From: Nodosilinea sp. LEGE 07298
GTDB taxonomy: Bacteria > Cyanobacteriota > Cyanobacteriia > Phormidesmidales > Phormidesmidaceae
NCBI RefSeq assembly: GCF_015207265.1
Contig: NZ_JADEXE010000024.1
Span: 1 to 40,357 of the forward strand
Direction: 5' to 3'
Length of the DNA stretch: 40,357 nucleotides
The notes under the pieces were generated by a model. The model did no database searches and had not been told where the DNA came from. It saw only the letters and a list, made by a program, of their open reading frames with translations. Every line of letters begins with the position of its first letter. Position 1 is the first letter of the stretch. Positions 1-40,357 of the stretch are shown here, in pieces. Both the position numbers and the translations under genes were made by a program.

Positions 1-311
1 CTGTTGGCATCAAGGGGCACCACCGAGACCTGAGTAATGCCAGGGGCGGGGTTAGCCTGGGTAAAACTGCCGCCATTGGGCAGGTTAAGCTGAGCGCGGG
101 TAATGTCGGCAACCAGGCTATTGCCCTGGTTCACCGTAAAGATGTTGCTGTTGTCACCACCTTCCGTTTCAAACACCAGATCAAGACCGGTGGCGGTGGG
201 GTTGAGGCGGACATTGGTAATACTGGTCACTGAGGCGAGGCTAGGCTGGGCGGCCAGGGCAACCAGGGCGCTACCAAGCAAAATCGGGTGCAGGTTCATC
301 AGGCGGTTCAC
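1..311 (-). CDS. pilQ: Type IV pilus secretin PilQ, N-terminal part (runs off left edge)
   Basis: PilQ forms the outer-membrane secretin pore through which the type IV pilus passes. Only about the first 103 codons are in the window. The start is a GTG at 311 with GGAGGA at 319-324, seven bases upstream. The product opens with a signal peptide (hydrophobic stretch LLGSALVALAAQPSLA). A beta-rich segment follows (VTSITNVRLNPTATGLDLVF) that fits the AMIN domain found at the N-terminus of cyanobacterial PilQ. The secretin domain would lie beyond the left edge and is not seen. An alternative start is the ATG at 299. It follows pilO by 111 bp in the usual pilMNOQ order, and that synteny is the strongest support for the name. 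Confidence 0.85.
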   Translation of the reverse strand, partial: MNRLMNLHPILLGSALVALAAQPSLASVTSITNVRLNPTATGLDLVFETEGGDNSNIFTVNQGNSLVADITRAQLNLPNGGSFTQANPAPGITQVSVVPLDAN

Positions 312-422
312 GGTTCACTCCTCCATCACAGATGCGGCAGGGCCGCGCGGGGTTTAACTAGGCTAGGTAGGTAGACTGGGGCCACAGCGGTGGCCATGGA
401 AATTGGGCTCCAAAGGGCTGAA

Positions 423-1343
423 TTAACCCCCTTCAGGAGGAGGGACTTCACCTTCAACGGGGGCTTCACCTTCAACAGGGGCCTCGGGGGCTGGTGGCTC
501 AGGTGGCACAGTCGGATCGGCAATGGGTACCAGAACCTCCAGGGTGAAGTCGGTCAGTAGTAGTCGGCTAATCCCTAGAAGTTGCTCTTCAGTAGCACCC
601 TCCGGCGGCGGCGCAATGCTCTGCTGCAAATCTCGAATGACGATGAGTGGCTCTAGACGCTCGATATTGCGCATGATGCTCAGGGTCTGGGGAAACAGCG
701 CCTGCATCGATACATCTACGGTGTAGCGCTCTAGTTTGCCATTCAGCTCAGCTGGGCCATCCTCTTCGGCCAAAATTACCGGAGGGCTGGGGTTAAACCG
801 TAGTAGCTCAGAGGTGTAGAGCTGTCTTTGCAGCTGGGTATCACCCGGAAAGGTAGTTCTAACTCGCTGAATTTGTTCGCGGTTGAGGCCCAGGGCCGCC
901 AGTTGGGCATTGTCGAGGCGGGCTGGGTCGGCCCGCAGCACGTCAGTAATTGCCGCGTTGCTGTTTTGAATTTGCTGGTTGATATCGAGCAACAGCGTAT
1001 CGACCGTTTGGGAGTCGGCCAACAGGCTGTAAACACCAACCCGCTGATCTAGGACGGTGTTGAGCTCAGCTTGCAGCGAGGCTAAATCTTGCAAGCTGGC
1101 CCGCTGTTGGTCTACCTGGGCCTGCTTTTGAGCCACTTCAGCCTCAAGGGCAGCTTTTTGCTCGCGGACAGGCTGGACGACGAAATTGTAGAGGGCAAAG
1201 GCCCCCAGTAATCCCAGCACAGCCAAGAGAATCGCCTGTACCTTTGGCGTTAGCTCAACGCCAAAGGCCGTCGGATAGGTTGGCCCTACCTGCTCTAGGC
1301 CCTGGTTATCCTCACCGGGAAGGAAGTCTCCTGTGGTAGTCAT
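423..1343 (-). CDS. pilO: Type IV pilus inner-membrane assembly protein PilO
   Basis: PilO pairs with PilN in the inner-membrane alignment subcomplex linking the cytoplasmic PilM ring to the PilQ secretin. The 306-residue product has a short cytoplasmic N-terminus and one transmembrane helix at about residues 36-55 (AILLAVLGLLGAFALYNFVV). A coiled coil rich in Glu, Gln and Ala follows (about 60-115), then a periplasmic ferredoxin-like region. The last 25 or so residues are a Pro/Glu tail with a repeated APVEGE unit, probably disordered. The start ATG overlaps the pilN stop as ATGA (1340-1343), which implies translational coupling. Family assignment rests on topology, gene order and the coiled coil, since PilO is poorly conserved. 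Confidence 0.9.
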   Translation of the reverse strand: MTTTGDFLPGEDNQGLEQVGPTYPTAFGVELTPKVQAILLAVLGLLGAFALYNFVVQPVREQKAALEAEVAQKQAQVDQQRASLQDLASLQAELNTVLDQRVGVYSLLADSQTVDTLLLDINQQIQNSNAAITDVLRADPARLDNAQLAALGLNREQIQRVRTTFPGDTQLQRQLYTSELLRFNPSPPVILAEEDGPAELNGKLERYTVDVSMQALFPQTLSIMRNIERLEPLIVIRDLQQSIAPPPEGATEEQLLGISRLLLTDFTLEVLVPIADPTVPPEPPAPEAPVEGEAPVEGEVPPPEGG

Positions 1344-2119
1344 TCGATCACTCCTCTTTCTCTCAGGGCCCGAAGACGGGTTACTAAACCGACCGTACCC
1401 TGGCGCTCTAGCTCATCAATGAGCTGTGAGGCTGGAGTACTGGTGATGTTTGAACCAATGCTGTAGTCGATTAAAAAGTCGGGGTCATCCACAGCGGCAC
1501 CTGGGCAACGCCCCTGGGTTTGGGGGTCGAGCAGGGTGGGCTGCTGCTGGGCCTGGGTGATGGCCACGGTCTGCGATTGCAGCAGCGGCGATCGCTGCAA
1601 GACCAGCGCAAAGTCGTTGATGGCATCGTAGGAGCAAGACACCCCCTCGATCGAAATACCCCCTGCTGGCGGCGGCACTACGCTGGGGTCAACCTCTAGG
1701 GGTGCGCCTTCGGTCTGGTTCAGGCTCACGATTTGCACTCGGGCTGGGGTGCGGGTGCGAATATCTTGCAGCAGAGCCGACCAGGGAACGATGTCGTTGA
1801 ACACCGTCACAAAGGCGTTATTCTCGGCTCGCACGAGGTCTATCTGCTGCTGAATGCCGCTAATTTCCTGGAGCTGACTTTGCAGCGCGGCCGTCTCAGC
1901 ATCTAGCTCAGCGCTGCGAGCCTGAAGCTGATTGACCTGCCCTCGGGTAACGGCCCAGTAGCCGCCCACCAGCGCCAGCGGTATCAGCGCCGCCGCCAGC
2001 CCTAGGTACAGCGGCCTGCGATCGCCCTGAAGTGTCGCCCCACCGCCCCGGGCTCGGGGCCTAGCCTCAAAGACCCGAACTTCGCGGTCTTTGAGAAAAT
2101 TGATATCGAGACCATACAT
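1340..2119 (-). CDS. pilN: Type IV pilus inner-membrane assembly protein PilN
   Basis: PilN binds PilM through its cytoplasmic N-terminus and dimerises with PilO in the periplasm. The 259-residue product starts MYGLDINFLKDR, the conserved PilN cytoplasmic motif region (INxL-type) that docks into the PilM groove. A transmembrane helix lies at about residues 37-58 (LGLAAALIPLALVGGYWAVT), followed by a coiled coil (about 60-110, QLQARSAELDAETAALQSQL) and a fimbrial-assembly (PilN) domain. The gene starts two bases after the pilM stop and overlaps pilO by four bases, so pilM-pilN-pilO form a tight operon on the minus strand. Confidence 0.92.
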   Translation of the reverse strand: MYGLDINFLKDREVRVFEARPRARGGGATLQGDRRPLYLGLAAALIPLALVGGYWAVTRGQVNQLQARSAELDAETAALQSQLQEISGIQQQIDLVRAENNAFVTVFNDIVPWSALLQDIRTRTPARVQIVSLNQTEGAPLEVDPSVVPPPAGGISIEGVSCSYDAINDFALVLQRSPLLQSQTVAITQAQQQPTLLDPQTQGRCPGAAVDDPDFLIDYSIGSNITSTPASQLIDELERQGTVGLVTRLRALRERGVIE

Positions 2120-2121
2120 AG

Positions 2122-3222
2122 CTATACCTCCCGCAGGCCAAGGCCAATTACTGTTGCCAAGCCGGCCCGCTGACTCTCAGGAATGTCTTCAGCAACATCT
2201 AGAGACAGGGCTGAGATCGGGTCGATCTGACTGGCGGGCAGGCTCAGCCGCTGGGCCAGAAACTCGTCAAGCTGACCAATCGATGCCCCTGGCCCGGCCA
2301 GCAGCAGCTGAGCAACCTCCATGTCTTCACCCTGGTTGAGATAAAAGTCGATGGAGCGGCGCAGCTCGTCCGAAAGTTCGCCTAGCACCCGCAGCATGGC
2401 CGTTGTGCCGGGGTTGCTATTGCCCATCTGAGGCGCGCCCACCGTATCCATGGTTTGAATCGGCACCGTCATACCCTGGAGCAGTTCGGTGTTGCGCGAC
2501 GGGGGCAAATTCATGGCGCGGCTCAGGGCGCTTTGAATTTGAAAGGTGCCAATGGGAACGGTGCGCGAAAAGTGAGGCACGCCATCGACCACGATCGAAA
2601 TTTCGGTATTCTCAAACTCAATGTCGACGACGGCGGCGGCCTCCTGGGGAGTAAACTGCCGCAGCTGCTCGCGAATGGTGCGAATCAGCGCAAAGCTGGA
2701 GGTTTCGAGCACGTTGAGCATCAGCCCCGCCTGCTGAAACACTTCTATGTAAGGGTCGGTTAGGTCTTTGCGTACCGCTACCAGCAGCACCTGCACCTTC
2801 TCAATGCCGTCTTCGTCAACGAAGTAGCCCAGCTTTTGGTAATCGACGTCGGCTTCTTCACGCGGGAAGGGCAGATAGAGACTGGCCTCCTGGTTGAGCA
2901 CCATTTCCCGCAGCTCTTCGTCGTCTAGCTCAGCGGGCACCGGGATAACGCGAGTAATCGCCCGCCCTGGAATGGCAGTGGTGGCCTGCTTGACCTTGAG
3001 CTTGCTTTCAGCCAGCACCGTTTGAATGGCGTCGGCCATGGCGGCGGTGTCTAAAATTTGCCCTTCTTCGTAGATACCCTCGGTCAGTTCTACCGAAGCC
3101 AGAGTTTCTAACTTAAGGGCGGTTCCCTGCTTTTTCAGCCGGGCCAGATTGACTTTCTCGGGGGTAAGCTCAATGCCAACCCCCCGAGGCTTGCGACTAA
3201 AAATGGCTTTGAGACTATCCAC
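2122..3222 (-). CDS. pilM: Type IV pilus biogenesis ATPase-like protein PilM
   Basis: PilM is an actin/FtsA-like cytoplasmic protein that recruits the pilus motor to the PilN/PilO complex. The 366-residue length is typical. The N-terminus carries the first phosphate-binding hairpin (VGIELTPEKVNLARL). Further actin-fold segments are seen at VVDIEFENTEISIVVDG and near LLLAGPGASIGQLDEFL, the latter resembling the adenosine-binding GG motif of the family. It is the first gene of the minus-strand pil operon, so the operon promoter should lie in 3223-3637, shared with divergent purT. No nearby pilT/pilB is seen. Confidence 0.93.
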   Translation of the reverse strand: MDSLKAIFSRKPRGVGIELTPEKVNLARLKKQGTALKLETLASVELTEGIYEEGQILDTAAMADAIQTVLAESKLKVKQATTAIPGRAITRVIPVPAELDDEELREMVLNQEASLYLPFPREEADVDYQKLGYFVDEDGIEKVQVLLVAVRKDLTDPYIEVFQQAGLMLNVLETSSFALIRTIREQLRQFTPQEAAAVVDIEFENTEISIVVDGVPHFSRTVPIGTFQIQSALSRAMNLPPSRNTELLQGMTVPIQTMDTVGAPQMGNSNPGTTAMLRVLGELSDELRRSIDFYLNQGEDMEVAQLLLAGPGASIGQLDEFLAQRLSLPASQIDPISALSLDVAEDIPESQRAGLATVIGLGLREV

Positions 3223-3637
3223 GGCAGTATCCGAAAAACAGGTGGGTAACCGGAAAAGCTACCTGGTTTAACGACAACCAAGCAGACCCAAACGAACTCG
3301 TTTTCACCCTTTCCAACCGCCCACTGGAGGTCATCTAGAAAGGATTAAGCGGCTCAGCAATTATCCCTAGGGGAAAAGTGCTAACGAATGGTACACAATT
3401 TAATTCAGTTTTTCCACTTTTCTTGTTTAAGCGTCAGTTTTCTAGTCTAAAAGACAGACAAGGACCGAATCTCCTGATCTCGCACCCAATGGTTTCGCCA
3501 CTGCTCCTGAAGGAATACCGAGCAATCGATAGCTTGGTATCACCAGCGATGTTACACACAATTCTGAAAAGTGAGCACTTAATATTGAGAAATTATTGCT
3601 TTGGACTCAACTTTCTTTACCCCTGGAGTAACTGACC
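3223..3637. other. Intergenic region between divergent pilM and purT
   Basis: These 415 bases separate the divergently transcribed pil operon and purT and must hold both promoters. The stretch from about 3390 to 3620 is clearly AT-richer than the flanking genes. I could not pick out a convincing sigma-70 pair. An open frame of 85 codons ends at 3635, just before purT, but it has no ribosome binding site and an unremarkable composition, so I do not call it a gene. Confidence 0.6.
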
Positions 3638-4846
3638 ATGACTGCCCCCCTGCTGCCCCTGGGCACACCCCTTACTAATAATGCCCAGCGTCTGCTGCTG
3701 CTGGGGTCGGGCGAACTGGGCCGCGAGGTCGCGCTAGAGGCCGTGCGGCTGGGGCTAGAGGTAATTGCCGTCGATCGCTACAATCATGCCCCGGCAATGG
3801 CGGTGGCCCATCGTCGCCACGTGATCGACATGCTGGATGGCGAGGCCCTGCGGCGGGTGGTGGAGCAGGAGCAGCCGGGGCTGATTGTGCCAGAGGTGGA
3901 GGCGATCGCGACCGATACCCTAGTTAATCTAGAAACCGAAGGCTGGCGGGTCATCCCTACAGCCCGAGCCACCCAGCTCACGATGAACCGCGAGGGCATT
4001 CGGCGGCTGGCGGCAGAAGACCTGGGCCTCAAGACTTCGCCCTTTCGCTTTGCTGGCACCGAGGCGGAGTATTTAGAGGCGATCGCCGCGATTGGTCTGC
4101 CCTGTGTGGTTAAGCCGATTATGAGTTCGTCGGGTAAGGGCCAGAGCACCGTGAAAGAAGAGTCTGAGGTGCTGGCCGCCTGGCGGTATGCGGGAGAAGC
4201 GGGTCGGGGCAAGAGCGATCGCGTCATTGTCGAGGGCTTCGTGCCCTTCGATACTGAGATTACGCTGCTGACCGTGCGGGCGAGTGACGGCACCCATTTC
4301 TGCCCCCCGATTGGGCACCGCCAAGAGGCAGGCGACTACCGCGAATCGTGGCAGCCCTGCGCTCTGCACCCCGATACATTGGCCGCCTGCCAGGAGATGG
4401 CCAAAGCCGTTACCGATGCCCTGGGCGGCTGGGGCCTGTTTGGCGTCGAGTTATTTATTGCTGGAGCACCCGATCAATCCCAGACCGTCTACTTTAGCGA
4501 GGTCAGCCCCCGCCCCCACGACACCGGCATGGTAACGATGGTGAGCCAGCACCAGTCGGAGTTTGAGCTGCATGTGCGGGCGATCGCGGGCCTGCCCATT
4601 GGCGAAATTACCCTGGTGCAACCGGGAGCTTCGGCGGTAATTTTGGCCCCTGGCCAGAGCGACCATCCTCAGTACTCCGGGTTGGATAAAGCCCTACAGG
4701 TGCCCACCAGCAAGGTGCGACTGTTTGGCAAACCCGTGGCCCACCCCAACCGCCGCATGGGCGTGGCGCTGGCGCTGGGCGACACGGTGGAGGAAGCGAA
4801 GGAACGGGCGATCGCCAGCGCCAGCGCCGTGCAGGTCATCCTCTAG
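3638..4846 (+). CDS. purT: Formate-dependent GAR transformylase (PurT)
   Basis: PurT is an ATP-grasp enzyme that uses formate and ATP to formylate glycinamide ribonucleotide, the third step of purine synthesis, independently of folate. The 402-residue length matches the family. The N-terminus shows the pre-ATP-grasp domain motif [15 protein letters not shown]. The ATP-grasp domain includes [12 protein letters not shown] (glycine-rich loop, about residues 163-174) and the metal-binding region [15 protein letters not shown], characteristic of PurT/PurK. GGAG lies about ten bases before the ATG. The gene stands alone on the plus strand, divergent from pilM. Confidence 0.95.
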
Positions 4847-4919
4847 ACGAACAAATTACTTGCTGGATTAGTCATGTAGATCCACCAATGCCGCCCACTT
4901 TAAGGGAAAATAAACAACC

Positions 4920-5036
4920 GTATTGCAGCCATTGATTTCGTTAGGACACTTTGACTGGCGGAATCCTCTGGTAGGGGCCTTGCGGTGCAGTGTCCCTACG
5001 TCGAACCTGTCCTAACCGAAAAGACGTTTGCAATAC
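4920..5036. repeat. Nested inverted-repeat element (MITE-like or large hairpin)
   Basis: A 117-bp segment between purT and the binding-protein gene is bounded by GTATTGCA (4920-4927) and TGCAATAC (5029-5036). Exactly 12 bases further in on both sides sits a second pair, GTTAGGACA (4940-4948) and TGTCCTAAC (5008-5016). A third pair, GTAGGG (4971-4976) and CCCTAC (4994-4999), sits in the centre. The equal 12-base spacers mean the outer two pairs extend one symmetric, partly degenerate stem. No coding potential or flanking duplication is evident. Confidence 0.6.
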
Positions 5037-5113
5037 ATTAGCTCGTCAGCGCCCCAGGCGTATGGATGAGTGAGGTTAACTGTGTTGCGGTAGCCCCTAT
5101 CCCTGGAAGTTCC

Positions 5114-6391
5114 ATGAGACTACGCTCCTACGCCCGCTTTGGTTTATTCGCCCTGCTGGGGCTGATGATGAGCTGGTTGGTTGCCTGCGGTAGCCAACCT
5201 AGCGCCACCGCCCCAGCCGATGGCAGTCAGGAGGTCGAGTTTTGGACCATGCAGCTCCAGCCCGACTTTACCGACTACTTCAACGGGCTAATTGCCGACT
5301 ATGAAGCGCAAAACCCCGGTACAACCGTGCGCTGGGTAGACGTGCCCTGGGCCGACATGCAGAGCAAAATTCTCACCGCCGTCACCGCTGGCACGGCCCC
5401 AGACGTGGTCAACCTCAACCCCGACTTTGCCGCCCAGCTGGCCAGCCGCAATGCCTGGATGCCGCTGGATGACAACGTACCCGCTGAGGCCAAACAGGTC
5501 TACCTACCCAATATCTGGGACGCTAACACCCTCAACGGCCAAAGCTTTGGCATTCCCTGGTACCTGACCACCAACGTCACCCTGCACAATCAGGAACTGT
5601 TGGCGACAGCAGGGGTCGAGCCGCCCACCACCTACGCCGAACTGGCCGAGGTGGCCCGCCAGGTGAAAGAAAAAACGGGCAAGTATGCTTACTTCACTAC
5701 CTTTGTGCCCGAAGATTCTGCCGATGTACTGCAATCGTTTGTGCAGATGGGGGTAGAGCTGGTAGACGACCAGGGCCAGGCCGCCTTCGACACAGACGCG
5801 GGCCGCGCCGTCTTTCAGTACTGGACCGACCTCTACCAGCAGGAGCTGCTGCCCCAGGAGGTGCTAACCCAGGGCCACCGCCGCGCGATCGAGCTATTCC
5901 AGGCCGGAGAAGTAGCGCTGCTCTCAACCGGGGCAGAATTCTTCCCCACTATCGAGGCCAACGCGCCCGATATTGCCGCCGTCACCGGTAGCGGCCCGCA
6001 GATCACGGGCGACACCGGCAAAACCAACGTAGCGGTGATGAATGTAGTGATTCCGGCAGGTACCGACGTGCCCGACGCGGCGATCGATTTTGCCCTGTAC
6101 GTTACCAACGACGCCAACCAGCTGGCCTTTGCGAAAGCGGCCAACGTGCTACCGTCTACCACCGGGGCACTGGAGGACGGATATTTCGCCGCCGAGGGCA
6201 CCAAGGGAGTCGAAAAGGCGCGATCGATCAGCGCCGAGCAGATGAACCAGGCCGAAGTGCTGATTCCGGCCATGGATGGCGTTAAGGAGCTGCAAGCTAT
6301 CATCTACGACAACCTACAAGCCACCATGCTGGGCCAAAAAACGGTGGATCAGGCTGTCAGCGATGCAGCGGCGGCGTGGAACGCCCGATAG
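5114..6391 (+). CDS. ABC transporter sugar-type substrate-binding lipoprotein
   Basis: This is an extracellular solute-binding protein of family 1 (MalE/UgpB-like), which captures a sugar or glycerol-phosphate-type ligand for an ABC importer. The 425-residue product starts with a basic n-region (MRLRSYAR), a hydrophobic core and a lipobox LVAC, so it should be a lipid-anchored periplasmic protein. The mature part begins with the typical VEFWTMQLQPDFTDYFNGL and contains the binding-protein segment DVPWADMQSKILTAVTAGTA. I chose the ATG at 5114 because it gives a clean lipoprotein signal and has GGAAG just upstream. An ATG at 5066 would add 16 residues. No permease or ATPase genes are adjacent, so the partners must be elsewhere. 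Confidence 0.85.
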   Translation: MRLRSYARFGLFALLGLMMSWLVACGSQPSATAPADGSQEVEFWTMQLQPDFTDYFNGLIADYEAQNPGTTVRWVDVPWADMQSKILTAVTAGTAPDVVNLNPDFAAQLASRNAWMPLDDNVPAEAKQVYLPNIWDANTLNGQSFGIPWYLTTNVTLHNQELLATAGVEPPTTYAELAEVARQVKEKTGKYAYFTTFVPEDSADVLQSFVQMGVELVDDQGQAAFDTDAGRAVFQYWTDLYQQELLPQEVLTQGHRRAIELFQAGEVALLSTGAEFFPTIEANAPDIAAVTGSGPQITGDTGKTNVAVMNVVIPAGTDVPDAAIDFALYVTNDANQLAFAKAANVLPSTTGALEDGYFAAEGTKGVEKARSISAEQMNQAEVLIPAMDGVKELQAIIYDNLQATMLGQKTVDQAVSDAAAAWNAR

Positions 6392-6423
6392 GGTGTGTAT
6401 GTGGGCGGCGTGATCGAGCTTAG

Positions 6424-7344
6424 CTAAATTCCGCTGTCTCCAGCTGCGGCAATGCGTCTCAGCGTTTGCTCACCGATCATGGCATGCCGGGGGTGATCGA
6501 CCAGTCCTGTGTCCAGCAGCACCACGCCAAAGAAAATGGCCCATCCCAGGGCTCGTTGCAGGGTAGCCTCAGAGACGGGACCGTAGGCGGCGATCGCCTC
6601 TAGCCGCGCATTTCTGTCGCCAAACAGCATCCACACCGTCGCCAGGTCGGTGGCGCGATCGCCCGAGGTGAGGTCGCCCCAGTCGATAATTCCCGTCAGC
6701 AAGCCACCTTCAACCAGAATGTTGCGGGGGTGCAGGTCGCCGTGAATCCAGGTGGGTGGGGTGTCGATGGGAGCTACCAGGGCGGCATCCCAGTGGGCCT
6801 GAATGGCGGGCGAGATCAGCGCAGTTTTGGTTCTGAGACGATGCAGGCGCTCGACGATCGCCTCAGCCCGCTGCCCCAGCGGCACACCCCGAAAGGGATT
6901 GACGGGTGCATTCGGCGGTGCGGGGATGTGCAAGGCGCGCAGAAATTGACCTAGTCGTTTTGCCTGAGCGGGGCGGGGTGGGCTTAAATCGGCGGTGTTG
7001 CCTGCGATCCAGGGCAGTATGCTCCACCGCCAGGGGTAGGCCAGAGCAGGCGCGCCCAATCGGTAGGGGGTAGGCACGGCGATCGGCAGTTGCCCAGCAA
7101 TCTGAGGCAGCCAGGTCTGCTCATGCTCGATTAGGGCAGCGGCAATCTGTCGGCGGGGGAGACGCACCAAGAGTCCATCGCCCAGCCGAAACATGGCATT
7201 GTCCCAGCCCGCATCCACTGGGGTAATGGCTAGGTGCGCTAGGTCAGGGTGCTGATAGTGCAGCAGCGCCTGGACGAGGGCGGCGTCAATGGAAACCTCG
7301 GCGGCGGGTGTTTGGGCAAGGCATCCTGCGTCATTGAGCGACAT
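6424..7344 (-). CDS. Aminoglycoside phosphotransferase-family kinase
   Basis: The 306-residue product is a small-molecule kinase of the APH/choline-kinase fold. The catalytic loop HGDLHPRNIL (HGDxHxxN) and the metal-binding motif IIDWGD are intact. A Gly/Asp-rich N-terminal lobe, with GWDNAMFRLGDGLLVRLPRR, positions ATP. I chose the ATG at 7344 because AAAGGAGG (7350-7357) sits six bases upstream. A start at 7371 would add nine residues without a binding site. The substrate cannot be told from sequence. Proteins of this type in environmental bacteria need not confer drug resistance. It converges on the binding-protein gene with a 32-bp gap. Confidence 0.85.
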   Translation of the reverse strand: MSLNDAGCLAQTPAAEVSIDAALVQALLHYQHPDLAHLAITPVDAGWDNAMFRLGDGLLVRLPRRQIAAALIEHEQTWLPQIAGQLPIAVPTPYRLGAPALAYPWRWSILPWIAGNTADLSPPRPAQAKRLGQFLRALHIPAPPNAPVNPFRGVPLGQRAEAIVERLHRLRTKTALISPAIQAHWDAALVAPIDTPPTWIHGDLHPRNILVEGGLLTGIIDWGDLTSGDRATDLATVWMLFGDRNARLEAIAAYGPVSEATLQRALGWAIFFGVVLLDTGLVDHPRHAMIGEQTLRRIAAAGDSGI

Positions 7345-7382
7345 GGCTACCTCCTTTGGCCACCTCAACACCCTACAAATGA

Positions 7383-7748
7383 CTACGATTTCATCAGCTG
7401 ATCGAGAATGGTGCGGGCGGGTTGGGCGCGTTCCAGGGCGGTTTGGTAATCGTTGTAGAGTTTAAGAATTTTTGACAGGCCGCCGATGCCGCCGCGCAGT
7501 TCCTCTAGCTCTTCGCCGGAGAGCAGTTCGCCGTCGAGCAGGCGCAGAATGAGGGGCTTGATATCGCCTACATCCTGGCGAGCTTTTTGCAGCTTTTCGA
7601 CGGTGTTCAGCAGAGTTTTGAGGTCTTTGAACAAATCGTCGATTTGGTCAGAATCTACGGATTCGACCCCGTCTGGCGCGATCGCATCATCCGCTGCCGA
7701 CATGTCTACTTCGGCCTCTGCCGTTGCGCCATTCTTTACCTGAGCCAT
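7383..7748 (-). CDS. Hypothetical acidic helical protein
   Basis: I do not recognise this 121-residue protein. It has an acidic, disordered-looking N-terminus (about residues 1-35). A predicted helical segment rich in Leu, Glu and Lys follows (IDDLFKDLKTLLNTVEKLQK), then a Gly/Glu-rich LLDGELLSGEELEELRGGIGG and a final helix. No signal peptide or membrane segment is seen. The ATG at 7748 has GGAGA at 7756-7760; an earlier in-frame start at 7793 lacks one. It precedes the phosphotransferase gene on the same strand by 38 bp and could be co-transcribed with it. It is probably a conserved cyanobacterial protein of unknown function. Confidence 0.7.
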   Translation of the reverse strand: MAQVKNGATAEAEVDMSAADDAIAPDGVESVDSDQIDDLFKDLKTLLNTVEKLQKARQDVGDIKPLILRLLDGELLSGEELEELRGGIGGLSKILKLYNDYQTALERAQPARTILDQLMKS

Positions 7749-7886
7749 TGCCTTGTCTCCCAAGCAACCATCAACGAAGGAAGTATAGCGCACAAGGTTC
7801 AGGTGTACTATTACGATTAATCAGCTTAGGTCACGAGTTCACCCCGCTCTGGCCGCGATCGCTGGTTAGATTGGCCGACTCAACGG

Positions 7887-9569
7887 CTACTCAAAGACAA
7901 TCGTTTCCTGCTTCTGAAGCTGCTTTTTCTCGCGGGGAGTGAGCTTGCGGCGACGGCTGGCGTCCTCTAGGCGCTGCTGCAAGCGCTCTTTTTGGTCAAT
8001 CTCGGGCAGCTTCAGCACAATGCCTGCCGCCAGCCAGTAATACACATTCACCGGATCCACATCCAGCGGGTAGTAGTAGGGAAAGATGCTGATAAACAGC
8101 ACAAACACCCACATTGACGCGCCGTAGCCTCGCAGGTTGGGGTCTTTGATCGAGCGGTAGGCCTTGAAGGTGGCGATCGTAAGGCCGAGGTAAACCGCCA
8201 GGGTGGCCAGCAGCCCTAGGGGACCAATCTCGTAGAGCAGCTTGGGATGATAGGTTTCGACCAGCTCGGTTTTGCCAAAAATGCGGGCGGCATTGGTAGC
8301 GCGACCTACCCCTCGGCCCAAAATGCCCTCCTGCTGGTTTTGAGCCCACTGAAACTGCTGCAGGATAAATTCGTGGGGTGGCGAGGCGTCCCAACGGCTC
8401 TGGAAGCTAGCCAACCGCTCGCTGACCACTACCGGGTTTTGGGCCATAAACACCGTCAAAATGACGGCCAACCCAATGCCCACCGGCAAAAACCGCTTCA
8501 GGTTGGCCACCTGCCCAGTGAGAATTAGCAGACCCACAATCGTGACAGGCACCAGGGCTAGAGCAATGCGCTGCCCCGACACCACAGCCATTACCCCGAC
8601 CGCCGCCAGCGAAACCAGGCCGACGATGCGCCAGATCGGGCTGCGATCGCTAAAGGCTGTACCAAAGGCAAAAAAGCCGCTGGAGATTAAAAACCAGCCC
8701 CACTGCCAGGGCGCATTAAAGGTGCCCGGCAGCCGAATCTGCCCCTGGGAGGGCGCATACAGCAGCGACCCGCCCACAAAACAGCGAGCCTGTAGCGAGG
8801 CTTTAAACAGGTCTTCGCCCTCGCCAATGGTGCCGGGGCAAACCCCGGTTTTGAGCATGAGAAACTGCATTAACCCTAGCCCGCAGCAGACTAGAATGAG
8901 CACCACTTGGAGGCGCAGCAGAAAGTACACGTCTTCGCGATCGCGCAGCAGATAGTAAATGCACGGAATAATCAGCACGTAGCCGATCAGCACCTTCAGC
9001 CCCAGCACGCCAATTAGCATGGGCACTTCTCCCCCTGCGGCATCGAGCTGTTGTCCGCCATTGACCACCAGCAGGGTAAGGCTGCACAACCCCAGCAGCA
9101 CCATCAGCGGAATTTTGATCATTCGAGGCATGATCAGCGGCTGTCGGGTGCGGCGGCAAAACTGCATGACCCCAATTAGCGCCGGTATGTAAATGGCATC
9201 CTTAGCCAACTGCAAAATACCGCTACCCCCCAGCGCGTAGACCACGGTGCCGCTAAAGGGCACGTAGATAATCAGTCCATAAATGGCCTGGCGCGGATAT
9301 TTGAAGGAGAGGGCGAGACAGGCGATCGCCACCACCGCCGCCAACCCCAGCTTGGGTTCGCCCAAGATCGCCAGCAGCACCCCAATCAGTCCAGCCGCAA
9401 ACAGCGTAGCTGACAGGTATTGAATCAGTGCCTTACGCGCCTTTTGGGCCTGGCGCTTCTGCGCCCGCGCTTCTTTGCGGCTGAGCGGAGCCGCTTGATC
9501 GGCTCCGCTCGCTTTCTTTTTGCCTCGCGGCCGGGGCACGCTGACCTGGGGCTGGGGAGTATCTACCAC
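7887..9569 (-). CDS. hpsL: O-antigen-ligase-like polysaccharide protein, probable HpsL
   Basis: The 560-residue product is a polytopic inner-membrane protein. The first 45 or so residues are very basic (RGKKK, SRKEARAQKRQAQKARK). About eleven hydrophobic segments follow, with a large loop at about residues 245-285 and another at about 380-440 that contains GRGVGRATNAARIFG. The C-terminus is again charged and coiled-coil-like (QKERLQQRLEDASRRRK). This architecture fits Wzy/O-antigen ligases and in particular the cyanobacterial hormogonium polysaccharide protein HpsL, needed for secreted gliding polysaccharide. The name HpsL is from memory of the family; the O-antigen-ligase-like fold is the safer call. 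The start is GTG. The pil operon in the same window would fit a motility role. Confidence 0.7.
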   Translation of the reverse strand: MVDTPQPQVSVPRPRGKKKASGADQAAPLSRKEARAQKRQAQKARKALIQYLSATLFAAGLIGVLLAILGEPKLGLAAVVAIACLALSFKYPRQAIYGLIIYVPFSGTVVYALGGSGILQLAKDAIYIPALIGVMQFCRRTRQPLIMPRMIKIPLMVLLGLCSLTLLVVNGGQQLDAAGGEVPMLIGVLGLKVLIGYVLIIPCIYYLLRDREDVYFLLRLQVVLILVCCGLGLMQFLMLKTGVCPGTIGEGEDLFKASLQARCFVGGSLLYAPSQGQIRLPGTFNAPWQWGWFLISSGFFAFGTAFSDRSPIWRIVGLVSLAAVGVMAVVSGQRIALALVPVTIVGLLILTGQVANLKRFLPVGIGLAVILTVFMAQNPVVVSERLASFQSRWDASPPHEFILQQFQWAQNQQEGILGRGVGRATNAARIFGKTELVETYHPKLLYEIGPLGLLATLAVYLGLTIATFKAYRSIKDPNLRGYGASMWVFVLFISIFPYYYPLDVDPVNVYYWLAAGIVLKLPEIDQKERLQQRLEDASRRRKLTPREKKQLQKQETIVFE

Positions 9570-9667
9570 GGCACGATCGAATGAGGGCCACTGCCAGGGT
9601 AGCCTCTGAACTGAGGATTCTGCCTGGCAACGTGTCGTAACTAAATCAACCGCCGCAATAAAACGAT

Positions 9668-9700
9668 AAAAAAGAGGTGCCTGAATAGGTAGGCACCCCT
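9668..9700 (-). terminator. Rho-independent terminator of nrdJ
   Basis: Read on the minus strand, the stem GGTGCCT/AGGCACC (9691-9697 pairing with 9676-9682, with two further pairs across a mismatch) is followed by TTTTTT. It lies about 43 bases after the ribonucleotide reductase stop and before the HpsL-like gene, so it should end the nrdJ transcript. Confidence 0.8.
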
Positions 9701-9742
9701 TTCGCTATCTCTCTATTCCTACCCCCTCGTACTCAGGCCAAC

Positions 9743-11926
9743 CTAGTCGGGCTTTTGCTCCGGCATCATGCACTTGTCGGAGTCACAGCCCGCCGGGCCA
9801 GCCTCGATCACCTCGCCCGCATCGTAGCGCGACAGGGCGGAGTGGAAGTTGTCGGTGCCGCGCCGGGCTTCTAACTGCTGTTTTTGAGCCTCAAAGGTCG
9901 CTTTATCGATAGGCTCAAAAGGCAGACGGGGGAAGGTTTGCAGGTCGTCGAATCGGGCCAGCAGGGCGGCAGAGATATAGCCCTCATCGTTTTGGATCAC
10001 CTCGTAGATGCGCTCGGCCAGCGACTCTAGCTCGGGTTCGCGAAACTCGATCGTGGCGGAGGTATTGTGGGTGGTGTAGTGCTTCTGCACCTGCATATAG
10101 AAATCAAACTGAGCCGCCGCCGAGAATTTTTCGATCGCAATTTCGTCCGCTCCAGGCAGGTTAGCCCAAGGCACTTCAACCGGAATTTCGACCAGCCACT
10201 CGGTGCAGCGAGGGTCGAAGGGGTCGTTGAGCAAACCGCCGTTCTCGTCCTTATCCGACTGGGATGGCACGATGGTATAGCCGTAGTCGATACAGGCCAT
10301 AGCCACGGGGTCATTTTTGCGAAAGGTGATGCGGCGAATGAAGCGCTGAGCCTTGGGGGGGTGCCAGCCGGGGCTAGCGCCAGTCAGCAGCGACTTGGTG
10401 CCCGCAGGCTGTACGGTGGTGCAGCGGTTGGGGCACACCAGACCGTGGCGATCGCAGTACTCACCCACTACCCGGTGCACAGTATCTTTCCAGCGGGTCA
10501 GGTACTCTTCTTCTTTAGCTTTGAAATCTAGCCCTGGCATGGTGTTGGGGCGACCTGCCTCCCACCAGCGCAGCCACTCGACCCCAAAGGCATTGACGAA
10601 GAAGTCAAACAACCCGGTAAAAGAGACGCCGACGATCGGGTCTTCTAATCGAGACTGCTGGTAGCGAGGCTCCTGGAACTGGTGGTTGAGCAGCACCGCT
10701 ACAGATAGCGCCGCCGCCGTGAAGGCGTCTTCTTGGTCCTTCAAGTTTTCAGGGTTGAGCTGGTTGAGGTGTACCTCAGCGAGGTTGCAGTGAAAGTTGG
10801 ATCCAATTATCTCGCCGCAGGGGTTGAGACCGTAGCGATCATCCGCTCCGGCCCGCTTTTTCGCTTCCCCGGCCCACTGGATTGCGCCTTCGCCCGAGTA
10901 GAACTGCTTGCGCACCGAATCCACGCAGTCTTGCAAGCTGGGCTTGGTGTGAAACACGCGGGTATGGTTAGCCATGCGCAACACATCGCGCTCGGGGTCG
11001 ATGCGCCAGTTGCCCTCAGCGTCCTGCTGCCAGAGATTGTCTTTGGCGTTGGCGGCCAGGTCGTCAGCGCTGTCGAACTGCCTCATGCCCGCAGATCTTC
11101 GAATATTGCCGGCCACCACGCAGGCGGCGGCTTCGTCGATTAGCAGGCAGCACTCGACCGAGTTGAGCTGGCGACCGTGAGCTTTTTTGAGAATGGTGGC
11201 GCAGCGATCGTAGAGCAGCGATAACCGGACGGGGTTGGCGACGCCGCCAAAGCCCTTGAGCTTTTCGCCTGCGGGGCGCACGTCGCGCAGATCGATGGTG
11301 ACGTTGACATCGCCAGCAAAGCTCTCATCGGTAGAAAGCTCTAGCAGGGTTTCGTAGGATTTTACCCAGCCCTGGCGGCTGTCGCCCACGCGAATGGTGA
11401 CCTGGTCACCGTCGATCGCCACGTCGGTGACTTCGCGGCGATCGGCCACAGGGGTTTCGCCAATGTCGCCCGCCATAGTGACGATTAGGCGGTTGCGAAT
11501 AGCAGGGATTTGGCTAATGTATTTGGGTTCTAAAATTGCCCCGGTGCCGCAGCCCATCATGGCCAGATCCATCATCAGGCCGAAGGCACGCCAGTCAACC
11601 ACATTGGTGCTTGTGCAGTTGTAGGCTCCCGAAAAATTCTCGGGCTGCTTGCTCCAGGCGGTGCCGCCCACCCACAGCCAGCGACCCGAGGGTAAAGCTT
11701 TAACCTGGCGCTGCATGCGGTTGAGTAGGGCGGTTTCGTCAGGAGTGAGGTGGCCCAGTTCGACTAGGCCCGCTAGGGTGCGATCGCACACCTGATCCCA
11801 GGTTTCGCGCTGCCCCTCCACCACCTCACCCCGGCGGCTGTAGGTGCGGTAAAACACAGGAAACGCCGCTGGTGCTGCCTCAGGGAATGGCCCCTGCTGC
11901 CGGGTACGGGGAAGTTCTTGAACCAT
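9743..11926 (-). CDS. nrdJ: Class II adenosylcobalamin-dependent ribonucleoside-triphosphate reductase
   Basis: This enzyme makes deoxyribonucleotides without oxygen dependence, using adenosylcobalamin to generate a thiyl radical. The 727-residue monomeric type matches the Lactobacillus leichmannii RTPR family. The active-site cysteines are visible: the first redox Cys in FSGAYNCTSTNV (about residue 106), the thiyl Cys in GLNPCGEI and its redox partner in NFHCNLAEVHLNQ. The C-terminal shuttle pair is CDSDKC. The radical-site Glu is in NPCGEI. No intein interrupts the active-site region, although inteins are frequent in cyanobacterial homologues. The gene is monocistronic, with a terminator at 9668-9700. 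The upstream region carries three imperfect 15-base repeats that may be an operator. Confidence 0.95.
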   Translation of the reverse strand: MVQELPRTRQQGPFPEAAPAAFPVFYRTYSRRGEVVEGQRETWDQVCDRTLAGLVELGHLTPDETALLNRMQRQVKALPSGRWLWVGGTAWSKQPENFSGAYNCTSTNVVDWRAFGLMMDLAMMGCGTGAILEPKYISQIPAIRNRLIVTMAGDIGETPVADRREVTDVAIDGDQVTIRVGDSRQGWVKSYETLLELSTDESFAGDVNVTIDLRDVRPAGEKLKGFGGVANPVRLSLLYDRCATILKKAHGRQLNSVECCLLIDEAAACVVAGNIRRSAGMRQFDSADDLAANAKDNLWQQDAEGNWRIDPERDVLRMANHTRVFHTKPSLQDCVDSVRKQFYSGEGAIQWAGEAKKRAGADDRYGLNPCGEIIGSNFHCNLAEVHLNQLNPENLKDQEDAFTAAALSVAVLLNHQFQEPRYQQSRLEDPIVGVSFTGLFDFFVNAFGVEWLRWWEAGRPNTMPGLDFKAKEEEYLTRWKDTVHRVVGEYCDRHGLVCPNRCTTVQPAGTKSLLTGASPGWHPPKAQRFIRRITFRKNDPVAMACIDYGYTIVPSQSDKDENGGLLNDPFDPRCTEWLVEIPVEVPWANLPGADEIAIEKFSAAAQFDFYMQVQKHYTTHNTSATIEFREPELESLAERIYEVIQNDEGYISAALLARFDDLQTFPRLPFEPIDKATFEAQKQQLEARRGTDNFHSALSRYDAGEVIEAGPAGCDSDKCMMPEQKPD

Positions 11927-11963
11927 GGGATCAGCCTTTTACTAGCGAGAGAGGACGTAGATT

Positions 11964-12009
11964 CAGTGCGTTATCAAACACTGTGCTATCAAATCAGTGC
12001 GTTGTCACC
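11964..12009. promoter_or_regulatory. Three tandem 15-base repeats upstream of nrdJ, candidate operator
   Basis: The units are CAGTGCGTTATCAAA (11964-11978), CACTGTGCTATCAAA (11979-11993) and CAGTGCGTTGTCACC (11995-12009). They recur every 15-16 bases, about 1.5 helical turns, and begin 38 bases upstream of the nrdJ start. Such phasing is typical of cooperative regulator binding. They do not match the classical NrdR-box palindrome, so no regulator is named. Confidence 0.4.
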
Positions 12010-12270
12010 CAGACCGGGTGCGAAGAAACCGCATGAATCGGCAGAATCTTAGCCCAAGTTCAGCGGATCGCCCCAATGGTCGATCATCATAACGGATTAT
12101 TTTCAGATGTAGTGTTCGAAAATCAACTTTCCGCTAGATTTAGCGCTACATCTGGGACGGCGACGGCCATCGCCTGAACTGCCAGGATCCTCTCAGTTTT
12201 CTCAGCCAGCCCTTAATACCCCCTCAGATGACCGTCAGGATGCGTTTAGGAAGGTGGCAGAAGATAGCCA

Positions 12271-12294
12271 CAGGCATCAATCAGTTGATGCCTG
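12271..12294 (+). promoter_or_regulatory. Perfect 10-bp hairpin in the leader of the DUF4278 gene
   Basis: CAGGCATCAA (12271-12280) and TTGATGCCTG (12285-12294) pair perfectly around a TCAG tetraloop, 26 bases before the start codon at 12321. There is no U-tract, so it is not a standard terminator. It could be an mRNA 5' stabiliser, a regulator half-site pair or a translation control element. Confidence 0.5.
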
Positions 12295-12320
12295 CATAAA
12301 TTGTTTGAGGAGACCTCACT

Positions 12321-12500
12321 ATGCGCCTCTCTTTCCTAGGCCAGTCCTACGCCACATCACCGCCTACCGTTGAGACAATTCCCAGCCTCGATACGCTTGT
12401 CTTCCTAGGGGTGTCTTACCCTGGCAGGCAGTTGAGTACGGCAACTCAGCCGCGATCGCCCGAAGCCTACACCTACCGGGGTCATCGCTATACTCGGTAA
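12321..12500 (+). CDS. DUF4278 domain small protein
   Basis: This 59-residue protein starts at the ATG at 12321, with GAGGAG eight bases upstream. It has the layout of the cyanobacterial DUF4278 family: a short beta-rich N-terminal unit (MRLSFLGQSYATSPPTVE), a second similar unit (LVFLGVSYPG) and the closing motif AYTYRGHRYTR, comparable to the YRGxxYR ending of that family. The unit (F/Y)xGxxY occurs three times. No signal peptide or membrane helix is seen. Function is unknown. Many cyanobacterial members are small abundant or stress-responsive proteins, but that is general family knowledge and is not shown here. Confidence 0.75.
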   Translation: MRLSFLGQSYATSPPTVETIPSLDTLVFLGVSYPGRQLSTATQPRSPEAYTYRGHRYTR

Positions 12501-12615
12501 TATCCTGCAGCGAAATTGGGCCTTTGGGCTGAGGCCAGCTCAAAAGCCCGGTTTTCTGCAACCCGTTCTTCAATAGCTCAGTTCTTTCCCCTGTTTAGCA
12601 CCCAGGAGATTACCC

Positions 12616-12822
12616 ATGGAACGCGTTTGTTGGGAAGATTTTAAACACAAGTATGGAACCCATGATCAGCTCAAAGCCTGGGCTGAGTATCAGCGAGCCT
12701 ACCAGCGGTGGCGGCAAGCAAAGCTGAACGCTACTCGGCTTGAGCAGACCTATGCTGATGGCACAGCTACTGACTCCGCGATCGCCGCTGCCGTATCAGT
12801 CTGCCGCTTCGCTTCCAGGTAG
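12616..12822 (+). CDS. Small hypothetical protein, 3' end overlapping the radical SAM gene
   Basis: The 68-residue product starts at the ATG at 12616 with AGGAG nine bases upstream. The first 47 residues form a basic, Trp/Tyr-rich amphipathic helix (KAWAEYQRAYQRWRQAKL). The last 24 codons (from 12750) lie antiparallel over the 3' end of the minus-strand radical SAM gene, including a HIP1 site. The composition changes there (TDSAIAAAVSVCRFASR), which suggests that an original stop was lost and the frame ran on. I do not recognise a family. The strong binding site and the position behind the DUF4278 gene make a real gene likely, though not certain. Confidence 0.55.
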   Translation: MERVCWEDFKHKYGTHDQLKAWAEYQRAYQRWRQAKLNATRLEQTYADGTATDSAIAAAVSVCRFASR

Positions 12823-14363
12823 GCGGCCAGCTGCTCCTCAATGTTTTGCCGCACGATCTGGCGGAAGTCGAGGAAGTGCTCGGCCTGGGCACAGACTGAA
12901 ATATAGTTGGCCGTCACCGCCGGGTAGCGCCGCAGCATAGTCGCTAGGTTGAGCCAAAACCGCAGACGAGTTTTACGCAGAATCCCCTGCCGCCACACCA
13001 CGATTAGAAAAGCACGAATCGTGATCCAGTTGATATCAGGGGCACCAGCCGAAACAGTGCGGTTTTTGTAGTTGCGCTTTTGGGCCTCGCCCAGCATTAA
13101 AAAGTGGCGGAAGGTGCGATTGAGTACCGTCAGCGGGTCATAGAGATCCCAGAAGACCTGAATGTATTCTTCGGTGATTTCTTCAATGGGCCGCGTGGGC
13201 ACAAAGTTCATCAAGGTGGTCTGGTTGATGTCGGCGCTCTTGCCCAGCAGTCGACCTTCTTTCTCCAGGCGATGCCAGAGGGCGGTGTCGGGCAGGGCTT
13301 GCAGCATACTTACCAACGCGGTGGGAATGGCGGTTTGCTCAACGAATTCGTAGATGCGCCGACCGGCCCCCGACTTTTCGCCATCGAAGCCGACGATGAG
13401 CCCCGCCATCACCCGTAGCCCTGCATTGGCGATCGAAATGACCGACTCCGAGAGGGGGTCGCGCATATTTTGAAATTTTTTGGTCATGTTCAGGCTGTCG
13501 TCGTCCGGGGTTTCAATGCCCAAAAAGACGGTGCCGAAGTTGCAGTCGACCATCATCTGCATCAGTTCTGGATCTTGGGCCAGATCCACCGATGCCTCGG
13601 TGGCAAAGGAGAAGGGATAACCGTGCTCCTCCATCCAGGGTTTCATCGCTTTGAGCAGCAGTTTGACGTTGCGCTTGTTGCCGATAAAGTTGTCGTCGAC
13701 CATAAAAATGCTGCGCCGCCAGCCCAGGTCGTAGAGGCACTGCAGCTCGGCCAGCAGCTGCTCGGGCGCTTTGGTACGGGGTTTGCGCCCGTAGAGCACA
13801 ATAATGTCGCAAAACTCGCACTGAAAGGGACAGCCCCGCGAGAACTGTACCGACATCTCGGCGTAGGCGTCCATCTCTAGCAGGTCGTAGCGAGGCACGG
13901 GGGTGCTGGTAACATCGGGCTTTTCGCCGCCGGAGCGGAAGGTGCCGCGCTGGTCGCCCCGCTCCACCGCCTCCACAAACATGGGTAAAGTAATCTCGCC
14001 TTCATCCAGCACCAAAAAGTCGGCCCCAGCGGCTTCCGACTCCTGGGGTATGGCGGTGGGGTAAGGACCACCCACCGCCACCAGCTTGCCGTAGTGCTTG
14101 GCCGTTTGCACAACGTTCAAGAAGTCTGGGCGATGGACAATCATGGCCGAAACAATCACAATGTCAGCCCAGCGCCACTCGTTGTCGCGCACCTCACGCA
14201 CGTTGCGATCGACCAGTTTATAATTTTAGCTCTGGGGTAATATCGCCGCTACGGTCACTAGCCCTAAGGGAGGGAGCTGCGCCTTCAACCCAACCAGCTC
14301 CAGAGTTTTATCAAAAGACCAAAAGCTTTTCGGAAAACGTGGATAGACCAGAAGAATGTTCAT
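12750..14363 (-). pseudogene. B12-binding radical SAM protein gene split by an in-frame TAA
   Basis: From the ATG at 14363 the frame reads MNILLVYPRFPKSFWSFDKT and on to VTVAAILPQS. It then meets TAA at 14226-14228 and resumes in the same frame as NYKLVDRNVREVRDNEW through to a stop at 12750, 537 codons in all. The first part is the typical N-terminus of this cyanobacterial family, and without the stop the protein would have normal length. The downstream part keeps the B12-binding half (SAMIVHRPD, VAVGGPYPTA), the [4Fe-4S]-binding CPFQCEFC motif, a DUF4070-like region and the C-terminal helices. Translation could restart at GTG 14201, giving 483 residues without the first Rossmann strand. The family usually has Trp at the stop position. 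A real nonsense mutation, readthrough or a sequence error are all possible. Confidence 0.8.
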
Positions 14364-14657
14364 AGAGACCGTATAGGTACCCTCGCCATGCTAGAGGAGA
14401 TATCTGAAATAATCAAACGCAACACCTGAAGATCTATACCTTGGGCAGTAGAAAAATATTAAAAAAACTGCTACGCCAACCGACAAGACATCAACTCTTC
14501 TAATTTAGATCGGCGGACAAAATGAGGCTCTAGAGTCTAAGCATCAAGAGGAGTTTTTGATGCCCTGACGATCAGACGGAAGACAGCGACAATTGTTCGA
14601 TTACCGATCGCGCGATCGCGAAATATCTCAGCATGAGAATCGCCCTCAGTGGCGGCG

Positions 14658-16115
14658 CTAACGCCTGCCGATCGCGCGATCGCAGTTGTCACAGTGCCCA
14701 CAGCTGTCCATGCGCTGAGCCTCGGTGCGAAAGCCAAAGGCGACCAATAGCCCCTGCCAGCGACACTGGCGGCTGTGCAGAAACTGGTGCATCTGCTGGC
14801 TAGCTGACTCCTGCATCTCTGAAGACTGTTGAGACGTTGCGGTGAGCTGATAGTGAAATGGGCTAACCCACTCTAGCTGCCCTACACTGTGCAGCCACGA
14901 TAGGGAAATGGCCCCATGCTCAAACTGCTGGCTGATGTCGCGGACATCTCCACTGGGCGGAATCTGGCTCACCAAGCGCTGGGCCTTTTGCTGTAGCGCC
15001 TGGGTTTGAGCCTCGAAAAACTTGGCCCGCTGGCGATCGCCCGGTTCCAGCCAGCCCGTCGGCTCGCTCACCAGGGTCAGCGCCTCGGCGGCGTTGCCGT
15101 CACGTCCGGCTCTCCCCACCTCCTGTACGTACTCGGTAATGGTGCAGGGGGCCTGATAATGTACAACCCAGCGGGTATTGGACTTGCTGATCCCCATACC
15201 AAAAGCTGAGGTACAGACGACGAACTGGAGCCGGTCGGCCATCCAGTCGGCTTCAATTTGGCGGCGATCGCGGCTGCTTAACCCAGCATGGTACGGCGCT
15301 ACCCGATAGCGATCTGCCAACTGTTTGGCCAGAGCCTCGCTATCTCGGCGGGTGCGCACGTACACCAACCCTGCCTGGCCAGAATGCTGCTGCAAATAAC
15401 GCCGCAGCGAACCTTTGCGCTGCCCCTCACTGACCACCGCCTTAATGTGCAGATCGAGGTTGGGGCGATGGGGATTGAGCCGCACCACCTGGGGCGACTG
15501 GAGCTGCAAGACATCCTTCAAAATGTTTTGGGCTGCGGGGTCGGCGGTGGCGGTAAAGGCCGCGATCGGCAGCGTGCTGCCCGCTGGGCGACAGGCTAAG
15601 AGCGCCTGTCGTACTGCCCCCAACCGCCGGTAGGCCGGACGGAAGGTCTCACCCCATTGCACTAAACAGTGGGCTTCATCCAATATCAGCCCGTTGAGGC
15701 GCAGGCTGGGCTGGCACAGCCGTTCCCACACGGGTGAGCTGAGCAGGGTCTCCGGCGATACGTAGAGCAATCGTAAGGCTTGTTGCTCTAGCGCCTGAAG
15801 GGTTTTGCGACGCTGGGGCGGCGGCAGCTGGCTGTGGAGGGTAGCAGCGGGTAGGGCTTTGTCTTGGAGTTCTTGCACCTGATTTTCCATCAGCGCCACT
15901 AGAGGCGACACCACCAAGGTCAGGCCCGACTGTAGCAGCGCCGGCAGTTGGAAGCAGACGGATTTGCCCCCACCCGTTGGTAAGACTACCAGCACGTCGC
16001 GATGTTCAAGTAATGCTCTAACGATCGCATCTTGAGGCGAACGAAAGTCGCTGTAGCCCCAAATTTGCTGAAAGGCCTGAAGCACCTCGCTCCAGGCCAC
16101 AGAGTTCTCTGCCAT
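14658..16115 (-). CDS. recQ: ATP-dependent DNA helicase, short RecQ
   Basis: RecQ unwinds DNA 3'-5' in recombination and repair. The 485-residue product has the full helicase core: Q-motif region IWGYSDFRSPQ, Walker A LPTGGGKSVCFQLPA (about residues 50-64), DEAHCLVQWGETFRPAY (motif II plus the aromatic-rich loop), FTATAD (motif III) and QEVGRAGRDG (motif VI). It ends with a four-cysteine zinc site (C...CGHCDNC), so the winged-helix RQC and HRDC domains of long RecQ are absent. The ATG at 16115 has AAGGA upstream and is preferred to an in-frame TTG at 16151. Downstream are two HIP1-derived repeats and no clear terminator. Confidence 0.92.
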   Translation of the reverse strand: MAENSVAWSEVLQAFQQIWGYSDFRSPQDAIVRALLEHRDVLVVLPTGGGKSVCFQLPALLQSGLTLVVSPLVALMENQVQELQDKALPAATLHSQLPPPQRRKTLQALEQQALRLLYVSPETLLSSPVWERLCQPSLRLNGLILDEAHCLVQWGETFRPAYRRLGAVRQALLACRPAGSTLPIAAFTATADPAAQNILKDVLQLQSPQVVRLNPHRPNLDLHIKAVVSEGQRKGSLRRYLQQHSGQAGLVYVRTRRDSEALAKQLADRYRVAPYHAGLSSRDRRQIEADWMADRLQFVVCTSAFGMGISKSNTRWVVHYQAPCTITEYVQEVGRAGRDGNAAEALTLVSEPTGWLEPGDRQRAKFFEAQTQALQQKAQRLVSQIPPSGDVRDISQQFEHGAISLSWLHSVGQLEWVSPFHYQLTATSQQSSEMQESASQQMHQFLHSRQCRWQGLLVAFGFRTEAQRMDSCGHCDNCDRAIGRR

Positions 16116-16157
16116 TGCAACATCCTTAAGCTGTGCTTTCAGAATGCCCAAGCAGAA

Positions 16158-16197
16158 AACAAAGGAGGACCGCTATCGATAGCAGTCCTCCTTTGTT
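16158..16197 (-). terminator. Long hairpin terminator after the beta-barrel protein gene
   Basis: AACAAAGGAGGAC (16158-16170) pairs perfectly with GTCCTCCTTTGTT (16185-16197). After one mismatch the inner palindrome GCTATCGATAGC extends the stem to 18 pairs. On the minus strand the stem runs into TTGTTTTC, a U-rich tail. It lies 56 bases past the stop of the gene at 16254 and 43 bases before the recQ start, so it should insulate recQ. The arm also contains a GGAGG-like sequence. Confidence 0.8.
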
Positions 16198-16253
16198 CAA
16201 GTATTTAGCTCGGCTTCAGTCAGGTCTCACCAAGCACATATCCCGTTCAGGCC

Positions 16254-17081
16254 TTAGTCAAAGAAGAAGGGGAAGTTGTAGGCCACGCCGAGGGAAATGC
16301 CCAAGGCAAAGCCGCTGGTAACCCGGAAGTTGCTGACGGCATTGAGGGTAAAGTTGCTGGAGATGGGAATATCAGCGCCAGCGTTGAGCAGCAAACCTAT
16401 GTCACCACTGGTGGGAATCTCAACCCCAATCCCAGCGTAGGGCTGAGCGAGAAAACCACTGTAGGAGATGGTGTTGAAGTTGTAGGTAACCGGAATGGTA
16501 AAGCCGGACCGATCGTTGGTGATGGTGGCCCCAGGCCGCACGGAGAAACGGGGACCCAAAGAAATTTTACTGATGATGTTGAAACCAAAGCTAGACAGAG
16601 CACTATCGCTGCGATTGCCAATGCCGATATTGCCGCCTACGCCTAGGTAATTTGGGGAGACAGAGACGGTAGTCGGGGTGGCTTGGGCCAGGTCAATAGA
16701 GTCGGTAGCTTCGGGGGCCGCTTCAACGGTGGCAGCCAGCAGAGCAGACTCAATGTCGCCAGCGGTAAACAGGTCGTTGCTAGTGATGGGAGCTTCCTCA
16801 GGCAGCGCTAGCAGGCTTGCTTCGCTAGGAGCAACCTCAGCGGTCTCGATCACATCTACTGTTTCAGCCGCGTCTACGGGCTCAGCTGCTTCTGTAGCTT
16901 CTACCACGGCAGGCTCAGCCACCGCTGCGGGAGCGACTTCTGCGGGAATAATTTCTACTTCAGATAGGATATTGTCGGTTAGTTCTAGATCGCTTAGCTG
17001 AGTTTGGGCCAGGGCAGGGCTTGTTACACCAGCCACAGCAGCTAAACCCAACGCTAGAGAAACTCGCTTGAGATACGCCAT
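16254..17081 (-). CDS. Secreted protein with acidic linker and predicted outer-membrane beta-barrel
   Basis: I do not recognise a named family. The 275-residue product has a clear signal peptide (basic start AYLKR, core VSLALGLAAVAGVTSPALA). An Ala/Glu/Val-rich acidic linker follows (about residues 35-130, with repeats of xEAAEPVDAAET type). The C-terminal half of about 140 residues is made of alternating beta strands with Gly turns (GVGGNIGIG, PYAGIGVEI, ALGISLGVAYNFPFF). It ends in an aromatic-rich strand FPFFFD, as outer-membrane barrels do. The ATG at 17081 has GAGGAG 11 bases upstream; an in-frame GTG at 17093 overlaps that site. A possible extended -10 (TGGTACAAT on the minus strand) lies at 17263-17271. 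Confidence 0.7.
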   Translation of the reverse strand: MAYLKRVSLALGLAAVAGVTSPALAQTQLSDLELTDNILSEVEIIPAEVAPAAVAEPAVVEATEAAEPVDAAETVDVIETAEVAPSEASLLALPEEAPITSNDLFTAGDIESALLAATVEAAPEATDSIDLAQATPTTVSVSPNYLGVGGNIGIGNRSDSALSSFGFNIISKISLGPRFSVRPGATITNDRSGFTIPVTYNFNTISYSGFLAQPYAGIGVEIPTSGDIGLLLNAGADIPISSNFTLNAVSNFRVTSGFALGISLGVAYNFPFFFD

Positions 17082-17380
17082 GATTTCGTTCACTCCTCAG
17101 ATTTTTAACAATCAGGTTTCGTCAGCCTAATGGCGACGATGACGACGTTCGAAACAACCAATCTCGAAATCGTACCGCCGTAGCTAAAGCTAGGAAAACT
17201 AAAAACGACCGTTTCCCGGCGCTACGGACCTGCACACCACATTTACCTTTGAATTTGGCTGAATTGTACCATCTTCAACCTAGAGACAAGGCTATGTTGA
17301 CAACATTTTGCACCTACCTAAGATAGATGCGACTCTACTGAAAGACAGATCAAATCGGGGATCAACCAACCTCTTAAGAT

Positions 17381-18328
17381 TTAGGTCAAAGGTTCAACGC
17401 TGGCGATGGTTTGGGTGACCAGACTGGCTAGCCGGGGCAGGATATCGCGATTCTGGCTATGCTCGCGGCCTTCAGTAAAGGCAACTAGCAGACCAGGCCT
17501 GCCGTTGGGCAGTTCAAAATAGATAGCATCGTGGCGGACCCTACTGGTATAGCCCGCCTTAGAGTACAGCACAGTGCCGGGAGGCAGGCCTGCCCCTAAA
17601 AAGCCGGTAACTTGGTCTTCTTCGCCAGGTTCTGGCAGGCCAGAGGGCAGCGAACGCTGCATTAAGTTGAGCATAGTCTGCGATCGCGCTGCCGAGACAG
17701 CCACCCCTCCAGCAATGCTGTGGATTAGCCGAGCCACAGCATTCGTGGAGAGCCGATTGCGATTTTCGTAGTGCTCCCCTACAAAAGCACGTTCCCGGCC
17801 ATAGGGGCCGTCACCCCAGGGCTTTTGGTTCAGGTTTACGCCAATGAGCTCGGGCCACTGGAGCGACTGAAAGAAACGGTTGACAATGTTGCGCTGATAG
17901 CACCAGGTCTCATAGGGGCCAAGGGGTAGTTCTGGACCGCTGGTGGTGCCGCTGAGCATATCGATGACCAGCGACGTCGCGTCGTTGCTAGAGACTACAA
18001 TCATGTCCTTGAGTGCCCGATCAAGCTCAGCAGAAGGGGGGATCATGCCCTGTTCAAGCCATTCGTGGGCCGCTACCAGATAAAACAGCTTCACCACACT
18101 GGCTGGATAGATCTGCTCGACCCCTCGATAGCTAGCTCCGCGCGGCTGACGCTGCCAAAAGTCGGTGGCGCTGAGGGCACCGCCAGTATTGGTAATGTAG
18201 GGCGGGTCGTACACCACCCAGGTAACGGCAATTTGAGTAGGCGTAAGGGTAAATTCAGCCCGCACCTGCTCTAGCACCTGGTCGAGAACCGTTTGTAGGG
18301 TGGAGTCGAGGGTAAAAAATAGTGTCAT
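17381..18328 (-). CDS. Class A beta-lactamase-like serine hydrolase
   Basis: The 315-residue product has the three active-site motifs of the serine beta-lactamase/DD-peptidase fold: SxxK as ASVVKLF, SxN as SSNDAT, and a KxG box as SKAGYT. A signal peptide is not evident from the chosen start, so it may be cytoplasmic, unlike true secreted beta-lactamases. It is more likely a cyanobacterial peptidase or esterase of this family than a resistance enzyme. I chose ATG 18328 (MTLFFTLDSTLQ). A longer frame reaching 18442 would translate into the short-repeat DNA upstream and is doubtful, but neither start has a good ribosome binding site. Confidence 0.75.
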   Translation of the reverse strand: MTLFFTLDSTLQTVLDQVLEQVRAEFTLTPTQIAVTWVVYDPPYITNTGGALSATDFWQRQPRGASYRGVEQIYPASVVKLFYLVAAHEWLEQGMIPPSAELDRALKDMIVVSSNDATSLVIDMLSGTTSGPELPLGPYETWCYQRNIVNRFFQSLQWPELIGVNLNQKPWGDGPYGRERAFVGEHYENRNRLSTNAVARLIHSIAGGVAVSAARSQTMLNLMQRSLPSGLPEPGEEDQVTGFLGAGLPPGTVLYSKAGYTSRVRHDAIYFELPNGRPGLLVAFTEGREHSQNRDILPRLASLVTQTIASVEPLT

Positions 18329-18455
18329 GGCCAGCGCCTGTGTCTTAGGTAACCGCTCGTTAATCAAATCATCCTTCACTATCAGTACGACATAGCCGAG
18401 GGGATAAGGTAAGAGGTTCCAGGTGTACGGTTCAGGGTTCAAGGCAAGCCTCGAC

Positions 18456-18517
18456 CCGTGAACCTCAAACCGTTAACCTCAAACCGTGAACCTCAACCGT
18501 AAGCCGTAAGCCGTAAA
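18456..18517. repeat. Short tandem repeats between serine hydrolase and dienelactone hydrolase genes
   Basis: The unit CCGTGAACCTCAAA occurs at 18456-18469, 18470-18483 (one change) and 18484-18496 (one base short). It is followed by three heptamers CCGTAAG, CCGTAAG and CCGTAAA (18497-18517). The stretch separates divergent genes and appears non-coding. Heptanucleotide-type repeats like these are common in filamentous cyanobacterial intergenic DNA. Confidence 0.75.
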
Positions 18518-18575
18518 CCCAAAACTTGATACCTATTCCCCCTCATCCCCCTTGACAAACCTTGGAGGTCAACCT

Positions 18576-19334
18576 GTGCAAATTCAACGCCGTGACGTGG
18601 GTCTTACCGTAGACGATAGCTTGATGCGCCTCTACGTAGCTGAACCGGCTGAGGCGGGTCAGTACCCCGGTGTATTGTTCTATTCAGATATTTATCAACT
18701 CGGCGGGCCAATTCTGCGCCTGGCCGATCGCCTGGCGGGCTATGGCTATGTGGTAGCGGCTCCCGAAATTTTTCACCGGCTAGAACCGATTGGCACGGTG
18801 ATAGAGCCCAACGATATAGGCCGCCTGCGGGGCAACGACGCCGCTCGTCGCACTGAGGTAGCCAATTATGACGCTGACACTGATGCTGCCCTAGATTGGC
18901 TGCAAAACCATGCCACCGTCGCTCCTGAAAAGATCGGTACCCTGGGGTTTTGCATTGGTGGCCACCTGGCCTGCCGCGCCGCCCTCAACCCTGGGGTGAA
19001 AGCGGCCGTATGCTGCTACCCGACGGGCATTCACAGCGGCAAATTGGGCAAAGATCGAGCCGACACCCTAGAGCGTTTGGGCGAAATCTCGGCTCGACTA
19101 CTGCTCATTTTTGGGGATCACGATCCCCACGTACCCGCCGAGGGGCGAGATACGATTCTCAATGCCTTAAGAACAGCAGGACGTGAGCCCAAAACCCTGA
19201 TCTACCCGGCCAACCATACCTTCATGCGCGATGATGGCTACCGCTACGATCCTGCCGCTACCGATGCCGCCTGGACTGAAATTGTGGCCTTTTTGCAGGT
19301 GGCTTTTGGCACCGCTGCACTGCCGTTCCCATAG
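18576..19334 (+). CDS. Dienelactone hydrolase family protein
   Basis: The 252-residue product is an alpha/beta hydrolase of the DLH family. The catalytic nucleophile is the Cys in GFCIGGH (the GxCxGG elbow), with the acid in FGDHDPHVP and the His in PANHTFMRDDGYRYDP, in the expected order. The usual substrate of characterised members is dienelactone, but most cyanobacterial relatives have no known substrate. The start is GTG 18576 because GGAGG (18564-18568) lies seven bases before it. An upstream TTG at 18552 would include that site in the protein. No signal peptide is seen, so it should be cytosolic. Confidence 0.9.
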   Translation: MQIQRRDVGLTVDDSLMRLYVAEPAEAGQYPGVLFYSDIYQLGGPILRLADRLAGYGYVVAAPEIFHRLEPIGTVIEPNDIGRLRGNDAARRTEVANYDADTDAALDWLQNHATVAPEKIGTLGFCIGGHLACRAALNPGVKAAVCCYPTGIHSGKLGKDRADTLERLGEISARLLLIFGDHDPHVPAEGRDTILNALRTAGREPKTLIYPANHTFMRDDGYRYDPAATDAAWTEIVAFLQVAFGTAALPFP

Positions 19335-19629
19335 TCTTAAAGTGGGTGGGTATGCTAAGTCGTGGTCAAAGCCAGGGCATTCTGTTCAAATCGCAACGTT
19401 TACTGCCCTAGACCTGGGGTATACGGTTAGAGTAATAGGTGTCTAGCGGGTTTGCAGTTGCCTTGGCAGCGTGTTGGCGCTAGAGGAGTAGCCCTCATTT
19501 ACAGCTCCATTGACACAGTGCCTTTGGCCTGCCGCCAATAGGCTAAAGCCTACACACTTTATAACTACCCAGGCGGCTGACTGCGCCCATTGCTTTCGTT
19601 CCCATCTGCCACGCTTGAGTAGGGTTCCT

Positions 19630-22197
19630 ATGGCAACTCAGATCAATGGCCCCTTAGGGCCGGGCAGTGATCATGGCAGCATGATCACTGCGCTGTCTCT
19701 GGCTAACCAGCACAGTTCTCTGACTAACCGGGTACGCGATCTGCCGACCCCGCAGTTTATTAGCCTGCTCGACCAAATTACGGCGGAGTTTGAGCATTTT
19801 TTGCGTGCTATCGACATGATCAACAACGAGTCGTTGGAGATCATGCTGGAGCAAATCTTAGAAGCCTTTACCCTCAAGATTGGCCAAATTTTGCAGGCCG
19901 AGCGTACCACCATCTTCATGGTGGATCACGAAAAGCAGGAGCTGTGGTCAAAAATTGCCCAGGGGGATGGGGAGCGATCGCTCGAAATTCGCGTACCTAT
20001 GGGCAAAGGGATCTCGGGCTATGTGGCCACCAACGTCACACCGCTAAATATCCCCGACGCCTATGCTGACGAGCGCTTTGACAGCACCTACGACCAAAAG
20101 CACGGCTACCGTACTCGCAGCATCCTCTGCATGCCGGTACTGAGCAAAAAGAGCAACAGTATTGTGGCGGTGGTGCAGCTGCTCAACAAGCTCAACAGCA
20201 CCCCCTTCAACGGTCAAGACGAGCGCCACTTCAAAGAATTCGCCGAATCGCTGGGGGTAATTCTCGAAAGCTGCAATTCCTTCTATATTGCCGCCCGCAA
20301 CCAGAAGGGGGTCGCCGCCCTACTCAAGGCGATCTCATCGCTGGAGCAAAGCTTAGATTTAGAAAAAACCCTGCAGTCGGTGATGGAAGAGGCCCGCCAG
20401 CTCATGCAGGCCGATCGCAGCACCCTGTGGCTGATCGACGACGAAAGCGGCGACCTGTGGTCAAAGGTCAAGTCGGGCGACGGCAAATCGATGATGGAGC
20501 TGCGCAATCCTAGAAACAGCGGCATTGTCGGCCATGTAGCCACCACGGGCGAGCTACTGAATATTCCCGACGCCTACCAAGATCCCCGCTTTAACCCCGA
20601 CCCCGACAAACGCACCGGCTACACCACCCGCACCATTCTCTGCATGCCTGTGTTTGACTCGGGCGGCAGACTGATCGCGGTTACTCAGCTCATCAATAAG
20701 GCCCAGGGTACCTTCACCACCTCCGACGAGGCTTTCATGCGAGCCTTTAACATTCAGGCTGGTGTAGCCCTAGAAAATGCCAAGCTGTTTGAGAGCGTAC
20801 TGGTCGAAAAGCAGTACCAGAAAGACATTTTGCAAAGTCTCTCCGATGCCGTTATCTCCACCGATATGGAGGGCCGCATTGTTACCATCAACGACGCCGC
20901 CCTAGAGCTAATTGGCTGCCCCGAAGATACCGACTACAGCCGTAAAATTCGCGATCGCTGGCAATCTGCCCTCCTGCATCGCCCCGTATGGGATGCGATC
21001 CCCATCGATAGCCTGCACTTTCGCCTTGAAGACAGCCTAAAACACGGCGCTCGCCACTATGTCCCTGAGCAGAGCCTGCGGGTAGCGGTGGCCCCCGGCC
21101 CTGGCACTGGGTTAGACCTCATCTCTGAACTGGCCCTACCCGATCCTGGTCATCCCGAAATCTATCGAGCCTGGGGCAATTTAGCCGCTCCACCAGTGCC
21201 AGCCGACCTAGTGCAACGCATCGAGCGCAGCATTAATCTCACCGTCAACCCTCTCACCAATCCCGAGGGCGGCGTGCTAGGCGGTCTGCTAGTGCTCGAA
21301 GACATCAGCCAGGAGAAGCGGATGAAGAGCACCCTCTACCGCTACATGACCCCCGGCGTAGCCGAGCAGGTCATGGCCCTGGGCGACGATTTGTTGATGA
21401 AAGGCGAGCGAAAAGAAGTCACCGTACTGTTCTCCGACATTCGCGGCTACACCACCCTGACCGAAGATTTAGAAGCCGACAAAGTCGTTGAAATGCTCAA
21501 CGCCTACTTTGAAACCATGGTGGAGTCGGTGTTTAACTTTGAGGGCACCCTCGACAAATTTATCGGCGACGCGCTGATGGCCGTGTTCGGCGCGCCACTG
21601 CCCCTCACCAACCATGCCTGGGCAGCAGTGCAGAGCGCCCTGGATATGCGGCGGCGGTTAGCAAAGTTTAATGCCGAGCGGGGGGTCCTGGGTCAGCCCG
21701 AGATCCGCTTTGGCATTGGTATTAGCTCTGGCGAGGTCGTTTCAGGCAACATTGGCTCCCAGCGCAAAATGGAGTATACGGTGATTGGCGATGGGGTCAA
21801 CCTCAGCTCTCGCCTGGAGGGCGTTACCAAAGAGTACGGCTGCGACATTGTGATCAGCGAATACACCTATGCTCTCTGCGCCGACAAGATTTGGGTGCGC
21901 GAACTCGATCGCACCCAGGTCAAGGGCAAGCAGCAGGCTGTCGGCCTCTACGAGCTAATCGATAAATGCGATACCCCGCTCACCCCTGGCACCGAAGAAT
22001 TTTTAGACCTTTATGCCAAAGCTCGTAGCGCCTATACTTCGATGCGCTTTGACGAGGCCCTGATCCTCTTTGAGCAAGCCCAGCAGATGCGCCCCGACGA
22101 CAAAGCCGTGGCGGTACACCTCAGTCGAGCCCGCCAGTATCGGCTGCAGCCGCCTCCCGAAGATTGGGATGGGGTTTATATCATGACTACCAAGTGA
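19630..22197 (+). CDS. Adenylate cyclase with tandem GAF domains, PAS and TPR-like tail (CyaB type)
   Basis: The 855-residue protein should make cAMP and be controlled by ligand binding to its GAF domains. Two GAF domains lie at about residues 50-205 and 225-385. Both keep the NKFDE signature in order (NKLNSTPFNGQDE near 185 and NKAQGTFTTSDE near 355), the hallmark of the cyclic-nucleotide-binding GAFs of Anabaena CyaB1/CyaB2 and phosphodiesterases. A PAS domain (from about 395, ISTDMEGRIVTINDAALELIG) follows. A class III cyclase domain (about 575-773) has metal-binding Asp in FSDIRGY and FIGDALMAVFG, the substrate Lys in LDKFIGDA and Thr in EYTVIGDG, which favour ATP over GTP. The tail resembles one TPR. 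The ATG at 19630 gives a sensible N-terminus; an in-frame start at 19510 is less likely. Confidence 0.9.
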   Translation: MATQINGPLGPGSDHGSMITALSLANQHSSLTNRVRDLPTPQFISLLDQITAEFEHFLRAIDMINNESLEIMLEQILEAFTLKIGQILQAERTTIFMVDHEKQELWSKIAQGDGERSLEIRVPMGKGISGYVATNVTPLNIPDAYADERFDSTYDQKHGYRTRSILCMPVLSKKSNSIVAVVQLLNKLNSTPFNGQDERHFKEFAESLGVILESCNSFYIAARNQKGVAALLKAISSLEQSLDLEKTLQSVMEEARQLMQADRSTLWLIDDESGDLWSKVKSGDGKSMMELRNPRNSGIVGHVATTGELLNIPDAYQDPRFNPDPDKRTGYTTRTILCMPVFDSGGRLIAVTQLINKAQGTFTTSDEAFMRAFNIQAGVALENAKLFESVLVEKQYQKDILQSLSDAVISTDMEGRIVTINDAALELIGCPEDTDYSRKIRDRWQSALLHRPVWDAIPIDSLHFRLEDSLKHGARHYVPEQSLRVAVAPGPGTGLDLISELALPDPGHPEIYRAWGNLAAPPVPADLVQRIERSINLTVNPLTNPEGGVLGGLLVLEDISQEKRMKSTLYRYMTPGVAEQVMALGDDLLMKGERKEVTVLFSDIRGYTTLTEDLEADKVVEMLNAYFETMVESVFNFEGTLDKFIGDALMAVFGAPLPLTNHAWAAVQSALDMRRRLAKFNAERGVLGQPEIRFGIGISSGEVVSGNIGSQRKMEYTVIGDGVNLSSRLEGVTKEYGCDIVISEYTYALCADKIWVRELDRTQVKGKQQAVGLYELIDKCDTPLTPGTEEFLDLYAKARSAYTSMRFDEALILFEQAQQMRPDDKAVAVHLSRARQYRLQPPPEDWDGVYIMTTK

Positions 22198-22340
22198 TGC
22201 TGCTTCCATAGTGGCGGCTACTGCATTAGCCCCGATCCGGCCTATCTATCGCAGAGGTCGCAAACCCGCTAGGATGTGAGTTGTGTTCATTTTGGACACT
22301 TTATAGGTTATTCCGTCGCTGTTGAGCTAACGCACTGCCC

Positions 22341-23285
22341 ATGTCTCTGTTTGACTGGTTTGCAAATCGCCGTAAGTCAGGCCCTATTAGCGAAGACCGC
22401 CAGGAGCGAGAAATTGCCGATGGCCTATGGACTAAGTGTGAGCACTGCGACGTTCTCACCTACACCAAAGACCTACGCACCAATCAGTGGGTCTGCGGCG
22501 AGTGCGGCCATCACCACCGCATCTTTAGCGACGAACGCATTCGCCAGCTTATCGATGCCAACACCTGGCAGGCGCTCGATACCCACATTCAGCCCCAGGA
22601 TCCGCTTAGTTTTAAAGATCGCAAGGGCTACGGCGATCGCCTGCGCGATACCCAGGCTAAAACCAAGCTGAGCGACGCTGTGCAAACCGGTCTAGGCGAG
22701 CTCGACGGCCTACCCGTAGCCCTCGGCGTCATGGATTTTCGTTTTATGGGCGGCAGCATGGGCTCGGTGGTGGGCGAAAAGCTCACCCGTATGATCGAGC
22801 GCGGTACCGCCACCGGTCGCCCCGTCATCATTGTCTGCGCCTCGGGGGGAGCCCGAATGCAGGAGGGCATGCTCAGCCTGATGCAAATGGCCAAGATTTC
22901 TGGGGCGCTACAGCAGCACCAGGCCGCTAAGCTCCTCTACATGCCGGTGCTCACCCACCCCACGACAGGTGGCGTGACGGCCAGCTTTGCCATGCTGGGC
23001 GATATTATTTTGGCTGAGCCCAAAGCTACCATCGGGTTTGCCGGTCGCCGAGTGGTCGAGCAAACCCTGCGCGAAAAACTTCCTGATGACTTTCAGACCG
23101 CTGAATACCTGCGCGACCACGGTTTTGTCGACTTAATTGTGCCACGCACCCAGCTCAAACAGCGGCTGGCTCAGCTGATTCAACTGCATCAGCCCGTCGC
23201 TGTACCTGCCGCTTTAGATGGTCATGCTTCCTGGAGCAATAGCTTAGAAACCGTAGCGCCAACCCACATTAGCGTCGATTTGTAA
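22341..23285 (+). CDS. accD: Acetyl-CoA carboxylase carboxyltransferase subunit beta
   Basis: AccD, with AccA, transfers the carboxyl group from carboxybiotin to acetyl-CoA to make malonyl-CoA for fatty acid synthesis. The 314-residue product begins [12 protein letters not shown] and carries the four-Cys zinc ribbon (CEHC ... CGEC, about residues 33-55). The crotonase-fold core includes [17 protein letters not shown] and the oxyanion segment [15 protein letters not shown]. The length and ending ([21 protein letters not shown]) are typical. It is the first gene of a plus-strand run leading to psbV, but the 198-bp gap suggests separate transcripts. Confidence 0.97.
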
Positions 23286-23483
23286 CGGCAAAACATTGGG
23301 AATGGACCCCTTCGGTGGCATGATAGACATTACAAGAATGATTTGATGGGGGAAAACTCCATTGAGTTAACTCTAAATTCAAGGCCAGATGTGGAGGTTT
23401 GCCCTAGGACAAACATATCCTCAGATGGACTTGATACAGCTGTGTTGATTTCATACCCAAGCCCTATACATTCGAGGAGAACC

Positions 23484-23990
23484 ATGTTGAAGAGATGCAT
23501 TTGGCTAGTTGCGGTCGCACTCTTCTTTGTAAGCCACCTGGTCATGGGAGACGCTGTCGCGGCTGAGCTAGATGAAGCTACCCGTACGGTGCCGCTCAAT
23601 GCCGGAGGCGATACCTATGTGTTGTCACTGGAGCAGATCACTCGTGGTCGTCGCCAGTTTAACTACGCCTGTGGCACCTGCCACGTAGGAGGAATTACCA
23701 AGACCAACCCCACCGTTGGCCTTGATCCAGAGACTCTGGCCGGTGCCCTGCCTGCTCGCGACAATATTGAAGCTTTGGTGGCCTACCTGAAAGAGCCGAT
23801 GACCTACGATGGTCTAACCGATATTTCTCAGGTGCACCCCAGCAAGAAGAGCGCCGATATTTATCCCAAGATGCGTAGTTTGACCGAGGAAGATTTGGTG
23901 GCGATCTCAGGTCATATTTTGCTTCAGCCCAAGGTCATTGGCGACATGTGGGGAGCTGGTAAAACCCGCTTCTCTGCTCCTCAGGTCTAG
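23484..23990 (+). CDS. psbV: Photosystem II cytochrome c-550
   Basis: PsbV is an extrinsic lumenal subunit that stabilises the manganese cluster of cyanobacterial photosystem II. The 168-residue precursor has a signal peptide (MLKRCIWLVAVALFFVSHLVMGDAVA), after which the mature protein should start at about AELDEATRTV. The haem-binding motif is CGTCH, and the distal ligand His lies in ISQVHPSKK. The C-terminus (GDMWGAGKTRFSAPQV) is typical. The ATG at 23484 has GAGGAGA (23474-23480) a few bases upstream. An open extension to 23343 is untranslated leader. Confidence 0.97.
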   Translation: MLKRCIWLVAVALFFVSHLVMGDAVAAELDEATRTVPLNAGGDTYVLSLEQITRGRRQFNYACGTCHVGGITKTNPTVGLDPETLAGALPARDNIEALVAYLKEPMTYDGLTDISQVHPSKKSADIYPKMRSLTEEDLVAISGHILLQPKVIGDMWGAGKTRFSAPQV

Positions 23991-24203
23991 GGAAAGTTTG
24001 GTAGCTTGGGAGCTGAGCCAGTGTTTGATGGGTTACGTCTAGGTTAACTACGATTTCTGCTAGCAGTGCTTCGTAGGTCGCCCACGACGGCAATTACCCC
24101 AGGGTCAAAGCTCCAAGTTACCGCGCAAAGCAGGTAATATGCGATAGGAAGGCTGTTTAACAGCCCCCTGATTGAACTGGAGATACGAGTTTTAGAGGTA
24201 GAT

Positions 24204-24620
24204 ATGCAACGTGTATTTCGCGCCGCCCAGCGTTTGGGTCTAGTTATTTTGTCTGCTCTGCTAGTGGTGGGTACGCTTACCCTAGCCTCTGCACCCGCTG
24301 CAGCCACCAATTACGATGTCAAAATGGGTTCTGATGCGGGTCTACTCGTATTCGAACCCAGCACTGTCACCGTTTCGCCTGGCGATACTGTGACCTGGGT
24401 GAACAACAAAATGGCCCCCCACAACGTCGTGTTTGATGCCGCTAACGTGCCTGGCGACAAGGCCCTGGCCGACAGCATCTCCCACACTCAGCTGACCTTT
24501 GCCCCCGGCGAAAACTACTCCACCACCTTTACCAGCGACATGCCTGCTGGTACCTACACCTACTACTGCGCTCCCCACCGTGGAGCTGGCATGGTAGCTA
24601 AGGTGATTTTGGAGAAGTAA
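24204..24620 (+). CDS. petE: Plastocyanin
   Basis: Plastocyanin carries electrons in the thylakoid lumen from cytochrome b6f to photosystem I. The 138-residue precursor has a Sec-type signal ending at about ASAPAAA, so the mature protein has about 105 residues. Copper ligands are all present: His in MAPHNVVFD, then Cys, His and Met in [11 protein letters not shown]. In many cyanobacteria petE is induced by copper and exchanged for cytochrome c6; no petJ is in the window. A good terminator follows at 24676-24703, so petE should be a single-gene transcript. Its place 213 bp after psbV groups two lumenal electron-transfer or PSII proteins. Confidence 0.97.
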
Positions 24621-24675
24621 GCAAATTCTGGGCCTGAACGGCCTAGCGTTTCTGGATCAAGTCTAATTAGCTAAG

Positions 24676-24703
24676 AAGAGCGTCTTTCGAGGCGCTCTTT
24701 TTT
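24676..24703 (+). terminator. Rho-independent terminator of petE
   Basis: AAGAGCGTCT (24676-24685) and AGGCGCTCTT (24690-24699) form a 10-pair stem, with one G-T pair, around a TTCG tetraloop. The stem runs directly into six T residues (24698-24703). It lies 55 bases after the petE stop. Confidence 0.92.
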
Positions 24704-24800
24704 GGTTTGAAGGTCGCTTTTCTTGCCACGATGGTCAAAGATCAGCCCCTAAGGGCGATCGCGTATAGTTTTCCTAGCGCTGTAGTTTGCTGCGATCGCC

Positions 24801-25322
24801 ATGAGACAGGTTCAGGTTCATCCCCCCAACTATCAGTGGGTTAGAGACTTTGAAGCCGAAGCCGCCCAGGTTGCCCTGGCTTTGGGCGACAGTGTGGTGC
24901 ACATTCACCATATCGGCAGTACCGCCATTGCCAATATCTATGCCAAACCCGTGATCGATCTGCTAGTGGAGGTCAACGACATCGACATGGTCGATGGTTA
25001 CAGTGCCGCGATGGTCGCTTTGGGCTACGAGGTGATGGGCGAGTTTGGCCTGCCGGGGCGACGCTACTTTCGCAAAGACAGTGCCGAGGGCGACCGAACC
25101 CATCACGTCCACACCTTTCAAACGGGTTCCTTCGAAATCGTTCGCCACCTGGCCTTTCGCGACTTTATGATCGCTCATCCCGACTGCGCCCAGCAGTACA
25201 GCAACCTCAAACGCGCCCTGGCAGCACAGTATCCTGAAGACATCGACGGCTACATGGATGGCAAAGACGAATTTGTCAAAGCTATGGAGCAACGGGCACT
25301 GCAGTGGCGAGGAACAGTATGA
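24801..25322 (+). CDS. GrpB family protein (UPF0157)
   Basis: The 173-residue product belongs to the GrpB/UPF0157 group, a branch of the nucleotidyltransferase superfamily. The signature HHIGSTAIANIYAKPVIDLLVEV (about residues 36-58) contains the GS and the Asp of the nucleotidyltransferase fold, and RYFRKDSAEGDRTHHVHTF follows. Function in bacteria is not established. The gene overlaps the next one by four bases (ATGA at 25319-25322), so the two are translationally coupled. Confidence 0.9.
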   Translation: MRQVQVHPPNYQWVRDFEAEAAQVALALGDSVVHIHHIGSTAIANIYAKPVIDLLVEVNDIDMVDGYSAAMVALGYEVMGEFGLPGRRYFRKDSAEGDRTHHVHTFQTGSFEIVRHLAFRDFMIAHPDCAQQYSNLKRALAAQYPEDIDGYMDGKDEFVKAMEQRALQWRGTV

Positions 25323-25798
25323 GCCAATCTAAACACCACCTCTACCGAGTAGAGGTGCACTGGACCGGTAATAACGGCCAGGGCACCGAGAGCTACCGCG
25401 CCTACGATCGCGCCCACCGCATTAGCGTTGAGGGCAAACCTCCGATCGAAGCCTCGGCTGACCCGGCCTTTCGCGGCGATAAAACCAAGTACAATCCAGA
25501 AGAAATGTTGGTTGCGTCTCTATCGAGCTGCCATATGCTCTGGTACCTGCACCTGTGCGCTGAGGCCAAGGTCGTAGTCACTGGTTATGTCGACTATCCC
25601 ATCGGTACGATGATTGAAACGGAGGGCGGCAGCGGACAGTTTTCTAAGGTTTTGCTGCGCCCTGTCGTCACCCTGGCATCTCAAAGCAATGCAGAGTTGG
25701 CAACACAGCTCCATGCGCAGGCCCATCAAAAGTGCTTTGTCGCCAACTCGGTCAACTTTCCGGTGCAGTGTGAGTCGACCATTCAGCTCGAACCCTAA
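25319..25798 (+). CDS. OsmC family peroxiredoxin-like protein
   Basis: OsmC/Ohr proteins reduce organic hydroperoxides with a pair of reactive cysteines. The 159-residue product has Cys in ASLSSCHMLWYLHLC and in HQKCFVANSVNFPV, the two positions expected for the peroxidatic and resolving cysteines. The YNPEEMLVASL helix start is typical. The ATG at 25319 overlaps the grpB-like stop and has GAGGAA at 25309-25314. A GTG at 25304 is an alternative. It probably forms a two-gene operon with the upstream gene and converges on the MetX-like gene 13 bp away. Confidence 0.9.
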   Translation: MSQSKHHLYRVEVHWTGNNGQGTESYRAYDRAHRISVEGKPPIEASADPAFRGDKTKYNPEEMLVASLSSCHMLWYLHLCAEAKVVVTGYVDYPIGTMIETEGGSGQFSKVLLRPVVTLASQSNAELATQLHAQAHQKCFVANSVNFPVQCESTIQLEP

Positions 25799-25811
25799 TT
25801 TCGAGTTCGGG

Positions 25812-26816
25812 TTATTGACTGAGCAGGGCTGCGATCGCCCCTTTGATAAAGGCCTCATCCTCCGGGTTTTGGTAGGGGTTGCCCGCCCGGTGCCCCCAGA
25901 TTGACGGAATCGCCCAAAACTTAGCGTTGGGAATCAGGGCTGCTTCGGCTTCGCAATCTTCAGGGGTGAAGTAGAGGTCGGTGGTGGCGGGCATCACCAG
26001 TGTTTGAGCCGTAATCGCCGCCATCGCCTGCAGGTAGTTCCCGTTGTACACCGGGTTGGCCCCCACGTCGCAGCGTAGCCAGGTGTCGATCATGGCCAGC
26101 AGGTTGTGGGGATCGCGCTTGCGATAGCCCGCCTCCCAGCCGCGCAAAATATAGTCTTCGAGCGAGTCGTAGCCCCAGGCTAGGTAGGGTTTGGCCCGGT
26201 AGTAGGCCTGCGATGCCGCCCAGCCGGCATAGATTTGGGCAAAGGTGTGAAAGCCGCGATCGGGCGTACCTTCAAAGCGATCGCCATTCCAGGTCGGGTC
26301 GCTGGTGAGGGCGGCCCGCAGGCTATAGAGAAAGAGTTTGTTGTGGTCGGTGGTTTTGGCGGTACCGCAGAGGGCCGCCAGACGCTTTACGCGATCGGGA
26401 TACAGCGCAGCCCAGTGGTAGCCCTGCTGCGCCCCCATTGACCAGCCGTAGACTAGGGCGAGTTGGTCGATCTCGAGCGCGTTGATCAGCGCGACCTGAG
26501 CCCGCACATTGTCGTAGTGGGTGAAGTAGATACCGGGACCGACTACGGCGGGATCGTTGCTGGGCGAGGTCGAAAGACCATTGCCAAACATATTCACCAT
26601 CACCACGCACCAGCGGCTGGGGTCGAGAATACCGCCGGGGCGCACCAGCCAGTCAACATCGGTGTGCTGCGCTCCGTAGGAGGTGGGGTAGAGCATGGCG
26701 TTAGTGCGATCGCCGTTTAGCTCGCCATAGACCTGGTACACGACTTCCGCCTCGGGGAGAACGGTCCCACACTGTAGCGGGAAGTCCTTCAGCACAAACT
26801 GCTTTGGTGTCGCCAT
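25812..26816 (-). CDS. Alpha/beta hydrolase of the homoserine O-acetyltransferase (MetX) family
   Basis: The 334-residue product has the MetX-type alpha/beta fold. The nucleophile Ser is in YGWSMGAQQGYHWA, the acid Asp in PATTDLYFTPED and the His in IWGHRAGNP. The N-terminus (FVLKDFPLQCGTVLPEAEVVYQVYGEL) and NMFGNGLSTSPSN are also MetX-like. It is shorter than classical MetX (about 370-380) and may act on another acyl acceptor, so I give no symbol. The ATG at 26816 has AGGA six bases upstream. An ATG at 26822, two bases after the desaturase stop, is an alternative. Either way it is co-transcribed with the desaturase gene. Confidence 0.85.
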   Translation of the reverse strand: MATPKQFVLKDFPLQCGTVLPEAEVVYQVYGELNGDRTNAMLYPTSYGAQHTDVDWLVRPGGILDPSRWCVVMVNMFGNGLSTSPSNDPAVVGPGIYFTHYDNVRAQVALINALEIDQLALVYGWSMGAQQGYHWAALYPDRVKRLAALCGTAKTTDHNKLFLYSLRAALTSDPTWNGDRFEGTPDRGFHTFAQIYAGWAASQAYYRAKPYLAWGYDSLEDYILRGWEAGYRKRDPHNLLAMIDTWLRCDVGANPVYNGNYLQAMAAITAQTLVMPATTDLYFTPEDCEAEAALIPNAKFWAIPSIWGHRAGNPYQNPEDEAFIKGAIAALLSQ

Positions 26817-26824
26817 GTCCATTC

Positions 26825-27760
26825 CTAGCTAAAGTCGGCCACAATGCCGCGATTTACCCGCACGTAGCCTGGATCAATGTGCTCAAAGTAGGGCTTAAGC
26901 TGCCCGTGGGCCATCGGCAGCGCCTGAAACGGAATCGACGGATACAGGTGGTGCTCGGCATGGAACGGCATGTTCCACATCAGCCAGCGCAGGGGCCAGA
27001 GGGTGAGCGTGGTGCGAGTGTTAATCAACGGGTTTTCGTCGTTGGGACAGCCAGTGTGCTCGGCCAGCAGCACAAACCGCAGCAGTGGCTGACCGACCGC
27101 CAGCGGCAGCACCCAGTAGGTGAACAAAAACCAAGGGTTGCCGAGCACAGTAGAGACCGCAATGACCGCAGCATAGGTCAAAAGCTGCAGACGCAGCGAT
27201 CGCACCAGCCCGGCATGGCAGCTTTCGGGCAGATAATACATGCCCTCTAGCTGACCCAGCGCCACCTTACCGTGGCAGCGCACTTTACCGATCCACCAGG
27301 GAATACCGCTGAGCTGCCAAACATAATTGCCCAGGCTGTGGGGCTTGGGGTCGTCTAGCTCAGGGTCTTTGCCTGGAATTTGGGTATAGCGGTGGTGCCA
27401 CTTGTGGTAGCGCCGGTAAAAGGTGCTGTTATAAAACGACAGCAGCCCCGCCAGCCAGGCCGCGCCATCGTTGAGGCGGGGGTTGGCAAAGGCGGTGCGG
27501 TGGCAGCACTCGTGCATGGGGCAAAACATGAGCGCCAGGCTAGCCCCGCAAATGACCAGGGCAGGCAGCGCTACCACTAGCGGCGCGGTAGCCCACAGGT
27601 AGCCGCTGATGGCCGTCACCCCCAAATGGCCCAAAAACTGAACCGCCCCGGCCCAGTTCGATCGCTGGTTGAGGGTGGTCAAAGCGTCGGCGGACAAGAC
27701 CTGGCGAGGTTGAACAGGCAGCGAGCCGAGTTTGGCAGCAGGTGTAGTATTCGTAAGCAT
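26825..27760 (-). CDS. Membrane fatty acid desaturase
   Basis: The 311-residue product is a di-iron membrane desaturase. The three His boxes are HECCH (about residue 88), HKWHH (about 124) and HAEHH (about 276), with about four hydrophobic segments between them. It ends without a cytochrome b5 domain. It does not match DesA, DesB or the carotenoid hydroxylase CrtR closely in my reading; the substrate may be an acyl lipid or another long-chain compound. It lies directly upstream of the MetX-like gene in one operon and is divergent from a GntR-type regulator, which may control it through the palindromes at 27903-27933. Confidence 0.9.
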   Translation of the reverse strand: MLTNTTPAAKLGSLPVQPRQVLSADALTTLNQRSNWAGAVQFLGHLGVTAISGYLWATAPLVVALPALVICGASLALMFCPMHECCHRTAFANPRLNDGAAWLAGLLSFYNSTFYRRYHKWHHRYTQIPGKDPELDDPKPHSLGNYVWQLSGIPWWIGKVRCHGKVALGQLEGMYYLPESCHAGLVRSLRLQLLTYAAVIAVSTVLGNPWFLFTYWVLPLAVGQPLLRFVLLAEHTGCPNDENPLINTRTTLTLWPLRWLMWNMPFHAEHHLYPSIPFQALPMAHGQLKPYFEHIDPGYVRVNRGIVADFS

Positions 27761-27902
27761 GGTTAACGTTTTGGTAGAAAATGCCTTGGCAACATCAGAT
27801 AATGAGAACGGGAAGCAGCCTGTCTGGGTACTTTCCCAGGCTTAGTTCACCTTTCCCATAACGACCTGCTGACTCAAGCGGCCAGCATAGCGACCCTCAG
27901 AT

Positions 27903-27933
27903 AGTTGGTCACAACCAACTTGTTATAACAAGT
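27903..27933. promoter_or_regulatory. Two overlapping palindromes between desaturase and GntR genes, likely operator
   Basis: AGTTGGTCACAACCAACT (27903-27920) is a 7-bp inverted repeat around four bases. ACTTGTTATAACAAGT (27918-27933) is a perfect 16-bp palindrome. They share three bases, so two dimers could compete or cooperate. The second resembles GntR/HutC-family sites (GT-N4-AC core). The position is 73 bases before the regulator start and 142 bases before the desaturase start, which suits control of both. Confidence 0.6.
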
Positions 27934-28006
27934 GAGCTTAGCACATTATTTAGGGTGGTCAAGCTGCATTTGAGCATGCCCACCGCCTATTGATGGTTTC
28001 CTGACT

Positions 28007-28729
28007 ATGTCTCCTCCGCTTCACATCAGCATTTCGGAAAAGCTGCGCCACCAGATTGAGTCGGGGGTGTACACCTCGGGCGATCGCTTGCCCAGCGAGC
28101 ACCAGCTGATGGAAACCTTCAGCGTTAGCCGTATTACCGCTCGTCAGGCCGTGGCCAACCTGGTCAGCCAGGGGCTGGCGATCGCCTACCGGGGCAAAGG
28201 CGTCTTTGTCACACCTCAAAAGAAAGTCACCTATTCACTCTCCAGTCCGTTGGTGTTTTTAGAACAAGATATGGCCCGCCAGGGCATCGCCTTTTCCTTT
28301 GAAAATCTGGTGTTTGAGCCTGCCGCTGCCCCCAGCGATGCAGCGGCGGCCCTGGGCATTCCAAAAGCGTCACCCGTCTATGTACAAAAAAAACTCTTTC
28401 GCATGGATGGGGCAGCTGGGGCCGTAGATTTGACCTACCTAATTGCCGACCTGGGAGACCGCTTTGCACCGCTGCTAGAACACCAAATGACCTTTCCCAT
28501 CCTGGCTCAAAACGGTATACCCATCGATTGTTTAGATGCGGTGATTGAGTGCACCCACGCCGACTACGACCTCAGCGGCTACTTAGAAGTGCCCCTAGGC
28601 CACGCCCTAATGGTTTATCGCTACACAGCCTACAGCAGCGATCAGCAGCCAGTTCTACACGGGGCCACCATTTCGCGGGCCGATCGCTTTTGTTACTCCC
28701 TTAGCACCCGCGCTGGGGCCAGCGCTTGA
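28007..28729 (+). CDS. GntR family regulator with UTRA ligand-binding domain (HutC subfamily)
   Basis: The 240-residue protein has an N-terminal winged helix (about residues 1-72: LRHQIESGVYTSGDRLPSEH, then FSVSRITARQAVANL and the wing GLAIAYRGKGVFV). A C-terminal UTRA domain (about 95-235) binds a small ligand, typically a sugar phosphate, histidine-pathway intermediate or fatty-acid derivative. It is divergent from the desaturase/MetX-like operon and has its own palindromic site upstream, so it probably controls that operon and itself. A fatty-acid or acyl ligand would be logical but is inference. The downstream gene follows after 90 bp. Confidence 0.92.
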   Translation: MSPPLHISISEKLRHQIESGVYTSGDRLPSEHQLMETFSVSRITARQAVANLVSQGLAIAYRGKGVFVTPQKKVTYSLSSPLVFLEQDMARQGIAFSFENLVFEPAAAPSDAAAALGIPKASPVYVQKKLFRMDGAAGAVDLTYLIADLGDRFAPLLEHQMTFPILAQNGIPIDCLDAVIECTHADYDLSGYLEVPLGHALMVYRYTAYSSDQQPVLHGATISRADRFCYSLSTRAGASA

Positions 28730-28752
28730 CACCTTTATGACATCGTTATACT
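28726..28752 (+). promoter_or_regulatory. Possible sigma-70 promoter for the DUF1400 gene
   Basis: TTGACA (28726-28731) overlaps the regulator stop codon and TATACT (28747-28752) follows after 15 bases, two short of the optimum. It lies 67 bases before the next start codon. Confidence 0.35.
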
Positions 28753-28819
28753 GACTACATACGGGTCGCAACATTAGGCAACAGCCGCTCGTCAGGAGAT
28801 TAGTCGGTAGGAGATCGCA

Positions 28820-29341
28820 ATGCAACGGCGAATAGTTACAGCCATCGCTTTGGTTAGTCTGGGGCTAAGTACCCTGGCTGCCCGCCCAGGGCTCGCCGCC
28901 GAACGGGTGCGGCTCAACTATCGAGGGTTTAGCCGCACTGTACCCGTCGCCCTGCTCGAATTGTTGGCCAATACGGGTGAATCAACCGGCGTGTTGGGTG
29001 GGTTGCTTAACCAGGCTGGGCAAAATCCGGGCGAACTGCGATCGCTGCTCACTCGTCCCCTGGCTGCCGACCCCGTCATCCTCGATCGCTCCCTCAACAG
29101 CCGTCCTGGCGAGTGGGTGCTCGACTACCTAGGCCAGTCGATCCATACGGGTGCGGGCGAGGCCGATCGACAAGCGCTGCGATCGGCCCTGGTACTTTCG
29201 GCCAGCGATGACCAGCAGATTACCCTGCTTGAACTCCTGCAAAACTATCCCACCGAAGAAGTAGTGCTAGAAGGCGACAACATTCAGGCAGCCTACAATC
29301 GCCTAGCCAGCTTTCTACGCCCTCTCTCGATTTTTCTCTAG
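28820..29341 (+). CDS. Secreted DUF1400 domain protein
   Basis: The 173-residue product begins with a signal peptide (MQRRIVTAIALVSLGLSTLA, cleavage near RPGLAA). The rest is one DUF1400 domain: RVRLNYRGFSRTVPVALLELLA, a Leu-rich helix pair, GEWVLDYLGQSIHTG and ALRSALVLSASDDQQITLLELLQNYPTEEVVL. In many cyanobacteria DUF1400 sits in front of an alpha/beta hydrolase domain; here it stands alone. The function is unknown. It may come from the promoter at 28726 or by readthrough from the regulator gene. Confidence 0.8.
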   Translation: MQRRIVTAIALVSLGLSTLAARPGLAAERVRLNYRGFSRTVPVALLELLANTGESTGVLGGLLNQAGQNPGELRSLLTRPLAADPVILDRSLNSRPGEWVLDYLGQSIHTGAGEADRQALRSALVLSASDDQQITLLELLQNYPTEEVVLEGDNIQAAYNRLASFLRPLSIFL

Positions 29342-29562
29342 TACTCAAAGGCTGAAATACTCGAAGTCTGAAATAAGTCCACTATTCCGGCTCGCTTGGC
29401 TCCCTAGCTCCCCTGCTCCCTCGCGATTGGCAATAGTCGCCACACTTATGCCGCTGTCTATTAGTCCGCTCTTTCGCGAGTCTGCTGTGGCAAACATCAG
29501 CTTGGCTTAACCCCCCTTTCTCTCTGGCGCTCTAGATGGCCCACTTGCCAACTACTACAGCG

Positions 29563-29733
29563 TCAGCGATCCATCAGAGAAATTGCCACCATGCCTACTA
29601 CAACCGTCACCAGCAGAAGCGTTAGCGGCTCTAGCTTAAATCCTGCATCTTTATCTTTACTCGGCTTGCTTGTCGCGTAAAAAAACGCAAAAAACACCAG
29701 CAATATCACAACCAGATCGAGGCCAGTAAACAT
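29563..29733 (-). CDS. Small two-helix membrane protein (56 residues)
   Basis: The minus-strand frame starts at ATG 29733 with GGGAGA seven bases upstream and stops at 29563. The sequence has two hydrophobic helices (about residues 5-20, LDLVVILLVFFAFFYA, and 36-54, PLTLLLVTVVVGMVAISLM) joined by a charged linker (SKPSKDKDAGFKLE). The positively charged loop and the hydrophobic ends suggest a helical hairpin in the inner or thylakoid membrane. No family is recognised. The gene is isolated between the DUF1400 and GAPDH genes and would be missed by pipelines with a 60-codon cut-off. Confidence 0.65.
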   Translation of the reverse strand: MFTGLDLVVILLVFFAFFYATSKPSKDKDAGFKLEPLTLLLVTVVVGMVAISLMDR

Positions 29734-31128
<1,395 letters not shown>

Positions 31129-31141
31129 GGATGTAGATCCA

Positions 31142-31176
31142 GACCCCTGGGTTTGTCAAAAACCCAGGGGTCTTTT
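31142..31176 (+). terminator. Rho-independent terminator of gap
   Basis: GACCCCTGGGTTT (31142-31154) pairs perfectly over 13 bp with AAACCCAGGGGTC (31160-31172) around GTCAA, followed by TTTT. It lies 13 bases after the gap stop. Confidence 0.93.
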
Positions 31177-31225
31177 CACGCGATCGCCTTCCCTAGTCGG
31201 AATGGCGACATTCAATTGCATCGGG

Positions 31226-31435
31226 CTGCGATCGCATGACATCCCTATGCAATCGAGAAACCATCCGCTGCAATCGCATAACAGGCTCATGTCATTGAGA
31301 AACGGGCTGATGCGATCGCATAACATCCCACTGCAATTGAGTAACCAGGCGATGCAATTGAGAAACCACCTGATGCGATCGCATGACACCCGGCTGCAAT
31401 TGAATAATACGGCGATGCGATCGAGGAACTGAGCC
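31226..31435. repeat. Ten-copy 21-bp tandem repeat with palindromic cores
   Basis: Ten units of 21 bases run without a break from 31226; the last begins at 31415 and is incomplete in match at its 3' end. Each opens (A/C)TGC followed by a six-base core, then (A/C)(N)(N)(A/G)A(C/T). The core is CGATCG in units 1, 5, 8 and 10, CAATTG in units 6, 7 and 9, CAATCG in units 2 and 3, and a variant in unit 4. Because 21 is a multiple of three, both strands have long open frames: 76 codons plus (from ATG 31202) and 93 codons minus (from GTG 31437), with heptad-like repeats. Changes between units are mostly non-synonymous in either frame, so I do not call a gene. Confidence 0.85.
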
Positions 31436-31510
31436 ACGTCCCTGAGTAACGCCCAGCCTACCCATCACAGTTGATTCAGGCTTTAATGGGGGCAGCCCGC
31501 GCCGAGAGTC

Positions 31511-31540
31511 ATGCCCAAAATTTTTATCTCCTACCGTCAA
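31511..31540 (+). pseudogene. Possible remnant of a TIR-domain gene start
   Basis: ATG 31511 begins the peptide MPKIFISYRQ, which is how many cyanobacterial TIR-domain proteins start (first beta strand, FISYR). After ten codons the similarity stops and the frame runs into the 3' end of the minus-strand gene at 31537. It looks like the stump of a deleted TIR gene, but ten residues are thin evidence. Confidence 0.35.
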
Positions 31541-31776
31541 TCATCGGGCTGGTCTTCTGTAAATTGCTCGATCGCATTGACCAACCCCTCAGAATAGGGT
31601 TCTAAGACCGTTGCGCAAACCTGTAAGTCGGCTAGGGCTAGGGCAAACTCATCCGACTCCGAGTGACTGGTTTCTAAGACCTGAATGGCCAGCAAAGCCT
31701 TCTCAAGCTGAGGGCGATATTCTCCTAAATGGCGCTTAAGCCTGGCTAAAGACAGGTCAGAGACTGCTTGAGTCAT
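31537..31776 (-). CDS. Small hypothetical helical protein
   Basis: I do not recognise this 79-residue acidic protein. It is predicted all-helical (SLARLKRHLGEYRPQLEKALLAIQVLE, then FALALADLQVCATVLEPYSEGLVNAIEQF), with one Cys and no signal or membrane segment. The ATG at 31776 has AAAGGAGG eight bases upstream, a very good site. Its start overlaps the stop of the 64-residue gene as ATGA, so the two are coupled and may interact. Confidence 0.7.
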   Translation of the reverse strand: MTQAVSDLSLARLKRHLGEYRPQLEKALLAIQVLETSHSESDEFALALADLQVCATVLEPYSEGLVNAIEQFTEDQPDD

Positions 31777-31967
31777 AGGTTGAGCCTCCTTTCGAGCTTG
31801 GTAATTTGCTGTCGGCAGTTTGCTACAGTCTTTTCCCAGTGGGCAATAAGTCCTTGGTCTTGTTGGCGTTCTGGTTTCTCACGTTCTTTGGCAATTGTGG
31901 CTAAATGCTCTGCTAGTGCTTGCTTTTGCCCCTCTAGCTGTCTGCGATAAAGCTTGTTTTTACCCAC
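31773..31967 (-). CDS. Small basic coiled-coil protein
   Basis: The 64-residue product is very charged and helical (QLEGQKQALAEHLATIAKER, then ANCRQQITKLERRLNL), consistent with a short antiparallel coiled coil. The start is GTG 31967 with AGGAAAC upstream. It lies 24 bases after the metallophosphoesterase stop and overlaps the next gene by four bases, so the three form one minus-strand operon. No family is recognised. Confidence 0.65.
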   Translation of the reverse strand: MGKNKLYRRQLEGQKQALAEHLATIAKEREKPERQQDQGLIAHWEKTVANCRQQITKLERRLNL

Positions 31968-31991
31968 GAGTTAGTTTCCTGCCAGGCTCCC

Positions 31992-32753
31992 CTAATACGC
32001 GGCGCGGGTGGCCAGATCGCGGGGGCGTTTTTTGATCATTGTGGGGTCGAGGTGGGTGATCGCCTCGGCGCACGATCGCACCCGTTCGATCGGCTCAAAC
32101 ACATTTACCTGATAGACTATCTGATTATCCCAGTCGAGGGCGGTAAGCCAGCCGCTGCGGGGGTGGTACACGCCAGTATCGATATCGAGCCAGCCACGCC
32201 CGGCGACAATTTGGCCGGGGTCTACGCCGGGGAAGGTGAAGGTAATGGTGTGCCCGGTGATGATCAGCTTGTCGGAGAAAAAGGGCGTCAGGCTGCTGTG
32301 GAAGGTTTCGCGAATCCAGCACATTTCATAGCTGCTTTGCTCAGCCACGGGCAGCATGGGGTTGACTCCGGCGTGCACCAGCCACAGATCGCCCAGGTCG
32401 ATATAGAGGGGCAGCTGGCGCAGCCATTCGAGGTGGTCTTCGAGGGTAGCGGCGGAGCCGTGGTAGCTGGTGAGAGTGGCCTGACCGCCGCTAAAAATCC
32501 AGCCCTGGAGGGTGGGGGGGTTGATTTTGCCGTCGACAAAGGTATCGAGAATCAGCTGCTCGTGGTTGCCCCGCACGCAGTTAGTAGCGTGGCGGCGCAC
32601 AAAGTCGACTACGTCAGCACTCTTGGGGCCGCGATCGATTAAATCGCCGACGCAGTAAATTTCATCGTCGGCATCGGGCGCGATCGCATCCCACAGCCGC
32701 TGTAGGCCGTCGTAGTGACCGTGAATATCGCCAATAAAAATTCTTCGGGGCAT
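31992..32753 (-). CDS. PPP-type metallophosphoesterase (protein phosphatase / Ap4A hydrolase-like)
   Basis: The 253-residue protein has the metal-binding motifs of the PPP superfamily in order: GDIHGHYDGLQRLW (GDxHG), GDLIDRGPKS (GDxxDRG) and VRGNHEQ (GNHE), with later His in ITGHTITF and LVHAGVNP. Substrates in this group are phosphoproteins (PrpA/PrpE type) or diadenosine tetraphosphate; the sequence does not decide. It is the first gene of a three-gene minus-strand operon with two small helical proteins, which could be regulators or partners. Confidence 0.9.
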   Translation of the reverse strand: MPRRIFIGDIHGHYDGLQRLWDAIAPDADDEIYCVGDLIDRGPKSADVVDFVRRHATNCVRGNHEQLILDTFVDGKINPPTLQGWIFSGGQATLTSYHGSAATLEDHLEWLRQLPLYIDLGDLWLVHAGVNPMLPVAEQSSYEMCWIRETFHSSLTPFFSDKLIITGHTITFTFPGVDPGQIVAGRGWLDIDTGVYHPRSGWLTALDWDNQIVYQVNVFEPIERVRSCAEAITHLDPTMIKKRPRDLATRAAY

Positions 32754-32970
32754 GGGGCAGGGACTCCGTTGCTTTCATTATGCCTTAACCCCAAACTCAA
32801 CTATCAAGTTTCCGTAATGCTCACCTGGATGAAGACCCATTGAAGATGTATATTGTGACTCGATCGCAAGCTGTGTTTTCCCTTAGAAAAACCACCCACA
32901 TTGGGCGCTGGATCAGGTTTATTCTCATTATTCTCAGGCATAATAAAGGCCAGCTTAGAGTTCCTATCCT

Positions 32971-33351
32971 ATGAGTCGTTCGACTTCGCGCCGTCCGCTG
33001 CCGATGTCTTCTTCTACGCGCCCATCTGTTCGGCGGCGGCAGCGACGGGCCGAGCCTTGGCGTCGGCTAGCGCGTCATACCCTTGCGTTGGAGGTTAGCG
33101 CGCGGTTAGGGGTCAATGTATTTTTAGCCCTGGTGGCTGGAGTATCGCTGGGGCGTCTGGTGCCCTACCTGCAAGTTCAGGTGCAGCAACTTGAGACTGC
33201 CCGTGCCGAATTAGCCCAAGCAGAAGCAGCTAATACTCGCCTACGGGCCGACTTTGATCGCCACTTTGACCCAGCCCAGGCAGGGCGGATAATTCAAGAA
33301 CAAACGGGGTACCGCAGCCGTTCAGAGCGGCAGGTGGTGTGGACGGACTGA
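32971..33351 (+). CDS. FtsL/FtsB-like bitopic membrane protein
   Basis: The 126-residue product has a very basic cytoplasmic N-terminus (about 1-40, many Arg and Ser) and one transmembrane helix (about 48-66, VNVFLALVAGVSLGRLVPYL). A coiled coil follows (about 68-95, QVQQLETARAELAQAEAANTRL) and then a short tail. That layout fits the septal FtsL/FtsB/DivIC group, and similar proteins occur in cyanobacteria. Sequence similarity in that group is low, so the assignment rests on architecture. The gene converges on argC, with a hairpin between them. Confidence 0.6.
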   Translation: MSRSTSRRPLPMSSSTRPSVRRRQRRAEPWRRLARHTLALEVSARLGVNVFLALVAGVSLGRLVPYLQVQVQQLETARAELAQAEAANTRLRADFDRHFDPAQAGRIIQEQTGYRSRSERQVVWTD

Positions 33352-33359
33352 GCCAAACG

Positions 33360-33395
33360 TGAATGGGTGGGTAACTCTCGCTACTCACCCATTCA
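33360..33395. terminator. Hairpin between convergent FtsL-like and argC genes
   Basis: TGAATGGGTG (33360-33369) and CACCCATTCA (33386-33395) pair perfectly over 10 bp, with a further inner GTA/TAC pairing. The hairpin lies 8 bases after one stop and 26 bases from the other. U-tracts are weak, so it may be an inefficient bidirectional terminator. Confidence 0.5.
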
Positions 33396-33421
33396 TATTG
33401 AACTGACTCACCTAGTAGCGA

Positions 33422-34486
33422 CTACGGATAGAACGCCGTTGTCGGTAAGCCAAGCCCCTCTTCCAGGCCCATCATCAGGTTGAAGCACTGCACTGCTTGA
33501 GAGGCTTGGCCTTTCATCAGATTGTCGATCGCAGACATGACAATTACCCGCCCGGTGCGGGGGTCGGTTTCGAGACCGATAAAGCAGCGGTTGGTTCCCC
33601 AGGCCCACTTGGTTTGCGGGTAGGTACCGTTGGGCAGCACCGTTACCCAAGGGGATGCTCGGTAAAAGGCAGTGTAGATGGTGAGCAGGTCGTCGCGCAC
33701 CAGGCCAGGGTCGCGCAGGGTGGCGTAAATAGTGGCCAAAATGCCCCGAACCATAGGGATCAGGTGAGGGGTAAATTGCACGGTGACCTCGTGATGAGCC
33801 AGATGGGTGCAAATTTGCTCAATTTCTGGGGTATGGCGGTGGCGGGTAACGCCGTAGGCCCCTAGAGAGTTGCTGGCTTCAGCCAAAAGCATGCCGGTTT
33901 TGGCCACCCGCCCACCGCCGGAAGTGCCCGACTTGGCGTCGATGATCAGGCTCTCGGGCTGAGCTAGCCCCTGCTTGAGCAGGGGCGCAATGCCGAGCAG
34001 GCTAGCGGTGGGGTAGCAGCCGGGGCAGCCCACTAAGCGGGCGTCACGAATGCGATCGCGGAACAGCTCGGGTAGGCCATAGACTGCTTCGGCAGCGGTG
34101 ACTTGATCGGCGCGATCGCCCCCGTACCACGACTGATAGGTATTCAAATTCTCAAAGCGGTAGTCGGCCGACAGATCGAGCACCTTGCAGCCCTGTTCAA
34201 GTAGGATGGGGGCCATCGTGTGGGCCAACCCATTGGGCAGTGATAGAAAAACGGCCTGACAACGCTGGGCGATCGCGCTCAAATCCACCGCCTCTACCGT
34301 CAGATTTACCGAACCCGCCAGGTGAGGGTAAATATCGGTGTAAGGCTGCCCAGCGCTGCTGTCGCCGCCCAGGTACACCAGCTCTACCTCAGGGTGCTGA
34401 GTCAGCAGCCGCACCAGCTGCACCCCTCCGTAACCCGATGCCCCGACAATGCCGACCGTAATTTTTCCTGCTGGTGACTCGCTCAT
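33422..34486 (-). CDS. argC: N-acetyl-gamma-glutamyl-phosphate reductase
   Basis: ArgC reduces N-acetylglutamyl phosphate to the semialdehyde, the third step of arginine synthesis. The 354-residue length is normal. The NADP-binding start is [18 protein letters not shown], the active Cys is in [19 protein letters not shown], and the catalytic-region motif [11 protein letters not shown] follows. The ending ([19 protein letters not shown]) is diagnostic. It is a single gene on the minus strand, divergent from ribBA across 246 bp. Confidence 0.97.
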
Positions 34487-34732
34487 GGTTCTAGGATTGG
34501 CTAGGTGGCCGGGTAGGAAGGGCTAGGGCGGTAGCCGACGACGTCAGCACTACCGCTTTAGATAAGCACTGTAATAGTAAACCAGTAATCTCAGATCAAC
34601 ATGGTGGCTTGAGATGCTGTGAGCAGCATTGTTAATGGCCTCAATAATTTCTCTAATCTGGCCCTGGGTGCGATTGCCCGGCAAGTGAAGCTGAAGCGGT
34701 AAAGCTAGAATTTTAAGAGTGAACGTACTTTA

Positions 34733-36499
34733 TTGAAGGCTAGCCCTACCGTGCTTGACTCAACCTCGGAGATGCCCGAAGCCGTAAGCCAGCCCGCTTC
34801 TGAATTTCAGTTTGACTCCATTGAGTCGGCCCTCCACGATCTGGCCGCCGGGAAGTCAATTGTGGTGGTCGACGACGAGAACCGCGAGAATGAAGGCGAT
34901 GTGATCTGCGCCGCCCAGTTTGCCACCCCCGACATCATCAACTTTATGGCGGTAGAAGCACGGGGGCTGATCTGCCTGGCCATGACGGGCGATCGCCTCG
35001 ACGAGCTAGACCTGCCGCTGATGGTCAGCCCTAGCGCCTTTGAAGACGAAAACGAGCAGACCGCCTTCACCGTCAGCATCGACGCCGCCCTGAGCTGGGG
35101 CGTCACCACCGGCATTTCCGCCGACGATCGCGCCCGCACCATTCAAGTGGCCATCAACCCCAACGCTCGCCCTCAAGACCTGCGTCGCCCCGGCCACATC
35201 TTTCCGCTGCGAGCCAAAGACGGCGGCGTGCTCAAGCGAGCGGGCCACACCGAGGCCGGGGTCGATCTGGCCCGACTAGCCGGACTGTACCCGGCGGGGG
35301 TAATCTGCGAAATCCAAAACCCTGATGGCTCGATGGCGCGGCTGCCCGAACTGGTCGACTACGCCAAAACCTTTGGCCTCAAGCTGATCAGCATTGCCGA
35401 TTTGATCAGCTACCGCCTACAGCACGAGCGCTTTGTGCAGCGCGAGGCCGTGGCCACTATGCCTACCCAGTTTGGCGACTTTGCCATCTATGCCTACCGC
35501 AACCTGCTCGATGGCTCAGAGCACGTGGCTATGGTCAAAGGCGACCCCGCCACCTTCGCCGACCAGCCGGTAATGGTGCGCGTCCACTCCGAATGCCTGA
35601 CCGGCGATGCCTTTGGCTCGCTGCGCTGCGACTGCCGCATGCAGCTCCAGGCGGCGCTCAAAATGATTGATGCTGCCGGGCGCGGCGTGGTGGTCTACCT
35701 GCGCCAGGAGGGGCGCGGCATTGGCCTAGTGAACAAGCTCAAGGCCTACTCGCTGCAAGACATGGGCCTCGACACGGTAGAAGCCAACGAAAAGCTGGGC
35801 CTGCCTGTAGACCAGCGCAATTACGGCGTGGGAGCGCAAATTCTCAACGACATCGGCGTGCAGAAATTTTGCCTGATTACCAACAACCCCCGCAAAATCG
35901 CGGGCATCAAGGGCTACGGCCTGGAAATGGTCAATAGGGTGCCGTTGATTATCGAGGCTACTCCCTACAACTCAGCCTATCTGGCCACCAAGGCCCAAAA
36001 GTTGGGCCATCTGCTGATGCACACCTACCTGGTAACGGTGGCGATTCACTGGCACAGCGGCAATCTAACGGTGCAAGACCGCTACCAAAAGCTAGAGCAA
36101 CTGCGCGGACTGGCCCAGTCGCTGGGGCTGATGCTGCAAGAGGAGGCCCGCCCGGTGGCGGCGGCCCTGTTTAGCCAGCCCGATATTATTGTCAATTTGG
36201 GTTTAGAAGGGGTAACAGAAGCTGGAGCCGAAACCTGGTATCGCGATTGTAATGAGCCGAAGATAAAGGCGATCGCAACCCTGCTCGACAAACTCGCCGC
36301 CTGGCCCGACGTCGATCAGCTAGCGTTCCTAATCTCCGGCGGCAGCGACCCCTTCAGCGGCCTACAGGTAAAACTCGATCGCCAGGTATTCCAGCGCGAC
36401 GGGGTGCCCACCGCCGAAACCGTCAAACCCTCCGACCTCTGCGGCAGCCTAGAAAGCCAACGCATTTACGTCTTCTCCAGCCACCTTCCAGCAGATTAA
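34733..36499 (+). CDS. ribBA: Bifunctional DHBP synthase / GTP cyclohydrolase II (RibBA) with C-terminal extension
   Basis: The protein makes both precursors of riboflavin: 3,4-dihydroxy-2-butanone 4-phosphate and the pyrimidine from GTP. The RibB part (about residues 28-235) has DDENRENEGD and RRPGHIFPLRA. The RibA part (about 240-440) has the zinc cysteines in ECLTGDAFGSLRCDCRM and the loop RQEGRGIGL. A further tail of about 145 residues follows (from about 445), as is usual in cyanobacterial RibBA; its function is unknown to me. The start is uncertain: TTG 34733 is the longest, GTG 34751 and ATG 34772 are alternatives, and none has a strong binding site. Confidence 0.93.
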   Translation: MKASPTVLDSTSEMPEAVSQPASEFQFDSIESALHDLAAGKSIVVVDDENRENEGDVICAAQFATPDIINFMAVEARGLICLAMTGDRLDELDLPLMVSPSAFEDENEQTAFTVSIDAALSWGVTTGISADDRARTIQVAINPNARPQDLRRPGHIFPLRAKDGGVLKRAGHTEAGVDLARLAGLYPAGVICEIQNPDGSMARLPELVDYAKTFGLKLISIADLISYRLQHERFVQREAVATMPTQFGDFAIYAYRNLLDGSEHVAMVKGDPATFADQPVMVRVHSECLTGDAFGSLRCDCRMQLQAALKMIDAAGRGVVVYLRQEGRGIGLVNKLKAYSLQDMGLDTVEANEKLGLPVDQRNYGVGAQILNDIGVQKFCLITNNPRKIAGIKGYGLEMVNRVPLIIEATPYNSAYLATKAQKLGHLLMHTYLVTVAIHWHSGNLTVQDRYQKLEQLRGLAQSLGLMLQEEARPVAAALFSQPDIIVNLGLEGVTEAGAETWYRDCNEPKIKAIATLLDKLAAWPDVDQLAFLISGGSDPFSGLQVKLDRQVFQRDGVPTAETVKPSDLCGSLESQRIYVFSSHLPAD

Positions 36500-36581
36500 T
36501 GAAGTGCAGCTTCATTTTGAATTCATATGGATAGTTTCCATGTAACCCACTTAGGAACCAGCTGTTATTCGAGAATCATTT

Positions 36582-37436
36582 GTGAAGAAGAAGTCTAAGA
36601 TCCTCATTGTTGCGGCGAACCCGAAGGACACAAGCCGTTTGCGGCTTGATGAGGAAGTGCGGGAAATCGAGCAAGCCCTTCACCGTTCATCCCGTCGAGC
36701 TGTATTCGCTCTAAAAGCAATATGGGCACCGCGCTCAAGAGATCTTCGACGGGCTCTACTTGATGAGCAACCACAAATCGTTCACTTTAGCGGTCACGGT
36801 GATGTGAATGGGCTAGTACTGGAAAATGCTATCGGTGATGCCGTTGTCGTTCCTCCTGAAGCGTTAAGGGATCTATTCAATCTTTTCAGCGATAGTCTTG
36901 GGTGTGTCCTACTGAACGCCTGTTACTCAAAGATCCAAGCTGCCGCCCTCGCAACAAGAATTTCGCACGTAATTGGTATGAACGAGGAAATCGCCGACGG
37001 CAGTGCTATTGAGTTCGCAGTCGGTTTTTACGATGCGCTTAGTGCCGGACGGCCAGTGGAACAGGCCTTTCAATTTGGTTGTAATGCAATTGACTTACTT
37101 GGTCGGCCTAATAAGCCTCAACCAATTATTATCTCGAGATCCGATATCCAACCAACTGGCGATGTCTTACTAAGTGCCAACCATATTTATCGTTTTAGGG
37201 CTGAGTGCCAACCGGACGTAGATAATCTACGGAGCCTTCTTAGTAGAGGCTTCGACAAAATCACTATCATCAACTCTCCGCCCTTTCCTGATGTAGAGGT
37301 AGAGCTAGAAACCGAACTCTCACTTGAGGAACTTCGGGCTGTTATGCGACGAGTCGTAGATGGTCACGTTATGGTGCAAACGGTTGCTCTACGAGATGAG
37401 TATACGGGGGAACGTGATTACGACCTCGTTACTTAA
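36582..37436 (+). CDS. Stand-alone CHAT-family (caspase-like) protease with C-terminal extension
   Basis: The 284-residue product starts with the typical prokaryotic CHAT N-terminus (ILIVAANPKDTSRLRLDEEV, about residues 7-26). The catalytic His72 lies in HFSGHGD and Cys114 in LLNACYS, spaced as in the caspase/CHAT dyad. The CHAT domain should end near 190. Residues 200-284 form a separate part ending in VMVQTVALRDEYTGERDYDL that I cannot assign; it could be an adaptor domain. The start is GTG 36582 with a weak site. The gene has no GCGATCGC, is AT-richer at third positions than ribBA, and its stop TAA lies inside a 61-base repeat shared with the downstream antitoxin gene. These point to acquisition. 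No partner (TPR, STAND, gRAMP) is in the window. Confidence 0.8.
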   Translation: MKKKSKILIVAANPKDTSRLRLDEEVREIEQALHRSSRRAVFALKAIWAPRSRDLRRALLDEQPQIVHFSGHGDVNGLVLENAIGDAVVVPPEALRDLFNLFSDSLGCVLLNACYSKIQAAALATRISHVIGMNEEIADGSAIEFAVGFYDALSAGRPVEQAFQFGCNAIDLLGRPNKPQPIIISRSDIQPTGDVLLSANHIYRFRAECQPDVDNLRSLLSRGFDKITIINSPPFPDVEVELETELSLEELRAVMRRVVDGHVMVQTVALRDEYTGERDYDLVT

Positions 37437-37503
37437 GCAGGCGATCACCCGGTTACAGACTTTGCCCGAGATTAAGCAAAATGCGATCTTTCCTTTCCTC
37501 TAA
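37428..37503 (+). pseudogene. Decayed copy of the antitoxin gene start, overlapping the CHAT gene end
   Basis: Bases 37428-37488 match 38174-38234, the 5' part of the intact antitoxin gene, with eight mismatches in 61 bases (about 87% identity) and no gap. Read in the antitoxin frame from 37432 the copy gives LKQAITRLQTLPEIKQNAIF and stops at 37503. It has no start codon of its own, because the CHAT frame and stop codon occupy the first bases. Confidence 0.75.
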
Positions 37504-37539
37504 CTTATTTTATCCATCACTATATATTGAAAGAAAACG

Positions 37540-37776
37540 ATGCTAAACATAACAATTGATGAGATTCAGCGCGATCCGCTCAAATATCTTCGCTAAGTAG
37601 AGGCAGGTGAGACGCTTGTTATCTTTAGGGCTGATCAGGCGATCGCAGAACTCAAGCCTATTGACAAAGAAAAACAACTACCACCATTTGGCTTGTGTGC
37701 TGGTGATTTTACTGTTCCAGCAGGTTTTGATACGCCTCTACCTGAAGATCTGCTAAGCGCATTTGAGGAAAAATAA
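37540..37776 (+). pseudogene. Phd/YefM-like antitoxin with in-frame stop
   Basis: The frame from ATG 37540 reads MLNITIDEIQRDPLKYLR, then TAA (37594-37596), then VEAGETLVIFRADQAIAEL and so on to a stop at 37776, 79 codons. The family has Gln at the stop position (LRQVEAGE), so one C-to-T change (CAA to TAA) explains it. The N-terminal part is a Phd/YefM-type DNA-binding fold. The last 43 or so residues (KEKQLPPFGLCAGDF to LSAFEEK) are nearly the same as the tail of the next gene and would be the toxin-binding tail. No toxin follows, so the module seems decayed. Confidence 0.8.
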
Positions 37777-37823
37777 AGATTCTGCTAAATACTCATATTA
37801 AGGATAGAGAGGTTCAAAGGATT

Positions 37824-38120
37824 ATGTCTAATTTAGAGCAAATTGAAGCGGCTATCCTTTCGTTGCCATCAAACGAGTTTGAAAGGCTAAAACTTTGGCT
37901 TCTTGTCCTAGATTATGACCGCTGGGATGAACAGCTAGAGCAGGACGTTGCAGACGGTAAATTAGATGCGCTAGCTCAGGAGGCGATCGCAGAACTCAAC
38001 CCCACCACTAAAGAAAAACAACTGCGACCATTTGGTTTGTGTGCGAGAGAATTCACTGTCCCGGCTGATTTTGACGCACCTTTACCCGACGATCTCCTGA
38101 GCGCATTCGAGGGCAAATGA
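37824..38120 (+). CDS. Orphan antitoxin-like protein with swapped N-terminal domain
   Basis: The 98-residue product has an N-terminal helical part (MSNLEQIEAAILSLPSNEFE to WDEQLEQDVADGKLDALAQE) of a type found in small cyanobacterial antitoxins. It is joined to a tail KEKQLRPFGLCAREF...LPDDLLSAFEGK that it shares with the broken Phd-like gene just upstream. The join lies at AGGCGATCGCAGAACTCAA (37981-37999), present in both genes. No toxin gene follows: the intact antitoxin/toxin pair begins 46 bases later. It may act as an anti-addiction or solitary antitoxin, or be a relic. GAGAGG lies about 12 bases before the ATG. Confidence 0.7.
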   Translation: MSNLEQIEAAILSLPSNEFERLKLWLLVLDYDRWDEQLEQDVADGKLDALAQEAIAELNPTTKEKQLRPFGLCAREFTVPADFDAPLPDDLLSAFEGK

Positions 38121-38165
38121 TGATAATGGAATTAGAACACTTGGATACCAAAAGTGAGGACAGCG

Positions 38166-38384
38166 ATGACTGAGTTACTTGAGCAGGCGATCGCACGGTT
38201 GCAGACTTTGCCTGAAAGTGAGCAAAATGCGATCGCGTCCATCATCCTGGAAGAAATTGAAGAAGAGCGGAGTTGGGATGAGTCATTTTCCCGCTCATCA
38301 GATTTATTGGCCAAACTCGCTGCCTCAGCAATGGCTGAGCATTATGCAGGGGAGACTGAAGAACTGGATCCAGATAAGCTGTGA
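38166..38384 (+). CDS. Type II antitoxin of a RelE/ParE-like pair
   Basis: The 72-residue acidic protein (MTELLEQAIARLQTLPESEQ, then ASIILEEIEEERSWDESF, ending ETEELDPDKL) belongs to the small helical antitoxin group common in cyanobacteria. The ATG at 38166 has GAGGA at 38155-38159. Its stop overlaps the toxin start as GTGA (38381-38384), so the two are coupled. Its first 61 or so coding bases are duplicated at 37428-37488. It should bind and neutralise the toxin and repress the operon. Confidence 0.8.
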   Translation: MTELLEQAIARLQTLPESEQNAIASIILEEIEEERSWDESFSRSSDLLAKLAASAMAEHYAGETEELDPDKL

Positions 38385-38650
38385 AATCCCGTACTACGAT
38401 ACAGTTCCGTAAATTGTTTGCTAATTTGCCAAACCAGGTTCAACAGCAGACTCGTTCAGCTTATCGCCATTTCCAGAAAGACCCCAGTTACCCAAGTTTG
38501 CGTTTCAAGAAGGTACATCCAGATCTGCCGATTTACTCTGCTCGCATCAACAAGAACTATCGAGTCGTAGGGCAGTTAGAAGGAGATACCGTGATCTGGT
38601 TTTGGGTAGGCTCGCACGCGGAGTACGATAGGTTGCTAGGGCAGATGTAG
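38381..38650 (+). CDS. RelE/ParE-family toxin
   Basis: The 89-residue basic protein has the RelE/ParE fold pattern: an N-terminal helix pair (FRKLFANLPNQVQQQTRSAY), then beta strands SLRFKKV, IYSARINKNYRVVGQLEGD and TVIWFWVGSHAEYDRLL. The Arg/Tyr-rich core and the ending HAEYDRLL are typical. RelE members cleave ribosome-bound mRNA and ParE members poison gyrase; this sequence does not decide between them. The start is GTG 38381, overlapping the antitoxin stop. Confidence 0.82.
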   Translation: MKSRTTIQFRKLFANLPNQVQQQTRSAYRHFQKDPSYPSLRFKKVHPDLPIYSARINKNYRVVGQLEGDTVIWFWVGSHAEYDRLLGQM

Positions 38651-38665
38651 CAGCCTAAACCCTGT

Positions 38666-38694
38666 GGTGCGTTGGGCGATCGCCACAACACACC
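38666..38694. repeat. HIP1-centred imperfect palindrome between convergent genes
   Basis: GGTGCGTTG (38666-38674) and CAACACACC (38686-38694) pair with one mismatch around GGCGATCGCC plus one extra base. It sits between the toxin gene and the converging DUF3536 gene. Similar HIP1-centred palindromes are scattered through many cyanobacterial genomes; here it may serve as a terminator hairpin. Confidence 0.55.
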
Positions 38695-38742
38695 CTACAA
38701 GCTTATTTGATTGAAGCTACCCAATTACTAACGTTGGTCCTT

Positions 38743-40357
38743 TTAGACGGGCCGACCGGGATCAAGGTGATCCAACGCCTTCAGCACCGCGCCCACATCC
38801 ATCGACAGGTATTCGCCGAGGCGTAGGATGTCGTTGACTTGGGCGCGGCTGTCGGGGCCGAGGGCCTTTTTGGAGACAGCGGCCTGTTTTAGCAAGGCGA
38901 AGACCTGGCGGTTGAGGTGCTGGTAATACAGCTCTTGGGGGTGTTCTAGTGAGAGACCCAGAGAGAGCTGCTGGCCCAGATTCACCAGCCGCCCGAGCCA
39001 ATCCACATCGGCGGCGAGGGATTCGGTGGGTGCTTGGTTGAGGATTTGCCACACCGATCGCCCGACCAGACGCTCCAGCATGGGCTTGGCCGCCGCTAGC
39101 GATAGGGATGCATTGCAGGTGCTGGCTTCGGTGGCGATCGCCTCAAGCTCATTCAAGTAGTCTTCGCCCTGGCGCAAGGGGCTAGCGGTGGGGTCGCTGG
39201 TTTCGCGTTCCAAAGATTGCAGCACCTCCATGGCCCGGTGGCTGAGGGCGATATCAGCGGCGACCTGTAGCTCTTTGGGTACGGGCAACCCGTCGCGGTG
39301 AAAGGCGCGCAGCACGCCGTAGTTGTCGCGGTAGACCTGAGCGTAGAGCTGGTCGAGGCGCAGCAGGGTGTCTTGGGAGAGCAGGCCCATCATACGGTGG
39401 CGCTCTTCGGCAAACAGGTCTTGCAGGCCGTAGGTGTGGGGCCCAAAGGCGCTGTTGATGGCGAGAATCACCTGGGCGGCGCTGGCCTGACTCAGACTGT
39501 CAAAGACTGCTGCTTTGGCGCGGGTGTAGGCGAGGCGCGATCGCATCGTGCTGATCCCGCAGTGGAAGTCCCAACCGCCCAGGTGCACTACCGCAAAGGC
39601 GAGGCTAATGCTCTCGCGGGTAATGGTGGAGGTGATTTCGACCTGGCCAACGGCGAGCGACATTGGCCCCATACGCTGGCGGCGGTAGTCGTGCTGCTTG
39701 ACGGTGTAGCAGTAGACCGTCTGCTCGCGGTGGTAGTCGGTAAATAGCGATCCCATAGCATAGTGGGCCACCACCTGCTCCAGCGAAATGCGGGAGGGTT
39801 TGACCAGCGCCTCATAGACGCCAGCCCCGGTCGCAAATTCACTGATGTTGCTGGGCGCGTGAAGCAGCCGCTTGACAAACTCCGGCTCCAGGGCGATCCC
39901 CGCCACTTCCCCGGCCAGCTCGATGGCGCGGGCGGCATAGCGCAGAATTTGGGTGCCTTCGGGGCGAGAGAGTTCTTCAAAAAACCAGCCGCAGCTGGTG
40001 TACATGAACAGGGCGTGGCGCTGCATTTCGAGCAGCTGCAGGGCGGTGACCCGCTCCACGGCTGAGAGCTTACGGGTTTGGTGAGTCTTAAAGAAAGCGT
40101 TGAGACTCTCAGGGCTGCGATCGCCCATCACGGCCACATAGGCATCTCGCGCCGCCCAGGGATCGCGCAGCAGGGCCGCTCCGTGCTCTTCGTACACGCT
40201 CGCCAGTTCGTCGCGCAGCCAGTTGAGGCTGTCGCGCAGGGGTCGCCGCCACTGTTGGTTCCACACCCCGCCGCCGCCACAGCCGCAGTCATCCTGCCAG
40301 CGATCGACGCCGTGGGAGCAGCTCCAGGCGGTGACGGGCTTGAGTTCGGCTTCCCAC
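38743..40357 (-). CDS. DUF3536 / GH57-associated protein, C-terminal part (runs off right edge)
   Basis: The frame is open from the right edge to the stop at 38743, giving at least 537 residues. The edge-proximal part reads TAWSCSHGVDRWQDDCGCGG followed by VWNQQWRRPLRDSLNWLRDE, the characteristic start of the DUF3536 domain that follows the glycoside hydrolase family 57 N-terminal domain in a group of large proteins. The GH57 part would be beyond the edge. A start at 40266 would cut this motif and is wrong. GH57 enzymes act on alpha-glucans, but the substrate of this DUF3536 group is not known to me. The C-terminal 200 residues are helical. Confidence 0.8.
   Translation of the reverse strand, partial: WEAELKPVTAWSCSHGVDRWQDDCGCGGGGVWNQQWRRPLRDSLNWLRDELASVYEEHGAALLRDPWAARDAYVAVMGDRSPESLNAFFKTHQTRKLSAVERVTALQLLEMQRHALFMYTSCGWFFEELSRPEGTQILRYAARAIELAGEVAGIALEPEFVKRLLHAPSNISEFATGAGVYEALVKPSRISLEQVVAHYAMGSLFTDYHREQTVYCYTVKQHDYRRQRMGPMSLAVGQVEITSTITRESISLAFAVVHLGGWDFHCGISTMRSRLAYTRAKAAVFDSLSQASAAQVILAINSAFGPHTYGLQDLFAEERHRMMGLLSQDTLLRLDQLYAQVYRDNYGVLRAFHRDGLPVPKELQVAADIALSHRAMEVLQSLERETSDPTASPLRQGEDYLNELEAIATEASTCNASLSLAAAKPMLERLVGRSVWQILNQAPTESLAADVDWLGRLVNLGQQLSLGLSLEHPQELYYQHLNRQVFALLKQAAVSKKALGPDSRAQVNDILRLGEYLSMDVGAVLKALDHLDPGRPV

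Follow-up and report, generated by a model that had tools for sequence, protein, structure and literature searches.

A ten-unit 21-bp tandem array downstream of gap, possibly a non-coding intergenic minisatellite with a constrained core

Ten tandem 21-bp units downstream of gap in a cyanobacterial genome are tentatively assigned, at a probability of roughly 0.4, to a non-coding intergenic minisatellite whose monomers carry a constrained core, perhaps forming in-phase protein sites two helical turns apart. The units stand head to tail, coding from them is disfavoured, and their copy number varies among relatives.

The array and its locus

The window, meaning the whole stretch of 40,357 bp analysed, is contig C240 in a cyanobacterial genome (G000) of 7.25 Mb and 617 contigs. 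Ten 21-bp units occupy 31226–31435 in exact register (no strand assigned), the first unit starting at 31226. Counted from the T at 31227, the unit layout is a core TGYRATYG (columns 1–8), the letters M-R-W-R-A-C (columns 9–14), and a variable linker (columns 15–21). Autocorrelation of the array rises from 0.57 at lag 21 to 0.61 at lag 42 and 0.65 at lag 63, and neighbouring units are 57% identical. In-register triple cores number 13 in the window, whereas 100 dinucleotide shuffles average 0; the ten units and exact register given in the preliminary description are thereby confirmed from the sequence, the autocorrelation, and the shuffle test. A degenerate eleventh unit (31436–31456, strand unassigned) has lost the core, keeps GAGTAAC, and has counterparts in the alignments of G007 and G017. 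The CAATTG found 16 bp before the first unit (31213–31218, strand unassigned), which has the same spacing in the G007 alignment, is likely an eroded, out-of-register edge unit. The ten cores read CGATCG in four units, CAATTG in three, CAATCG in two, and TCATTG in one (at 31292). Two half-changed CAATCG units had been noted before and were again counted (2/10), and the palindromes CGATCG and CAATTG, said to be the usual core, make up 7/10 units; the TCATTG unit has neither palindrome.

Upstream of the array lies gap, encoding glyceraldehyde-3-phosphate dehydrogenase (30076–31128, plus strand; Pfam Gp_dh_N, 2.5e-39, and Gp_dh_C, 4.9e-69), followed on the same strand by an intrinsic terminator read from the sequence at 31142–31176, with a 13-bp stem and a 5-nt loop (stem-loop 31142–31172) and the T tract TTTT (31173–31176). 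One stem pair of this terminator is changed on both sides in the alignment with G007. A consensus scan for promoters and terminators scored nothing, and it passed over the gap terminator stem because the T run is only four long. The array had been described as directly following the terminator; it is indeed downstream of it, but starts 50 bp past the stem. Adjoining the array on the other side is a truncated 28-aa ORF start (MPKIFISYRQ..., 31511–31597, plus strand), which resembles a TIR-like start as judged from its FISYR motif rather than from a database match; G009 has a longer ORF after gap with the same start, and the counterpart start in G007 is frameshifted. The convergent neighbours on the minus strand are a hypothetical 79-aa ORF (31537–31776, no Pfam match) and a metallophosphoesterase gene (31992–32753; Pfam Metallophos, 2.7e-17).

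Orthologous arrays, core constraint, and unit types

The sister species G007 carries an orthologous array behind gap, with 11–12 units as compared to 10–11 in G000; between the two species gap is 89% identical, its third positions 72%, and the flanks 83%. G017 retains just the right-hand array end, G039 just about two units at the left array end, and G010 a short two-unit remnant. The checks of period and copy number proposed in the preliminary description return a 21-bp unit array kept at the orthologous place in G007 and ~2 units or fewer in G010, G017, and G039. The remnants in these three relatives indicate that the array is old and dispensable to the species, and it arose before at least five species of the genus diverged. 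A 433-bp search matched something in 12/26 genus genomes, with few long matches and most consisting of the terminator alone. In G017 (L027), downstream of gap, a palindromic GTAGGTTGGGTT...AACCCA-type sequence stands in place of the array middle and has the look of a small dispersed element.

Orthologous units of G000 and G007 are identical at 162/210 positions as compared to 135.7 ± 7.1 under random pairing, so that orthologues (77%) are more alike than neighbours. Columns 9–14 and the two variable core letters hold their position between orthologues (P 0.0002 and 0.0018, respectively). Positional orthology of the linkers was not above random pairing (P 0.13), consistent with units having exchanged parts; linkers were exchanged between units, and unit pairs are accordingly not fully independent. 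Overall, the array is old, neither freshly amplified nor homogenised, with some linker exchange. In the best alignment, the linkers of units 2 and 3 differ between G007 and G000 by one-base gaps that come in pairs and preserve the 21-bp length, which is suggestive of a length constraint, although a unit-type swap would look alike.

Core letter 2 (G/A) is unchanged between G000 and G007 in 9/10 orthologous units, the tenth showing a C/A difference, which argues against ongoing switching between CGATCG and CAATTG; core letter 5 differs by a transition in 2/10 units and by a transversion in one. Half-changed cores are common, with 4/11 in G007 (three CAATCG, one CGATTG) beside the 2/10 here. The two letters are not significantly associated (Fisher p 0.17 in G000, 0.15 pooled), and there is thus no sign of palindromy itself being restored. 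G at letter 2 is associated with C after the core (p 0.0075), which makes the two core forms for the most part inherited types of unit. In G007, types A (C after the core) and B (A after the core) alternate through all eleven units (permutation p 0.002). Alternation in G000 is broken where the alignment shows one A unit missing, and the test on G000's own array was not significant (p 0.57). Among 26 arrays, six alternate at p below 0.05, uncorrected for 26 tests (the gap array of G007, C348, C152, L173, and L108 and C2_680 of G009).

The columns TG..AT.G exhibited 0/50 changes in orthologous units of G000 and G007, as compared to 48/160 in the other columns (p 4e-7) and 35/201 in the flanks (p 0.0004). 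The core thus changes less than its surroundings, as would be expected of protein sites, under a mask whose TG part was known from other arrays before testing but had not been declared beforehand. With the mask cut down to the four constant letters of the previously described core (C, A, T, G), changes numbered 1/40, again below the flanks (p 0.014). Rotating the mask gave 0 changes at the true rotation only, the other 20 rotations giving 3 to 23. Linker columns 15–21 change more than the flanks (36/70), for which A/B linker exchange accounts in part. At a second locus, AT.G was unchanged at 18/18 positions in each of three species pairs. A/T phasing at 10.5 bp, a hallmark of curved or wrapped DNA, was absent across 21 arrays (second harmonic 0.096 as compared to 0.1 expected).

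Other 21-bp arrays in the genome and genus

The search for other arrays proposed in the preliminary description was made with the loosened core YNATYG, required in triplicate at spacing 21, and further arrays are present, with 78 placements in G000 (37 forward, 41 reverse) as compared to 0 and 1 for the reversed-pattern control and to 2 each at spacings 20 and 22. These are placements rather than arrays, most being overlapping placements within long arrays, and they fall mostly in C12 (17 units), C201, the window array, and C264; further spacing-21 core arrays are found in C255, C287, and C571. A four-core match occurs in 15/26 genus genomes, some in repeats that look coding, and with the motif TGATTG at free spacing, most of the array-like matches listed for G000, G007, and G009 were spaced 21 and 21. 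Class-wide, the core matched in 69/291 genomes, a figure that is not a count of 21-bp arrays, many of the listed matches being TAATTGG-type heptamers. Phage and plasmid collections and distant blastn searches with the array gave no match.

A core-independent census covered 859,782 unmasked bases of G000 in 78 stretches (about 12% of the genome), with clusters inside long ORFs set apart as coding. It returned 32 intergenic repeat clusters: eleven heptamer-like (lag 14), seven with lag 21, 42, or 63 without 14 (four of them at lag 21 itself), and fourteen of other periods (15, 16, 26, 27, 35, 39, 40, 46, and 57). The commonest single non-heptamer period in the census is 21 bp, though not the sole period. 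Three stretches were dropped ahead of the count, namely L152 (contig fetched whole, array known), L158 (which repeats the window), and L182 (selected because of its array). The sample is not strictly random, as ten contigs were taken from the core match list, nine holding a lone, chance-like match and C571 minus its array stretch. The core runs throughout in only the window array among the seven intergenic 21/42/63-bp arrays, with 3 cores in L123, 1 in L135, and 1 in L169; the cluster at L169 1755 could itself be a short coding repeat. The same scan of 399,699 bases of G009 found three intergenic lag-21 clusters (L105 8861, L108 267, and L110 4770). By crude ORF calls, the 16 arrays with both neighbours called are not biased towards any gene context, 6 lying between convergent genes, 6 between divergent genes, and 4 between genes in tandem.

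At a second place, locus B, a 21-bp array lies upstream of a conserved small gene (no Pfam match) with a flank common to 8 genomes, 11 loci being compared (L182 5457–5641 on C348 of G000; orthologous L092–L097 and L102). The arrays there belong to at least two unit families across the 8 genomes, one of which is also present at C201 of G000; place and period outlast unit sequence at this locus. Elsewhere in G000, a 19-unit 21-bp array, almost homogeneous and unrelated in sequence (L185 2282–2680, on C82), adjoins the end of a 744-aa ORF, and two 63-bp arrays of one family (L135 6975–7241 and L196 10304–10571) contain inverted AAGTAACG/CGTTACTT arms.

Possible explanations and known repeats

A constrained minisatellite of this kind would probably have arisen by amplification of a 42-bp dimer that joined two types of monomer (A, TGCRATCGCATRAC plus linker; B, TGCAATYGAGAAAC plus linker). 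Its core TGYRATYG may be retained because it is recognised by something; the two-turn spacing would set all cores on one DNA face, like cooperative protein sites, and a nucleoid-type or HIP1-related protein would be a candidate binder. A protein-binding array with two site types was among the earlier proposals, of which the array of sites has partial support from the core constraint and the exact spacing, and a functional switch between the two types would be hypothetical. In a wider version, rather unlikely as it stands, intergenic two-turn (21-bp) arrays throughout the genus would be in-phase docking arrays for a putative DNA-organising protein, with the core retained while linkers turn over and unit families swap at fixed places. 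A neutral minisatellite, that is, a functionless product of slippage or unequal exchange, is a serious possibility at somewhat less than even odds. Its core columns would have been shared at unit birth, so that exchange between units exposes the variable columns only, and it is consistent with loss of the array in G010, G017, and G039, with the many other intergenic arrays, 21-bp and otherwise, of unrelated sequence, with the lack of gene-context preference, with the shuffled linkers, and with the turnover of unit families at one fixed position (locus B, 8 genomes, at least two families). However, exchange alone would not lower the mutation of shared columns, whose rate in the core is below that of the flanks, and the exact register persists despite deep unit divergence. 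A binding array and a neutral satellite are thus about equally likely, the former slightly favoured because of the core constraint and exact spacing, and the latter drawing part of its weight from the repeated loss, the absence of a shared gene context, and the number of arrays without the core.

Other readings are much less probable. Both strands had been described as open across all units, from which a heptapeptide-repeat protein was thought possible; stops over the ten units number 6, 6, 1, 2, 1, and 0 in the six frames, such that only one frame per strand is really open, the plus frame stopping in the last unit, and the other frames carry stops. One plus frame runs open across the array in G000 as well as G007, terminating in the last unit at a shared stop and with an upstream start at the same place (ATG in G000, GTG in G007); in G000 it corresponds to a 76-aa open frame (31202–31432, plus strand), judged a non-gene. 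In this shared frame, synonymous changes make up 0.146 of the codon differences that involve one base, as compared to 0.248 ± 0.116 with columns permuted (a share at least as large as observed has P 0.79), with third positions least variable, and coding from the array is therefore disfavoured on sequence grounds. The codon-position comparison asked for in the preliminary description thus gives no synonymous excess in the frame open in both species; two frames open in one species only have shares of 0.150 and 0.084, and the sole frame with an excess (0.484, P 0.007) carries 6 and 8 stops. Pfam searches of the array ORFs gave no match, and the locus B frames that are stop-free in all four genomes lack a synonymous excess, which together leave a repeat protein only a slim chance. 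An array of HIP1 octamers (GCGATCGC), altered by deamination or restored by methylation-directed repair, is the least probable of these readings, although HIP1 is dense in the window (53 copies), the full octamer is present in 3/10 units, and Elhai 2015 (PMC4390886) proposes repair that creates HIP sites. The other 7/10 units are without GCGATCGC, orthologous unit differences comprise 36 transversions and 12 transitions with no transition excess, CAATTG units are kept as well as CGATCG units, and the stability of letter 2 in 9/10 orthologous units speaks against the deamination or directed correction originally proposed. It would likewise be surprising if the array were a structured RNA or an extended terminator or attenuator of gap. 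Its position just past the terminator and a weak folding signal (minus strand z −2.48, 2/200 shuffles as good; plus strand z −1.37, 18/200) are in favour, but palindromic HIP1 cores alone can produce such folding, Rfam gave no match at E up to 1 over 30900–31800, and the other arrays share no gene context. No better odds attach to the array being a higher-order form of cyanobacterial heptanucleotide repeats (3 x 7 = 21). Heptamer arrays with a 21-bp higher order do occur in G000 (L196 4376 and L133 9642), as do heptamer arrays matching the core pattern in other cyanobacteria, but no residual 7/14-bp similarity was detected across 21 arrays (mean z −0.35), and the window array itself lacks such a sub-period (identity 0.21 and 0.17 at lags 7 and 14; z −1.07).

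CRISPR arrays, with near-identical repeats of some 24 bp or more and unique spacers, were considered and rejected, the present unit being 21 bp with a conserved part of 14 bp and with linkers recurring between units. The short tandemly repeated repetitive (STRR) heptamers of cyanobacteria have a 7-bp period, which the window array does not exhibit; it differs from them in its diverged 21-bp unit with a constant core, a variable linker, and no 7-bp sub-period. It is like STRR and LTRR in being an intergenic direct repeat of cyanobacteria, LTRR and other conserved intergenic repeats being known from this group (PMC2408588). The TAACTGA heptamers of Beggiatoaceae and cyanobacteria are similarly abundant intergenic direct repeats, proposed as regulator-binding sites, but have identical 7-bp units lying mostly upstream of start codons (PMC4679880), unlike the 21-bp units here with no gene-start preference. 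HIP1 is alike in that three window units carry it and the core is a HIP1-like palindrome, and differs in being dispersed, the text of the HIP1 paper containing neither 'tandem' nor 'periodic' (PMC4390886). Tandem repeats in the genomes of Halomicronema hongdechloris (722, median unit 14 bp; PMC6416890) and Leptolyngbya BL0902 (571; PMC11298460) are only counted in the sections available, with no 21-bp class described there. The kind of element, a bacterial intergenic minisatellite, is known, and no description of 21-bp cyanobacterial arrays was found among the titles and abstract starts of the papers that literature searches listed.

Repeats between bacterial genes tend to be written off as by-products of slippage. 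In the present class, period, place, and core persist across species longer than the remaining sequence, which makes constraint measurable with orthologous arrays. If the core is bound, the array would offer a simple assay for its protein; if not, it would illustrate cleanly how a satellite with an exact period evolves in a prokaryote. The window also contains a second repeat type, an intergenic heptamer-like array (CCGTAAA / CCGTGAACCTCAAA) at 18398–18553.

Follow-up and report, generated by a model that had tools for sequence, protein, structure and literature searches.

The window, i.e., the whole stretch of 40,357 nucleotides of Nodosilinea sp. LEGE 07298 analysed here, carries at positions 36582..37436 (+ strand) a gene which starts with GTG, ends with TAA and encodes a protein of 284 aa; the other strand holds no rival long ORF opposite it. 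The product is composed of an N-terminal CHAT cysteine-peptidase domain (residues ~5-190, 36594..37151, +), a variable linker (residues ~190-200, 37149..37181, +) and an undescribed C-terminal domain, predicted to be ferredoxin-like, which we term “RAE/HVM” (residues 201-282, 37182..37427, +). The gene lies next to ribBA (34733-36499), remnants resembling antitoxins and a ParE-like toxin gene, and no STAND, TPR or CRISPR gene or other operon partner was found beside it, in line with the preliminary description, which had presented it as solitary. The “foreign” composition noticed there is also evident, since the GC content is 48.5% in the gene and 56.6% in the window, and GC3 is 42% compared to 75% in ribBA. 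The absence of HIP1 sites, which was advanced with the same meaning, had to be rejected as a mark of foreign origin: the gene indeed has none, yet neither do 34% of all segments of the same size (855 bp) in the window, and this absence therefore carries no weight.

The gene is located in a hypervariable slot (36500..38742) stretching from ribBA to the gene at 38743-40266, for which the flanks are kept in congeners while the content differs. The flanks are conserved at 79-90% identity, and both were found in six of the seven congeners examined, the seventh (G023) lacking the right one. Between them, six congeners hold 1.6-4.2 kb of differing content, including genes for an amine oxidase, isochorismatase-like, HNH-containing and VapBC-like/toxin-antitoxin proteins, and others. 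This cargo is mixed and not clearly related to defence, and the CHAT gene was found in none of the seven congener slots.

The only homologue of the same architecture that we found is a protein of 281 aa with 62% identity from Phormidium tenue FACHB-1052 (L007:9998-10843, recovered again as G044/G397), encoded at an unrelated locus. In this P. tenue locus, an SMEK-NB-ARC-APAF1-like STAND protein of 1278 aa (L007:15388-19224) lies 4.5 kb downstream of the orthologue and has no match to the C-terminal domain. Homology to P. tenue stops at position 37427 (the Leu282 codon), and homology to the CHAT-less slot of a Nodosilinea congener (G045, L132) begins at 37428. Because these breakpoints adjoin, the flank at the insertion junction supplied the stop and the two codons before it (37428..37436, +), and the natural protein ends in the terminal motif of the domain. 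The start of a small antitoxin-like gene is duplicated in the slot (37436-37488 and 38182-38234), one copy abutting the CHAT stop and marking the same junction. Further along, there are an antitoxin-like ORF with an early in-frame stop (37540-37776), of which intact homologues occur in two congeners (L131 and L132), and a ParE-like toxin gene (38381-38650, PF24732, E 2e-14), preceded by a small ORF.

The N-terminal part of the protein is matched by the Pfam CHAT model PF12770 (residues 9-163, E 7e-11, 42.5 bits with a curated cut-off of 24) and by the PADLOC “chat” model (residues 5-172, E 2e-20), while the match of the PADLOC SAVED_CHAT model is confined to the CHAT part (residues 5-164). The catalytic residues His72 (HFSGHG, codon 36795..36797, +) and Cys114 (LNACYS, codon 36921..36923, +) are invariant among 23 aligned rows comprising the CHAT part and its closest relatives. 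The sole solved structure reached by the CHAT profile was SAVED-CHAT 8tl0, with the GHG/FxGHG and NAC motifs in register: His72 falls on the FIGHG of this structure and Cys114 on its NAC. The SAVED-CHAT filament 8tl0 was also the best PDB match of the full-length AlphaFold2 model in Foldseek (E 2e-13), followed by caspases (E 6e-5 and weaker); the pLDDT of this model is 80 and drops below 50 at residues 192-198. The caspase-like fold of the CHAT part is thus confirmed at the level of the model, and so, from sequence comparison, is the assignment of the protein to CHAT cysteine peptidases with an intact His72/Cys114 pair, as the preliminary description had it; its proteolytic activity is predicted.

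Judging by its homologues, the CHAT part itself is ordinary. Many cyanobacterial STAND/TIR proteins begin with a CHAT domain that has 50-57% identity to residues 5-190, and their C-terminal parts, as read from the sequences, resemble AAA/STAND ATPases, TIR-AAA and others. Cyanobacterial plasmids encode this core as well, in proteins with the annotations AAA-like, TIR, metallophosphoesterase, pentapeptide, WD40, SAVED, diguanylate cyclase, serine protease and EAD1, and the genome of the studied strain contains three closer CHAT paralogues within larger ORFs. Since the core is common to many differently built proteins, it is a modular effector unit whose control parts can be exchanged.

The C-terminal part is a genuine separate domain (residues ~201-282), recognised by the motifs FRAE, PDvev, D[GSC]HVM (DgHVMvQT), QT and YTGERdYdL distributed over about 82 residues; in its plasmid branch, YTGERdYdL is replaced by NTLERDYDL. 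Modelled by itself (pLDDT 82), the domain has the order beta-alpha-beta-beta-alpha, which agrees with the full-length model, where a final beta strand is added (beta-alpha-beta-beta-alpha-beta), and the modelled arrangement is ferredoxin-like. Comparison with solved structures (Foldseek, VIA-align) gave only weak matches of the superfold type, to Atx1, acetolactate synthase small subunits, PII/GlnK, IlvN and CutA (Z 6-7.4), and no PDB structure matched the domain model at E <= 0.001. Among the viral models, BFVD A0A6J5MGJ2, a stand-alone phage protein of 80 aa, was matched over its full length (TM 0.78/0.89, 35% identity, E 8e-7). No convincing sequence-model match to the domain was found in Pfam, PHROG, NCBIfam, PADLOC or PDB. 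Two candidates stayed below the cut-off: the caspase domain PF00656 for the C-terminal part (E 0.008 with the whole protein, 0.26 with this part alone) and RraB for the plasmid relatives (E 0.006-0.011). The C-terminal part had previously been described as distinct and without an assigned family, and this holds true: it has relatives of its own, and no library model matches it.

In comparison with P. tenue, 68% of residues 201-282 are conserved, while in the linker, which is modelled with low pLDDT, only one of 11 residues is kept. The dN/dS values for the same pair are ~0.06-0.09 in the domain, 0.14-0.16 in the CHAT part and ~0.12 overall; since the synonymous sites are near saturation, only the direction of this contrast is reliable. 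Both domains are thus under purifying selection, which is stronger on the C-terminal domain than on the CHAT part.

Outside the cellular genomes, the domain occurs as stand-alone phage proteins of 80-107 aa, which were reached in Flavobacterium phage 2A (ANB40962) and its kin, in Burkholderia phage FLC9 and in a dozen viral contigs. The cultured carriers infect Flavobacterium and Burkholderia, and no cyanophage copy was found. A tblastn search of plasmids revealed relatives at about 40% identity to the domain in Burkholderia plasmid pBVIE03 and in Pseudomonas plasmids. In pBVIE03, it forms an unannotated ORF of 89 aa; the record annotates an antisense ORF there (L079:6013-6282), while the conserved domain gene is on the opposite strand. 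In the Pseudomonas plasmids, it makes up the second half of 177-aa proteins a few genes away from a type IV CRISPR locus; these proteins, with their extra N-terminal part, are encoded near csf2 (L080/L081:5728-6261). Other plasmid proteins with the domain come from Pseudomonas, Rhodococcus and Janthinobacterium, and a Mycolicibacterium plasmid helicase has it near the C-terminus. Stand-alone copies were also seen beside an AAA_24 ATPase gene (L083) and, in a viral contig, ~1.4 kb downstream of a gene for a HincII-type restriction endonuclease homologue (L102:3795-4634, PF09226, E 2e-120). In the tree of the domain, 13 of the 18 inner branches are unresolved, and neither a single origin of the fused copies nor their derivation from phage copies can be read from it; a mixed alignment of CHAT and domain-only proteins was misaligned and left out of the results.

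In cellular genomes, the domain is rare. Profile searches detected it in 3/388 cyanobacterial genomes, as a single copy in each, and in 2/395 genomes of Bacteroidota, one of these proteins having 185 aa and being encoded beside a helicase-type gene; none was detected in 301 Chloroflexota and 297 genomes of a planctomycete class, two groups searched without a positive control. Near matches to the C-terminal part in other cyanobacteria (E 0.004-0.09) were mostly 30-residue fragments in frames of ~430 aa and disappeared when the profile was used. Besides the two CHAT fusions, we found two Ser/Thr kinases that end in the RAE/HVM domain, one from a cyanobacterium belonging to a different family (G207, L085) and the other from a Bacteroidota genome (G639, L109). 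They have 313 and 316 aa, respectively, with the domain placed after the kinase part (PF00069, E 8e-26 and 8e-20), and are 41% identical to each other over the full length. The Bacteroidota gene is solitary and lies near dnaK and lipB-like genes; a plasmid search for close relatives of the kinase part returned ordinary Ser/Thr kinases only. In this small sample (two isolates for each of the CHAT and kinase fusions), the domain is therefore attached to two unrelated signalling or effector enzymes, with a solitary gene in both cases.

These data bear on the functional proposals made in the preliminary description. It had supposed that the C-terminal part is an adaptor that finds its partner elsewhere in the cell; a partner bearing the same domain was not supported, as a single convincing copy was found in each of the four genomes that carry a fusion. 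It had also named two observations as speaking against an effector of a defence or cell-death system, namely scattered homologues with no defence neighbours, which is what we found, and a C-terminal part conserved in housekeeping enzymes, which was not found: the other carriers are phage/plasmid proteins and kinases, and the kinase-fused copies fit what one would expect if the domain controlled effectors. A role of the CHAT fusion in defence or cell death is plausible.

We suppose that the gene encodes a one-gene effector, in which a CHAT protease is gated by a phage-type recognition domain and is triggered by a component of a phage or plasmid; we regard this as a serious candidate, held with somewhat less than even confidence. 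The CHAT peptidase would be the “weapon” and the RAE/HVM domain the part responsible for recognition and control, which would keep the protease idle until it meets something brought by the invader. This could be either a stand-alone RAE/HVM protein of the invader, co-assembling with the fused domain, or a ligand or protein that such proteins bind. The encounter would cluster or unlock the CHAT domains, which would then cleave cellular proteins, leading to growth arrest or cell death. We infer that the domain gates the enzyme, and likewise its trigger, substrate and outcome; the suggestion that the tail is an invader-detecting switch of the protease comes from the occurrence of the domain elsewhere mostly as very small independent proteins on phages and plasmids. 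A comparable logic is known in CapRel-SJ46, a one-protein effector in which a fused regulatory domain directly senses phage proteins (PMC11578894). A more specific version, according to which the domain is a captured phage or plasmid protein acting as an integrated “decoy” on the protease (and, in parallel, on the kinase), with the enzyme triggered when the invader's RAE/HVM protein or its partner engages this copy, is possible but doubtful; if true, it would mean an immune receptor made of one gene, in which “like senses like”.

The ferredoxin-like arrangement raises another possibility, since regulators with such folds frequently bind ligands and oligomerise. The domain may be a sensor resembling ACT or PII, which switches the protease in stress, whether caused by a phage or not, on binding a metal or a small molecule such as an amino acid or nucleotide. 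This is consistent with the top ranks of PII/GlnK, IlvN, acetolactate-synthase small subunits, Atx1 and CutA in both Foldseek and VIA-align, and with the conservation of the charged/polar motifs RAE, D-HVM and ER-Y; however, all these matches are weak (none in PDB at E <= 0.001, Z < 8) and the fold is very common, while such rarity and such a close link with phages and plasmids would not be expected of a housekeeping sensor, and we consider this reading unlikely. Decidedly unlikely, in our opinion, is an adaptor similar to effector-associated domains (EADs), by which the protease or the kinase would be brought through like-with-like binding to a core conflict system of the same cell. A small non-catalytic C-terminal domain shared by two unrelated enzyme types is the architecture described for EADs (PMC7159879, PMC8195603), and the same CHAT core occurs elsewhere in a protein annotated as EAD1. 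However, EADs are accompanied by a further copy on the core component (Kaur et al. 2020, PMC7159879; 2021 follow-up, PMC8195603), while in the four fusion carriers (G000, a 617-contig draft, G044, G207 and G639) no second convincing copy was found even at E <= 5, apart from a weak partial match in G044 (E 0.8); moreover, the domain is mostly borne by phages and plasmids and has no match in Pfam-A or NCBIfam.

The occurrence of stand-alone copies on phages and plasmids, some of them beside genes of the DNA-metabolism or restriction type (the HincII-like and AAA_24 genes mentioned above), could also mean that the fused domain is a brake on CHAT and that the mobile proteins are counter-defence factors or “counterfeits” interfering with such fusions or with a cellular target of their own. 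This seems very unlikely to us, as the phage copies are far more widespread than their supposed target, and no case of their co-occurrence with a fusion to CHAT or to a kinase in one host was found. Finally, the gene is solitary and rare and sits in a slot full of toxin-antitoxin remnants next to an interrupted antitoxin-like ORF, as might be expected of a functionless product of decay or chance, which joined the CHAT fragment of a larger STAND protein to an ORF of a mobile element. This is highly improbable and is disfavoured by the conserved orthologue: the same fusion persists at an unrelated locus in P. tenue with 62% identity and a dN/dS of ~0.12, and both domains are constrained while the linker drifts.

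CHAT proteases form a major class of bacterial caspase-like effectors, the triggers of most of which are still to be found. Here, the control part has about 82 residues, is represented by stand-alone homologues in cultured phages and is common to a kinase; the trigger is therefore testable with two small genes. In a broader context, an unannotated domain family ties accessory proteins of phages and plasmids to bacterial effectors.

Compared with known systems, the protein is closest in its CHAT core to the cyanobacterial CHAT-AAA/TIR-STAND proteins (PF12770), with which it shares 50-57% identity, the same dyad and the N-terminal position; however, the domain of 82 residues replaces their STAND/TIR/WD40/AAA part, and the protein has 284 aa instead of 550-1450. 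SAVED-CHAT (8tl0) represents the closest solved CHAT fold, with aligned His/Cys motifs, and, as proposed here, its CHAT is controlled by another domain within the chain, which responds to infection; unlike SAVED-CHAT and type III CRISPR CHAT effectors, however, the present protein has no SAVED domain and no CRISPR operon or neighbours, and its second domain stands at the C-terminus and has a different fold. Csx29, the TPR-CHAT protein of Craspase, also has a CHAT peptidase, while the protein studied here lacks the TPR part and a Cas7-11 neighbour. To PII/ACT/CutA and other ferredoxin-like regulators, the RAE/HVM domain is similar in general arrangement (Z 6-7.4), with no PDB match at E <= 0.001 and no sequence match. 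With the small phage and plasmid proteins, the fused domain shares FRAE, PDvev, D-HVM-QT and YTGER over about 82 residues. Like EADs (Kaur et al. 2020), the RAE/HVM domain is a small non-catalytic terminal domain on different effector or signalling enzymes, but it has no cognate copy on a core system (VMAP, iSTAND, GAP1 and so on) in the genome, is carried by phages and plasmids and matches no Pfam model. CapRel-SJ46 resembles the proposed logic in that a toxic enzyme and a domain sensing phage proteins are fused in one chain; its enzyme and sensor are unrelated to ours, and its triggers have been shown, while here the trigger is a hypothesis. The system is thus not categorically new: its effector core is known, while the control domain joined to it is undescribed, and the novelty lies in the RAE/HVM domain family and its distribution.
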